Shown in pieces: positions 1 to 51,706 of a stretch of 51,706 nt of DNA. Each line of letters begins with the position of its first letter. Position 1 is the first letter of the stretch. This DNA is from Mariprofundaceae bacterium (GTDB taxonomy: Bacteria > Pseudomonadota > Zetaproteobacteria > Mariprofundales > Mariprofundaceae): positions 1-51,706 of the forward strand of contig JALUXZ010000156.1 in the NCBI GenBank assembly GCA_027018935.1, read 5' to 3'. The translations under genes and the position numbers were made by a program. The notes below the pieces were generated by a model. It did no database searches, had not been told where the DNA came from, and saw only the letters and a program-made list of their open reading frames with translations.

Positions 1-102
1 GAAAACAAAGGCGGCTGTGTTAAATATCAATTCTCAGCACGAAAAACTGTTGCAGTTAATGGGAAAACGGTATCTCAGACTTTATTCCTGAAACCAAAAT
101 AA
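1..102 (+). CDS. 3' end of an unidentified CDS
   Basis: An open frame runs from the first base to a TAA at 100-102 and encodes the last 33 residues of a protein, ending in LKPK. It has one cysteine and a beta-rich look, but I recognise no family. It is convergent with tolA. It is too short for the ORF track and has no start in the window, so reading frame 1 is the main support. Confidence 0.5.
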   Translation, partial: ENKGGCVKYQFSARKTVAVNGKTVSQTLFLKPK

Positions 103-347
103 AAGGTGCGGAATGTCGGAATCACGCATGGAAGGCAGGGTAATCGCATCAGTTTTTATCATTTAGAAGAAATTTAAAAGCTCCAAAGGTATAATACGTA
201 ATTGTTTGATTTTAATCTGAAGAATTGACATTCTATGGGTAGAAATAGGTTAAGTTATGTGTTGTATTTCTAGAGTTATAGATGATGTGCATATCATTCA
301 GGGAATGATTCGTAGTAATAAAAAGCTTATTCGGGCGTTGGCATTGC
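103..347. other. Intergenic region between convergent genes
   Basis: These 245 bp separate the partial plus-strand gene from the tolA stop. A 7-bp inverted repeat (ATCATTC, 3-nt loop, GAATGAT) at 293-309 lies about 40 bp beyond the tolA stop. It has no T-run on either strand, so it is at best a weak termination or processing hairpin. No ORF here is convincing. Confidence 0.4.
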
Positions 348-1109
348 TTACAATGGATGAAAGCGAATGCGGTTGTTGCGAAAGCTTTCAAATTGTTTGC
401 TAGGCACACGAAAGGGTGCAGCAGCACGGATTGCGGCAATGAGTGTTTGATCTAATGCGCTATTGCCTGATGATTCAAGAATTTTAACGCTAAGCAGTTG
501 TCCGTTGCGCTGTAAAATCATTTCAACCAATGGGTCAGGTGTATTTTCATTGATGCCGCCGGGTACTTTCCAATGGGATTGCACGGCAGCCTGCATCATG
601 GCGATATAACGATCAATTTCTTGTGTTGAAAGTTGTTTTCCCATGATGTCTGCCATATCTGGTTTGGGTTTAGAGCGTGTTTTGGTGGTTTTGTTGCTGC
701 TTGATTCGACAGGTGAAAAAGGATCAAAATCTGGGTCTTCTTTAACTTTCTTTGTGCTTTTCACTGCCTTTTTAGTTTTAGGCTTTAGTTTTAAGACTGG
801 TTTTTTCTTGGGCTTGATTTTCTGTTTAACAACAGCTTTTACTTTAGGTTTGTGTGTTTTTTTGACGGTTTTAACTTTCTTCTGAGTCTTACGAGCTTGA
901 TGCTGCATTTTCTTTAAATCTTGGGCAGAGATCATGCTCACTTCAATGCGTTTGAGTGGTGGGGTGGGGGCATGATTGCTTTGCCACCATGCGATGGTGG
1001 CAATTATGCCGACAATGAGAACATGCGCCAATACAGCGAACAGGAAATCCAGTCCGCTAAATGTATGATAACGCGTGTGTTTAGCGGGTTGGCTCTGTGA
1101 CAAGTCCAA
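348..1109 (-). CDS. tolA: TolA/TonB-family cell-envelope protein
   Basis: This 253-residue protein links the inner-membrane TolQR motor to outer-membrane partners. The sequence shows a short cytoplasmic N-terminus, one transmembrane helix near residues 23-42 (LFAVLAHVLIVGIIATIAWW), a Lys/Pro-rich linker at about 65-150 that would span the periplasm, and a C-terminal TonB/TolA-like domain with the VPSKQFESFRNNRIRF end. The linker is shorter than in E. coli TolA. It is the last gene of the tolQRA cluster and overlaps tolR by 29 nt. The usual downstream tolB and pal are absent, since a convergent gene follows. The position after tolR makes TolA more likely than TonB. Confidence 0.85.
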   Translation of the reverse strand: MDLSQSQPAKHTRYHTFSGLDFLFAVLAHVLIVGIIATIAWWQSNHAPTPPLKRIEVSMISAQDLKKMQHQARKTQKKVKTVKKTHKPKVKAVVKQKIKPKKKPVLKLKPKTKKAVKSTKKVKEDPDFDPFSPVESSSNKTTKTRSKPKPDMADIMGKQLSTQEIDRYIAMMQAAVQSHWKVPGGINENTPDPLVEMILQRNGQLLSVKILESSGNSALDQTLIAAIRAAAPFRVPSKQFESFRNNRIRFHPL

Positions 1110-1518
1110 CCTTCTTAATTCCAGCTCTTTCTAGACTGCTCATGACTTGAGCCACATACTGATATTGTGTTTTGGCATCACCACGGATGAAAACAGGCAG
1201 TTTGGGATTATTTTCACGCATGGCTTGGATGCGTGCTGCCAGTTGTTTGAGTTTTACTTTGTGTTTTTGCATATAAATATCGCCATTTTTGCGAATGCTA
1301 ATGACCAATGGTTCGATATTTTGTTGCATGGCTGGTGCATCGGCATCAGGTAAATCAACATTGATGCCTTGTGTTAATAATGGTGCTGCAACCATAAAAA
1401 TAATGAGCAATACCAACATCACATCCACCAGCGGTGTCACATTGATTTCACCCATAGGCTCACTGCCCTTATCCCATTTGTTGCTGGATCCACCCCAGCC
1501 GCTTTGACCTGCCCACAT
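1081..1518 (-). CDS. tolR: TolR, proton-channel subunit of the Tol system
   Basis: The protein has 145 residues and belongs to the ExbD/TolR family. A Gly/Ser-rich N-terminus is followed by INVTPLVDVMLVLLIIFMV, which is one transmembrane helix carrying the conserved Asp used in proton conduction. A periplasmic domain follows and ends in the typical GIKKVGLVTEP segment. It lies between tolQ (5-nt gap) and tolA (29-nt overlap), so the three are almost certainly cotranscribed and translationally coupled. ExbD is the alternative name, but the tolQ-tolR-tolA order behind ybgC favours TolR. Confidence 0.93.
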   Translation of the reverse strand: MWAGQSGWGGSSNKWDKGSEPMGEINVTPLVDVMLVLLIIFMVAAPLLTQGINVDLPDADAPAMQQNIEPLVISIRKNGDIYMQKHKVKLKQLAARIQAMRENNPKLPVFIRGDAKTQYQYVAQVMSSLERAGIKKVGLVTEPTR

Positions 1519-1523
1519 AGTGA

Positions 1524-2219
1524 TTAACCTCGGCGAATATGACGTGACATAATATTTAAAAATTCAGACGCGAACTGCTCCATGCCTGATGCCTGACGTT
1601 TTAAATCAGCTGTGAATTTATTGTATGCGACAACAGCAGGAATCGCAGCAACCAATCCGAATGCTGTAGCAACCAAAGCTTCAGCAATGCCCGGTGCGAC
1701 AGCAGTTAAGGATGTGTTTTGAGATATGGCAATGCCTTGAAAGGCAGTTAAAATACCCCATACGGTACCAAACAGACCAATAAATGGTGATGTTGAACCA
1801 ACCGTGGCTAGAAATGCTAGGTGACGGGATAAAGCTTCCATTTCACGTGATAATGCAGCATCTAAGGAGCGGCGAATACCATCCAGACCGTGACCAGCAG
1901 TGATTTTATTACCAACATCCTGTTGCTTGGAATCACCACGTTGGCGAATGTACTCACGATAACCAGATTGAAAAATATTCGCCAGTGGGGTGTGGGCATA
2001 ACGGTTTGGAATACTGGCAAGAACGGTATCCATATCTGATCCGCCCCAGAAAGCATCTGAAAAAGCAGCATTTTCTTTACGCGTTTTGCGATAAATACGG
2101 GCTTTGTTAAAAATAACACCCCATGAGGCGATGGATAGTAATAAAAGTAATATTAATACGCCTTTTACGACTATGCCTGCACCAAGAATGAGTGCCCATA
2201 CACTTAGTTGTTCTGCCAT
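1524..2219 (-). CDS. tolQ: TolQ, proton-channel subunit of the Tol system
   Basis: This 231-residue MotA/TolQ/ExbB-family inner-membrane protein has three hydrophobic helices: about residues 10-35, a second near 140-165 (LAFLATVGSTSPFIGLFGTVWGI), and a third near 175-200 (GIAEALVATAFGLVAAIPAVV). The GLFGTVWGI and AEALVATAFGL motifs are hallmarks. With TolR it forms the proton-driven motor that energises TolA during cell constriction. It follows ybgC with a 9-nt gap that contains a GGAGA ribosome-binding site, which supports this start. Confidence 0.95.
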   Translation of the reverse strand: MAEQLSVWALILGAGIVVKGVLILLLLLSIASWGVIFNKARIYRKTRKENAAFSDAFWGGSDMDTVLASIPNRYAHTPLANIFQSGYREYIRQRGDSKQQDVGNKITAGHGLDGIRRSLDAALSREMEALSRHLAFLATVGSTSPFIGLFGTVWGILTAFQGIAISQNTSLTAVAPGIAEALVATAFGLVAAIPAVVAYNKFTADLKRQASGMEQFASEFLNIMSRHIRRG

Positions 2220-2228
2220 ATTCTCTCC

Positions 2229-2648
2229 TTATGTATCTTGATAAATTTGTTGTTGTAATGTGGATAGCAATGCCTTGGGAATCAGGCTGGGTCGTCCTGC
2301 AGTATTCACACAGGCAAGTTGAACAGTTGCATCGGTGAGTAGTATTTTTTTCCCCATAGCTGATTTGCTATAAATGCGCTGAATAAATGCAATACGCGCG
2401 CCAGAGGCTTTCGTAAGCAGTGTCTCAACATGTATCATATCGTTAAAATGTGCTGCGCCTTTATAGTGAATGTTCACGTTGGTCACCACAAACATGATGC
2501 CGAAATCCTTAAGAACTTGATCAAGTTCGATATTGTGGGCACGTAAAAATTCAGTGCGTCCGCGTTCCATAAATTTTAAATAATTGGCGTAATATACCAC
2601 GCCGCCATGATCGGTATCTTCATAATAAATGCGTATAGGAAAGTTCAT
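2229..2648 (-). CDS. ybgC: YbgC-type acyl-CoA thioesterase
   Basis: The 139-residue hotdog-fold protein opens with [31 protein letters not shown] in conserved order. This holds the YxxDTDxxGVVYHxNY active-site signature of YbgC/4-HBT thioesterases, with the catalytic Asp in EDTD. In other bacteria YbgC hydrolyses short or medium acyl-CoAs and its gene sits at the head of the tol cluster, as here. The start overlaps the ruvB stop by 4 nt, so this ruv-tol stretch behaves as one operon. Confidence 0.93.
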
Positions 2649-3682
2649 AACAACGAACCTTGTGGAGTGTCATCATGTGGTAATGTCCTTCCCAAATGGC
2701 TATATGCCAAAGGAGTTGCTACACGGCCGCGTGGGGTGCGTGCAATCAAGCCTTCTTGCATCAAATAAGGCTCCAATACATCTTCAATGGTATCGCGCTC
2801 TTCGGCAATGGATGCGGCAAGCGTATCCAGTCCAGCAGGTCCACCATTATAACGATCAATGAGGGCAATCAATAAACGGCGATCCATTTGATCTAAGCCC
2901 AAATGATCAACCTCCATGCGGGTTAATGAGTGATCGGCGATTTGTTGATTGATTTCACCTTGATGTTCAACTTGTGCAAAATCACGGACACGTCGTAATA
3001 AACGATTAGCAATACGGGGTGTACCACGTGAGCGTTTGGCCATTTCTAATGAACCTTCGCTTGTGCTTGGAATATCCAATAACTGTGCAGATCGGGTTAC
3101 AATTTGGGCAAGTTCATTGTGTGAATAAAATTCCAAACGTTGAAGAATGCCAAAACGATCTCTTAAAGGGTTGGTAAGCAAGCCAGCGCGTGTGGTTGCT
3201 CCGACCAAGGTGAAACGTGGTAAATCCATTTTGATGGAACGTGCCGCAGGCCCTTGTCCAATCATAATGTCCAATTGAAAATCTTCCAAGGCTGGATAAA
3301 GAATTTCTTCGACTTGCGGACTTAAACGATGAATCTCATCGATAAACAATACATCGCCCTCTTCCAAATTGGTGAGCATAGCCGCCAAATCACCAGGGCG
3401 TTCAATGACTGGCCCAGAGGTGCTGCGAATGGTTGTCCCCATTTCATTGGCGATGATATTCGCTAATGTGGTTTTACCCAAACCCGGTGGACCATATAAC
3501 AGAACATGATCCAAAGATTCCTGACGCGCGGTTGCTGCTTTGATGAAGATGCTAAGATTTTCACGAATCTTTTCTTGCCCGACATAGTCAGCCAGCTTTT
3601 TGGGGCGCAATGCGACATCCCAATCTTCTGGTTGATTTGAGGCAGTAATAATACGTTCTTCTGGCGTGAAATCATCGCTCAT
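2645..3682 (-). CDS. ruvB: Holliday junction branch migration helicase RuvB
   Basis: This AAA+ motor of the RuvAB complex has 345 residues, the usual length. Visible motifs are the N-terminal [12 protein letters not shown] segment, Walker [10 protein letters not shown] near residue 64, Walker B FIDEIHRL, sensor 1 GATTRAGLL, the arginine finger in the PLRDRFGI box, and a C-terminal winged helix ([20 protein letters not shown]). It overlaps ruvA by 4 nt upstream and ybgC by 4 nt downstream. Identification is secure. Confidence 0.98.
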
Positions 3683-4242
3683 GTGAGTACTTTTAGAGCT
3701 GCTTTAAAGCATGTTTCAAAATTTTGTGATGCATCAATAGATTTTAATGCTTTATCAATTTGCGGTGCTTTATAACCTAAGTTAAGCAAAGCAGACTTCA
3801 CATCATGAAGCCCGTGGTCGCCAGATGTGCTGTCGTGTCCAACTTCGAGTTTGCCTTGTAATTCTAAAATAAGTCGTTGCGCAGTTTTTTTGCCAATACC
3901 AGGTGTGCGAGCGATGGCTAAATCATCGGCTTGCTCAATAGCTGTTGCCAACTCACTTGCTGACATACCAGACATTAAATTAAGAGCCATTTTTGCACCA
4001 ATACCCGTAACTTTATTTAACTTACGGAAAGTTTCACGTTCATGGCTATCAGCAAAACCAAATAAAACCAGTTGGTCTTCACGTACATAGGTGTGAATGG
4101 ATAGTGAAGCTGTATCACCAGTTTTTAGATTGCATAAGGTTTGTAGGCTGACCGATACGTCATAACCCACACCTTGCACATCAATAAGTACTGTGCCTAT
4201 CGGGTCAAGCTCTCGAATCTTACCGGATAACCAGCCAATCAT
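3679..4242 (-). CDS. ruvA: Holliday junction branch migration protein RuvA
   Basis: RuvA binds four-way junctions and loads RuvB. The track ORF begins 19 codons earlier, but the family start is MIGWLSGKI. Its ATG at 4242 forms an ATGA overlap with the ruvC stop and is preceded by an AGGAG site, so I place the start there (187 residues). Seen in the sequence are the OB-fold N-terminus ([17 protein letters not shown]), two helix-hairpin-helix segments ([15 protein letters not shown] and [18 protein letters not shown]), and a short C-terminal domain III ending in ALKVLT that would contact RuvB. Confidence 0.96.
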
Positions 4243-4739
4243 GATGACTCCTGCCTTTTGATGCGTGATGTTTGTACAGGCGCATGATGCGCGTGACAAA
4301 TGCAGACGGCAAGCGCATCAGCAGCATCTTCTTGAAGTGGTGGCGGTGGTTTGAGTAACATATTCACCATGTGCTGCATTTGCGCTTTATCGGCGCGCCC
4401 GAAACCTGTGAGTGATTGTTTGACCTTGGTCGGAGAATAGGGTGTTACATGCAACTTGTGATGGCCACATGCGGCAATAAGTGCGCCACGTGCTTGCCCT
4501 AATTTTAGTGCAGAAGCGACGTTTTTTGATACAAATACATCTTCCATGGCAGCGGTATCAGGTTGAAATTCAGCAATAATATCATTCAAGCCCAAAAACA
4601 AATTGGTTAAACGCTCACTGAAATCACCTTTGCCAGCTTGGATAACAGTATGGTAGACATAGCATAAACGGTTGCCTTGAGCATCTAAGATGCCAACACC
4701 CGTTTTGATAGAGCCTGGATCAACGCCAAGAATACGCAT
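4239..4739 (-). CDS. ruvC: Crossover junction endodeoxyribonuclease RuvC
   Basis: This 166-residue Holliday junction resolvase shows the RNase H-like acidic tetrad in context: Asp in ILGVDPGS, Glu in AAMEDVFV, and the paired Asp residues in QEDAADALAVC. It is the first gene of ruvC-ruvA-ruvB-ybgC-tolQRA. No strong Shine-Dalgarno precedes the ATG. The promoter must lie in the 38 bp between the trxA terminator and the start, or transcription reads through from trxA. Confidence 0.97.
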   Translation of the reverse strand: MRILGVDPGSIKTGVGILDAQGNRLCYVYHTVIQAGKGDFSERLTNLFLGLNDIIAEFQPDTAAMEDVFVSKNVASALKLGQARGALIAACGHHKLHVTPYSPTKVKQSLTGFGRADKAQMQHMVNMLLKPPPPLQEDAADALAVCICHAHHAPVQTSRIKRQESS

Positions 4740-4777
4740 AATTTGCCATAGCCGAATAAGAGGATATTTTGGACATA

Positions 4778-4806
4778 AAAAAAGCAGGGGATAACCCTGC
4801 TTTTTT
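4778..4806 (-). terminator. Intrinsic terminator of trxA
   Basis: GCAGGG and CCCTGC form a 6-bp stem with loop GATAA, flanked by six As on one side and six Ts on the other. The stem extends through A-T pairs and can terminate in both directions. It sits 23 nt past the trxA stop and upstream of ruvC, so it separates trxA from the ruv-tol operon. Confidence 0.9.
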
Positions 4807-4828
4807 AGTAAAACATGTGAACAATGAA

Positions 4829-5158
4829 TTAATCGAGGTGTTCGTTAATAAAATCAACCAACTTACCTTTGGTAACAGCGCCAACTTTGGTGCCTTGTAC
4901 ATTACCATCAGAGAAAACCATCAAGGTTGGGATGCCACGCACACCATATTTGCCTGGGGTGTTTGGATTATCATCAATATCAATTTTAGCAATAGTGATT
5001 TTATCACCCATATCGGCAGCAATTTCAGTTAAAATAGGTGCGATTTGTTTGCAAGGACCACACCAAGGTGCCCAGAAATCAACCAGTACAGCACCAGAAG
5101 CCTTTAAAACATCGTTCTCAAAACTATCATCAGTCACATTTATAATGTTGTCAGACAT
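4829..5158 (-). CDS. trxA: Thioredoxin
   Basis: This 109-residue thioredoxin has the [11 protein letters not shown] active site and the cis-proline loop in RGIPTLMVF. The track ORF begins 13 codons earlier. The start chosen, MSDNIINV, matches the family and has GAGG 8 nt upstream. It reduces cytoplasmic protein disulfides. It is a single-gene unit: a clear terminator follows, and the upstream gene is divergent. Confidence 0.96.
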
Positions 5159-5270
5159 GTATTTTTCCTCGTTGTATGCCCCGCAGGGCTTAATCAATAA
5201 ACTAGGCTATCTCATGCTGGTAAAAGTGCAAGAGCGTTCATAGTATGCCGCTACGTTAGTCGGGGGGAAG

Positions 5271-6419
5271 ATGAGCGTCAACTGTACTGCATTACAATCG
5301 ATGATTGCTGACAATATCCGTGCATCGAATGGTTTTTTACCATTTGAGGATTTTATGCGCGCCGCTTTGTATGAGAAAAAGTTGGGATATTATGAGTCAA
5401 AACATGTGTTTGGAGAGGCGGGTGATTTTGTTACAGGGGCGGATTTAGGCCCTTGGTTGGCGATGGGTTTTGCTGATTTAATGTTTTGGGGTTGGCAGCA
5501 ATTGGGCAGACCAGAGCATTGGGTGTTGTTGGAGCAAGGTGGTGGTACAGGGCGCTTGTTAACACAGGTGTTACGTTTCTTGCAACATCAAGATATGGCA
5601 TTTCCAACGGTGATTGCGGTGGAGCGTAGTGCGCAAATGCGTGAGAGGCAGCAGGCACACTATGCTGAGAAGGGCTTTGATGTTCAGCAATATATTGAGC
5701 TTGCAGATGTAAAGACGGATTTGCCCGTACTGATGATGTGCAATGAGTTGCCAGATGCTTTTCCTGTGCGAAGTTTTGTTTGGCGTAATCAATGTTTTTA
5801 TGAGCGTGGGGTTCAATTATCAGATGATAGGTTTGTGTGGTCTGAGTCACAAGAATCTATGGCAGATGCGCCCAGTATTGATACCACATTGATAGAAGCA
5901 TGGTCGAATGGTTATATTAGTGAATACAACCCTGCATTGCCTGCATGGCAAAAGAATGTGTCGGATGTGATAGGGGATGGTTTTGTTTTTTGTGTGGATT
6001 ATGGTTATAGCCAACAGGAATATTATCGTTCTAATCGAATTGAAGGCACATTGATGGGGCATAAGGCGCACCAAGTGGTTGAAAATGTGTTGGCAGATGT
6101 TGGCTTGTGTGATTTGACTGCGCATGTGGATTTCACGGCTTTAGCAAAATCAGGTATGAAGTATGATTTATTGCCTTGCTCTTTTATTACGCAAGGAGGG
6201 TGGTTGGCACAAAGCCCTATGGTGCAGCAGGCAATCAGTGAATTGGCGCAAGATGGGTCGATTGAATCGGTGCAGGCATTGGCACATGCCAAGCGTATGC
6301 TTCTACCCTTTGGTATGGGCGAAACCTTTAAGTTGTTTGTGCAAGGTAAGGGCAAACAGCTATGCCCAGACTACTTAAAAAGCTTGGATCGTATGCGTGA
6401 CCTGAGGTTAAGTCTGTGA
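5271..6419 (+). CDS. SAM-dependent methyltransferase, MidA/NDUFAF7 (DUF185) family
   Basis: The protein has 382 residues. The N-terminal segment GFLPFEDFMRAALYEKKLGYY followed by GDFVTGADLGPWLA is typical of the MidA/NDUFAF7 family. The SAM-binding loop reads LLEQGGGTGRLL, and MMCNELPDAFPV follows as the family's NELLDA-like motif. The eukaryotic homologue dimethylates an arginine in respiratory complex I; the bacterial substrates are mostly unknown. It is divergent from trxA with a 112-bp gap, and the next gene is 85 bp downstream. The family call is firm; the substrate is not inferable. Confidence 0.88.
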   Translation: MSVNCTALQSMIADNIRASNGFLPFEDFMRAALYEKKLGYYESKHVFGEAGDFVTGADLGPWLAMGFADLMFWGWQQLGRPEHWVLLEQGGGTGRLLTQVLRFLQHQDMAFPTVIAVERSAQMRERQQAHYAEKGFDVQQYIELADVKTDLPVLMMCNELPDAFPVRSFVWRNQCFYERGVQLSDDRFVWSESQESMADAPSIDTTLIEAWSNGYISEYNPALPAWQKNVSDVIGDGFVFCVDYGYSQQEYYRSNRIEGTLMGHKAHQVVENVLADVGLCDLTAHVDFTALAKSGMKYDLLPCSFITQGGWLAQSPMVQQAISELAQDGSIESVQALAHAKRMLLPFGMGETFKLFVQGKGKQLCPDYLKSLDRMRDLRLSL

Positions 6420-6504
6420 AAACAGCTTGCAAGGGATATGTTTTAATGAGGAATATTTTTTATAGTGATTGTATGAATGTGCAGATACCTGCTAAGGTTG
6501 TGGC

Positions 6505-8301
6505 ATGATTAAAAAGGGTGTGACGCATTTGGGTCAATATAGCCTAGACTCCGAATTGGGGTCGGGTGGCATGGGTATTGTGTATCGTGCAACCGATGAA
6601 AAGCTGCATCGTGAAGTTGCTATTAAGGTTTTACACCCACATTTACTACAGAATGAAGATTTAAAAGAACGTTTTCGCCGTGAAGCGCGTATGCATGCGC
6701 AGTTGATGCACCCCAATGTTGTAACACTACTGTCCCTTTATGAAGATGCTGAACATATGGCTCTTATTATGGAGATGGTACATGGCAAGAATTTAAGAGA
6801 ATATTTACGGACTGCAAAAAAACATGCAATTATAGATTTGGTGCGCATTGCTCAAGCGATTTTATTGGGTTTGGAAGCAGCGCATCATATTGGGCTTGTG
6901 CATCGTGATTTAAAACCAGCCAATGTGTTGCTAGCTGATAATGGTGATATAAAGTTGATGGATTTTGGTTTGGCAAAACCAGCCAAAGGTGATGATGATT
7001 TAACTCAAAGTGGTGCAACAGTAGGCTCGTTTCGTTATATGGCACCAGAGCAAATTCTGAATCAACCCATTGATGCACGTACCGATTTATATGCTTTTGG
7101 TATTCTGCTTTATCAAATGATGACAGGAAAACTCCCTTTTGATGCATCTGCGCAGGGTGGTGGCGAGTTTGAAATTATGGAGAAACAGGTGCGTGAACAT
7201 CCTGTTTCACCGCATGAGTTAAACCGTTCTTTGCCGTTGGAAATTTCTGATCTTATTTTAAGATTGTTGGCAAAAAGTCCCAATGACCGCCCAGCTAGCT
7301 GTGCCTTGGTGCATCAAGAATTAGATATTATTGCTAGGCATTTGTCTGATAATGTTATGGCTCCAGGCTTATCCAAAACCTCAGTAAGCATTCCTACGCA
7401 TTCTAATGCTGCGATTGCGAAGGGTTTGTTAAAAGCATCGGCTCGAAGTATTGGCTCGAAATTTTCTAAGTTTTTTGGGCTGATAACCACGCTCTTGCCT
7501 AGGCGTGACTTGCCTGCATCGGGTAAAGATTCGGGTATGCCACATAAGTGGAAAGCGGTGATAACATGGGGCGGGGCATCTTTGATGTTGGCATTGCTTG
7601 GCTGGGTGCTTGTTTCGGTGATGGATGTTGCAGAAAGGCCTGCCATGGTAGCTGAGCCTGCTGTTCAAAAGATTGTTTCTACGAATGATAAAAAACAGCC
7701 AGAAGCAATAGCGTCAAAAGTGGATGCTAGCATTGTAGAACAAAACAAGAAGGCGATACAAGAACCTTCCCTAAAAGAAGTAAAACCAGTTGTTGTCGTT
7801 GAAAAAAAGGTACCGTCGAAGAAGATTATTAAACCTAAAAAAATTAGGAAAGCTAGGCCTGCTGCACGCTCAATTACGTATTCTGTCGGCTATAAAGTAA
7901 CACGTTCGAATGGTGGTGCTGTGGATGTGTCTAAGCCACATGAATTTAAGGGCGGCAAGCGTTTGTATTTTGAATCTTTAAGGTCTTATAGCGGTAAAGA
8001 GATATTTACATCGTATAAAAAGGCTCAAATTCGTTTGTACTTGGATAAACCTGCAACGTTACGAAAAATTATATTGCATAAAGCCAGCGTTGGCAGGCTT
8101 AACTTTAAAGGTGGTTACGTAAAGTTGGCGGTGCAAGATAGTAAGTATAAGTGGCATGAGGTTTTTTCTCGCAACGATGATGATGTTGATATTGCTGTAA
8201 CAATTTCCAAGAGCAAACTCCCTAAGAAGATTAGGGGTGTTCGTTTGCGTTTCCGTACCCCAGAACCCATCACTATTGGGCCCATTGATTTGATTCGCTG
8301 A
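6505..8301 (+). CDS. Membrane-anchored Hanks-type Ser/Thr protein kinase
   Basis: The 598-residue protein begins with a complete kinase domain (about 11-275): glycine loop GSGGMGIVY, VAIKVL lysine, catalytic HRDLKPANV, DFG in MDFGLAKP, and an APEQIL P+1 loop. A linker leads to one transmembrane helix near 352-372 (ITWGGASLMLALLGWVLVSVM). A Lys-rich stretch follows, then a C-terminal region of about 140 residues (about 455-598). Its beta-rich pattern (RLYFESLRSYSG, RKIILHKASVGRLNFKGGYVK) suggests a galactose-binding or discoidin-like sandwich outside the membrane. PASTA repeats are absent. A cNMP/FHA protein at 33.4 kb could be a partner, but nothing links them directly. Confidence 0.9.
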   Translation: MIKKGVTHLGQYSLDSELGSGGMGIVYRATDEKLHREVAIKVLHPHLLQNEDLKERFRREARMHAQLMHPNVVTLLSLYEDAEHMALIMEMVHGKNLREYLRTAKKHAIIDLVRIAQAILLGLEAAHHIGLVHRDLKPANVLLADNGDIKLMDFGLAKPAKGDDDLTQSGATVGSFRYMAPEQILNQPIDARTDLYAFGILLYQMMTGKLPFDASAQGGGEFEIMEKQVREHPVSPHELNRSLPLEISDLILRLLAKSPNDRPASCALVHQELDIIARHLSDNVMAPGLSKTSVSIPTHSNAAIAKGLLKASARSIGSKFSKFFGLITTLLPRRDLPASGKDSGMPHKWKAVITWGGASLMLALLGWVLVSVMDVAERPAMVAEPAVQKIVSTNDKKQPEAIASKVDASIVEQNKKAIQEPSLKEVKPVVVVEKKVPSKKIIKPKKIRKARPAARSITYSVGYKVTRSNGGAVDVSKPHEFKGGKRLYFESLRSYSGKEIFTSYKKAQIRLYLDKPATLRKIILHKASVGRLNFKGGYVKLAVQDSKYKWHEVFSRNDDDVDIAVTISKSKLPKKIRGVRLRFRTPEPITIGPIDLIR

Positions 8302-8311
8302 TTCTTTAGCG

Positions 8312-9607
8312 ATGTCAGATGTGTTATTAGGAAAGGTAAAGTATTTATTACCAGGTGGGGATGCTTTGGTGCATATATCTTCGCAAGGTAGCCATTATAA
8401 AACTTGCTTTGTTCGTCAAGCTATTCCAGGTGACTTATTGTCTTTGTCTGATGCCCATAAACGCCGGGGTGTAGTAAGAGCTTCACTTGCAAAAGTTGAA
8501 GAAGCATCGAATAAACGTGTGGCTGCAAGCTGTTCGATCGCAGCACGTTGTGGTGGCTGTGCATTGCAATACCTACATAAAGATGCGCATGCAGCCGTAA
8601 AGTCGCAATGGGTTCGGGATGCTTTTGCTAGGGTGATAACAAAAAATACACAGTGGCTGCCTGTTCAAACATCGGGTGAGTCGCATGATGAAGATTGGCA
8701 TAGGCGGCGTTTGCGTTGGCATGTTGGGAGCAATCAGCAAAAGCAGGCTATTTTGGGTTTTCGTGCATATCAGAGTCATGAAGTGGTTGAGATTGATGAC
8801 TGCATGGTGCTGACGGCTGAATTAGAGGCTTTGAGAAAGGCTTTGCAACTTACTTTGAGAAATCGTGTGATAAAGAAGCCTGAATCGGTGTATGCTGTAC
8901 AGTTATCTGATGCTATACATGTGGTTTTGGAATATACAGGTAAGTGTGCGTTGGATGCGATGCCTCCTGATATTGCTTGGCAGGGATTAAAATTGCAATA
9001 CTGGTGCCGGGATAAAGAGGGACTAAGAGCATTAAGCAAACCTGTGTATCAGTTGTATGATTATTTACCTACAGCTACTGGTGATATAGCGATTCATATT
9101 GGACCTGATGATTTTGTGCAGGGGCAAAAAAGTGGTAACCGCATGATGATTGAACAAATTCTAGCATGGAGTGCTGGAGCGAAGTATGTGGTCGATTTGT
9201 TTTCGGGAGCAGGTAACCTTTCTCTGCCTTTGGCGGCCTCAGGGATGCAGGTGATGGGTGCGGAGGTGAATGTTGCTAGCGTACGTGCTGCCAATGCCAA
9301 TGCCAAGCGTTTAAAACTCCCTGCCACATACCAACAGTCAGATTTATTTGGTCGTTTTGATAGCTCTCCATTTGTGGGGGCAGATATATTGATTGTTGAT
9401 CCACCACGTAAGGGCGCAAAGAAAATTTGTGGTTTGATGAACCGCTTATTGCCTCAAAAAGTTATCTTGGTGCATTGTGATGTGCTTTCTGGTGAGCGTG
9501 ATGCCCTAGAAATGAAGGCGCAGGGTTATCATTTGCAGGCATTGCGAGCCTTGGATTTATTTCCCTATTCGGGGCATGTGGAAAGTATGAGTTTATGGAC
9601 GCGATAA
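8312..9607 (+). CDS. RNA 5-methyluridine methyltransferase, TrmA/RlmC/RlmD family
   Basis: The 431-residue protein has a TRAM-like N-terminus (GKVKYLLPGGDALVHI), then a cysteine cluster CSIAARCGGCALQY typical of the iron-sulfur site of RlmD/RlmC. The SAM motif is VVDLFSGAGNLSLPLA, followed by IVDPPRKGAKK and a catalytic-cysteine region VHCDVLSGERDA where the usual form is SCNPxTLARD. The family places m5U in 23S rRNA or tRNA. The replacement of Asn-Pro after the catalytic Cys is unusual, so which uridine is modified is open. It overlaps the next gene by 13 nt. Confidence 0.85.
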   Translation: MSDVLLGKVKYLLPGGDALVHISSQGSHYKTCFVRQAIPGDLLSLSDAHKRRGVVRASLAKVEEASNKRVAASCSIAARCGGCALQYLHKDAHAAVKSQWVRDAFARVITKNTQWLPVQTSGESHDEDWHRRRLRWHVGSNQQKQAILGFRAYQSHEVVEIDDCMVLTAELEALRKALQLTLRNRVIKKPESVYAVQLSDAIHVVLEYTGKCALDAMPPDIAWQGLKLQYWCRDKEGLRALSKPVYQLYDYLPTATGDIAIHIGPDDFVQGQKSGNRMMIEQILAWSAGAKYVVDLFSGAGNLSLPLAASGMQVMGAEVNVASVRAANANAKRLKLPATYQQSDLFGRFDSSPFVGADILIVDPPRKGAKKICGLMNRLLPQKVILVHCDVLSGERDALEMKAQGYHLQALRALDLFPYSGHVESMSLWTR

Positions 9608-11124
9608 AACCTTTGCGGTGGCTTTTATTATGTTTATTGGTGACTCTGCCTGCGTGCCAGCAACAAGCCGTAGAACAAGGTGAGTTACGAATTGGTATAG
9701 CGCAACTTCCTATGTCGCTTGACCCACGTTTTGCCACGGATGCCGCCTCGCATAAAATTCAAGCTCTGATGCATCGCGGTTTGATTCGATTGAGTGATGA
9801 TTTTAGAGCGCAAGCTGATGTTGCAGCATCATGGCAACACCCTGATGCTTTAACATGGGTGTTTGATTTAAAAAAAGATGTCTATTTCCATGATGGTTCC
9901 CCCTTGCGGGCAAAAGATGTTGTAGCAACGTTGCTCGGTGTGCTCAATAAGGATTTGGCGAGCCCTTTGCGTGCAGGTTTTGCGGCTATTGAGTCTGTAG
10001 AGGAGTTATCGCCATATCGCCTGCGCTTGCATTTGAACAAAGCTGATAGCTCATTATTGACGCGTTTATCCTTGGGAATCGTGCCAGAGTCCATGGCAGG
10101 TAAACCGCATCAAGCTCGAAATATGATGGGGGCAGGAGCTTTTCAATTACAATCATGGCATGGCAATGATTTGTATTTACGACGCGTGCAGCCTTCATCC
10201 ATATCCAATATTGAAGTATTGCATTTTATTCGTGTAAAAGATGCTGTGACACGTTGCTTGAAATTGGTGCGGGGTGAAATTGATTTTACGCAAAATGATT
10301 TGCCACCAGGTTTATTGCCATATTTAAAAAGGCAGAAGAATTTAACGATTCAAAGCCATACCTCAACGACTTTTTCATATGTTGGCATGAATATTCAAGA
10401 TGCCATATTAAAAGATGTGCGTGTTCGGCATGCCTTGGCATTGGCTGTAGATAGGGTAAGGTTAAAAAAAGCACTCTTTTCTAACTTGCCTGAATTAGCA
10501 GAAACGGTTTTAAGCCCTGATCATTGGGCTACAATGCATTTGCCCGAAACAACATTTGATCGTCAAAGAGCAGAACAACTCCTAGATCAGGCTGGCTTTT
10601 TGCGCGGTAAAGATGGCATGCGATTTGCCCTTAACTATCGCACCAGTACAGACCCAGCACGCTTGCGTTTGGCGACTGCCATTGCTGACATGTGGCAAAA
10701 AATTGGTGTGCAGGTGAGCATTGAGTCGTTGGAGTGGGGTGGTTTTTATGCACGCATCAAACGTGGTGATTTTCAGGTTTTCTCATTATCTTGGGTAGGT
10801 ATTGTGGATCCTGATATTTACCGTTGGATTTTAGACTCGGATATGTGGCCGCCCAAAGGTGCAAATCGTGGGCGTTATAGTAATGCTAGTGTTGATCGTT
10901 GGTTAGAGGCTGCCGCTGAAAGTGAAAGTATAACAAAACGCCAGCAGCTTTATGCGCTAGTGCAGAAAAGGATGCAGCAAGATCAAGTCTATATACCATT
11001 GTGGTATGAGCCAGTGCTGGCAGTGTCATCGCAACGATTGCAAGGGTTTAAACTTAGTAGTGATGGTGGTTTTTTAGGTTTATTGAATGCCAATATAAAG
11101 ACTGGGAGTGTAAAAACCTTGTAA
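9595..11124 (+). CDS. Peptide/nickel-type ABC transporter substrate-binding lipoprotein (SBP_bac_5)
   Basis: The 509-residue protein has a signal peptide ending in the lipobox LPAC, so it is probably lipid-anchored in the periplasm. ELRIGIAQLPMSLDPRFATDAASHKIQALMHRGL is the usual start of family-5 solute-binding proteins such as OppA and DppA. Internal VYFHDGSPLRAKDV and VRHALALAVDR blocks are also family signatures. No permease or ATPase gene is adjacent, so it may be an orphan or serve a transporter encoded elsewhere. Its start overlaps the methyltransferase gene by 13 nt. Confidence 0.9.
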   Translation: MDAIKPLRWLLLCLLVTLPACQQQAVEQGELRIGIAQLPMSLDPRFATDAASHKIQALMHRGLIRLSDDFRAQADVAASWQHPDALTWVFDLKKDVYFHDGSPLRAKDVVATLLGVLNKDLASPLRAGFAAIESVEELSPYRLRLHLNKADSSLLTRLSLGIVPESMAGKPHQARNMMGAGAFQLQSWHGNDLYLRRVQPSSISNIEVLHFIRVKDAVTRCLKLVRGEIDFTQNDLPPGLLPYLKRQKNLTIQSHTSTTFSYVGMNIQDAILKDVRVRHALALAVDRVRLKKALFSNLPELAETVLSPDHWATMHLPETTFDRQRAEQLLDQAGFLRGKDGMRFALNYRTSTDPARLRLATAIADMWQKIGVQVSIESLEWGGFYARIKRGDFQVFSLSWVGIVDPDIYRWILDSDMWPPKGANRGRYSNASVDRWLEAAAESESITKRQQLYALVQKRMQQDQVYIPLWYEPVLAVSSQRLQGFKLSSDGGFLGLLNANIKTGSVKTL

Positions 11125-11200
11125 AGTAAATGGTTGACTTCAATGCTTGCTTTTTCTTATGAAGTAGTATTGTGTTTGCTTATTATTTGGAGGTTTGCTT

Positions 11201-11728
11201 ATGTTTAGAGGTATTTGGAAATTATGTTTGGTGGCTATTTTTTCGATAGTGATTGTTATACCTGCTCAAGCAGCAGGCACAAAACATGTGAATATTGCAG
11301 CGTTCCATAAAACAGTGGCTGATTATGAATTTGAAGCCATTGTACTGGGTCGTTTTAGTGATTTTATTGCTGAGATGGAAAAAGGCTCACAAGTGATTTT
11401 TCTAAACCATACGGCTGGGATTAAAGATAATGATGTTATTACCTTTAATGCTGATGTGTTGAGTGAAGGCTCTGGTGACGGTTTTAATGATAATGGTGTA
11501 AGTTGTAGCTTTAGTTTTACGGATGAAAGTACAGCGGATAATACCTCTTATGCAGTGGGTGGTTTGTGCACTATTTTAATGAGGAATAATGGTGTTCACG
11601 AGAAAGTGCAAGCGATTATTCCATCGGCAGATTTGCCAGATACGTCACAAGGCATTGATGTGTGGGTAATGATTTATGAAGATGAAAAAACTGGCACTGC
11701 TTTTTATGCCAATGTAACAACTGATTAG
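11201..11728 (+). CDS. Secreted protein of unknown function
   Basis: The track ORF starts at a TTG two codons upstream, but an ATG at 11201 lies 7 nt after a GGAGG site and is preferred (175 residues). A signal peptide ends near PAQAAG. The mature part is acidic, with many Asp/Asn and one Cys pair (VSCSFSF, GGLCTIL) that could form a disulfide. The order of segments (FHKTVADYEFEAIVLGRF, GIKDNDVITFNADVL) suggests an OB-fold-like periplasmic domain, but I do not recognise a family. It probably has its own promoter in the 76-bp gap. Confidence 0.7.
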   Translation: MFRGIWKLCLVAIFSIVIVIPAQAAGTKHVNIAAFHKTVADYEFEAIVLGRFSDFIAEMEKGSQVIFLNHTAGIKDNDVITFNADVLSEGSGDGFNDNGVSCSFSFTDESTADNTSYAVGGLCTILMRNNGVHEKVQAIIPSADLPDTSQGIDVWVMIYEDEKTGTAFYANVTTD

Positions 11729-11740
11729 TCTGCTAATTTC

Positions 11741-11823
11741 AAGTTTCCAGTGTAATACGCACAAAATATTCATAAAAGTTGAAAAACTCAGCTATAAATA
11801 TTTCGTGCAGACACTGGAAACTT
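11741..11823. repeat. Long imperfect inverted repeat downstream of the secreted-protein gene
   Basis: AAGTTTCCAGTGT at 11741-11753 is the exact reverse complement of 11811-11823. Inside it, GCACAAAATATT (11759-11770) pairs with AATATTTCGTGC (11797-11808) with one mismatch. The roughly 30-bp arms are interrupted by a small internal loop and enclose about 26 nt. There is no terminal T-run. It may act as an mRNA 3'-end stabilising hairpin or be a solitary miniature element. It does not match the other repeat families in this window. Confidence 0.75.
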
Positions 11824-12132
11824 AAACTTTTGCTCGGCAGGATACTTAACTTTCAAATACCTTACCCTAAATTCTAGATTGATGAGGCTGCAAGCCAAAG
11901 GGTGTGAATTTATCAGCAGTAGATGACCTTAGGCGAGGCAAAGATTGCAAGTGATAGGGTTTTGCTAAAATTCTGAATACAGGATATAAATTTGGATGCG
12001 GAACGGTGGAAGCATCAGCGATTAGCATTTCTCTAAACCTCCTGGATAAAGCTCGATATGTTAGCAACTTATGAGCAATTGCCTTGCATAAAAACTTTTA
12101 TTGTGATTTGAAATGTTAGGGCAGGAGAAGAA
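11824..12132. other. Non-coding gap with no recognised content
   Basis: This 309-bp stretch lies between the inverted repeat and the isomerase gene. The track ORF on the minus strand (11867-12067) is Arg/Pro-rich without a family signature or clear ribosome-binding site, and I regard it as non-coding. No TA-flanked repeat or tRNA is visible. The promoter of the isomerase-mutL unit should be near its right end. Confidence 0.4.
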
Positions 12133-12732
12133 TTGAATATTAAGATGATTGATTTTTACTTTGATTTTATCAGCCCCTATAGCTATTTGGCAGCGGTACA
12201 GTTGACGCAATTTTCTGTGAAAAATAATGTGAAATTTATATGGCTGCCAGTCAATTTGCCGAAACTCATCCATCAATCAGGTAATATAGGGCCTGCCACG
12301 ATTAAAAATAAGGCAATGTATTCGCTGCGTGATTTAAAACGATGGGCGGCTTATTTGGATGTGCCATTTAAGATGATTCGTCCGGGAGCTTTCGATAGCC
12401 GTCCTGCTTTACGGATTGCAGGAGCACTGCATGGTGAAGAACGGGCACGTTTTTGCTTGGCTGTATTTGAGGCTTTATGGTCGGGTGATGTTGATCCACG
12501 CAAAGAAGGCTGGTTACAGGAAGTGTTTGGCTTAAAAGGGCTCCCGAATGTGTGGCTAGGGCTAACATCTGATGCGTTTGAATTGCAGGTGGAAACAGCG
12601 ATTAAAGCGGGTTTGTTTGGTGTGCCGACATTTATTGTGCAGGGTAAAAGTAAATCGGAAATATTCTTTGGCGTTGATCATATGGATTTTCTAGCGCGAG
12701 CTTGCTTAGCCTCAGATAGTGTGCGCTCATGA
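12133..12732 (+). CDS. DsbA-family 2-hydroxychromene-2-carboxylate isomerase-like protein
   Basis: The 199-residue protein has a thioredoxin fold. It begins IDFYFDFISPYSYLA, the hallmark of HCCA isomerase and kappa-GST-like proteins, in which a Ser-Pro-Tyr site replaces the CXXC of DsbA. The C-terminal GLFGVPTFIV carries the cis-proline. Family members isomerise 2-hydroxychromene-2-carboxylate in aromatic degradation and use glutathione. No degradation genes are nearby, so the substrate here is unknown. TTG at 12133 is 5 nt after AGGAG and is preferred over the ATG at 12145. The end overlaps mutL by 4 nt. Confidence 0.85.
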   Translation: MNIKMIDFYFDFISPYSYLAAVQLTQFSVKNNVKFIWLPVNLPKLIHQSGNIGPATIKNKAMYSLRDLKRWAAYLDVPFKMIRPGAFDSRPALRIAGALHGEERARFCLAVFEALWSGDVDPRKEGWLQEVFGLKGLPNVWLGLTSDAFELQVETAIKAGLFGVPTFIVQGKSKSEIFFGVDHMDFLARACLASDSVRS

Positions 12733-14600
12733 CTGCTGAAAATTACATTCATGTTTTACCACCCCAAGTTGCCAACCAAATCGCAGCGGGTGAAGTGGTG
12801 GAACGCCCTGCATCGGCTGTGAAAGAATTGATTGAAAATAGTATGGATGCGGGTGCGAGCAAGATTATTGTACGTATTGCTGGGGCTGGCAAAAAACGCA
12901 TTGAAATTGATGATAATGGTTGTGGCATGTCGGCTGCTGATGCGGAATTAGCACTGCAACGCCATGCCACCAGTAAAATTGAAACATCGGAAGATTTGCA
13001 TTGCATTGCATCGCATGGTTTTCGTGGTGAAGCATTGCCTTCGATTGCTTCGGTATCGCGCTTTCGCATGCAAACATGTTTTAAAGGTAGTGATGAAGGC
13101 ATTGAAGTGCGTGTGGATGGTGGTGGAGCAACGACAGTGCGTCCTGCAGCACCTCGTGCAGGTACAAAAATTGAAATTCTTGATTTATTTTTGAATACCC
13201 CTGCCCGTTTAAATTTTATGCGTACCGATAAAACAGAAGAAGCTGCCATTGTTGATGCTGTTCGAGCCTTGGCATTGGCGCACCCAAAAGTTGCCATGCG
13301 TTTGGAATTTGATGGGCGCAAACGCTTTGATTTCCCATCACAGGATGAACCAGCGCGGGTATTGGAAATTATGGGGCGCGATTTTTCTGAAAATAGTGTG
13401 CAACAAGTGATTGAGCATGAAGGTATGAACATCTCTGCCCACTTGGGTTTGCCAACATTTCATCATAGAGATTCCACACGCATGATGTTTTTGGTCAATG
13501 GTCGGGTGATTCGTGATAAAGCATTGATTGCGGCACTTAGAGCGGGTTATCGTGATGTGATGTTTCATGATCGCTACCCAGTGGCGGTGATTCGATTGGA
13601 GATGGATCCTGCGGATGTGGATGTGAATGTGCATCCAGCCAAACGTGAAGTGCGTTTCAAATCACCACAAGCCGTTCGGGCAGGTATTGTGGCTTGTGTG
13701 CGAATTGCTATTGAGAGCATGGGGCAATCTGTTGCCAATACCACCACAGATAAGGCATTGGAGGCGATGAACCCAACCATGCCTGTCGCGTCAAATGATG
13801 TGTCGCATAGCAGTATGCCGCAGTTCCGTTCAGAATTACAAGGGCACTCGGCATCCATGTATGAAAAAGAAGCATCACAAGGGCGCTCTTTTTCAGCTTC
13901 CAACACAGCTAAAAATAATCCTGAATTGCAACATCTATTGTTTCGTGCGCCACATGAAGTACATGAAGGTGATACGCCCTATGGTGCGCCGATAGAAGGA
14001 GTGTTGGATTTAGGGCATGCGGTGGCACAGTTACATAGCTGTTATATTGTAAGTGAGACCAATCAAGGTATTGTGTTGGTGGATCAACATGCAGCACATG
14101 AGCGTATTAACTATGAAAAGTTAAAGGCACAATTGAGTAAGGGGAGTGTAAGTACACAGATGTTACTAACACCTGTGAAGTTTCCCTTGCAAGGTGAGCA
14201 GGCAGCGTGGCTGCATGATCATACTTTACAACTGGCAAGCTTTGGCGTGTATATGGAAGCGGTTGATGATGAATTGTTTTTTATTCGTAGTGTGCCTGCG
14301 ATGCTCGCCAGTGAGTCGCCGTTAGAATTGGTGGCTGAGTTGATTGATGCGTGTATGCTGATAGGTGTGGAAGCCGAAGCTGGAGATAGTGGTTTGGGTA
14401 GGGTGTTGGAGCGTTGGCTTGGTAACCGTGCTTGTAAGGGTTCAATCAAGGCGGGGCGCGTTTTATTGCCAGAAGAGCAGAATAATTTATTGCGGGAAAT
14501 GCAACAAACGCCGAACATTGCGCAATGCAACCATGGGCGACCAACATATGTGCGTTTATCGCTCAATGAATTGGATCGCTTATTTGGGCGAAAGGAATAA
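12729..14600 (+). CDS. mutL: DNA mismatch repair protein MutL, endonuclease type
   Basis: The 623-residue protein starts with the GHKL ATPase: IAAGEVVERPASAVKELIENSMDAGA, DDNGCGM, ATSKI and GFRGEALPSIASV. After a variable linker (about 335-420) the C-terminal dimerisation domain carries VDQHAAHERINYE. That fits the DQHA-X2-E-X4-E metal motif of MutL proteins that nick DNA themselves. ACKGSIKAG and CNHGRPTYV complete that site. Organisms with this motif normally lack MutH. The gene is coupled to the isomerase gene by an ATGA overlap. Confidence 0.97.
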   Translation: MTAENYIHVLPPQVANQIAAGEVVERPASAVKELIENSMDAGASKIIVRIAGAGKKRIEIDDNGCGMSAADAELALQRHATSKIETSEDLHCIASHGFRGEALPSIASVSRFRMQTCFKGSDEGIEVRVDGGGATTVRPAAPRAGTKIEILDLFLNTPARLNFMRTDKTEEAAIVDAVRALALAHPKVAMRLEFDGRKRFDFPSQDEPARVLEIMGRDFSENSVQQVIEHEGMNISAHLGLPTFHHRDSTRMMFLVNGRVIRDKALIAALRAGYRDVMFHDRYPVAVIRLEMDPADVDVNVHPAKREVRFKSPQAVRAGIVACVRIAIESMGQSVANTTTDKALEAMNPTMPVASNDVSHSSMPQFRSELQGHSASMYEKEASQGRSFSASNTAKNNPELQHLLFRAPHEVHEGDTPYGAPIEGVLDLGHAVAQLHSCYIVSETNQGIVLVDQHAAHERINYEKLKAQLSKGSVSTQMLLTPVKFPLQGEQAAWLHDHTLQLASFGVYMEAVDDELFFIRSVPAMLASESPLELVAELIDACMLIGVEAEAGDSGLGRVLERWLGNRACKGSIKAGRVLLPEEQNNLLREMQQTPNIAQCNHGRPTYVRLSLNELDRLFGRKE

Positions 14601-14601
14601 G

Positions 14602-14922
14602 GTGAGTAAAGTTATGGTGGAAGATCAACAAGATATTGTGGAAAAAATTAAAAATACACATGAAAACATTGCCCTAACGGTAGGCACAGTATTGGCAATG
14701 ACGCTGGTACTGTATTTTTTAACTTATTCGGCTTTGGCAAATTCAACATATACATGGTTGTTTTGGTTTGAAATGCTTTCATCGCCAGTCATTGTGATGG
14801 GTTTGTTTTATGTTCGAAATATTGCTTTCTCACTGCTTAAAATACGTTTTATGGGCTCAGAAGCGTGCAAGCAAGTGCTTGCTCAGTTGCAACTTTCTGA
14901 CTTAAGCGAGGAAAAAAGTTAA
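14602..14922 (+). CDS. Small two-helix membrane protein of unknown function
   Basis: The track ORF starts inside mutL, but the residues before VSKVMVEDQQ are shadow translation. I start at GTG 14602, 5 nt after AAAGGA; ATG 14614 is the alternative. The resulting 106-residue protein has a charged N-terminus, two hydrophobic helices (about ALTVGTVLAMTLVLYFLTYSA and FWFEMLSSPVIVMGLFYV) and a cytosolic-type tail with one Cys. It lies 1 nt after mutL and 6 nt before the antiporter gene, so it is probably cotranscribed. An accessory role for the antiporter is possible, but only from position. Confidence 0.7.
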   Translation: MSKVMVEDQQDIVEKIKNTHENIALTVGTVLAMTLVLYFLTYSALANSTYTWLFWFEMLSSPVIVMGLFYVRNIAFSLLKIRFMGSEACKQVLAQLQLSDLSEEKS

Positions 14923-14928
14923 AGCCTT

Positions 14929-16158
14929 ATGGAAATGAATGCTGTTTTATTTGCTATCGTGGGCGTGATTGGGTTTGCATTTTTATTCGCTTATATTTTG
15001 CGTATGTACAACATCCCAGCTGCGGTTGCATATATTATTACGGGCATTGTTGTAGGGCCTTCAGCATTAGAATTTGTACATGATAGGGAATTACTTAATC
15101 ACTTGGGTGAGTTGGGTGTGATTATGTTGATGTTTTTTATTGGTATGGAGGTTTCTCTACCACGCTTGATTGCCAAATGGCGTGTAGCGGTGCTTGGCAC
15201 AGCCGCACAAATGGCTTTATCGGTGGCTATTTGTTGTTTGGTGGCATGGTTGTTGGGTTGGTCTTGGCAGTCAGGACTTTTGTTTGGTTTTATTATTAGT
15301 ATGAGCTCCACGGCGGTTGTACTAACATTGCTTAAAGATGCCGATGAGTTGGAAACTCCGTTTGGACAAAATGCTTTAGGTGTATTGTTGATGCAGGATT
15401 TAGCCATTGTACCGATTATGATTATTCTCGGCACGATGGGTGAGCATGAAATGTCAGGCAACGAAATTGCCATCCAGTTGATTGGTGGTATTGCATTAAT
15501 GGCTTTGGTTGTTTGGTTGTTACGCCGCCCAGGTTGGCATATTCCAGAGACGTTTCTCAAAAGTGTTGATAAACAAATTATGATGGGCCTTTTGCTATGT
15601 TTTGCAGCTGCAGCACTCACTGCGTGGATTGGGCTTTCAGCACCTTTTGGTGCATTTTTAGCTGGCATGATTTTAAAATCCTCCGATCAATCAGAGTGGG
15701 TGGAAGAGCATTTGCATTCGCTTTATGTGGTGTTTGTGGCGATATTTTTCCTTTCGATTGGCATGTTGGTTGATTTGAATTTTGTCATGGACAACATTGG
15801 TTTTGTAATATTGATGACGCTGGGGGTGTTTATTCTCAACTCTGGCATCAATACGCTGGTATTGCGTGTACTGGGTGAAACATGGACGATGGCACTATTA
15901 ACGGGTGGTTTGTTGTCACAAATTGGTGAGTTATCTTTTTTATTAGCATCTTTGGGTTTAACAATGGGTATGTTGACCACGGATGGGCATCAAATGGCGA
16001 TTGTGGTGATTGCGTTCTCTTTGATGTTAAGCCCTCTATGGATGGTCGCGGTACGTTTATTGATTCGTGAAGATACCCAAATGATGGCAGATAAAAGTTT
16101 GGATGAAGAAATTAAAGTGATGGCGAAGCAATTGGAACAAACGCGGAGTCATGATTGA
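14929..16158 (+). CDS. CPA2-family cation:proton antiporter (KefB-like), membrane domain only
   Basis: The 409-residue protein has about 12 hydrophobic segments and typical CPA2 motifs: YNIPAAVAYIITGIVVGPSAL, the GELGVIMLMFFIGMEVSL block, STAVVLTLLKDADELETPFGQ and the ion-site QDLAIVP. The usual C-terminal TrkA-N/RCK regulatory domain of KefB/KefC is missing; the protein ends soon after the last helix with a short charged tail. It should exchange K+ or Na+ for protons at the inner membrane. It is between a small membrane protein gene and miaA, with a 4-nt overlap with miaA. Confidence 0.9.
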   Translation: MEMNAVLFAIVGVIGFAFLFAYILRMYNIPAAVAYIITGIVVGPSALEFVHDRELLNHLGELGVIMLMFFIGMEVSLPRLIAKWRVAVLGTAAQMALSVAICCLVAWLLGWSWQSGLLFGFIISMSSTAVVLTLLKDADELETPFGQNALGVLLMQDLAIVPIMIILGTMGEHEMSGNEIAIQLIGGIALMALVVWLLRRPGWHIPETFLKSVDKQIMMGLLLCFAAAALTAWIGLSAPFGAFLAGMILKSSDQSEWVEEHLHSLYVVFVAIFFLSIGMLVDLNFVMDNIGFVILMTLGVFILNSGINTLVLRVLGETWTMALLTGGLLSQIGELSFLLASLGLTMGMLTTDGHQMAIVVIAFSLMLSPLWMVAVRLLIREDTQMMADKSLDEEIKVMAKQLEQTRSHD

Positions 16159-17102
16159 CGGAAGTAAGTTTGAAACATACACCGCAGCCATGGTGTGCTG
16201 TAGCATTGATGGGAGCAACTGGTACGGGTAAAACATCTCTGGCATTGGATGTAGCAGAGGTCTCTGGTTCGGTCATTATTTCATGTGATTCGATGCAGCT
16301 TTATCGGGGGCTGGATGTTGGTACTGCCAAGGCAAGTCGCGAGGAGCGTCAACGTATTCCTCATTATTTAATTGATTGTGCCGATGTATCCGATATTTGG
16401 TCAGCACAACGCTGGGCAGATGTGGCATTGGATATTATTAAAGAAGAAAATATGCAAGGGCGAGTGCCGCTCATTGTAGGTGGTACGGGTATGTATTTGC
16501 GTGCTTTGGTGGAAGGTTTTGCCAAAATACCTGAAGAAAAAGAAGGCGTTCGAGATGAGCTTGTTGCCTTGCAAGCCGAGCATGGTACGCTGTATTTACA
16601 TGATTTATTAAAACAATGTGATCCGATTTTAGCAGAAAGACTGCATAATACGGATACTCAGCGTATTATGCGTGGTTTGTGCATTTATAAGAGTACCCAT
16701 GTACCACTTTCAACATGGCAGGCAGAGCAAGAAGCACAAAAAGAGAAGATTGATTGCCCTGTGTTTGTGCTGGATGTGCCGCGCCCTGAATTGCGCGAGC
16801 GTTTGGCAACGCGTATTGATATGATGATGGATGCAGGCTGGTTGGATGAGGTACGTTGGTTGAAGCAGCAGGAAATAGCGGAGCTGCATCCAGCCTTGCG
16901 TGCGGTGGGATATAGGCAGCTATTGATGTATTTAGACGATGAGTGTTCCTTAGAAGAAGCTGTTCGGGATGCCATTACAGCAACACGAAAATATGCCAAA
17001 CGGCAGGCGACATGGTTTCGCAATCAGACCCCAAATGCAGTGAGGGGTGATGCAGAAACATTGAAACAGGCGATGATGGAGCAACTTAAAGCATGGAAAT
17101 GA
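16155..17102 (+). CDS. miaA: tRNA dimethylallyltransferase MiaA
   Basis: The 315-residue enzyme adds dimethylallyl to A37 of tRNAs reading UNN codons. Seen are the P-loop GATGTGKTS, the DSMQLYRGLDVGTAK segment, GGTGMYLRALVEG, and the C-terminal AVGYRQL and RKYAKRQATWFRNQ blocks. The start is TTG at 16155, within a TTGA overlap with the antiporter stop and 6 nt after CGGAG. hflX follows with a 10-nt overlap. The hfq gene that often lies between miaA and hflX in proteobacteria is missing. Confidence 0.96.
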   Translation: MTEVSLKHTPQPWCAVALMGATGTGKTSLALDVAEVSGSVIISCDSMQLYRGLDVGTAKASREERQRIPHYLIDCADVSDIWSAQRWADVALDIIKEENMQGRVPLIVGGTGMYLRALVEGFAKIPEEKEGVRDELVALQAEHGTLYLHDLLKQCDPILAERLHNTDTQRIMRGLCIYKSTHVPLSTWQAEQEAQKEKIDCPVFVLDVPRPELRERLATRIDMMMDAGWLDEVRWLKQQEIAELHPALRAVGYRQLLMYLDDECSLEEAVRDAITATRKYAKRQATWFRNQTPNAVRGDAETLKQAMMEQLKAWK

Positions 17103-18370
17103 TGGAAACAGATGAAGGACCAAGCCGGGCAATAGCAGTGCATCCGCGCTTGGCAGATAAACGTTGGGGTGAGCATGCAAGTGCCTCGCGTCTACATGAG
17201 TTTGAGCAGTTGGTATTATCTTGTGATTGTGAATTGGTGGGCTCTGAAGAAATTTCGATTCGTAAGGCTGTTCCCTCAACCTTGCTTGGTTCTGGACAAG
17301 CAGAGACCATAACAGATTTGGTGGAGGAGCATGAGGCGGATGTGGTATTTGTCGATCATGCTTTAACACCTGTACAACAACAGAATTTAGAAACCACTTG
17401 GGATGTAAAGGTGGTGGATCGTACGGGTTTGATTCTTGAGATTTTTGGCTCACGGGCACGCACCCGTGAGGGTGTATTGCAGGTTGATTTAGCAAGCCTG
17501 AATTACCAGTTGGGGCGTTTGGTGCGTTCGTGGACGCATTTGGAGCGTCAACGTGGTGGTCATGGCTTCCTTGGTGGACCTGGTGAGCGTCAAATTGAAT
17601 TAGATAGACGTATGATTCGAGACAGCATCAAACGTCTGGAAGGCGAGTTGGCACAAGTGCAACGTATGCGCCAAACCCAGCGCATTGGTCGCAAGCGTCA
17701 TGAAATTCCAACGGTTGCTTTGGTGGGTTATACCAATGCAGGGAAATCGACATTATTTAACAGGCTGACGGAAGGTGATGTGTATGCCGCCGATCAGTTG
17801 TTTGCTACGCTTGATCCAACCTTGCGCAAGTTAGTCCTGCCTGGTGGTGAGGCGTTGATGCTCTCCGACACGGTTGGTTTTGTGCAGGATTTACCGCATG
17901 AGTTGGTCAATGCTTTTCGTGCAACCTTGGAAGAAGTGATTGAAGCAGATTTAATTCTGCATGTGCGAGATGCCTCTGATCCTGAATCACCGATGCATAA
18001 GCAGGTTGTGCTAGAAACTTTGGAAGAGCTTGGTTTAGATGGCGATGATGCGCCGCCAATTGTGGAAGTGCTTAACAAAGTCGATCAAGCACCTGAAGTG
18101 AAGTCTCGATTGTTGGATAAGGTTGATGGTAGCCGTGTGGCTGTGTCGGCTTTGACTGGTTTGGGCATGGATGAATTATTGTTATTAATCCGTCGTTGGC
18201 AGGAGACGGACAGCGTGGAATGTTCGGTAAAATTACATGTATCTGATGGCAAAATGATTTCATGGTGTCATGAGAATGGGCGAGTGATTGATCAATGTGT
18301 GGAAGGTGAGTATATCCGTTTTACGGTTGTGTTTTCTGAGAAGTATGCGGGCATGTTAAATCAACAGTAA
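17093..18370 (+). CDS. hflX: GTPase HflX
   Basis: The 425-residue ribosome-associated GTPase has the N-terminal HflX domain (SIRKAVPSTLLGSGQAE, DRTGLILEIFGSRARTREG), the LNYQLGRLVRSWTHLERQRGG linker, and the G domain: G1 GYTNAGKSTLFN, G3 DTVGFVQDLP and G4 NKVD. Family members split stalled 70S ribosomes under stress. ATG 17099 would give an ATGA overlap with the miaA stop and is a credible alternative start. A response-regulator gene begins 27 bp downstream. Confidence 0.96.
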   Translation: MEMMETDEGPSRAIAVHPRLADKRWGEHASASRLHEFEQLVLSCDCELVGSEEISIRKAVPSTLLGSGQAETITDLVEEHEADVVFVDHALTPVQQQNLETTWDVKVVDRTGLILEIFGSRARTREGVLQVDLASLNYQLGRLVRSWTHLERQRGGHGFLGGPGERQIELDRRMIRDSIKRLEGELAQVQRMRQTQRIGRKRHEIPTVALVGYTNAGKSTLFNRLTEGDVYAADQLFATLDPTLRKLVLPGGEALMLSDTVGFVQDLPHELVNAFRATLEEVIEADLILHVRDASDPESPMHKQVVLETLEELGLDGDDAPPIVEVLNKVDQAPEVKSRLLDKVDGSRVAVSALTGLGMDELLLLIRRWQETDSVECSVKLHVSDGKMISWCHENGRVIDQCVEGEYIRFTVVFSEKYAGMLNQQ

Positions 18371-18397
18371 GTGACTATTACGGCAAAGGCATAGGAA

Positions 18398-19057
18398 ATG
18401 AAAAAGAAGCTTGTTTTTATTCTTGAGGATGAAGTCAATACACGAAAATTATTGTGTAAAGTGGTAGAAAATCATCCTGCACTGGAGTTATGTGCGGCAG
18501 TAGGAAGTTTATCGGATGCAAGAGAAGCTCTTGGCAAAGGTGTGAATCCAGATGTTTTTTTGGTGGATTTGGGATTGCCAGATGGTAGTGGCATTACATT
18601 TATTCGTGAGATAAGAAGATCTGACTCAGAGGTTCCAGTGATGGTTCTTTCGGTTTTTGGCGATGAGCGTCATGTCGTAGATGCGATAGCTTGTGGCGCT
18701 GGTGGCTATATTCATAAGGATGAAGCTCTGGATGAGGTTGGGCGACATATTGATGAGGTATTGGCAGGTGAATCACCTATCACACCGTCGATTGCCAAAC
18801 ATATCCTTAAACGCATGCAGAACGCGCCTGAACAACGTGATAAAAAGCAATCTGATTTATTAAGTCAGCGAGAATTGGATGTATTGAATGTACTGGTACG
18901 AGGGTTTACGCGGCAAGAGGTAGCATCACATTTGAGCATTAGTCAACACACGGTAACCTCACATATAAAAAGCATTTATTGGAAATTGAAAGTGAATTCG
19001 TGTGCCGAAGCTATATTTGAGGCTAATCAATTGGGGCTTATTGGGGAGCGTAATTAA
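18398..19057 (+). CDS. NarL/LuxR-family response regulator
   Basis: The 219-residue protein has an N-terminal receiver domain (acidic pair in LEDEVNTR, phospho-acceptor Asp in FLVDLGLPDGSG, conserved Lys in IHKDEA) and a C-terminal LuxR-type HTH at about 150-210 (LSQRELDVLNVLVRGFTRQEVASHL, then QHTVTSHIKSIYWKL). It is the cognate partner of the overlapping downstream histidine kinase, which is of the HisKA_3 type normally paired with NarL-like regulators. Target genes are unknown. Confidence 0.93.
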   Translation: MKKKLVFILEDEVNTRKLLCKVVENHPALELCAAVGSLSDAREALGKGVNPDVFLVDLGLPDGSGITFIREIRRSDSEVPVMVLSVFGDERHVVDAIACGAGGYIHKDEALDEVGRHIDEVLAGESPITPSIAKHILKRMQNAPEQRDKKQSDLLSQRELDVLNVLVRGFTRQEVASHLSISQHTVTSHIKSIYWKLKVNSCAEAIFEANQLGLIGERN

Positions 19058-20888
19058 TACGCTGAAAATATTACTGGTTCCTTTGCTTCTATGCTTTGTA
19101 TTATTTCAAGGTATTGTATCGGTTTATCAAGGGCTGGATGCGCCAAACTTTTTACATGTTAATGATTCACAATTCATTATCTCCGATAGCCTGACACCAC
19201 CTACTTTTGAGGCAGATAAGGCGGAGCATCGCATATTACCTGATAATTGGTTACGCTCTATGTCAGGATTTGGTGGTAGTGGCTGGTATCGCATGCAAAT
19301 TCCAGCGCAGAATCAAGGTGGACATGTATGGGGTTTGTTTATTCCTCGCGCCAATATGAATGTAGCAGTTTTTCTGAATGGACATGAGTTGGGACATTCA
19401 GGGCACTTTTCAGAGCCAGTGTCTAGAAACTGGGCTCGGCCTTTATATTATACGATTCCAGCAGGGTTGTTATCTGGTAAAATCAATATTTTGCATATAC
19501 ATCTGAAGTCTTACGATGATGAAGCTGGCGGTTTAAGTGAGCTGTTGATTGGTGAACATGATAAGCTGTGGCCGTTGTATCAAATGCGTAACTTTATTCA
19601 GATAGACATCGCGAAGATTACCTTTTTTATGAATATATTTGCGGGTTTTCTGGCTTTGTTTTTATGGCATTTACGACGGCAAGATACGGTCTATGTATGG
19701 TTTTCTGTTATTTGTTTTAGTTCATCGCTTTTTATATTGAATAATTTTTTATTGGAAATTCCAGTATCACGCAATATTTGGCATTTTTCTGTGTATATTG
19801 CTATTGGCTGGTTTGCCTGTTCACTGCTTTTATTTACGCTACATTTTTTACAGAAAAACAATCGCCGCAGGGAACATTTTCTCTTGATATATATGCTTAT
19901 TAGCTCAATCGTTATTTTGCTATGGCAGAATATTTTTGTAGCTTTGGCTTGGCATATTGGCTCGTTGGTGATGGCAAGCTATGCATGTTTATTATTATTT
20001 CGCAGCTGGTTTCAGAGCCAGGAAAGCACTGAATTGGTATTGGCAGTTGCGATGCTTTCTACATTGGCACTAGGTTTTCATGATTGGTATACGCGCTTAA
20101 CTTTGCAACAGTTTTCCTCACCCGTTTTGATGCATTTAGGGCCACCAGTGATGCTTATGGCAATTGCATGGATTTTGATGGTGCGCTTTGTGCGTACGCT
20201 GCAAGAAAATGAGCGTTTTAATGTTGAATTGGAGCATCGTGTTGCAACTGTAAAACAGGCATTAAATGAAGAGCATCAGCGTGTACAAGTGTTGTTGGAA
20301 CAAGAAGCAAAATCAGATGAACGACAGCGTATTATGAAAGATTTGCATGATGGACTGGGGGGCTATTTGATGTCAGCGCATTCCATCGCACGAATACAAG
20401 CTTTGGATGGGGGCATTCAACAATCGTTGAATGATGCCTTGTTTTGGTTGCGTACTTCAATTGATACGCTGGACTCTGAAGATGATCATTTGGAAAGCCT
20501 ATTGGGTACATTTCGCTACCGTATTGAGCCGCAGCTAAAATCCTGCGGTATTCATCTGTTCTGGCATATGGATGATATATCGGGTTATAAAGTATCTTCT
20601 GATTATAAATTACATGTGATTCGTATTGTGCAAGAAGCCATTACGAATGTTATTAAGCATGCGAATGCATCGGAATTATCTATTCATATCCAGCTTCAAG
20701 AAGAAGATGGCATGATGTTTTCTATTAAGGATAATGGTTGCGGTGTATCAGGTGATAAGGTTGGGCATGGGTTGAATAATATGCGTGAACGTATTAAAGA
20801 TCTTGGCGGAACAATGAATATTTTATCATCATTGAGTGGCACATGTTTGTCATTTGTAATCCCTGTTTTAACAGAGCAATCGCATTAA
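19002..20888 (+). CDS. 7TM-DISM-type sensor histidine kinase (HisKA_3)
   Basis: The protein has up to 628 residues. An N-terminal signal anchor is followed by an extracytoplasmic beta-sandwich (about 50-190, with SGFGGSGWYRMQI and HVWGLFIPRANMNVAVFLNG), as in 7TMR-DISMED2 sensors. Around seven transmembrane helices (about 205-400) and a short coiled coil follow. The kinase core has RIMKDLHDGLGGYL (phospho-His in the H box) and an HATPase with ITNVIKHANASE and DNGCGVSGDKVGHGL. The track start (GTG 19002) overlaps the regulator by 56 nt; TTG 19041 is another candidate. Neither has a clear ribosome-binding site, so translation is probably coupled. Confidence 0.9.
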   Translation: MPKLYLRLINWGLLGSVINTLKILLVPLLLCFVLFQGIVSVYQGLDAPNFLHVNDSQFIISDSLTPPTFEADKAEHRILPDNWLRSMSGFGGSGWYRMQIPAQNQGGHVWGLFIPRANMNVAVFLNGHELGHSGHFSEPVSRNWARPLYYTIPAGLLSGKINILHIHLKSYDDEAGGLSELLIGEHDKLWPLYQMRNFIQIDIAKITFFMNIFAGFLALFLWHLRRQDTVYVWFSVICFSSSLFILNNFLLEIPVSRNIWHFSVYIAIGWFACSLLLFTLHFLQKNNRRREHFLLIYMLISSIVILLWQNIFVALAWHIGSLVMASYACLLLFRSWFQSQESTELVLAVAMLSTLALGFHDWYTRLTLQQFSSPVLMHLGPPVMLMAIAWILMVRFVRTLQENERFNVELEHRVATVKQALNEEHQRVQVLLEQEAKSDERQRIMKDLHDGLGGYLMSAHSIARIQALDGGIQQSLNDALFWLRTSIDTLDSEDDHLESLLGTFRYRIEPQLKSCGIHLFWHMDDISGYKVSSDYKLHVIRIVQEAITNVIKHANASELSIHIQLQEEDGMMFSIKDNGCGVSGDKVGHGLNNMRERIKDLGGTMNILSSLSGTCLSFVIPVLTEQSH

Positions 20889-21031
20889 ATGGTGTCTATG
20901 CATCCAAACTCACCAACCCTTGCGTTAGCAAACTTAGCAATAGCGTGCTATTACTTGCGCTTGCCGCCTTGGGGTTGGCAACTTTGAATTGCGTATTCAC
21001 TCATTCAGAGTTAATAAGCGCTTCCTGTAGT
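20882..21031. mobile_element. Element A, degenerate copy (reverse orientation)
   Basis: Reverse-complementing this stretch gives a sequence aligning along its length with the two element-A copies at 39797-39963 and 40277-40442. It shares CCAAGGCGGCAAGCGCAAGT, the AATAGC-GCTATT core and CATAGACACCAT. The termini are eroded: GAGTTAAT survives near 21015, but the outer GGGAGGTGCTG does not. One end lies on the stop codon of the sensor kinase gene. No ORF is encoded, so it is non-autonomous. Confidence 0.8.
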
Positions 21032-21047
21032 GGTGAAACAATAAAAT

Positions 21048-21080
21048 CTCGGTGGGTTCTCGGTTATGGTTGCATATTGT
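21048..21080 (+). promoter_or_regulatory. Predicted SARP-type promoter of the SCPU pilin gene
   Basis: CTCGGT occurs at 21048-21053 and again at 21059-21064, an 11-bp period. Ten bp later a -10-like TATTGT occurs at 21075-21080, with no TTGACA-like -35. The pilin ATG is 31 bp beyond. The same arrangement recurs before the next pilin gene and twice in the chaperone promoter region. Direct repeats with 11-bp period just upstream of the -10 are the known operator form of SARP activators. Binding by the SARP-like protein encoded at 26.5 kb is inference. Confidence 0.65.
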
Positions 21081-21110
21081 TTGCCTTATAAATTTATAAG
21101 GAGAATGTAT

Positions 21111-21605
21111 ATGATCATTAAAAAATGTATTTTAGCGGCTTCTGTGTTGCTGATGGCAGCATTGCCTATGCAAGCACAAGCGGCGGTAGCTACGGGGCAA
21201 ATCAATGTCACAGCAACAACGGTGGCAACAACAGCATTGGTGACAGTGGCAGGTCCTGTAGCCTTTGGTGCATCGTTTGATACGGCAACTGCGGCTGCCA
21301 CTAGCAGCTTTAGTGTAACAGTCTCTAACACATTGCCTTATTCGATTGCGATGGATGGCGGGGCGAATTTTAATGTGGGCACGAATAAAAGTTTCTTGAA
21401 AGATGTGGGTGGATTGAATGCGCGTGAATATATTTTGTATCAGGATGTTGCGAATACGCTTATTTGGGGACCTGCTGGCACAGCTGTAACAGGTTTGACG
21501 GGTACAGGTATTGCGCAAGCATACAATGTGTTCGGTTCATTATTGGCAGCTCCAGGTACTACAGGTGCTGTGAGTGATGTGGTGACGATTACAGTAACAT
21601 ACTGA
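21111..21605 (+). CDS. Spore coat U (SCPU) domain pilin-like protein
   Basis: The 164-residue secreted protein starts at ATG 21111, 7 nt after AAGGAG; the longer track start is not supported. The signal peptide ends in ALPMQAQAA. The mature part is Ala/Thr/Val-rich and ends with VVTITVTY, the terminal beta-strand expected in chaperone-usher subunits of the Csu (archaic sigma) class. The order (GPVAFGASF, SFSVTVSNTLPYSIAMDGG, YILYQDVANT.IWG) is that of SCPU pilins. It is a paralogue of the protein at 23301 with a nearly identical signal peptide. A terminator follows, so it is monocistronic. Confidence 0.85.
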   Translation: MIIKKCILAASVLLMAALPMQAQAAVATGQINVTATTVATTALVTVAGPVAFGASFDTATAAATSSFSVTVSNTLPYSIAMDGGANFNVGTNKSFLKDVGGLNAREYILYQDVANTLIWGPAGTAVTGLTGTGIAQAYNVFGSLLAAPGTTGAVSDVVTITVTY

Positions 21606-21627
21606 TGGGATAAATTCTGACGGATTG

Positions 21628-21658
21628 AAAAAGCGGCAGTTTACCCTGTCGCTTTTTT
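21628..21658 (+). terminator. Intrinsic terminator after the SCPU pilin gene
   Basis: AAAAAGCGGCAG and CTGTCGCTTTTTT pair around a short loop with one G-T wobble, and the second arm ends in six Ts. It lies 22 nt after the pilin stop and also faces the end of the convergent vapC gene, so it may serve both. Confidence 0.85.
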
Positions 21659-21667
21659 CTTGGCGTT

Positions 21668-22054
21668 TTACCATTTTCTGTCAATCGCATAGGCATCCAT
21701 GATGCTATCGCATCCTAGAATTGGCATGTGCTCCAGTTTGCTTTGGCTAACCAGCAAACGATCAAAGGGATCGCGGTGATGCCATGGTAGCGATGCGACA
21801 GCCAAGGCATGCGCCGATTCAATATTCAGAATTTGCAGGCCATTGATTTGAATTTGTTCATTGATAATCTGCTCAATAGGCTGCTGGAGCAGTAATTTAC
21901 CAATACTTGTTTTGATAGCCATTTCCCAAATGCTTGCTGTACTCAAGTATAGCTCGTTGCTTGAATCCAGAAACAATGCTTGCGCCGTTTCACTGAGCCG
22001 ATCATCCCATGTAGCAGCCCAGATAAAGGTGTGTGTATCCAGTAATAGTCTCAT
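21668..22054 (-). CDS. vapC: PIN-domain toxin, VapC type
   Basis: The 128-residue protein starts MRLLLDTHTFIWA, the opening of PIN-domain ribonucleases, with the first acidic residue in LDTH. Further acidic sites lie in SIWEMAIK and in the HHRDPFDRLL segment characteristic of the Sll0205-like PIN group. Related toxins cleave RNA to stop growth. It overlaps its antitoxin gene by 4 nt (ATGA), the standard order of antitoxin then toxin. The pair lies between two paralogous pilin genes. Confidence 0.92.
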   Translation of the reverse strand: MRLLLDTHTFIWAATWDDRLSETAQALFLDSSNELYLSTASIWEMAIKTSIGKLLLQQPIEQIINEQIQINGLQILNIESAHALAVASLPWHHRDPFDRLLVSQSKLEHMPILGCDSIMDAYAIDRKW

Positions 22055-22278
22055 GGCATATAAGCCGAAAAATCATCCATCGGTTCATCAAAACTATCCA
22101 CCATGACTATTTTTCCTTTGGCTGTACCTAGTTGACGCTGATGTTGTTGATTCGATAGCGCAACCAGCTTCACCACGGGTTGATTGCCTTTGGCAATAAT
22201 AATCTCTTCTCCAGCAATAGCTTCTTGAATCAATTTGGATAAATGCGTTTTTGCCTCATGTATATTCACTTGATGCAT
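22051..22278 (-). CDS. Phd/YefM-family antitoxin paired with VapC
   Basis: The 75-residue protein opens MHQVNIHEAKTHLSKLIQEA and continues IIIAKGNQPVVKL, the standard Phd/YefM DNA-binding half. The C-terminal half is acidic (SFDEPMDDFSAYMP) and would wrap the toxin. AGGAGG precedes the ATG. The 12-bp direct repeats in its promoter are the probable autoregulatory site. Confidence 0.92.
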   Translation of the reverse strand: MHQVNIHEAKTHLSKLIQEAIAGEEIIIAKGNQPVVKLVALSNQQHQRQLGTAKGKIVMVDSFDEPMDDFSAYMP

Positions 22279-22298
22279 ATAAGCCTCCTGTAAGGTTT

Positions 22299-22328
22299 TA
22301 GCTTAGTCATATAGCTTAGTCATGTCAA
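22299..22328 (-). promoter_or_regulatory. vapBC-type promoter with 12-bp direct repeats
   Basis: On the minus strand a perfect TTGACA (22323-22328) is followed 17 bp later by TAAGCT (22300-22305). On the plus strand TAGCTTAGTCAT occurs at 22299-22310 and 22312-22323, a 13-bp period covering the spacer and -10. Direct repeats overlapping the promoter of the antitoxin gene suggest operator sites for the Phd-like protein. The repeats are seen; the function is inferred. Confidence 0.7.
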
Positions 22329-22355
22329 CAAAGCCTTGTATTGGAACAATAACCG

Positions 22356-22381
22356 AATCAATCGAGTCTGCCCCATTGATT
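22356..22381 (-). repeat. 27-bp palindromic unit, copy 1
   Basis: The unit has AATCAAT at one end and ATTGATT at the other around the asymmetric core CGAGTCTG(A)CCCC. This copy lies just before the parE stop. It recurs at 23183, 23843 (reversed), 24399 (degenerate) and 24637 (reversed), always between genes. A weaker trace is seen near 23095. Confidence 0.8.
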
Positions 22382-22390
22382 GTGAAAGCT

Positions 22391-22678
22391 TTACAGAGGT
22401 TGGGTTTCATCATGATGCCATATTCTTAAAATGGCGAGTGTCTGTGCATGGATTGCATAGCGAATGGTGCAGTTTTCAAATATCATATCCCGAATAATAT
22501 CAGGATTTGGTGCGGAAGGGACGGCTCGACCCATCATCGGCATGCTTTGAAGCATCTGAATACGGCTTATTAACTCTTTGGCTATCCGTTGCGCGGAAAC
22601 AGGGTTGTTTTTAGCAATAAAGTTACGCAGGCGTTGTAAATCTTCAATGGCTTCTTGCGTATAAATGATTTGAATCAT
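22391..22678 (-). CDS. RelE/ParE-family toxin
   Basis: The 95-residue protein reads IQIIYTQEAIEDLQRLRNFIAKNNPVSAQRIAKEL and has the C-terminal ILRIWHHDETQPL, the ParE-like fold pattern (helix hairpin, then a sheet ending in I.R.WH.R). The partner antitoxin gene lies 8 bp upstream. ParE members poison gyrase and RelE members cleave mRNA; the sequence looks more ParE-like, but that is not certain. Confidence 0.88.
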   Translation of the reverse strand: MIQIIYTQEAIEDLQRLRNFIAKNNPVSAQRIAKELISRIQMLQSMPMMGRAVPSAPNPDIIRDMIFENCTIRYAIHAQTLAILRIWHHDETQPL

Positions 22679-22686
22679 GCGTCTGA

Positions 22687-22959
22687 TTACTTGGGTGTTT
22701 TGGGTGCAGCAAGCTCTTGTTCGCTTCCCCAGCTTTCTAACCAGTGATGGACATGCTCTCCTGATGTGATGTGTCCCGTACGAACGGATTCAAGCGCATC
22801 AAGTGTTTCATTCCAGCGTTGTTGTTCTTGTTTTTGATGCTCAAGAAATTCTTTGATCGCCTGATTGATGATGGAACTTTTTGTTCGGTGCTGGCTTGCG
22901 GCGAGAGTTTCGAGTTGTTTAGAAATTTCGTCTTGTATGCGAACGCTGGTAATCCCCAT
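22687..22959 (-). CDS. Ribbon-helix-helix antitoxin of the ParE-like toxin
   Basis: The 90-residue protein begins MGITSVRIQDEISKQLETLAASQHRTKSSIINQAIKEFL, a clear ribbon-helix-helix domain of the CopG/ParD type. An acidic, Trp-containing tail follows (HVHHWLESWGSE) that would bind the toxin. It heads the two-gene unit, and a palindromic operator overlaps its promoter. Confidence 0.9.
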   Translation of the reverse strand: MGITSVRIQDEISKQLETLAASQHRTKSSIINQAIKEFLEHQKQEQQRWNETLDALESVRTGHITSGEHVHHWLESWGSEQELAAPKTPK

Positions 22960-22983
22960 GATGACCCCTGATTACAAATAAAT

Positions 22984-23013
22984 ACAGTGTATTGCATTGT
23001 AATACACTGTCAA
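22984..23013 (-). promoter_or_regulatory. Promoter and palindromic operator of the parDE-like pair
   Basis: ACAGTGTATT (22984-22993) and AATACACTGT (23001-23010) form a perfect 10-bp inverted repeat with 7-bp spacing. On the minus strand TTGACA (23008-23013) and TACACT (22986-22991) are 16 bp apart, so the palindrome fills the promoter. This is the expected design for autorepression by the ribbon-helix-helix antitoxin. Confidence 0.8.
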
Positions 23014-23182
23014 TATTTTAAGCCACCTTGATAAGTACATAGGTCTCGTCTCCAAAGCAAATAAACCGAATTTCAAAGTGCGGTGGAAATCAAAGGGTCA
23101 GATTGATATTTAACAATGGTTGTTGCATCTATGTTTATAGCTATATCTTATGAATATAAAAGGTTTAATTAAGAATATGTAA
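23014..23182. other. Gap with a degenerate palindromic-unit trace
   Basis: This part of the 341-bp gap between the antitoxin gene and the next pilin gene is AT-rich. Only AAAGGGTCAGATTGATATTT near 23094-23113 is notable; it resembles half of the 27-bp unit. No ORF is convincing. Confidence 0.4.
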
Positions 23183-23209
23183 AATCAATCGAGTCTGACC
23201 CCATTGATT
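23183..23209 (-). repeat. 27-bp palindromic unit, copy 2
   Basis: This is the cleanest copy, with AATCAATCGAGTCTG followed by ACCCCATTGATT. It differs from copy 1 (22356) mainly by one A in the core. It lies about 30 bp upstream of the predicted SARP-type promoter of the second pilin gene. Confidence 0.85.
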
Positions 23210-23237
23210 TTCGTGATGGCGAATAAAATGAAAAGGT

Positions 23238-23270
23238 CTCGCTTAGTTCTCGGTTTGGCTGTTTTAGGGT
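23238..23270 (+). promoter_or_regulatory. Predicted SARP-type promoter of the second SCPU pilin gene
   Basis: CTCGCT (23238-23243, one mismatch) and CTCGGT (23249-23254) have an 11-bp period, then 10 bp, then TAGGGT (23265-23270). The distance from this -10-like element to the ATG is 31 bp, identical to the promoter at 21048. TTTGCC follows in both. The conservation is confined to these positions, as expected for a shared regulatory site. Confidence 0.6.
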
Positions 23271-23300
23271 TTGCCCATCTTTCCAGACAAGGAGCGAACC

Positions 23301-23837
23301 ATGAAATTAAAACAATCCATTTTATCAGCAGCCATGCTAATGGCAGCGGCATTGCCGATGCAGGCGCAGGCGGCGACAGCTACGGGGATAATGCAAGTTA
23401 CGGCAAATGTTACCGTGCCTTCGGCTTCAGTTAATGTTGCTGGACCTTTGAACTTTGGCACAGTTTTACAAGGTCAAGTTGGAATGACAACAACTTCATT
23501 TGATGTAACTGTAAGCAATGCTGTTCCCTATAGCATTGCTTTTGGTGCTGGATTATATGGTAACACTGTATTTGTAGTTAAAGACACTACCCAAACACTG
23601 CCAGCATACCCTGGGCAGACGGCTTCTGCGGGCTATTACCTTTACTCGGATAACACAAAAGCGACTGCATATTCACCAGATCCAGCAAATGCTCCTGTGA
23701 TTACGGGTTTAACAGGTAACGGGGCTGCACAGACATACCCATTGTATGCAGAAGTAAAGCCCCTATCGCCAGCCCAAGGTGGTATTTGGGGACCTGGTAC
23801 TTATACAGATACCATCACTATTACAGTGACTTATTAA
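23301..23837 (+). CDS. Spore coat U (SCPU) domain pilin-like protein
   Basis: This 178-residue paralogue of the protein at 21111 has a signal peptide ending in ALPMQAQAA and the blocks VNVAGPLNFGTVLQGQ, SFDVTVSNAVPYSIAFGAG and GYYLYSDNTKATAYS. It ends in DTITITVTY, the donor/terminal strand motif of chaperone-usher subunits. ATG 23301 lies 6 nt after AAGGAG. It is probably exported and polymerised by the chaperone-usher pair at 28.6-32.0 kb. No chaperone gene adjoins it, so it is an orphan subunit tied to the system by its promoter. Confidence 0.87.
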   Translation: MKLKQSILSAAMLMAAALPMQAQAATATGIMQVTANVTVPSASVNVAGPLNFGTVLQGQVGMTTTSFDVTVSNAVPYSIAFGAGLYGNTVFVVKDTTQTLPAYPGQTASAGYYLYSDNTKATAYSPDPANAPVITGLTGNGAAQTYPLYAEVKPLSPAQGGIWGPGTYTDTITITVTY

Positions 23838-23842
23838 CATTC

Positions 23843-23866
23843 AATAGGGTCAGACTTGATTGATTT
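23843..23866 (+). repeat. 27-bp palindromic unit, copy 3
   Basis: AATAGGGTCAGACTTGATTGATTT lies 6 nt after the pilin stop codon, in the opposite orientation to copies 1 and 2. The pilin gene with its promoter is therefore bracketed by inverted copies at 23183 and 23843. Confidence 0.75.
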
Positions 23867-23924
23867 AGACTTAGCTATTCCGCTAAGCCATATGCATAAG
23901 AATATTCATTAACAGGAGGCTAAT

Positions 23925-24389
23925 ATGCGCCATATTAAAGTAGAGTTATCGAAGATTAAGTCTGCAGATGAATTGGTTGGTTTTATAAAGGTTTTAGGTG
24001 AACAAATACCTAATAACCCAAGCCAATCGGGTCCAATTATGGATACCCATAACCATATAAAATCACACATTATAGATAATATGTCCAACAATTTTGTTGT
24101 GCCACTTTTAAATGGTCTTTTAGTCAAAATAGGCAAAAATATTATAGGTGTTGGGGCTCGCCCTACAGCTGCTGATGTTTTTGCTGCCTTAGATGCTGTC
24201 AATAACTCCTCTGATAGCTTACCACCTAATGAGCATCAGGGTATATCGCCTCCGAGTCGTATAGATAATATTCGATATATATCGGATTTGTGGGACTGGT
24301 ACGATCGTAAACCTTTGGGAGGATCGCTTGAAGAACTTGGCGACTGGCTAGGTGGTGCACCTCAAGCTCCAGAGGTGGAACTGCCCTAA
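23925..24389 (+). CDS. Hypothetical protein, probably cytoplasmic
   Basis: The 154-residue protein has an AGGAGG site before its ATG, so expression is credible. There is no signal peptide or membrane helix. The first half is amphipathic (IKVELSKIKSADELVGFIKVLGEQI), a middle segment reads LLNGLLVKIGKNIIGVGARPTAADVFAALDAV, and the C-terminus is Pro/Gly/Trp-rich (SDLWDWYDRKPLGGSLEELGDWLGG). I do not recognise the family. It lies between two copies of the 27-bp palindromic unit, so it may have arrived as a separate cassette. Confidence 0.65.
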   Translation: MRHIKVELSKIKSADELVGFIKVLGEQIPNNPSQSGPIMDTHNHIKSHIIDNMSNNFVVPLLNGLLVKIGKNIIGVGARPTAADVFAALDAVNNSSDSLPPNEHQGISPPSRIDNIRYISDLWDWYDRKPLGGSLEELGDWLGGAPQAPEVELP

Positions 24390-24404
24390 AAATGAATGGA
24401 ACTA

Positions 24405-24891
24405 GACTCGATTGATTTCATTAAACGTATTTGGATCAGGTCTTACAATGTATTTGGTAAGGCTTGATCCTAAATGCCCTTAGGTATGATGTTGGAGAGA
24501 TAAACTGAAATATACTTTATTGGCGTTGTTCTGTGTATGGGGTGTTTCCTTGCAGGTGAGTGCTGCTGAAGTGCGGACAACGATGCTTGTTTCAGCATTT
24601 ACGCTGCCTTCGGATCGTGTGATGGATATGGTCTTGAATCAGTGGGGTCAGACTCGATTGATTTCATTGAACGTATTTGGATCAGGTCTTGCTATGTATT
24701 TTGTAAGACTTGATCCTAAATGCCCTTAGGTATGATGTTGGAGAGATAAACTGAAATATTTGAAATATACTTTATTGGCGTTGTTCTGTGTATGGGGTGT
24801 TTCCTTGCAGGTGAGTGCTGCTGAAGTGCGGACAAGCATGCTTGTTTCAGCATTTACGCTGCCTTCGGATCGTGTGATGGATATGGTCTTG
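24405..24891 (+). repeat. Tandem duplication of a gene 5' end, about 246-bp period
   Basis: 24405-24637 and 24651-24891 are nearly identical. Each holds the end of a palindromic unit (GACTCGATTGATTTCATT), a leader, a GGAGAG site and the first about 44 codons of the same gene. Differences are scattered single bases plus a 9-bp insertion that duplicates TGAAATATT at the start of copy 2. A GGGGTCA-containing palindromic unit forms the junction. Confidence 0.9.
24505..24729 (+). pseudogene. Truncated upstream copy of the 24760 secreted-protein gene
   Basis: From CTG 24505 this frame reads the same signal peptide and first residues (LLALFCVWGVSLQVSAAEVRT, then MLVSAFTLPSDRVMDMVL) as the gene at 24760. 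At the duplication junction it runs into the palindromic unit (NQWGQTRL) and stops at 24729. It keeps GGAGAG 5 nt before the CTG. It is a dead 5' fragment, although a secreted peptide of about 70 residues could still be made. Confidence 0.8.
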
Positions 24892-25182
24892 ATTTCTGAT
24901 CCTGAAGCGGATGTATATGGCGATGACCCTACGCGCTATTTACCCTCAAGTGCCGCAGGCTGGGGTGCAAGTGAAGAGGATGAAAGATTTAAGAAACGCT
25001 TACTCCAGCAAGTGATACAGTTGCCGCAAGGTATGCCTTATATGATATCCTTTGAGGGCAAGTATAGTCGTTATTTGCGTTTTGTTATATCGGATGAAAC
25101 GGCATTGATTGTTGATGGATATTCCGGTGGCTCTGAAGATTGGATGGCTGATGCGATGGTTATGATTTTGTTGGGTTATTGA
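24760..25182 (+). CDS. Small secreted protein of unknown function
   Basis: The protein has 140 residues from TTG 24760. CTG 24751, 5 nt after GGAGAG, is an in-frame alternative that matches the start equivalent in the truncated copy. A signal peptide ends near VSAAEVRT. The acidic mature part (ISDPEADVYGDDPTRYL, EEDERFKKRLLQQVIQL) ends in a hydrophobic DAMVMILLGY. No family is recognised. The upstream partial copy shows that the locus has rearranged recently. Confidence 0.7.
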   Translation: MKYTLLALFCVWGVSLQVSAAEVRTSMLVSAFTLPSDRVMDMVLISDPEADVYGDDPTRYLPSSAAGWGASEEDERFKKRLLQQVIQLPQGMPYMISFEGKYSRYLRFVISDETALIVDGYSGGSEDWMADAMVMILLGY

Positions 25183-25340
25183 TTTGTTTAAGCTGTCATT
25201 CTGGGAGGAATCTTTCAATACTTCTCAAAGACTTACAAAAATTGCACTTGGAACTTGATCATGCAGGAACCACAAAGGAATAAAGGTAAACTGGATAAAA
25301 AGTCTGTATATTAGCATCAAAAAAACAGGGCTCAATTACA

Positions 25341-25368
25341 TTGACTTTGTAACCGCATAGGTTACATT
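25341..25368 (+). promoter_or_regulatory. higBA promoter with palindromic operator
   Basis: TTGACT (25341-25346) and TACATT (25363-25368) are 16 bp apart. TGTAACC and GGTTACA form a perfect 7-bp inverted repeat with a 5-bp spacer at 25348-25366, filling the spacer and -10. Transcription would start near 25375, next to the higB ATG at 25376, so the message may be leaderless. Confidence 0.7.
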
Positions 25369-25375
25369 GCGATGT

Positions 25376-25654
25376 ATGATAATTAGCTTCACCCACAAAG
25401 GGCTGGAAAGATTTTACAACACTGGAAGCAAGGCTGGTATTCAGGCTAAACATGCTGATAAGTTGCGTCGCATTCTTTCTAATCTTGATGTTGCAAATTG
25501 TGCTAATAATTTGAATTTACCAGCATACCGTTTGCATGAACTTAAAGGCTCTCGTCAAGGGGTTTGGTCGATTACTGTTCAAGCTAATTGGCGTATTACT
25601 TTTTGCTTCTTGGGTGAAGATATTGAGCTTATCAATTATGAAGACTATCACTAA
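25376..25654 (+). CDS. higB: HigB-family toxin
   Basis: The 92-residue protein starts at MIISFTHKGLERFYNTGSKAG; the track start three codons earlier is unlikely. The order HKGLERFY, YRLHELKGSRQGVWSITVQANWRITFCF and IELINYEDYH is diagnostic of HigB ribosome-dependent mRNA interferases. The toxin gene precedes the antitoxin gene, the usual inverted higBA order, with an 11-nt gap containing AGGAGG. Confidence 0.94.
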   Translation: MIISFTHKGLERFYNTGSKAGIQAKHADKLRRILSNLDVANCANNLNLPAYRLHELKGSRQGVWSITVQANWRITFCFLGEDIELINYEDYH

Positions 25655-25665
25655 GGAGGTCTGCC

Positions 25666-25962
25666 ATGACTATGCATAATCCCGCTCATGCTGGTGAAAT
25701 ATTACGCTATGATGTTCTTGAACCTTTGGGTATAAGTATGAGCGAAGCTGCAAGCAAGCTAGGTATTAGTCGTAAAACCTTATCCAAGATATGCAATGCT
25801 AAGGGTTCTATTACCCCTGATATGGCAGTGCGCCTTGAATTGGCACTTGGTAAACCATCTGCAAACCATTGGTTGAAACTACAGTCTGCTTATGACTTAG
25901 CGAAAGCCAATCAAAATCGCGATCTGCTGCGCAGCCAAGTTCACTTATTATTACCGCAGTAG
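25666..25962 (+). CDS. higA: HigA-family antitoxin
   Basis: The 98-residue protein shows the HigA/XRE arrangement: HNPAHAGEILRYDVLEPLGISMSEAASKLGISRKTLSKICN as a helix-turn-helix, then PDMAVRLELALGKPSANHWLKLQSAYDL. It should bind HigB and repress the palindromic operator upstream of higB. MTMHNP could also start at the second Met; the spacing favours the first. Confidence 0.95.
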   Translation: MTMHNPAHAGEILRYDVLEPLGISMSEAASKLGISRKTLSKICNAKGSITPDMAVRLELALGKPSANHWLKLQSAYDLAKANQNRDLLRSQVHLLLPQ

Positions 25963-26082
25963 GTCTGCTTATATTTTAAGTGCGATTTGATTGTTTTTTG
26001 AATGCCACTTAACTGTCATTCTGGATGCGATTTTGCAAACAGTCTATTTAAACAAGTTCTAGACCGCCCGCAGGCGCTCTAA

Positions 26083-26265
26083 CAAAAGCGTTCAAGTGAG
26101 AATGAAGAAGGTGAAGATCGTTTTTTACTACTTGGACTGAGTTCAACGCATAAAGTTCTTATGATTTACCATTGTGAAAGAAATTCTGGGGATATTGTTC
26201 GTATTATTTCTGCACGCAAAGCAACTAAAAACGAACGGATATTTTATGAAGGTGCTGAAAAATGA
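26083..26265 (+). pseudogene. BrnT toxin remnant lacking the N-terminal half
   Basis: After a TAA at 26080-26082 the frame encodes about 60 residues: SENEEGEDRFLLLGLSS, then IVRIISARKATKNERIFYEGAEK. This is the C-terminal half of BrnT (E.RF...G, IRIISARKAT..E...YE). The usual first about 35-40 residues are not found upstream, and there is no start signal. It overlaps the brnA remnant by an ATGA, the normal brnTA layout. Confidence 0.85.
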
Positions 26266-26480
26266 AAAGTGAATATGATTTATCTCAAATGCAATCAAGA
26301 AAAAATCCATATGCTTCCAAGTTGAAAAAGCCTGTTACGATGAGGCTTAGTGAAGATGTGATTGAATATTTTAAATCTATGGCAAAAGATTCTGATATTC
26401 CTTATTAAACACTTATTAATTTATACCTTCGTGATTGTTTAAGTCATCATCGTAAGCTTAATGTTTCATGGCATGAGTAG
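26262..26480 (+). pseudogene. BrnA antitoxin gene with an in-frame stop
   Basis: The frame from ATG 26262 reads MKSEYDLSQMQSRKNPYASKL, then KKPVTMRLSEDVIEYFKSMAKDSDIPY, followed by TAA at 26406-26408. The same frame continues with TLINLYLRDCL to a second stop at 26478-26480. BrnA proteins normally read (I)PYQTLIN at this point, so the TAA most simply replaces a CAA glutamine codon. The DNA-binding ribbon-helix-helix is cut in its second helix. Confidence 0.85.
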
Positions 26481-26501
26481 TCTTTAGACTGGGTTGACTG
26501 T

Positions 26502-27311
26502 TTATTGATTTAAGATGCTTTGATAGGCTTCTTTTGCGATAGGTGATGGCTTTAGGCCGAATGTTTGCAGCAGTAATGATGCCCAATCTTGATAATAGCG
26601 AATGGCATCATTGCTATAGCCTTCTTGCTGCAAGATATACATGCGTTGGCATAATAGTCGTTCTGAATAGGGATCTATTTCTAAGCCTGCATCCAGTAAA
26701 CTGATAATTTTATGGTGATCCAGGTGTTGTTTTTGCCAAAGGCTGGCGGTTTCATTGATCCAGTTGCAAATGCGTGTATGCCAAGCATGGCGATAGCCAG
26801 AAACAATCGATTCTGATTCACCGCTGAGGAAGCCGCCATGAATCATATGGAGTGCCTGCTGTTCAATGCTATGGGCTTGTGCGTGGCTACCATCTAAATG
26901 CAATGATTTTGCTTGTTTGATGTGGTTATCAAGGTGCCAGGTGTCGATATGGCAATACATGGGGTTTAGGCTTATTTTGCCATGTTGCAGTAGGATAACT
27001 TGGTTTGCTTTTAGATTGTCGGACAGGTGCTTTTGCAGGGTTTGCCGTAGTCGGCGAAGGATAAACTCAAGATTTTGCATGGCTTGATCGGCATCTTGAT
27101 TTGCCCACATGGTATCGCAAATGTAGTGGGTAGGGATATTTCTTCCGCCTGCGGCAACGATCAGCAAAAGTAGCTGGTAAACCCTTGGGCTTTTCCATGT
27201 TTGTACGTCAACAAATTCTCCATGGATGCGGACAGAAAGTTCGCCAAAGCTTGTGATTTGTACAGGGTATTCATCATGGGTTGCATGCAGTTCTGTTAAT
27301 TTTATAACCAT
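26502..27311 (-). CDS. SARP/BTAD-family transcriptional regulator
   Basis: The protein has about 269 residues from ATG 27311; the track start is 7 codons earlier. The N-terminal part (about 15-110) fits the OmpR-like winged helix of SARP proteins (ITSFGELSVRIHGEFVDVQTWKSPRVYQLLLLIVAAGGRNIP, LRRLRQTLQKHL). The rest fits the BTAD helical domain (IDTWHLDNHIKQAKSL, SLLDAGLEIDPYSERLLCQRMYILQQEG). SARPs bind direct repeats of 11-bp period just upstream of the -10. Such repeats precede the pilus genes around it, so it is the best candidate for their activator. It is oriented away from them. Confidence 0.8.
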   Translation of the reverse strand: MVIKLTELHATHDEYPVQITSFGELSVRIHGEFVDVQTWKSPRVYQLLLLIVAAGGRNIPTHYICDTMWANQDADQAMQNLEFILRRLRQTLQKHLSDNLKANQVILLQHGKISLNPMYCHIDTWHLDNHIKQAKSLHLDGSHAQAHSIEQQALHMIHGGFLSGESESIVSGYRHAWHTRICNWINETASLWQKQHLDHHKIISLLDAGLEIDPYSERLLCQRMYILQQEGYSNDAIRYYQDWASLLLQTFGLKPSPIAKEAYQSILNQ

Positions 27312-27409
27312 GGTTATCTCGCCCTCCAACATTTCTGCGGGCGAATGCTAGAGGGGTAATACTTTCGGGGTATCCCTTGATTAAGGTAGCATAAATATGC
27401 TATACGGTT

Positions 27410-27530
27410 GTAACTATTCAGCTCACCACTGATATTCCCGATAGCGGCGTTGAAAAATGCTCACTTACAGTAGTAAGCTGCGCTTTTCCGCCTTGCTCTC
27501 GAAAATATCAGCGGCAACCTGAATAGTTAC
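27410..27530. mobile_element. Element C, complete copy
   Basis: The 121-bp stretch begins GTAACTATTCAG and ends with its exact reverse complement CTGAATAGTTAC. The inside is an imperfect palindrome around ACTTAC-AGTA-GTAAG with TGATATT/AATATCA further out. Relatives are at 28282, 28412 and 34257. It has no coding capacity and lies between the regulator gene and an SCPU gene. Confidence 0.85.
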
Positions 27531-27559
27531 ATGGCATGTGTAATTAATAATAACTCATC

Positions 27560-27680
27560 GTCATGCTCGAGTTCTTTTATCGGGCATCCGTGTACGATTC
27601 AAGTTAGAAAGCCAGTGGATTTCCGTCTTCCTCCAGGGGATACTCTCTCGCTTCGTGATTCACCTGATCACGGGAATGAC
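27560..27680. repeat. REP-like inverted repeat
   Basis: GTCATGCTCG at 27560-27569 and CGGGAATGAC at 27671-27680 are inverted with two mismatches. The interior has TGGATTTCCGTCTTCC and GATCACGGGAATGAC, the form of the very common bacterial repeats of the GTCATTCCCG type. Partial relatives (CTGTCATTCTGG) occur near 25192 and 26010. Confidence 0.5.
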
Positions 27681-27731
27681 AAGCGGTCAGTCAATTCATG
27701 ATTCCCTATATATTGAATAGTTGTATTGCAT

Positions 27732-28247
27732 TTAATAATGCACGGTAACTGTGATGGTATCGCTAAAGTTTCCTGCTTGTGTCGGCAAGGCTTGGAGTTG
27801 ACCATACACTGTGAATACCTGATTTTGACCTGTACCAGTGGATGCTAACGCATTGCCTGCTGTGAATGTATTGCCATAGCCAGAATCGCCCCAAGCGGTT
27901 GTGTATGCAGTGTTTTGATATAAATCATAGGCAATGGTATTGCCAACGGCATTGCGCATGCGGCGTGAACCCAATTTATGCTGCCCTGCATCAAGGGTGA
28001 TATGATACACCTGCGTGGCGACCATATTGATGGTGATGCTGGCGGTGGCCCTTGCTAAGGTATTTTTTGTCGTGGGGACTGTGCCGAAGTTCATGGGGCT
28101 TGTGGATAGTTGTACTTTGGCTGGCACAACAGCGGATACGGCTAGGTTATTCTTGGTTGTGAATGCATGAACTGTGAGGCTATTGAAAGATAAGCAACAG
28201 ATGATGATAAAGCCGTATCGGTATAGAGCAGGTGTAGAAAAAGGCAT
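27732..28247 (-). CDS. Spore coat U (SCPU) domain protein, minus strand
   Basis: The 171-residue protein has a signal peptide (IIICCLSFNSLTVHA). The mature part shows VPAKVQLSTSPMNFGTVPT, HITLDAGQHKLGSRRMRN, YDLYQNTAYTTAWGDSGYG and terminal FSDTITVTVHY, the full SCPU pattern in Csu-type pilins, tip proteins and relatives. It is divergent from the chaperone-usher operon. Its 5' leader contains two element-C copies that separate it from a minus-facing CTCGGT promoter at 28544-28576. A local promoter (TATTAT near 28270) is possible. GAGGAG precedes the ATG. Confidence 0.87.
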   Translation of the reverse strand: MPFSTPALYRYGFIIICCLSFNSLTVHAFTTKNNLAVSAVVPAKVQLSTSPMNFGTVPTTKNTLARATASITINMVATQVYHITLDAGQHKLGSRRMRNAVGNTIAYDLYQNTAYTTAWGDSGYGNTFTAGNALASTGTGQNQVFTVYGQLQALPTQAGNFSDTITVTVHY

Positions 28248-28281
28248 GCTTTACTCCTCGTATAAAATAATAATTCGTAAC

Positions 28282-28402
28282 GTAACTATTCAGCTCACCA
28301 CCGATTCGCCCGATACCTGCGTTAGAAAATGCTCACTTACAGCAGTAAGTTGCGCTTTTCCGCCTTGGTCTCGAACAAATCAGCGGCAATCTGAACATAT
28401 AC
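28282..28402. mobile_element. Element C, copy with one eroded end
   Basis: It starts GTAACTATTCAG and ends CTGAACATATAC, a degenerate version of the expected CTGAATAGTTAC. The interior is closely similar to the copies at 27410 and 34340 (TTAGAAAATGCTCACTTACA, CAGTAAGTTG). Confidence 0.82.
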
Positions 28403-28411
28403 GAACCAATT

Positions 28412-28534
28412 TATAACTATGCAGTTCACCCATCTTTTGCCCTCATGCTGCGTCAAAAGTGCTCGCATACAGGGAGTATGTTGTGCGCTTTTTCCTTGCC
28501 TGTGAATAAAATGCAGGCAACCTGAATAGTTATA
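28412..28534. mobile_element. Element C variant, adjacent copy
   Basis: Its ends are TATAACTATGCAG and CTGAATAGTTATA. The interior differs from the others (CATCTTTTGCCC, CTCGCATACAGGGAGTATG) but keeps the same plan of a central palindrome. It lies 9 bp from the preceding copy, so the two form a pair of about 250 bp in the divergent intergenic region. Confidence 0.75.
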
Positions 28535-28543
28535 ATAATTCAA

Positions 28544-28617
28544 AAGATAACCTGATACAACCGAGTTTCTACCGAGATACACAACTCGGTAGAAACTCGG
28601 TTACCTTATTATACCTT
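28544..28617. promoter_or_regulatory. Divergent operator with four CTCGGT sites
   Basis: An 18-bp perfect inverted repeat (28559-28576 and 28585-28602, 8-nt loop) contains four CTCGGT hexamers. Two face left with 11-bp period (28571-28576, 28560-28565) and two face right with 11-bp period (28585-28590, 28596-28601). Ten bp beyond each outer site is TAnnnT: TATCTT at 28544-28549 on the minus strand and TACCTT at 28612-28617 on the plus strand. TATTAT at 28607-28612 is a better match to a -10 but at 5-bp distance. The right half would drive the chaperone-usher operon. Confidence 0.7.
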
Positions 28618-28640
28618 TGCCACATTCAAGGAGTAAAGCG

Positions 28641-29420
28641 ATGATAAATAAGTTTGTATATATTGTATTGTGTATATTTTGGAGTGGTATGGCAGCAGCT
28701 TCGCCTTTTCAGGTTACGCCCATGCGCTTGGAGTTAGAATCTGGTAGCAATATCGGCAGTGTAACGGTATTCAATTCGGGTGATGAGGCATTGGATGTGC
28801 AGGTGAAAGCTGCGGCATGGTCTCAAGATAGCCAAACAGGTGCAGATGTTCTTGAACCGACAAAAGAGCTTATTTTCTTTCCTAAAATTTTTAAAGTGCC
28901 AGCGCATGGAAGTCAGGATGTTCGCGTAGGTTATCAGGGTGAAGTGAAGGGTCATGAGCGTAGTTATCGCTTATTTATTCGTGAATTGCCCGTGAAAAAG
29001 CCTGGTTTGTCGGGAGCGCAATTTGTGTTGCAAATCAGTATGCCTGTATTTATTTATCCAAAAGGTAGTGAGAAGCCGCGCACACCTGATATGCGGGGTG
29101 TTCAGGTGCATGATGGGCAGCTAATGCTTGAAGCTGTGAATGAATCATCACGTTATTATTCATTGAATAAAATTGAAGTGATCGGGAAACATGATGGCAA
29201 GGAAGTTTTAAGCGATGAGAAGTCAGGTTGGTATGTACTGTCTGGGTCTAAACGTTTGTTTCCACTGGGAATTGATCAAGCACAATGCTTGAAAATGGAT
29301 GCGTTGCAATTAACAGGTCATGTGTTGTTAGCGCAGAGCGAGGAGGGTGATACAAGCCAAGTGTTATTCCCATTAACATCGGCGTTATGCAAGCAAATTC
29401 ACCCCCAGCAATCCAAGTAA
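28641..29420 (+). CDS. Periplasmic pilus chaperone (PapD-like, Csu type)
   Basis: The 259-residue protein starts at ATG 28641, 7 nt after AAGGAG. The signal peptide ends SGMAAASPFQV. The first immunoglobulin-like domain has the usual chaperone order: PMRLELESGSNIGSVTVFNSGDEALDVQVKAAAW and then FPKIFKVPAHGSQDVRVGY. After it come YRLFIREL and FVLQISMPVFIYPKG, the subunit-binding strand. It escorts SCPU pilins to the usher. It is the first gene of the operon that continues with the usher and an SCPU subunit. Confidence 0.92.
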   Translation: MINKFVYIVLCIFWSGMAAASPFQVTPMRLELESGSNIGSVTVFNSGDEALDVQVKAAAWSQDSQTGADVLEPTKELIFFPKIFKVPAHGSQDVRVGYQGEVKGHERSYRLFIRELPVKKPGLSGAQFVLQISMPVFIYPKGSEKPRTPDMRGVQVHDGQLMLEAVNESSRYYSLNKIEVIGKHDGKEVLSDEKSGWYVLSGSKRLFPLGIDQAQCLKMDALQLTGHVLLAQSEEGDTSQVLFPLTSALCKQIHPQQSK

Positions 29421-29441
29421 ACGTATTCAACGATCGTACGA

Positions 29442-32039
29442 ATGAAAAAAACATGTATTTTGTTCTGCCTGTTCTTTTGGGTGGTAAATGCTTATGCGCA
29501 AGCTGATAAGCAATGGGCTATAGAGATTTTGCATTTTTATCATGATGATTTCGCCCAGAGTTTGGTGGATGATTTGCATGAAAAGGGCTTGCAAGCACAA
29601 TCCTATTTGAAGGATCATAATCAATATATAGTGGTATTATCAGGCTTTGATAGTTATGAGCTAGCCTTGCAAGCTCGGAATACCCTGCTGCATAAAACAT
29701 CCATGAAAGAAGCTGATATAAAGCTGACAACCCAACAGTATCATAAAGAAAAATCGGTGAAGCATCTTGATGTTAAAAAAATAGAGCAGCATGAAACAGT
29801 AATTGTGCATATTTTTCTTAATGGTAGCGATGCAGGCACGCATTTTGTTGATAAAACAACCGATGATTTTTTCTTGACGGGCACGTTTCTGAAAAAAATA
29901 GGGGTGTATGTCTTACCAAAAGAGCTTGGTGAATCAAAGCTTGTAGCGCTTCATTCTTTGCATGATTGGTTAAGTTATACACTGGATGCGCAAACAGGCG
30001 ATTTATTGTTAACAGTGAATCCAGAATTATTGCCAAAGCAAGAGAAAAGCCTTTTGGTGAAACGTAATTCCAGTGCAACTTGGATACAAAGTGATGCCTT
30101 ATTTCTTAATTATACCTTGGATTATACGGCAAACCCTAGGGGGGTGGATGTATTCACTGCGCCGCTTGAACTTGGTTTGAGTTTAGCTGGATCATCATTG
30201 GTCAGTCAGTTTGTTTATAATAAGCAGTTATATCGAAGTAAAACCCAATGGGTGTATGATGAAAAAGATCGTTTGCAGCGCTGGGTTGCTGGGGATATAC
30301 AGGCATCTGCTGGGGCAGGTATTGGTGGAGCATCATTGGCTGGGTTGCGCGTATTTAAGAATTTTTCATTGGATCAAAACTTGGTGACATCTCCAGGTTT
30401 GGAAACCCATATTTTGCTGGATACAGCCTCTACAGTTGAGGTGTTTATGGATGGGATGTCTGTTTATAAAGGTGATTTTCCTGCGGGTGAATTGAATTTA
30501 AAAGATATACCTTTTTATCGCAGTGGAAGCATTCAGGCAGAGTTGATTGTGCGTGATTCTTTTGGTCGGGAGAAACATTACAATCAATTGCTTTATGGCT
30601 CGGTAGGTATGCTGGCAGAGGGTTTGAGTGAATATGATTATGCCTTGGGTGTGGAGCGTATAAATACAGGCATAGCATCACCAACGTATGGTAAGAATGT
30701 GCTACTTTATGGGCATTACCGCTATGGTTTTAGTAACTGGTTTTCTCCTTCAATGGGTGTGGAAAGTAATGGGAAATATGGTCGTTTAAGTTTTGGAGGT
30801 AGTGTTCTTTTGAGGGCGTATGGGCAATTGGATGCACTTGTTGCTGCGAGTAGTTTGAAGCAAGGAAAAGGGAACTTTTTCCAATTTAATTATAACTATG
30901 CGGGATCAGAAATATTTTCGCCGAGTATCTTCTTTCATACACAATCACTTGCTTATGGTGGCATTTTAGATGTACCTGCAAGCACAGAGAGTAAGCATCA
31001 AGCGTTTGGTGGAAGTATATCGACATATTATCAAGAGCTTGGAGGTTTGACTGCCCGCTGGACTCAATCAGAAGATTATGTGAAAAATAAGACGCAAACA
31101 GGCGAATTAGTGTTTAATACCAATTTTCCTGGAAATATTTCGCTGACAACACAATTTTTGCGTACGTGGGATCCCCAGAAAGCACCCGCGAACCAAGTTT
31201 CAGCTTCATTGGGGCATAGCTTTAGCAATGGTTTGTATTTCTCTGCGAATTATAGCTCTAGTGCGACTGTGGATACGATTGGGTTGCAATTACAATGGAG
31301 CCCTCCTTTGGGTGAAGGCTTTGGCTTTACGGAAAATATCAACCAACAAAGTGCATCTGATCCTTCAACTTATTCACGCGTAGAATATCGAAATCAATAT
31401 GCCGATGTATCGGCAAGTGCTAGAACAGGTAAGCAAACAGAATCGTATCAGGCGCAGCTTAATAGTGCTTTTGTATGGACAGAAGGCGGCTTACATGTGA
31501 GTCGTCCTGTGCGTGATGGTTTCGCGTTGGTGCGTGTGAATGGTGTGAAAGGTGGTATGAAAGTGAATATTAGAAATCAGTATATTGGTAAGACGGATAG
31601 TAATGGCGAGTTAATTGTACCCTATCTGAATGCCTATACGGATAATGTGATTGATATTAAGCCTGAACATGTTTCGCTGGGTTATCGTATACCGAAAACA
31701 TCGCAAACGGTGACAACTGCTTATCGTAGTGGCGGCTTGGTGGAATTTGATGTGGTGAAATTGCAGATGGTGGAAGCCACTGTTTTTTATCAAGTAGGAG
31801 ATAAATTAAAAGCTGCTCAGTATTCCACTGTGGCGTTTATGCAGGATGGTAAGAAGAAAAGTACAGTGCTTGGTGATGATGGGGCACTGTATTTGGAGAA
31901 CTTGAAGGCTGGAATCTATACGCTAACAGTCTTTGATGATGTGCACCAATGCCATGTTGATATACAAGTTCCAGATTCAGATGATATGGTGAATAATCTT
32001 GGGCGTATTGTCTGTGTTGTGGATGAAGTTAGAAAATAG
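29442..32039 (+). CDS. Outer-membrane pilus usher with an extra SPOR-like N-terminal domain
   Basis: The 865-residue protein forms the pore through which pilins are assembled. After the signal peptide (VVNAYAQA) residues about 24-88 read WAIEILHFYHDDFAQSLVDDL, then YIVVLSGFDSYELALQARNTL. This resembles the SPOR fold, which binds peptidoglycan stripped of stem peptides. The usher proper starts near 115 with VHIFLNGSDAGTHFV and includes LPVELGESKLVALH-like and PFYRSGSIQAELIVRDSFGRE blocks, long beta-barrel repeats, and C-terminal NGVKGGMKVNIRNQYIGKTDSNGELIVPYL. The SPOR assignment is by pattern; the usher assignment is strong. Confidence 0.9.
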   Translation: MKKTCILFCLFFWVVNAYAQADKQWAIEILHFYHDDFAQSLVDDLHEKGLQAQSYLKDHNQYIVVLSGFDSYELALQARNTLLHKTSMKEADIKLTTQQYHKEKSVKHLDVKKIEQHETVIVHIFLNGSDAGTHFVDKTTDDFFLTGTFLKKIGVYVLPKELGESKLVALHSLHDWLSYTLDAQTGDLLLTVNPELLPKQEKSLLVKRNSSATWIQSDALFLNYTLDYTANPRGVDVFTAPLELGLSLAGSSLVSQFVYNKQLYRSKTQWVYDEKDRLQRWVAGDIQASAGAGIGGASLAGLRVFKNFSLDQNLVTSPGLETHILLDTASTVEVFMDGMSVYKGDFPAGELNLKDIPFYRSGSIQAELIVRDSFGREKHYNQLLYGSVGMLAEGLSEYDYALGVERINTGIASPTYGKNVLLYGHYRYGFSNWFSPSMGVESNGKYGRLSFGGSVLLRAYGQLDALVAASSLKQGKGNFFQFNYNYAGSEIFSPSIFFHTQSLAYGGILDVPASTESKHQAFGGSISTYYQELGGLTARWTQSEDYVKNKTQTGELVFNTNFPGNISLTTQFLRTWDPQKAPANQVSASLGHSFSNGLYFSANYSSSATVDTIGLQLQWSPPLGEGFGFTENINQQSASDPSTYSRVEYRNQYADVSASARTGKQTESYQAQLNSAFVWTEGGLHVSRPVRDGFALVRVNGVKGGMKVNIRNQYIGKTDSNGELIVPYLNAYTDNVIDIKPEHVSLGYRIPKTSQTVTTAYRSGGLVEFDVVKLQMVEATVFYQVGDKLKAAQYSTVAFMQDGKKKSTVLGDDGALYLENLKAGIYTLTVFDDVHQCHVDIQVPDSDDMVNNLGRIVCVVDEVRK

Positions 32040-32045
32040 GAGGGT

Positions 32046-32486
32046 ATGATGTTGAATACATTGAAATTACTTTTATGGGTTGGGGCTATTTTTGTGCCTT
32101 CGATACTGCATGCTGCTGGTTTTATTACGCCTCGATGTAGTGTCAGTACAACGCCACTTAATTTTGGCATTTATTGGGGAACATCAACATTGGTTTCTAC
32201 AGCAAAGATTGTTGTTTCTTGTAATCTTCCAGCAACAACACGAGTTCAAATGGATGCTGGGCTTCATAGCTTTAATTTTGCAACCAGAAAGATGATATTC
32301 AACCAGAAAACACTCAATTATAACCTGTATACCAATGCTTCTCGCAGTAATGTATGGGGTGATGGCACTGGGGGAACTTGGACGGTGACGGGAAGTCAGT
32401 TGACTGTGCATGCAAGTATACCTGGTGGTCAGGTAGTTACGCCTGGAACATATAATGATACTGTGGTTGTGACTGTTATTTGGTAA
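32046..32486 (+). CDS. Spore coat U (SCPU) domain subunit of the chaperone-usher operon
   Basis: The 146-residue protein has a signal peptide ending at LHAAG and SCPU blocks CSVSTTPLNFGIYWG, VQMDAGLHSF, YNLYTNASRSNVWGDG and terminal YNDTVVVTVIW. Two Cys in the mature part could form the usual disulfide. It begins 6 nt after the usher stop; ATG 32049 has better spacing to GGAGG than 32046. As the last structural gene it may be the tip or the major subunit. Confidence 0.88.
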   Translation: MMLNTLKLLLWVGAIFVPSILHAAGFITPRCSVSTTPLNFGIYWGTSTLVSTAKIVVSCNLPATTRVQMDAGLHSFNFATRKMIFNQKTLNYNLYTNASRSNVWGDGTGGTWTVTGSQLTVHASIPGGQVVTPGTYNDTVVVTVIW

Positions 32487-32592
32487 TGTGTTCTCAGTTT
32501 CTGAAAAGTAACTGGCGAATTGAATAGTTACCACCGTATAAGTGCGCTGTTTACCTATTTTGGGTAAAAATAGATAAACGATTACTTTAGAA

Positions 32593-33048
32593 ATGGGCTA
32601 CACTGTGGGTATGAATCGATGGGTAGTATGTGCAACCGCTGTTTTAACCATACTTGTTATGAGTGATGGCTTTGTATTGGCGGGGGAAGTGGATCGCTCA
32701 ATAGCGGTTGAAAAACAAGTCCAGAAAAAAGCTTCCGTACAGAATGAATTATCTGAAGATTGCATATCTATTTCTATGGATGAGTTGGTTGAGCGTTTGA
32801 AAGCAAGCAAGGCAATTGGCTTTTTTACCAAGTTGGCGATTCGCTCCGATGTATTGGATTTTCAAGCTGAAGTAATAAAAATGCGTAAAAAGAAGCTATT
32901 GAAAGTTCAAATGCCGAACATTAAGGCTAGTTTCAATGGTTTATTGTTAAAAATCATGGCGTTATTGGAAAATGACCCAGATTTATCCAAAAAGATTTAT
33001 TCGGCACGTCATTCAATTTTAAAAAGTTTATTGGAGGTTCAGGCATGA
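32593..33048 (+). CDS. Exported protein of unknown function
   Basis: The protein has up to 151 residues with a signal peptide (VVCATAVLTILVMSDGFVLAGEV). The second Met (MNRWVVC) is a possible start. The mature part is helical and charged: ISMDELVERLKASKAIGFFTKLAIRSDVLDFQ, then KASFNGLLLKIMALLENDPDLSKKIYSARHSILKSLLE. I do not know the family. A 4-nt overlap with the next gene indicates coupled expression. It is 107 bp after the pilus operon, and a short element-C-like end (GAATAGTTAC) lies between. Confidence 0.75.
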   Translation: MGYTVGMNRWVVCATAVLTILVMSDGFVLAGEVDRSIAVEKQVQKKASVQNELSEDCISISMDELVERLKASKAIGFFTKLAIRSDVLDFQAEVIKMRKKKLLKVQMPNIKASFNGLLLKIMALLENDPDLSKKIYSARHSILKSLLEVQA

Positions 33049-33302
33049 AAATATGGATGAAAAGTGTGTTATGGGTGTTAAGTTTTTTGTGGGTGACATC
33101 CGCATGGGCTGTCTCGCAAGCTGAAGATATTGCTACAACGATTATGCTGCGTGGTCATGCCTGTGGTGGTAAACAGGTGACGCAGATTCAACAAAAAGAA
33201 GATGGTAAGGGCAATCAAACCATTCGAGCGACATGCCCAAATGGTGTGCGCTATCAGATTGATGTCAGTGCGGCAGGGCAAGTAAAAGTTCATCCTTTAT
33301 AA
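33045..33302 (+). CDS. Small periplasmic protein of unknown function
   Basis: The 85-residue protein has a signal peptide ending WVTSAWAVSQ and one probable disulfide pair (HACGG and RATCPNG). The short mature domain reads QIQQKEDGKGNQTIRATCPNGVRYQIDV and looks beta-rich. It overlaps the preceding exported protein gene by 4 nt, so the two are likely to work together. Confidence 0.75.
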   Translation: MKIWMKSVLWVLSFLWVTSAWAVSQAEDIATTIMLRGHACGGKQVTQIQQKEDGKGNQTIRATCPNGVRYQIDVSAAGQVKVHPL

Positions 33303-33331
33303 GTTTTAAGGTTTATTTTTAACGCTTTTTA

Positions 33332-33367
33332 TTGACTGATGCTAGTCAATATAGAAGCCTTCTATAT
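33332..33367. repeat. Two adjacent small hairpins
   Basis: TTGACT-GATGCT-AGTCAA (33332-33349) is followed by ATATAGAA-GCC-TTCTATAT (33349-33367). They lie between the small periplasmic protein gene and the cNMP/FHA gene, and a TATACT -10-like hexamer is at 33377. They could end the upstream transcript or act on the downstream promoter. There is no long T-run. Confidence 0.5.
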
Positions 33368-33393
33368 TTCGATAAGTATACTTTAGAGAAATA

Positions 33394-34227
33394 ATGAGGG
33401 TGAGAATAATGAGCCAAGGGAAACCGCAAATTAGAAATTTTTCTGCTGGTACAATCATCCTGCAAGAGGGCGAAGTGAGTGATGGTGTTTATGTTTTGCT
33501 GTCTGGTCGTGTTGTAGTTTCGCGGCGTGATGATTTTGGACGCAACTTAGTTTTAGCAGAACTCTCAGAAGGTGAGGTGTTTGGTGAGATGGGTTTGATT
33601 AGCCATGATCCTTGTTCAGCTACGGTAAGCACGGTAGGTGATGTACAGGTTCGGTTTTTTAACAAACAAGAATTTATTCAAGCAATGAGCGAGAATTTCT
33701 CATCTGTGGAGAGTGTTTTAAGTACGTTGTTTCAACGTATGCGATTAATGAACCTTCGGGTGATGGAGTTGGAAAATCAACTTGGAGCGCAAGCAAACCA
33801 ACAAGGTGAAACGAAGATAAAAGTGATCACCTTCAAATCTGGAAATGTCACGTTATCAGGTCAAACAGAGCAGGCAAAACATGCGCTGGGTGGTGTGGAT
33901 CGTTTGGTTATTGAGAAGTTTCCCTTCCGTATTGGGCGCTGGGCAGCTAAAAAGCTGAAAAGCTCATGGTTTTTGGGTAGTGATGAAAATGATTTGGATA
34001 TTCATGATATTCCCCCTTATGGCATTTCTCGGCACCATTGCCAATTTGAACGTAGCAAGGCAGGTGTTTTTCTTGTTGATGAGTCGCGTTTAGGTGTATG
34101 GGTGAATGGTGAACGCTTGAGAAAAAAAGATGGTGGGGTCATTAAAGTGGCATTGGACCCTGGAACTTATACGATTTCTTTGGGTTCTGTTGAAGGTGTA
34201 TTTATGTTTGAAGTGATTGTTTGGTAG
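33394..34227 (+). CDS. Cyclic-nucleotide-binding-fold and FHA-domain protein
   Basis: The protein has 277 residues. ATG 33409, 8 nt after GAGGG, is an alternative start. The N-terminal cNMP fold (about 12-120) has FSAGTIILQEGEVSDGVYVLLSGRV and ELSEGEVFGEMGLI, the phosphate-cassette region, where DPCSATV replaces the usual R(S/T)A. A coiled linker (RLMNLRVMELENQLG) leads to an FHA domain with FPFRIGRW, GISRHHCQFERS and GVWVNGERL. FHA domains bind phosphothreonine, so a Hanks kinase such as the one at 6.5 kb may act on its partner. No helix-turn-helix is present, so it is not a Crp-type regulator. Confidence 0.87.
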   Translation: MRVRIMSQGKPQIRNFSAGTIILQEGEVSDGVYVLLSGRVVVSRRDDFGRNLVLAELSEGEVFGEMGLISHDPCSATVSTVGDVQVRFFNKQEFIQAMSENFSSVESVLSTLFQRMRLMNLRVMELENQLGAQANQQGETKIKVITFKSGNVTLSGQTEQAKHALGGVDRLVIEKFPFRIGRWAAKKLKSSWFLGSDENDLDIHDIPPYGISRHHCQFERSKAGVFLVDESRLGVWVNGERLRKKDGGVIKVALDPGTYTISLGSVEGVFMFEVIVW

Positions 34228-34256
34228 GTTTTTGAAAGAGTTATAAAAAAATAAGT

Positions 34257-34484
34257 GTAACTATTCAGCATGCTTCCAAGCCCTTCTCCCATTGAGGGGA
34301 GAAGGTTGGGATGAGGGGTGGTTTTCTTAAACATCAATGTAAAACCATTCACCTCACCACCGATTTTCCCGATACCAGCGTTAGAAAATGCTCACTTACA
34401 GCAGTAAGTTGTGCTTTTCCTCCTCGCCTAAAAGTGCCTACTGTTGGTGGTCTCGAATAAATCAGCGGCAACCTGAACAGATAC
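34257..34484. mobile_element. Element C, composite copy with an inserted REP-like hairpin
   Basis: It starts GTAACTATTCAG (34257-34268) and ends CTGAACAGATAC (34473-34484). About 84 bp after the left end a second, worn left end (GTAAAACCATTCAC) begins an element matching the copy at 28282. The extra DNA contains CCTTCTCCC-ATTGAG-GGGAGAAGG, a 9-bp stem typical of a widespread REP type. The other arm also has about 25 extra bp. It fills most of the 332-bp gap. Confidence 0.75.
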
Positions 34485-34559
34485 ATTTTTTATCAACAAC
34501 ACACCCTTTATAAGTCGCGCTATATGCAACTTATCAATTATGCGGATTAGGAAGTAACA

Positions 34560-36053
34560 ATGAATAAGTATTTTTGGATGATTATTGCTTTGGTATTCCT
34601 ATGTATAGGTAGCCTTGTGTTTTTTGAGCAACATCGTGATCTCTCGCCTGATAAAACCCCGCTGCCAGCGGCTTCGGATGTAGAACAGTTGATGCGAGTC
34701 GCGAGTACAGAAGACTTGCCAGTGATGAAACAGCGCAAACAGTTACGAGCCTTGGTGCCATATAGTCGAAGTGATTTTACTATTTTGGCAAATGGTCAGG
34801 TGCAAGGCATGCAGGTCGAGCTACTTAAACAGTATGCAGATTTGTTAAATAAAAACATGAAGCGAGAAGTTGATAAAATCCATATTGTATGGATTCCAAC
34901 GTCATTTGATCGTTTGTTGCCTGATTTATTGGCTGGTAAGGGTGATATAGCTGCTGCACTATTGACTGTGACCCCTAAACGTCTTGAGAAAGTCAATTTT
35001 GCAACTGCTGCACAATTCATTGCCGATGAGGTGGTGGTTGTATCTAAGGATGTAAGAGGCATTACTAGCCTTAAAGACTTATCTGGGCGTGATGTTTATG
35101 TGCTAAAAGGCAGTAGTTATGAAGAGCATTTACGCGACATCAATGAACGTTGGTTAAGCCAAGGTGTAAAGCCAATTGTGATCAAAAGCATGGATAAGCG
35201 TTTGTTATCCGAAGATATTCTTAAGATGGTGCATGCGGGTATGTTGCCCATCACGGTGGTAGATGATTATAAAGCGCATGTGTGGGCAAAAGTTTTAGAT
35301 AATGTGCGTGTATTGGATGATGTGAAAATTAAAACGGGCAACCAACTTGGTTGGGCTGTTCGCAAAAACAATCCTGTATTACTCAAAAGTCTGAATCATT
35401 TTGCAGCTACTGTGAAAATGGGAAGCTTGATGGGTAATATGCTATTTAAGCGATATTTCAATGCGAATTGGATTAAGCGACCGCTTGCAGAAGATGAGCA
35501 AAGTAAGGTGAAAAAAGTGATTGGCGTATTTGAAAAATATGCCAAAGTGTATGATTATGATGTGTTAGCAGCGGTTGCGCAGGCATACCAAGAGTCACAC
35601 TTGGATCAGAATCGGCGCAGCCACCGTGGAGCCGTAGGGATCATGCAATTATTGCCATCCACGGCAGCAAGTCCGAATGTAGGTATTGCAGATATTTCTA
35701 GTTTGGACAGCAATATTCATGCGGGTGTAAAATACTTGGCATTTTTAAGGAACCGTTATTTTTCGAGCCCTGATATCAGTGATATGGATCGCCTAGCTTT
35801 TGGTTGGGCTGCATACAATGCAGGGCCCGCAAAAGTCATAAAAATGCGTAAGTTATCAAAAGATATGGGTTTAAACCCTAATATATGGTTTGATAATGTT
35901 GAGTTGGCAGCAGCAAAACTGGTTGGGCGTGAAACGGTGCATTATGTGCGTAGTATTTTTACGCACTATATTGCTTACCGTTTGATTCAAGAGCGTTTTT
36001 CAAAAGATCTTGATATGAATACGCCATCACTTACCGAAGGAAGGGGCAAGTGA
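34560..36053 (+). CDS. MltF-like membrane-bound lytic transglycosylase
   Basis: The 497-residue protein has a signal anchor, then a family-3 solute-binding-like domain (about 60-290; LRALVPYSRSDFTILANGQVQGMQVELLKQYADLL, DRLLPDLLAGKGDIAAALLTVTPKR). An SLT lytic transglycosylase domain follows (about 320-480) with catalytic Glu in QAYQESHLDQ, and then GIMQLLPSTA and AFGWAAYNAGPAKV. This matches MltF. It cleaves peptidoglycan in the periplasm, probably under control of the binding domain. The 3' end, including its stop, forms one arm of a 13-bp inverted repeat. Confidence 0.92.
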   Translation: MNKYFWMIIALVFLCIGSLVFFEQHRDLSPDKTPLPAASDVEQLMRVASTEDLPVMKQRKQLRALVPYSRSDFTILANGQVQGMQVELLKQYADLLNKNMKREVDKIHIVWIPTSFDRLLPDLLAGKGDIAAALLTVTPKRLEKVNFATAAQFIADEVVVVSKDVRGITSLKDLSGRDVYVLKGSSYEEHLRDINERWLSQGVKPIVIKSMDKRLLSEDILKMVHAGMLPITVVDDYKAHVWAKVLDNVRVLDDVKIKTGNQLGWAVRKNNPVLLKSLNHFAATVKMGSLMGNMLFKRYFNANWIKRPLAEDEQSKVKKVIGVFEKYAKVYDYDVLAAVAQAYQESHLDQNRRSHRGAVGIMQLLPSTAASPNVGIADISSLDSNIHAGVKYLAFLRNRYFSSPDISDMDRLAFGWAAYNAGPAKVIKMRKLSKDMGLNPNIWFDNVELAAAKLVGRETVHYVRSIFTHYIAYRLIQERFSKDLDMNTPSLTEGRGK

Positions 36054-36060
36054 TGGCGTA
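36020..36060. terminator. 13-bp perfect hairpin between convergent mltF-like gene and htpG
   Basis: TACGCCATCACTT (36020-36032) and AAGTGATGGCGTA (36048-36060) are perfect reverse complements around 15 nt. The second arm contains the stop of the mltF-like gene, and the htpG stop is only 14 bp further. No T-run is present. It probably protects or ends one or both convergent transcripts. Confidence 0.6.
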
Positions 36061-36073
36061 ATTCATGCTTGTG

Positions 36074-37981
36074 TTACTGCGTTAACAGACTATTAATTTT
36101 ACGAACAAATCCGGCTGGATCTTCTGGTAATGCGCCTTCTGCCAAAATAGCTTGATCGAAAAGAATATCAGAGAAATCAGCAATTTTATCTTTGGAGCGC
36201 ATTTTCGCCAAACGTTTAACCAATTCATGCTCTGGGTTGATTTCTAAGATTGGTTTGACCGATGGTACATCTTGCCCTGCTTGTTTTAGGATGCGTTCCA
36301 TATTGCCAGTGATGTCAAAGTCATCAGATACCAAGCAAGCTGGTGATTCAGTCAAACGATCTGTGGTACGCACATCTTTTACTTTATCACCCAAGGATTC
36401 TTTGAGTTTTTTCACTGCAGGTTCAGCTGATTTAGCGGCTTCTTCATGCTCTTTTTTATCTTCTTCGGCACTTTCTCCAATATTGGATAAGTCCAACTCA
36501 CCTTTGGCAATGGATTTTAGTTTTTTACCATCAAATTCTTCCAAGTGAGAGGTTAACCATTCATCAATACGATCGGATAGAAGCAAGACTTCAATGCCTT
36601 TTTTGCGGAAAACTTCCAAGTGTGGGCTATGTTTTGCCGCTGCCAATGTTTCAGCTGTGATATAATAGATGGTATCCTGATTTTCTAGCATACGTTCAAC
36701 ATAATCAGTTAGGGAGAGAGTTTGTTCATCATCTTGGGTGCTGGAGAAACGCAATAATTTAGCAATGCGCTCACGGTTAGCCGAATCTTCAATAATGCCT
36801 TCTTTTAAGCAGTTTCCGAATTGCTCCCATGCTGTGGCGTAATCAGTGTTTTCATCACTGGCATTTTTTGCCATATCTTCAAGCATGCTTAAAACACGTT
36901 TGGTTGCACCTTTTTTCATGGCACTCATAGCTGGGCTTTGTTGTAAAATTTCACGGGATACATTCAGTGGTAAGTCATTGCTATCCATCACACCGCGCAC
37001 AAAACGCAAATAACGCGGCAGTAAATCTTCGGTAGCCTCAGTGATAAATACACGGCGAACATAGAGTTTTACGCCATGTTTGCTTTCAGCTTGCCATAAA
37101 TCAAATGGCGCACGTTTTGGAAGATATAATAGTAAAGTATATTCGTATTTGCCTTCTAGCTTTTGGTGCAAACGTGCTAAAGGATCTTCAAAGTCATGTC
37201 CGATATGTTTATAGAAGTTATTATATTCTTCATCTGATAATTCAGATTTTGGACGTGTCCATAATGCTGAAGCTTGGTTAATCGTTTCAATTTCTGCAGG
37301 CTTTTCTTCCTCGCCTTCAGCAGCAGGCATCGGTGTACCCAACATGCGAATCGGGAAGGGGATATGATCAGCATATTTGTGGATAATAGAGGTTAAACGA
37401 AATGACTCGAGAAATTCATCCGCATCTTCACGAAGGTGTAAGATAATTTCAGTGCCGCGTGTTTCTTTTGTGACGGTTTCAATATCATATTGCCCATCAC
37501 CTGTTGATTCCCAACGTACACCATGCTCTTTTTCAAGACCTGCACGGCGGGTGGTTACAGTTACTTTATCAGCAACCAAAAAGGATGAATAAAAACCAAC
37601 ACCAAATTGACCAATTAAATGGGCATCTTTTTCTTGATCGCCTGATAATTGACCAAAGAATTCTTTGGTTCCAGAGCGTGCAATGGTACCAATATTAGCA
37701 ATCACTTCATCACGGTTCATGCCAATACCGTTATCACGAATGGTAATCGTGCGAGCATCTTGATCCGCTTCAATATATACATGAAGATCCGAATCACCTT
37801 CATACAATGCATCATCTGTGGTTGCTTCAAAACGAAGTTTATCGGCAGCATCAGATGCATTGGAAATTAATTCGCGTAAAAAGATTTCTTTATTGGAATA
37901 CAATGAATGAATCATTAAATCGAGAAGCTGTTTGACCTCGGTTTGAAAGGTATGTGTTTCTTTAACAGGCGTGTTGGACAT
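36074..37981 (-). CDS. htpG: Chaperone protein HtpG (Hsp90)
   Basis: The protein has 635 residues from [16 protein letters not shown]; the 33 codons before it in the track ORF are not part of the family. The N-terminal GHKL ATPase has [23 protein letters not shown]-type segments, IRDNGIGM, and [16 protein letters not shown]. The middle domain contains [13 protein letters not shown] with the conserved arginine. The dimerisation domain ends [10 protein letters not shown] and the rest. A sigma32-like promoter lies about 80 bp upstream, consistent with heat-shock control. Confidence 0.97.
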
Positions 37982-38057
37982 GGATAGGTTCCCTTTATGT
38001 ATGAAGTTCGTATGAATATCGCACGTTGAAAAACACGAGCATATCATCTGTAGGCTT

Positions 38058-38086
38058 TTATAAGGTGTGCCTTGTCGCATTTCAAG
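38058..38086 (-). promoter_or_regulatory. Sigma32-like heat-shock promoter of htpG
   Basis: On the minus strand CTTGAAA (the perfect -35 consensus; TTTCAAG at 38080-38086) is followed after 14 bp by CCTTATAA (38058-38065), close to the CCCCATnT -10. It lies 77 bp upstream of the htpG ATG. The spacing is within the 13-17 bp known for sigma32. Confidence 0.65.
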
Positions 38087-38189
38087 CCCTTACTAATAGT
38101 CAGTTTATGCAATTGATGTTTTAGGCTATACTCGGTGTAGTGCGGGTTAAGTTGTATGGGAAATATATATATTGGGGGCTGACCATATT

Positions 38190-39722
38190 ATGACTGATGA
38201 ATTGCACATTTTATTTGTAGAAGACAATGCTGAAGATATTGCATCTGTGCGCCATGCTTTGAAGAACTCGAAGCAGGCATTGGATATAAAATGTGTGGTT
38301 AATATGGATGACTTCTCTAGAGCATTAAGCACATCACATTGGGACATTATTCTTAGTGATGTCAATCTCCCAGAGCTTATGGTGAAAGATATTTTGCTTA
38401 AATTGCAAGAGCTTAGCCTATTGATTCCACTTGTCGTGGTGGCAAAACCCATTGGTGAGGAGGTGGTTGCGCAATTTTTGCGTGCTGGCGTGAGCAATTA
38501 CGTAAACAAGTTAAATTCTGAGAATTTATTAGCGGTTATACATCAAACACTGTTGGATACTGAGGCAAAAAAACTTGCCGCCCAGAAAGAGAAGATATTT
38601 ATTTCTACTGGGCGCATGGAAGTCGCAAAAACACTGGCTGGTGGTTTGGCTCATGATTTAAACAACTTAATGGTCGGCGTGGTAACTGGGGTTGAATTAT
38701 TACGTCAATACCTACCCCAAAATAGTGAAGCCAAAGATTTGTTGGATTTAATTTATCAATCGGGCATGAAGGCAACTGATGTCTCATCTCAAATGTTGGC
38801 TTATGTTCAGGGTGGAAAATACCGAGTTGAGGATATAGATGTGAATGCTTTGGTGATGGAGTTTATAGATTCAGATGTATTTCCTATTTCAGATTCTGTA
38901 GATGTAAAATTAAATTTATCACAAAACACCTCTTTTGTGAGTGGTGACCCAGCACAAATTCGCAAACTTTTAAGTGGCATTGTTCTTAATGCATATGAGG
39001 CAATGATGGAGGGAGGGGTGTTGAAAATATCGACGCGAGATAGATATATTGAGCGTGATGAAATATTATCTGAGATAAACCTTGAAAGTGGTGATTATGT
39101 TGAAATACGCATTGAAGATAATGGCATAGGTATGGATGATGTGCTGCGTACGCGCCTATTTGAACCTTTCTATACTACAAAATTTCAAGGGCGTGGGCTA
39201 GGTATGGCGGCAGCACACGGTATTGTTCGCAGTCATCAAGGTGAGATACTTGTAGAGAGTGAAATTGGTAAAGGTTCTGTTTTTAGGGTTCTTTTGCCTG
39301 TCATGAGCGAGCAAGATATTCCAAGTATAATACAGCAGCGGTGTGTGCTTGAGCCATATGCTGGCACAGAACATGTTTTGTTAATTGATGATGACCCGAC
39401 TGTTTTGGAAGTTATGCAGGCACTGATAAAGCAATGGGGATATAAAGTAAGCGTGGCAACCAATGGTGCTTTGGCTCTGCAGTTAATAGAGAAGAATCAC
39501 TATGATTTAGCTCTATTGGACTTGAATCTTCCTGACTGTAGTGGTCATAAATTGTTTTTAGAATTGCGTAAATTTATAGATGAATTGCCTATTTTGATGA
39601 TTAGTGCCTCACCAGCAGGCGTGGAGGCTGAGGCTTTACTTGATATGGGCGCATGTGATTTCTTACGCAAGCCTTTTATTCCCAATGAGTTGGGAAGTAT
39701 GTTGCGACAACTGTTGGACTAA
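38190..39722 (+). CDS. REC-histidine kinase-REC hybrid signalling protein
   Basis: The protein has 510 residues from MTDELHILF; the track start is 6 codons earlier. The N-terminal receiver domain (about 5-120) has the FVEDNAED acidic pair and IILSDVNLPE. The kinase core has the H box AGGLAHDLNNLM, an N box near LSGIVLNAYEAM, DNGIGMDD and GRGLGMAAAHGIV. A second receiver follows at about 395-510 (LLIDDDPTVLEV, LALLDLNLPDCSG, FLRKPF). There is no membrane or PAS sensor, so its input must arrive by phosphorylation of the first receiver or by a partner. It is divergent from htpG. Confidence 0.9.
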   Translation: MTDELHILFVEDNAEDIASVRHALKNSKQALDIKCVVNMDDFSRALSTSHWDIILSDVNLPELMVKDILLKLQELSLLIPLVVVAKPIGEEVVAQFLRAGVSNYVNKLNSENLLAVIHQTLLDTEAKKLAAQKEKIFISTGRMEVAKTLAGGLAHDLNNLMVGVVTGVELLRQYLPQNSEAKDLLDLIYQSGMKATDVSSQMLAYVQGGKYRVEDIDVNALVMEFIDSDVFPISDSVDVKLNLSQNTSFVSGDPAQIRKLLSGIVLNAYEAMMEGGVLKISTRDRYIERDEILSEINLESGDYVEIRIEDNGIGMDDVLRTRLFEPFYTTKFQGRGLGMAAAHGIVRSHQGEILVESEIGKGSVFRVLLPVMSEQDIPSIIQQRCVLEPYAGTEHVLLIDDDPTVLEVMQALIKQWGYKVSVATNGALALQLIEKNHYDLALLDLNLPDCSGHKLFLELRKFIDELPILMISASPAGVEAEALLDMGACDFLRKPFIPNELGSMLRQLLD

Positions 39723-39744
39723 GCTTTTAACAACCTGTTCTATA

Positions 39745-40074
39745 TAGGGCACCTCGAAAAACCTCGGCACTTCGCCAAACTTGTGTTTTTTACCCTTAGG
39801 GAGGTACTGATTAACTCTGGATGAGTGGATATGCGATTCAAAATCACCAACACCAAGGCAGCAAGCGCAAGCAATAGCCCCGCTATTGCTAAGTTGGCTA
39901 ACGCAGTTGCTGGCGATTTTGGGCGTATAGGCATCATTTATTGAGTTGATTAGCACCTCCCTAGCTGCATTGAATAAAATGGACAATAGCGATGCTATTA
40001 TTCATTTCAGTGCGCTTTGCTATGAGCGAAAATCAACGTCGTTTAACTTGTGCGAGGTTTTTCGAGGTGCCCTA
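39745..40074. mobile_element. Element B, copy interrupted by element A
   Basis: It begins (TA)GGGCACCTCGAAAAACCT and ends with the reverse complement ending GAGGTGCCC(TA). Removing the inserted element A (39797-39963) leaves about 163-165 bp, which aligns end to end with the copy at 48002 read in reverse. The order of events is therefore clear: element B was there first. Confidence 0.88.
39797..39963. mobile_element. Element A, copy nested in element B
   Basis: The ends are TA-GGGAGGTACTGATTAACTC and GAGTTGATTAGCACCTCCC-TA, i.e. terminal inverted repeats of about 19 bp with TA at both sides. The uninterrupted element B at 48 kb has a single TA at the same place (TCCCTAGCGG in reverse), which supports target TA duplication as in IS630/Tc1-mariner-type elements. 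One extra T is present on the left. The copy is 167 bp and non-coding. Confidence 0.88.
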
Positions 40075-40276
40075 TAATAGCATAAATATGCGATACAGCT
40101 TTTTTTAAGCTGTGCCATGATTGGCAGTATGAGTGCATATTCAATAAGGAAAAATGCAAAAAAAATCATAAAGCGCGAGAAAATATTCTGGTGGGGTCTA
40201 TTGTTTTGTTTCAGTCTGTTGCTGGCTTCACAGGTTTCTAGTTTGAGTTTGTGGTTAAATAGTTAAATTTTTAACT
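40075..40276. other. Gap between elements, with one possible small gene
   Basis: Between the element-B copy and the second element-A copy, ACAGCTT-TTTTT-AAGCTGT near 40094-40113 is a 7-bp hairpin. A 49-codon ORF follows and is listed separately. Nothing else was recognised. Confidence 0.4.
40117..40266 (+). CDS. Possible 49-residue membrane protein
   Basis: From ATG 40117 the frame encodes a basic N-terminus (SIRKNAKKIIKREK) and one hydrophobic helix (FWWGLLFCFSLLLASQVSSL), then stops at TAA 40264-40266. The basic-then-helix design is typical of small inner-membrane proteins. No good ribosome-binding site is seen for this ATG or for ATG 40129, and mobile elements lie on both sides, so it may be chance. 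Confidence 0.35.
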   Translation: MIGSMSAYSIRKNAKKIIKREKIFWWGLLFCFSLLLASQVSSLSLWLNS

Positions 40277-40442
40277 TAGGGAGGTGCTGATTAATTCTGG
40301 ATGAGTGGATATGCGATTTAAAATTTTCAATCCCAAGGCGGCAAGCGCAAGTAATAGCAGCGCTATTGTTAAGTTTGCCAACGCCGGCGTTAGTGATTTT
40401 GGGCGCATAGACACCATGCATTGAGTTAATCAGCACTCCTTA
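40277..40442. mobile_element. Element A, copy abutting panD
   Basis: It begins TA-GGGAGGTGCTGATTAATTC and ends GAGTTAATCAGCACTCC-T-TA. The 166 bp share CCAAGGCGGCAAGCGCAAGT and the AATAGC-AGC-GCTATT core with the nested copy. The last TA forms part of the TAA stop codon of panD, read on the minus strand. Confidence 0.88.
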
Positions 40443-40817
40443 GGCAGCTGCCAAACGACCATGGCTAGTATGGCTAATAGCATTGTTTTCATTGAGATAT
40501 ACCAGAGCAGGATTGAAGTGTGTTGCTTCTGCCGCATCTAGCTCTGCATAGGTGCAAATAATCAATAAATCATCAGCCCTAGCCTTGTGTGCTGCTGCGC
40601 CATTCACACCAATTGTGCCTGAGCCGCGTGCTGCGACAATGGCGTAAGTGGTAAAGCGTTCTCCATTACTTACATTATAAATATGCAGTTGTTCAAAGGG
40701 TAAGATATTGGCTGCATCGAGCAAATCTTGGTCAATAGCACAGGAACCTTCATAATCTAATTCGGCATGGGTGACTGTGGCACGGTGTAGTTTGGATTTT
40801 AGCATGGTTAATTTCAT
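40440..40817 (-). CDS. panD: Aspartate 1-decarboxylase PanD
   Basis: The 125-residue proenzyme makes beta-alanine for pantothenate. [25 protein letters not shown] contains the Gly-Ser self-cleavage site (YEG|SC) that creates the pyruvoyl cofactor. [23 protein letters not shown] and [12 protein letters not shown] are typical. The gene overlaps panC by 4 nt, and an element A ends exactly at its stop codon. Confidence 0.97.
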
Positions 40818-41671
40818 GGGGTTGCCTCATTTGTCATGGTTTGTGGAAATAATGCTGCATTATCAATCAAACGGGTATTGCCGATTTTTGCAGCGATAAA
40901 TATACGACTTTGCGACGTAATCGTATTTTCAGGCTTAAGTGTTAATGCATGGCGTATTTCAAGATATTCTGGGGAAACTTGATGTTTTTTCAAATTATCC
41001 ATGCCAACATCTATGATATTTATTGCTTTTCCACCGATGTTTATATCATTTTGCATCAAATACAGGGCTTGTGATAAGCGTAAAGCTTTTTGACGTTCAG
41101 CAGGGCTTAAATAGCGATTACGACTGCTCATTGCCAATCCATCAGGCTCACGCACAATTTCACTGCGAATGATTTCAACAGGCATATGCAAATCACTTAC
41201 CATACGGCGAATAATTGCCAGTTGTTGCCAGTCTTTTTCACCAAACACTGCGATATTGGGCTGCACCAAGTTAAATAAAATGCTTACGACAGTGACTACG
41301 CCATCAAAATGCCCACTTCTCGATGCACCACAAAGCATGTTATCCAAGGCGTGGACTTTAAGGGTTATTTTAGCACCACCTTCTGGGTATAAATCATGCG
41401 GATGAAACACACAGTCCACACCTTCAGCTTTGCAAATAGCCGCATCATCTTCAAATACACGCGGATAATTATCTAAATCTTCATTCGCACCAAACTGCAA
41501 TGGGTTTACATAAATACTTACCACTACAATATCAGCCAAGCATTTGGCTTTATGAATCAGGCTAATATGTCCTGCATGCAAGCAGCCCATGGTGGGCACC
41601 AAGGCAATGCGTTTTTGCTTTACCCCTGCTAAATATTGCCGTAATGCAGTTGGATGATCTGCAATAATCAT
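40814..41671 (-). CDS. panC: Pantothenate synthetase PanC
   Basis: The 285-residue enzyme joins pantoate and beta-alanine using [18 protein letters not shown] holds the HxGH nucleotide-binding motif (His-Ala-Gly-His). [31 protein letters not shown] and [12 protein letters not shown] are family blocks, the last corresponding to the KMSKS-like loop. The starts and stops overlap panB and panD by 4 nt each. Confidence 0.97.
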
Positions 41672-42462
41672 GGTTGTTTGCCTGCGCGCACGTCATCACA
41701 CCATTGCCCAATGGCTGTTGTAATGCTCTCGCGTAGGTTGGTATAGGCTGGGGCAAAGGGAGGATTCTTTTCAGATAGACCGAGCAAATCATGCCATACT
41801 AATACCTGTCCATCACAATCCTTACCTGCACCAATACCAATACTGGGAATTTCAATGGCTGCGCTGATGCGTGCTGCCAAGTCATCAGGGATACACTCCA
41901 AAACTACAGCTACAGCACCAGCATTACTGACGGCTTGCGCATCTTGAAAGATAATATCGGCAGCTTCATCGCTTTGACCTTGCCTTTTAAAACCGCCAAA
42001 CTTTTTTACAGATTGTGGGGTAAGTCCCAAGTGCGCGACCACAGCAATGCCGCGCTCACTTAAAAACGCAATCGTGGCAGCCATATGTTGCCCGCCTTCA
42101 ATTTTAACCGCATCACAGCCAGTTTGCTGTAATACTTGTGCTGCAGATGCAAAAGCTTGTTCAGGTGATGCTTGATAACTGCCAAAAGGAAGGTCACAGA
42201 CCACCCAAGCTTTATCGCGCCCACGTACCACAGCGGCAGTATGATGAATCATATGTTCAAGGGTAACGGGAATGGTGGAATCAAAGCCTAAAGAAACCAT
42301 GCCCAAAGAATCACCAACTAAAATCACATCCACACCAGCCATTTCAGCCAATGCGGCAGTAGGGGTGTCGTAGGCAGTTAGCCATACTTGTTTGCGCTGG
42401 GCTTGTTTGTCCGCCAGCAATGTACTTGCTGTGGTTCGTTTTTTAATCTGCGTCATATTCAC
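41668..42462 (-). CDS. panB: 3-methyl-2-oxobutanoate hydroxymethyltransferase PanB
   Basis: The 264-residue enzyme makes ketopantoate, the first step to pantothenate. WLTAYDTPTAALAEMAGVDVILVGDSLGMV, VVCDLPFGSYQ, KIEGGQHMA, GLTPQSVKKFGGFK and IPSIGIGAGKDCDGQVLVWHD are the expected blocks. It heads panB-panC-panD; the fourth pathway gene, panE, starts at 51.25 kb. Confidence 0.97.
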   Translation of the reverse strand: MNMTQIKKRTTASTLLADKQAQRKQVWLTAYDTPTAALAEMAGVDVILVGDSLGMVSLGFDSTIPVTLEHMIHHTAAVVRGRDKAWVVCDLPFGSYQASPEQAFASAAQVLQQTGCDAVKIEGGQHMAATIAFLSERGIAVVAHLGLTPQSVKKFGGFKRQGQSDEAADIIFQDAQAVSNAGAVAVVLECIPDDLAARISAAIEIPSIGIGAGKDCDGQVLVWHDLLGLSEKNPPFAPAYTNLRESITTAIGQWCDDVRAGKQP

Positions 42463-42631
42463 CTTTCCGCTTCAGTCTGTTGCCAGTACCGTCTTTTAAG
42501 GATAGCGAAAGGCTAGCGTGTACTGCGATGGTGGTAAATATGTAAGCGTGTTTGCTCTTAATTGATAATCAAACTTACTTGACCATTACATATTAACACG
42601 GCACAGATAAAAACTGTATTCGTCAATATTG

Positions 42632-42895
42632 CTAGCTGCTTTTGTAAACAGTGCCACGATGCGCAACTTTCACGACAGTAATGACCAATTCAGTATCTTG
42701 GATTTCATAGATGATTCTATATATGCCTTGCCTTACACGGTATTTTTCTTGATTGGAAAGTTTGATGCAGCCATCGGCTCTTGGGTTTTTCAGTAACAAG
42801 TTCATACGTTCAAGTATGCGCTTTACATCATTGTTGGGGATTTTTCTAAGGTCTTTGGCAACTGACTTTTTAAAAACAAGGCTATATTTTGCCAT
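42632..42895 (-). CDS. relE: RelE-family toxin
   Basis: The 87-residue protein reads YSLVFKKSVAKDLRKIPNNDVKRIL, then CIKLSNQEKYRVRQGIYRIIYEIQD and VVKVAHRGTVYKS. This is the RelE order, with the RVRxGxYRI.Y motif and the VAHR end. RelE proteins cut mRNA in the ribosomal A site. It overlaps the antitoxin gene by 14 nt. Confidence 0.93.
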   Translation of the reverse strand: MAKYSLVFKKSVAKDLRKIPNNDVKRILERMNLLLKNPRADGCIKLSNQEKYRVRQGIYRIIYEIQDTELVITVVKVAHRGTVYKSS

Positions 42896-43115
42896 GTGTT
42901 TTTAGCTCATTTAATAACTCTTCATAGTTTAAAGTTGGCTCACTTTCTCTTATTTCAAAGGCTTTTAAATCCTCTTGGTCTTCTTGAAGTGACAAACGCA
43001 CAGCTTCATTTACCAGGTCAGAAACAGATATATGCGCTGTTGCAGCTTTTATGCGCAAGGCTTGGTGTATTTCAGGCTCAAAATAAACAGTAGAGCGTTT
43101 TGATAATGTACTCAT
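42882..43115 (-). CDS. RelB/CopG-like ribbon-helix-helix antitoxin
   Basis: The 77-residue protein starts at MSTLSKRSTVYFEPEIHQALRIKAATAHISVSDLVNEAVRLSL, a ribbon-helix-helix domain. An acidic tail (QEDQEDLKAFEIRESEPTLNYEEL) would neutralise RelE. The track start is 3 codons earlier and overlaps the predicted -10, so I use ATG 43115. Confidence 0.9.
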   Translation of the reverse strand: MSTLSKRSTVYFEPEIHQALRIKAATAHISVSDLVNEAVRLSLQEDQEDLKAFEIRESEPTLNYEELLNELKTHGKI

Positions 43116-43122
43116 AACCTGC

Positions 43123-43151
43123 ATGTTAGCGTTATGACGTTATAGCGTCAA
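43123..43151 (-). promoter_or_regulatory. Promoter and operator of the relBE-like pair
   Basis: On the minus strand TTGACG (43146-43151) and TAACAT (43123-43128) are 17 bp apart. TGACG-CTATAA-CGTCA (43135-43150) is an inverted repeat, and TAACGCTA is partly repeated. Transcription would begin next to ATG 43115, giving a nearly leaderless message. The prmC stop codon lies inside the operator. Confidence 0.6.
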
Positions 43152-43981
43152 TATTGATACACGCCACCACGCAGGTTGCCTGCAAGGTCATGATAAGAGT
43201 AAAGCATAGTGATGGCATCAGGTGTTTTAGGTAGTCCGCATAAGCCAGTTTCAACAAGTATATAAGCGCCTTGCTTAAGGTGGTTCGGAGCTTCGTTTAA
43301 AAGAATGCGAAGTAAGCTTAAACCATCTTTTGTATCGGTAAGTGCGTGGGAAGGTTCATGGTGCAACTCTTGTTCCAGACCATGCATTTCATCGACGGAC
43401 ACATAAGGCGGGTTGGAGAGAATAGCATCAAAGGCTTGGGTATTTGCATCAAAGGCTTGGTACAAGTCACCTTGCTTGAATTGTACACGTTCGCTTACAA
43501 CGTGTTTTTCCGCATTGCTGCGTGCAATGATTAATGATTTCTCTGAAATATCGGTAGCAAGCACGATAGCATTGGGGTATTCACAAGCGATAGTGATGGC
43601 AATACAGCCAGAGCCTGTGCCAATATCAGCAAAGTAGTAGGGGGCTTGCGTGTCGGGATAGAGCTTTAATAATTCTTCAATCAAATGCTCGGTTTCAGGG
43701 CGTGGAATCAATACATCAGGGCTAACGTTGAAGCTGCGAGACCAAAATTCTTTCTCGCCAATAATATATGCGACTGGTTCACGCTTGCAGCGGCGAACAA
43801 TATATTCAGAGAAGATATGTGCGACATCACTGGGTAAGTCGTCATGGGCTTTGATAATTAACTGGGTGCGGTTGATGCCCCATGCATGCATTAGTAAACA
43901 TTCAGCATCAAGCCGTGCTGACTCGCAGTCAGCGGCTTGCAGCTTTGCTATGGCTTGTTGTAGATGTTCTTTGGCACTCAT
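43148..43981 (-). CDS. prmC: Peptide chain release factor methyltransferase PrmC
   Basis: The 277-residue enzyme methylates the glutamine in the GGQ motif of release factors. [39 protein letters not shown] (SAM loop) and LSNPPYV (catalytic NPPY) identify it. It overlaps its substrate gene prfA by 4 nt, the usual pairing. Confidence 0.96.
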
Positions 43982-45051
43982 GCGCCTTGTGATGCGAGCA
44001 GTTCCGCCTGATGATGGGTAATCAACGCTTCAATCAACTCATCCATTTCACCACCCATAATTTGTTCTAATTTATACAAGGTTAAATTGATGCGATGATC
44101 GGTTACGCGCCCTTGTGGGTAGTTATAAGTGCGAATCCGCTCGGAGCGATCGCCAGAGCCAACCATATCTTTGCGTACCTCGGCGCGCTCATTGTGTGCG
44201 GTTTCTTGCTCTTTGGCGAGAATGCGGGCTTGTAATACCTTCATGGCTTGGGCTTTGTTTTTATGTTGGCTGGCTTGATCTTGACATTGTACCACCGTAC
44301 CCGAAGGAATATGGGTGATACGTACCGCAGATTCGGTTTTATTCACATGCTGACCACCAGCACCTGAGGCGCGATACACATCAATGCGCAAATCATCGGG
44401 GCGAATATCGATATCCACTTCTTTGGCTTCGGGTAATACGGCGACAGTGCATGCGGATGTGTGAATGCGTCCACCTGATTCTGTGGTGGGGATACGCTGA
44501 ACACGATGGGTGCCTGATTCAAACTTGAATGTAGAGAATACACCTGTACCTGTGATTTGTGCAACGACTTCTTTATAACCACCAATACCAATACTGTTGC
44601 TGGATAATACTTCGACTTTAAAACCTTTGATTTCAGCATACCGACTATACATACGAAATAAGTCGGCAGCAAAAAGAGCGGCTTCATCACCGCCTGTGCC
44701 AGCACGTACTTCAAGAATAACATTGCGATTATCATTCGGGTCTTTAGGCAATAAAAGCAGGGTAAGCTCATCATTGCATGCTTCAATGGCTTTTTTAAGC
44801 TCTTGAATCTCTTCTTGCGCGATACCCTTAAGCTCTGCATCGCAATCAGGATCTGCCATCAACTCCTGATTGTCTTTGAGTTGTTGCTCTAAATCTTGAT
44901 AGTGCTTGGCTTTTTCTGCGACAGGTTCAATGTCTGAAAATTCACGGGAAAGTTCAGTGTAGCGTTTTTGATTCGATGTAACTTCAGGGTCAGCAAGCAT
45001 GACGGTAATATCTTCATACTTGTGCAGGATATCATCCAGACGTGTGTTCAT
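43978..45051 (-). CDS. prfA: Peptide chain release factor 1
   Basis: The 357-residue factor reads UAA and UAG. The GGQ loop ([19 protein letters not shown]) and [15 protein letters not shown] are present. The codon-recognition segment differs by little from the PxT type ([14 protein letters not shown]). Its start overlaps the hemA end by 20 nt. The order hemA-prfA-prmC is conserved widely in proteobacteria. Confidence 0.97.
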
Positions 45052-46357
45052 CGGACTCCTTATGTTGTGTCACAGAGCTTGCTTCCACAGGCTTAATTTC
45101 CACATCGAACAATTTGCGTGCTGCACCCATCAATAAATCACCTTCCATATCTTCGGGAAGACTTTTTAAGCTACGTAAGCTTGGATGTAAAAAACGTTTC
45201 ATCAACGAGCGACTAAAGCGTTCGACGGCTTCCTGCTGTTCGGGTGATAGACCTTTCAAGTAACGCCCAGCTTTAAGCAATTCATCTTGGCGAATGGCAT
45301 CACTTTGCTGCTGAATACTGCGAATAAGGGGTACAGATTCGAGAGATTTTAGCCATAAAAGAAATGTTTTTTCTTCTTCGGCAAGTAAAGTACGTGCTTG
45401 CTCTGATTCTTTTTCGCGATTTTCACGGTTGCCCTGCACAACCTGTTGCAAATCATCAATGTCATAGACATAAGCCCCAGGAATATCGGCAATACGTGGG
45501 TCAATATCGCGTGGTACAGCAATATCGACAAGAAACATCGGTTTGCCACGCCGTTTTTCCATTGCCGCCTGCATCACTTCAGGCAACAATACATAAGTAT
45601 TTGCACCTGTACTGGAAATAATAATATCCGCTGAATCTAGATAATCAGGTAACTGCTCTAGTGTGAGCGCATGACCTTCAAACTCAATAGCAAGGTTTTG
45701 AGCGCGTGCCAAGGTGCGGTTGGCGACTAAAATATTATTGCAACCATTGCCGCGTAAGTGGCGGGCTGCCAGTTCAGCCATTTCACCAGCCCCAATAAGC
45801 AATACGGTTTTGCCTGTTAATTCATCAAAAATACGTTTGGCAAGTTCAACAGCACACGATGAAATATTGACCGATTGTTTGCCAATGGCTGTTTCACTAC
45901 GCGCACGTTTGGCAGCTGAGAAGGTAGATTGATATAAGCGGTGTAAGATATGTCCAGCAGTGCCAGCAGCCAAAGCTTGTTCGTAAGATGCTTTGACTTG
46001 CCCAAAAATTTGAGGTTCACCCAATACCAAAGAATCCAAACCAGAGGCAACAGCATACAGGTGTTTTACGGCATCATCGGTGGTGTAGGCATAAAGATGT
46101 GGACAAACTTGCTCGAAATCCATGCCAGATGTTTCTGCAAACCATTCGTGAACCAATGCAATTGCAGCATCAGGATCGTGGGTAACCACGGTCATTTCAA
46201 CACGGTTACAGGTTGAGAGAAGTGCCGCTTCACGAATAGCAGGAAGTGCAACTTGGGCTTGTAAGATAGATGCAATATCTTTCTCTTGCACGGCAAGTCG
46301 CTCGCGAAGTTCAACCGGTGCAGTTTTATGATTTAAACCAATATGACAAATACGCAT
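45032..46357 (-). CDS. hemA: Glutamyl-tRNA reductase HemA
   Basis: The 441-residue enzyme opens the C5 route to tetrapyrroles. [17 protein letters not shown], the catalytic cysteine in [20 protein letters not shown], the Rossmann loop [16 protein letters not shown] and [10 protein letters not shown] are visible. The C-terminal dimerisation helix region is complete. It suggests a 5-aminolevulinate pathway from glutamate rather than the HemA synthase of alphaproteobacteria. Confidence 0.97.
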
Positions 46358-46366
46358 ATCGCGAAC

Positions 46367-46969
46367 CTAACTTTTTGCTGCTGTCTGTCCATCTTCAGTC
46401 AGCAACATAGGGATTTGAATGGCTTGTCCATTTTTCAGTATCCATGCTTCAGATTCCAATACTCCCTTAGTATCAAAGGAAATATTGAGGTGAATAAATG
46501 GCATATTATCGTGTTGTTTGAAATGTGGGCTTAACAGCTTCTCTGTGTTTTTCATCGCACTGATTGTTGGGCGTGCACATTGATAAACACCCGATAAGAC
46601 GATTTGATTGTCTTGCCAAGTTTGTGAGACTTGCTTGAGCTTTGTTAAAGCCGCTTCTGTATGTGTGAGCTGCATTACATCTTCATACGCTTCTGGTGGT
46701 GAAACTCGCCACAGTTGTGTGTGTGTTGCGTTGTCAATTTCTCCTTTTATTTGACTACCCAATAAGCCAATGATGCTATTGTCTTGGGCGGATAATGATG
46801 TTTGCCAAATAAACTGCATGGCATGACGCGCGATAGATAAGGAAGCTTGGTCTGATACTTGCATAGTGGCAAAGCATAAGCTGTGTGTGGGGCGGGTCAA
46901 ATATAATGGCTTAAAAAGTGAAATATGCTTTTTATAAAGATAGGTTACGGGCGTTTCTTTGACTAACAC
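46367..46969 (-). CDS. Hypothetical protein, possibly a degenerate JAB/MPN-like fold
   Basis: The protein has 200 residues from GTG 46969, or shorter from Met36 (MQVSDQ). The segment order LSIARHAMQFIWQTSLSAQDNSIIGLLGSQ, QIVLSGVYQCA, RPTISAM and ESEAWILKNGQAIQIPML recalls bacterial JAB/MPN metalloprotease-like proteins. The metal-binding His residues (HxH) would be missing, so it would be inactive. That comparison is by pattern only. It sits 9 bp upstream of hemA and may be cotranscribed with it. Confidence 0.6.
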   Translation of the reverse strand: MLVKETPVTYLYKKHISLFKPLYLTRPTHSLCFATMQVSDQASLSIARHAMQFIWQTSLSAQDNSIIGLLGSQIKGEIDNATHTQLWRVSPPEAYEDVMQLTHTEAALTKLKQVSQTWQDNQIVLSGVYQCARPTISAMKNTEKLLSPHFKQHDNMPFIHLNISFDTKGVLESEAWILKNGQAIQIPMLLTEDGQTAAKS

Positions 46970-47020
46970 CTCTTAAAGTGTTATAAAGTCGCGTTCAGGC
47001 GGGTAAGGAGTAGGGATACT

Positions 47021-47947
47021 TTGAAATATTTTTCGTTGATGTTGGTGCCAGATGCTGGGCAAGTGCGTACTTACCGTGTAAGTCAGCGTAGCTTGTTTTA
47101 TGTTGTAGGTACGGTTTTGGCACTATTGGCTTTTGGTGCATGGGGCACATACAGTGTTTATCAGGCGAAACAAATACAGTTAAGTTTGCAAAATTCGCAA
47201 ACTATGTTGCAAGTAGTACGTCAACGTCAGAATGAAGCCTATGCTGATATGCAAGCAAAGCTGGACATAGAAAAGAAGAAATTAGCTGTGTATGCACGCA
47301 ACCTTGGGCAAATTCAGGCCAGTGTGCTGCGTTTGGATTCACTTGGTGAACGTTTGGTTGAAGTGTCTAAATTGAATAAAAATGAATTTGATTTTGGCGT
47401 GACCCCTGCATTGGGTGGGCCTCGCCTTGAACAAACCCCCGTATTGGCTTTGGATGAGCAGATGCAGCATGTGGGTTTACAATTGACCCACTTGGATGCG
47501 CAGCTATCTGCGATTGATATGGTTTTGCAGGGTGAGCGTGAAGAAGGTTTGGCTCGTCCTCATGCATGGCCTACGGAAGGTGGTTATTTAAGTTCGCATT
47601 ATGGTATGCGTATTGACCCATTCACAGGGCAACGTGCCATGCACCGTGGTGTGGATATTGCCAATCGCTTTGGTGCAGCAGTATTGGCAGCGAGCCATGG
47701 TGTGGTGGTATTTGCGGGTAAAATGCGTGGTTATGGTTATTTGATTGAGATTGATCATGGTTATGGTTACCGCACACGTTATGGACATATGTCTAGTGCA
47801 GCAGTGAAAGCTGGCGATGAAGTTGATGCAAATCAGTTGATTGGACGGGTTGGCTCGACAGGGCATTCCACTGGTCCGCATTTGCATTTTGAAGTGCGTA
47901 AGTTTGGTAAAGATTTAAACCCTTCAACATATTTGCCAAGAGGTTGA
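47021..47947 (+). CDS. M23-family peptidoglycan endopeptidase or activator with a membrane anchor
   Basis: The 308-residue protein starts at TTG 47021, 10 nt after AAGGAG. A transmembrane helix (about 25-50; FYVVGTVLALLAFGAWGTYSVY) is followed by a coiled coil (about 55-115). A LytM/M23 domain follows (about 185-300): YLSSHYGMRIDPFTGQRAMHRGVDIA, GYRTRYGHMS and HSTGPHLHFEVR contain the complete zinc set (HxxxD and HxH with the upstream His). It should cut peptide cross-bridges in the periplasm. It is divergent from the hemA cluster. Confidence 0.92.
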   Translation: MKYFSLMLVPDAGQVRTYRVSQRSLFYVVGTVLALLAFGAWGTYSVYQAKQIQLSLQNSQTMLQVVRQRQNEAYADMQAKLDIEKKKLAVYARNLGQIQASVLRLDSLGERLVEVSKLNKNEFDFGVTPALGGPRLEQTPVLALDEQMQHVGLQLTHLDAQLSAIDMVLQGEREEGLARPHAWPTEGGYLSSHYGMRIDPFTGQRAMHRGVDIANRFGAAVLAASHGVVVFAGKMRGYGYLIEIDHGYGYRTRYGHMSSAAVKAGDEVDANQLIGRVGSTGHSTGPHLHFEVRKFGKDLNPSTYLPRG

Positions 47948-48001
47948 TTTTTCATCATTAAGAATATGAAAGACTGCCCTCTAGCTTAAGGCGGTTTTAG
48001 C

Positions 48002-48168
48002 TAAGGGCACCTCGAAAAACCTTGTGCGAGTCAAGCGCCGTTGATTTTTGTTTATAGCAAGGCGCAATGAGGTGGGTAATAGCAACGCTATTGCCCATTT
48101 TATTCAACGCCGCTAGGGACGAAAAGCACAAGTTTGACGAAGTAGCGAGGTTTTTCGAGGTGCCCCTA
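48002..48168. mobile_element. Element B, uninterrupted copy
   Basis: It begins TA-AGGGCACCTCGAAAAACC and ends GGTTTTTCGAGGTGCCCC-TA. The 167 bp include a central AATAGC-AAC-GCTATT palindrome, a motif also found in element A. The last TA, read on the minus strand, completes the TAG stop codon of the gene at 48166-48786. Non-coding. Confidence 0.88.
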
Positions 48169-48786
48169 AGTGTAAGATAACCACTCAATTTTAGATTCTG
48201 GTACTGTTTTCATGCAATGCTTAAGAATTTTGTCTTGCTTGCGATAATATTTAATTTGATGAAATTGCCCATCATTCATTTCAAAATAAATTTTCTTTGG
48301 GCGATTGAAGGCTGTGAATACTCTCCATTCTTTATCTTCATTAGATGGGCCAATCAAAGAGTCTGCTCGTAACCACATTCCCCAAGCTATAGCAGAAGCA
48401 ATGATAGATCCCCAAGCATCCTTAGTAATTGCAAAGGAAATTATTAGGGTGGTAAGTACGCTAAGCATTCCTCCAAAGTGATTGATTGCTAGAAAGTCAT
48501 CTGGAACTATTGCAATATAGTGTTCATCTTCCTGTATTTCCTTTTCACTAAATAGTGCTTGCTTGATTAGAAGTAGAATTAATAAAAAAATGATAATCCC
48601 AGTTATTCTATCAACATTGACTGATAAGTCGTTGGTAAATTGAAGGAAGGTAATAAAACACCCCCCTAAAAATATCATTAACAAAGTATTTAATTTAATA
48701 ATTGAATGATTTGGAATTTTTGTTAGCCAAAAATCCACCATATACCAAATTCGAAAAAGAGGCTTAAATAGTTTGACCAACTTCAA
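48166..48786 (-). CDS. Hypothetical membrane protein
   Basis: The 206-residue protein has at least four hydrophobic segments (SIIKLNTLLMIFLGGCFITFLQF, ITGIIIFLLILLLIKQAL, FGGMLSVLTTLIISFAI, GSIIASAIAWGMWL). The C-terminal tail of about 60 residues (FTAFNRPKKIYFEMNDGQFHQIKYYRKQDKIL) is cytosolic-looking. The family is not recognised. Its codon use looks more AT-rich than its neighbours, which with the adjoining element B hints at acquired DNA. The stop codon comes from the element. Confidence 0.65.
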   Translation of the reverse strand: MKLVKLFKPLFRIWYMVDFWLTKIPNHSIIKLNTLLMIFLGGCFITFLQFTNDLSVNVDRITGIIIFLLILLLIKQALFSEKEIQEDEHYIAIVPDDFLAINHFGGMLSVLTTLIISFAITKDAWGSIIASAIAWGMWLRADSLIGPSNEDKEWRVFTAFNRPKKIYFEMNDGQFHQIKYYRKQDKILKHCMKTVPESKIEWLSYT

Positions 48787-48836
48787 ATATTTTCATCCAT
48801 TTGTTTGAATGTTCATTTTTTTACTATATTTGCCTC

Positions 48837-51128
48837 TTAACTTGCACGAGCTGATGCAATCGCTGCCATATTCACAATATCATCAACACTAGCACCTGTT
48901 TGAAGTACATGAACCTGTTGTGGTAACCCGATTAAGATAGGGCCAATGGCAGTGCCTTTGCCCAATTCTTTGAGTAATTTATAAGCAATATTACCTGCCT
49001 GCATGGTTGGGAAAATCAGTACATTCGCAGCACCTTTGATATGCGAGAAAGGGTATTGTGCTAAAATATCTGGATTCACAGCCGTATCTGCTTGCATTTC
49101 ACCTTCAACAGCAATATTTGGGTGATCGCGGTGTAGAATTTGTACAGCATCGGCTACTTTTTTGGCTTCTGGGTGTGTTGCGCTACCAAAGTTGGAGAAA
49201 GAAAGCATGGCAATACGTGCTTCACAACCCAATGAAGCAGTTGTTTCAGCAGTAAGCACTGCTAATTCTGCTAATTGCTCTGCATTCATATCTACATTCA
49301 CGGTACAGTCAGCCATGAAATATGCATGGTCTTCCATGACCATCATATACATGCCATAAACGTGGTGGCGTTTGCCTGTGGTGCTGTCATGTCCTAAAAC
49401 TTGTAAGACTGGACGCAGTACATCGGGATAATGCGCAGTGCGCCCTGATAACATGCCATCAGCAAAGCATTGGCGCACCATCATAGCAGCCAATGTATTG
49501 CGATCATGGCGTAAATTTTTGGCTGCATCTTGGCGCAATACGCCCTGACGTTTGCGATCAAAATACCATGCATCGGCAAGGCTTTCAAAACGTGAATCTT
49601 CCAAATGTGGATCCAAAATTTCAATGCCATCAGCATTCAAATGCATAGCAGTGAATTGGGCATGGATGGTGTCTGGATTACCCATTAAAATAGGTTTGGC
49701 AATGCCTTCGTCACGCATAATGGTTGCTGCGCGAATGACTGTTTCATCATCACCTTCAGGTAAGACCAATTTAAGTGGTTGATGTTTGGCTTTTTCGATA
49801 ATCATGCGCATGAACGTACGCGATTGATCAATGCGATCACCCAAGCTTTCAGCATAAGCGGCATAATCTTCAATAGGTTTACGGGCTACACCCGTTTCGG
49901 CGGCAGCTTTGGCAACAGCAGCTGGTACGACTTCAATCAAACGTGGATCAAAGGGTTTGGGTAGAATATATTTGGGTCCGAAGCGTAATTCTTTTTCACC
50001 ATAAGCCTTTAATACAGAAGCTGGGACTTCTTCACGGGCAAGTTCTGCCAGTGCATAGACGGCAGCCAGTTTCATTTCTTCATTGAATGTGGTGGCGCGA
50101 GCATCGAGTGCGCCACGAAATAAAAATGGGAAGCCTAATACATTGTTGACTTGGTTAGGATGATCGGAACGACCTGTTGCCATGATTAAATCAGAGCGTG
50201 TTTGCATAGCGAGTTCATAGTCGATTTCTGGATTTGGATTTGCCATGGCAAATACAATGGGTCTATCTGCCATGCTTTGCAGCATTTCTGGTTTGACGAC
50301 ATTGCCTTGTGAAAGTCCAACAAATACATCTGCATCAACGATGACATCTTCAAGACTTTGAGCTTTTTCGCCATTGGCAAAATAGGCTTTGTGTGGAGGT
50401 AGTTCTTCTTCGCGGTTGTTGTGAATTACACCCTTGCGATCAAGAAAGAAGATATGTTCATGCTTGGCACCAAGTTGCTCGATGAGTTTCATGCAAGCAA
50501 AACCCGCAGCACCCGCACCAAGACAGACAATTTTGACATCTTCGATATTTTTATCCTGCAATTTTAGGGCATTGATAAATGCCGCAGCCATAATCACTGC
50601 TGTACCATGTTGATCATCATGCAATACGGGAATGTTCATGCGCTTTTTTAATTCTTCTTCGATGATAAAACATTCAGGCGCTTTAATGTCTTCTAAATTG
50701 ATGCCGCCGAAGGTGGGCTCTAAGCGTGCGACAGTTTCCACAAATGCCATCGGATCAAGCTCATCTACTTCCAAGTCAAACACATCAATATCAGCAAAGC
50801 GTTTGAATAATACACCCTTACCTTCCATCACAGGTTTGCCTGCCAAAGCACCGATGTTTCCAAGTCCTAGAACAGCTGTACCATTACTAATCACACCAAC
50901 CAAATTGGCGCGTGATGTGTATTCATCTGCTAATTCAGGATTTTTCTCAATAGCGAGACAAGGCTCTGCGACACCAGGTGTGTACGCCAATGATAAATCG
51001 CGCTGGGTGATGCAAGGTTTGCTAGCGCGAACAGTGATTTTTCCAGGTGTGGGGAGACGGTGATAGTCCAGTGCATCTTGACGTAACAAGGCTTTTTTCT
51101 GATCTTCGTTTTGTTCGTTGCTTGGCAT
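48837..51128 (-). CDS. maeB: NADP-dependent malic enzyme MaeB (malic enzyme plus phosphotransacetylase-like domain)
   Basis: The 763-residue protein has the malic enzyme half (about 1-430): LAYTPGVAEPCLAI, SNGTAVLGLGNIGALAGKPVMEGK, VLHDDQHGTAVI and Rossmann loop CLGAGAAGFACMKLI. The C-terminal half (about 435-763) resembles Pta (LVLPEGDDETVIRAA, MLSFSNFGSATHPEA, PIDGELQ-like HPNIAVEGEMQAD). In known MaeB proteins this domain is regulatory and senses acetyl-CoA. It converts malate to pyruvate with NADPH production. AGGAG precedes the ATG. Confidence 0.96.
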   Translation of the reverse strand: MPSNEQNEDQKKALLRQDALDYHRLPTPGKITVRASKPCITQRDLSLAYTPGVAEPCLAIEKNPELADEYTSRANLVGVISNGTAVLGLGNIGALAGKPVMEGKGVLFKRFADIDVFDLEVDELDPMAFVETVARLEPTFGGINLEDIKAPECFIIEEELKKRMNIPVLHDDQHGTAVIMAAAFINALKLQDKNIEDVKIVCLGAGAAGFACMKLIEQLGAKHEHIFFLDRKGVIHNNREEELPPHKAYFANGEKAQSLEDVIVDADVFVGLSQGNVVKPEMLQSMADRPIVFAMANPNPEIDYELAMQTRSDLIMATGRSDHPNQVNNVLGFPFLFRGALDARATTFNEEMKLAAVYALAELAREEVPASVLKAYGEKELRFGPKYILPKPFDPRLIEVVPAAVAKAAAETGVARKPIEDYAAYAESLGDRIDQSRTFMRMIIEKAKHQPLKLVLPEGDDETVIRAATIMRDEGIAKPILMGNPDTIHAQFTAMHLNADGIEILDPHLEDSRFESLADAWYFDRKRQGVLRQDAAKNLRHDRNTLAAMMVRQCFADGMLSGRTAHYPDVLRPVLQVLGHDSTTGKRHHVYGMYMMVMEDHAYFMADCTVNVDMNAEQLAELAVLTAETTASLGCEARIAMLSFSNFGSATHPEAKKVADAVQILHRDHPNIAVEGEMQADTAVNPDILAQYPFSHIKGAANVLIFPTMQAGNIAYKLLKELGKGTAIGPILIGLPQQVHVLQTGASVDDIVNMAAIASARAS

Positions 51129-51249
51129 GGAGGCTCCTAACTATCACTACTAGATTATAAGTGACCGCACCATAACATGAAACAAACGTGCAAATGAAGT
51201 GTTTTTCGGTAAGTGTGATGGAATGTTCGTGGTTTGGAGGTGCGATAGA

Positions 51250-51706
51250 ATGGATGCAACAATGCGTGTTGGTATTGCAGGGGCTGGGGCAGTTGGCTGC
51301 TTTTATGGGCTTGCATTGCAACGGGCTGGATTAGATGTGGTGTTTTTGGCGCGCGGTGCTCACTTGCAGGCATTACAGAATACAGGTCTTTGTTATGAAA
51401 GTGCTGGCAAACAAGATGTTTTTAGCGTGAATGCCAGTGATGATGTGGAAATATTGGCAGATTGCGATGTGATTTTATTGTGTTGTAAGACAACGCAATT
51501 GGATGATATGTGTGAATCATTATTGCATGTTGTAAAACCAACAGTGACATGGTTAACACTACAAAATGGTGTGCAAGCAGCTAATCAGGTGTCAACATAT
51601 TTCCCCAAGCACTGTGTGCTCGCAGCATCGGCATTTATTGGTGTGCGTATCGAAAAAGCGGGGCATGTAATTCATTCAGCAGCGGGTCATATTCGTTTGG
51701 GTAACT
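51250..51706 (+). CDS. panE: 2-dehydropantoate 2-reductase, 5' part
   Basis: An open frame from ATG 51250 (9 nt after GGAGG) runs off the window end, giving 152 codons; the track omits it because it has no stop. MRVGIAGAGAVGCFYGLALQRAGLDVVFLARG is the Rossmann NADPH site of ketopantoate reductase, and VILLCCKTTQLDDM and LQNGVQAANQV are family blocks. It reduces ketopantoate from PanB to pantoate for PanC, both encoded about 9-10 kb away. Confidence 0.88.
   Translation, partial: MDATMRVGIAGAGAVGCFYGLALQRAGLDVVFLARGAHLQALQNTGLCYESAGKQDVFSVNASDDVEILADCDVILLCCKTTQLDDMCESLLHVVKPTVTWLTLQNGVQAANQVSTYFPKHCVLAASAFIGVRIEKAGHVIHSAAGHIRLGN

Follow-up and report, generated by a model that had tools for sequence, protein, structure and literature searches.

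Two families of miniature elements, probably of IS5 type, are reciprocally nested in a Mariprofundaceae genome

Correia elements are an example of MITEs belonging to the IS630/Tc1-mariner group. Such MITEs are short, palindromic and present in high copy number, with TA at their flanks. The first of two families considered here, called A, resembles them in all of these respects. However, A and the second family, B, differ from IS630/Tc1-mariner MITEs in having 4-bp target site duplications (TSDs) and a link to IS5-family transposases. A closer comparison for A is IS5 of E. coli. This element is reported to duplicate a 4-bp site, for example CTAA or CTAG, and to insert with a bias to intergenic DNA (PMC11677980). 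Both IS5 and A have ends that begin GGA(A)GGTGC, and the CTAG- or CTAA-type duplications of IS5 recur with A and with an insertion sequence (IS) resident in the same genome; the bias to intergenic DNA is shared too. Note that A is non-autonomous, a foldback element of 161 bp, while the resident IS spans 1157 bp; the latter is likened to E. coli IS5 through its ends, TSD and profile matches. For B, the closest counterpart is an IS of Methylomonas fluvii, which has the same ends (GGGNACCTCGAAAAACC) and likewise duplicates 4 bp (CCTT). In contrast to B, which encodes no transposase, the Methylomonas IS encodes a protein of 344 aa that has no close homologue in the assembly of our organism (G000). 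Among the matches listed, MITEs of Halothiobacillus, Massilia, Nitrotoga, Thiobacillaceae and others also have the inverted ends GGGCACCTCGAAAAACC of B; they are about 100-250 bp long, many have a 4-bp TSD, and they differ from zetaproteobacterial B in interior sequence. Among the papers searched, none dealt with nested IS5 MITEs or contained the exact end sequences of A and B.

We analysed a stretch of 51,706 nucleotides, hereafter the window, in which an A element lies inside a B element. The features are as follows.

20883..21025 (approximate), minus strand: degenerate third A-like copy, about 79-84% identity over its parts
39743..39746, unstranded: left TSD of the outer B, TATA, 4 bp
39747..40072, unstranded: outer B-family MITE, 326 bp with the nested A and 161 bp without; inverted ends GGGCACCTCGAAAAACCT
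39796..39799, unstranded: left TSD of the nested A, TTAG, one base off CTAG
39800..39960, plus strand: nested A-family MITE, 161 bp; ends GGAGGTRCTGATTAA; putative IS5-group type
39961..39964, unstranded: right TSD of the nested A, CTAG, 4 bp
40073..40076, unstranded: right TSD of the outer B, TATA, 4 bp
40280..40439, plus strand: second A copy, 160 bp; TSD TTAG/TTAG at 40276-40279 and 40440-40443
40440-40817, minus strand: panD, named from its sequence
48005..48165, unstranded: intact B copy, CTAG uninterrupted at 48113; TSD CTAA/CTAA at 48001-48004 and 48166-48169

The nest, already recognised in the initial annotation, is real: the limits and ends of both elements, and an intact B copy, are all present. 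Both ends of the outer B match GGGCACCTCGAAAAACCT perfectly over 18 bp, in inverted orientation; this 18-mer is found four times in the window (0.01 expected by chance). The nested A has the termini GGAGGTACTGATTAA and GGAGGTGCTAATCAA. Elsewhere, at C31, C93, C186 and C214, nested A is surrounded by a perfect CTAG/CTAG. Both elements have the characters of MITEs, being short (161 bp each), present in many copies and bounded by inverted ends and TSDs, with no transposase gene. As foldback MITEs would, single strands of each fold along their full length; the B copy at 48005-48165 gives z = -11.5 and the A copy at 40279-40441 gives z = -7.1. Searched against Rfam, neither element matched a known RNA family. 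At the hairpin tip, A (39800-39960) and B (48005-48165) have a similar AATAGC-NNN-GCTATT core, the elements being otherwise unrelated.

Since A sits inside B, B came first at this locus, as the initial annotation proposed. The intact B, there taken as the pre-insertion state, does not have that role. On the minus strand, it reads ...GTCCCTAGCGG... at the point matching the insertion site of A, but it is a paralogous copy that shares 82.6% identity with the B body of the nest, and closer kin of that body exist elsewhere (B copies up to 94% identical). The true pre-insertion state is found in three genomes of the same genus (G001, G006 and G009), where the orthologous locus is without any insert. 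The same two genes are separated by 717 bp here and by 224 bp in G009, and once the inserts are removed the flanks align with those of the relatives.

Other features of the region were also apparent. The second A copy (40276-40443 with its TSD) hit the panD stop codon, and the duplicated TTAG restores the stop. Between the response-regulator gene and panD is a small ORF of 45 aa (40129-40266, plus strand), with a likely membrane segment MSAYSIRKNAKKIIKREKIFWWGLLFCFSLLLASQVSSLSLWLNS; its length and frame are kept in G001, G006 and G009. A Zeta-pan RNA (RF03111, 57.4 bits) lies at 42454-42504 on the minus strand, close to the pan gene cluster, and points to a zetaproteobacterial host. Further away, repeats of about 120 bp with inverted ends TGTAACTATTCAG, at 27409-27531, 28282-28402, 28415-28533 and 34341-34461, form a third short family that is probably another MITE. 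Direct repeats of 123-132 nt, spaced by 246-255 nt and 91-98% identical, occupy 24391-24892.

The G000 assembly comprises 2.57 Mb in 274 contigs, with 7.8% contamination. A genome-wide search for copies of A and B, proposed in the initial annotation, returned 57+57 ends of A and 87+90 ends of B with up to two mismatches; at the same threshold, a reversed-pattern control returned 0. Some 40 places with A and over 60 copies of B were inspected, in targeted stretches of the genome. At the stringency applied, A is largely limited to G000. Within the genus, B is also common in one other species (G002, 20+20 ends), where we found B MITEs only and no autonomous B element, and an exact-end search found no B ends in 39 other relatives. 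Near the orthologous response-regulator gene, G002 (C106, L437) has an A-like MITE that is flanked by CTAG and whose ends, GGGAAGCGCTGATTAA, are divergent. Internally deleted forms of B, 59 bp long and retaining both ends, occur in G000 at C123 (L147) and C205 (L074). At C123 the flanks are ATAT/ATAT, which suggests that very short forms of B are still mobile.

A full-length IS with A ends is present at C6:3671-4825, as a span of 1157 bp with CTAG on either side. It encodes a transposase of 318 aa that matches, in Pfam, DDE_Tnp_1 (PF01609, 103 bits) and DUF772. In NCBIfam, the protein falls in the IS5 family (NF033581, 333 bits against a cut-off of 140; IS5_4 model). Hence, where an IS630-family element with matching ends had been anticipated, the IS carrying A ends proved to be of the IS5 family. 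Truncated ends of this IS are seen at contig borders in C36, C93 and C239, as a multicopy IS would give in a short-read assembly. The true end of A begins GGAGGTGC, while E. coli IS5 begins GGAAGGTGC and IS5A has the ends GGAAGGTGCGAATAAG and GGAAGGTGCGAACAAG. IS5-like terminal repeats (GGAAGGTGCGAA) are found in A and its IS as GGAGGTGCTGATTAA and GGAAGTGCTGATTAA. We place the start of A at GGAGG, and assign the preceding base to the TSD, because a base other than G at that position is usually mirrored in the other flank. Thus, the outermost base covaries with the opposite flank in CTAA/CTAA (four times), CTAT/CTAT and TTAA/TTAA. So delimited, the TSD of A is a 4-bp YTAR, usually CTAG; it is exact in 20 of 35 copies, and most of the remainder have one mismatch. 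The TA flanking A, initially read as a TA duplication, is the centre of this tetramer, and the ends of A match a transposase that is not confined to TA. On these grounds, A appears to be a non-autonomous MITE of the IS5 family, IS5 group.

The TSD of B is also 4 bp, and is exact in 45 of 58 copies. The consensus is TWYA, inside a weak ACTATAGT palindrome; the duplications are AT-rich and often lack a central TA. About 85,000 species genomes were scanned for B ends, which, among the matches listed, are widespread in Beta- and Gammaproteobacteria, mostly in MITEs of 100-250 bp. The matches listed include at least one complete IS with B ends, the 1245-bp element of M. fluvii (L275:5636-6880, CCTT duplicated), whose 344-aa transposase is of the IS5 family (NF033581, 285 bits). 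No B-ended transposase was found in G000, where the Methylomonas protein finds its best match in the A transposase (29% identity). Identity between the A and Methylomonas transposases is 27%, placing the A and B MITE families on different branches. A PF13586 match on C23 was rejected as a candidate B transposase, since it is a fragment of 127 aa and has no relation to the B ends. At C46 and C70, the sequence inside a single B end is not that of a MITE, and it holds no transposase. Judged by the likeness of ends and TSD in other genomes, the mover of B was most likely an IS5-family transposase, lost or unassembled in G000.

We consider it very likely that A and B are two unrelated, non-autonomous IS5-family MITE families, with A moved by the C6 IS, B by another IS5-family transposase, and B preceding A at this locus. 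The resident IS5-group IS would mobilise A in trans, cutting at YTAR, with CTAG preferred, and duplicating four bases. Similarly, a separate IS5-family transposase, now absent or unassembled, would have moved B to AT-rich sites (TATA, TTTA, TACA or TTAA), with a 4-bp TSD. Mobilisation of A in trans, and the identity of the B transposase, are what we infer from sequence comparison. At the locus in the window, B would have arrived first, at a TATA-type site lying in the space that separates panD from the histidine-kinase/response-regulator gene. A would then have entered this B copy at its only internal CTAG, and one point change would leave TTAG/CTAG around A.

The nest is not an isolated case. 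A occupies the same internal CTAG of B in about 14 loci, some seen from one side only (C1, C31, C51, C70, C93, C156, C161, C174, C186, C214, C219, C222, C233 and C271). The orientation of the nested A is uniform in all except the window copy (13:1). Conversely, B is found inside A, at one TTAA and in both orientations, at 5 loci. At 4 further loci A abuts a B end, where the terminal C of B, together with its TSD, mostly forms a YTAR-like site. The fuzzy nest calls L003, L165 and L166 were left out, their flank matches being attributed to chance. The insertions of B into A, and of A beside B ends, indicate that the families were active over overlapping periods. Note that because nesting occurs in both directions, the window nest orders events at its own locus only. 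Hence, the order of invasion initially drawn from it stands for this locus, B then A, and does not extend to a single order for the two families.

Insertions of A into B number 13-14, whereas 1.3-1.6 would be expected if all CTAG sites are counted (P about 1e-9); the CTAG density behind this and the following expectation was extrapolated from one window. If insertions persist solely in non-coding DNA, only non-coding CTAG sites count and the expectation rises to 4-7 (P about 0.0002-0.01). Most of the excess is explained by B offering expendable CTAG sites. A modest real preference of A for B is possible. We regard it as unlikely, though, that B is a selected landing pad, with the A transposase actively preferring the sequence around its CTAG beyond availability. 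The raw excess fits such a scheme, as does the 13:1 orientation bias, which survival in expendable DNA leaves unexplained; against it, survival in expendable DNA covers most of the excess. Quite unlikely, in our estimation, is a reciprocal safe-haven pair, in which each MITE carries a site preferred by the transposase of the other (CTAG in B, TTAA in A), the orientation bias of A reflects recognition of the sequence flanking the site in B, and amplification of each family raises that of the other.

It is very unlikely that an A-in-B composite arose once and then spread, by means of the B ends, as one larger MITE. The identical nesting point and near-uniform orientation would follow from this, and the outer B duplications are intact in the composites at C93, C186, C156 and C214. 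However, A is reversed in the window copy. Furthermore, with the insert removed, the nested B bodies do not have one another as nearest relatives but various empty B copies (that of C139 for C93, 98.1%; that of C39 for C214, 98.7%), and nested A bodies are spread over several A sub-lineages. These different lineages favour repeated entry of A into B. Finally, the initial assignment of A and B to IS630/Tc1-mariner MITEs with a 2-bp TA duplication is scarcely credible: TA does flank A in 26 of 35 copies, if the terminal G is counted within the element, but the IS with A ends is of the IS5 family, bases beyond the TA are duplicated too, and the 4-bp TSD of B often has no central TA.

Taken with repeated entry of A into B, the nest is an ordinary, well-documented case of IS5-family MITEs, in which the reciprocal nesting is unusually clear. 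The family assignment is corrected from IS630 to IS5, and the zetaproteobacteria gain two high-copy MITE families, one with a probable resident mover. The genome also holds a clean record of MITE families inserting repeatedly into each other. This record could help to date transposition waves, and to gauge whether apparent hotspots reflect tolerated sites or true preference.
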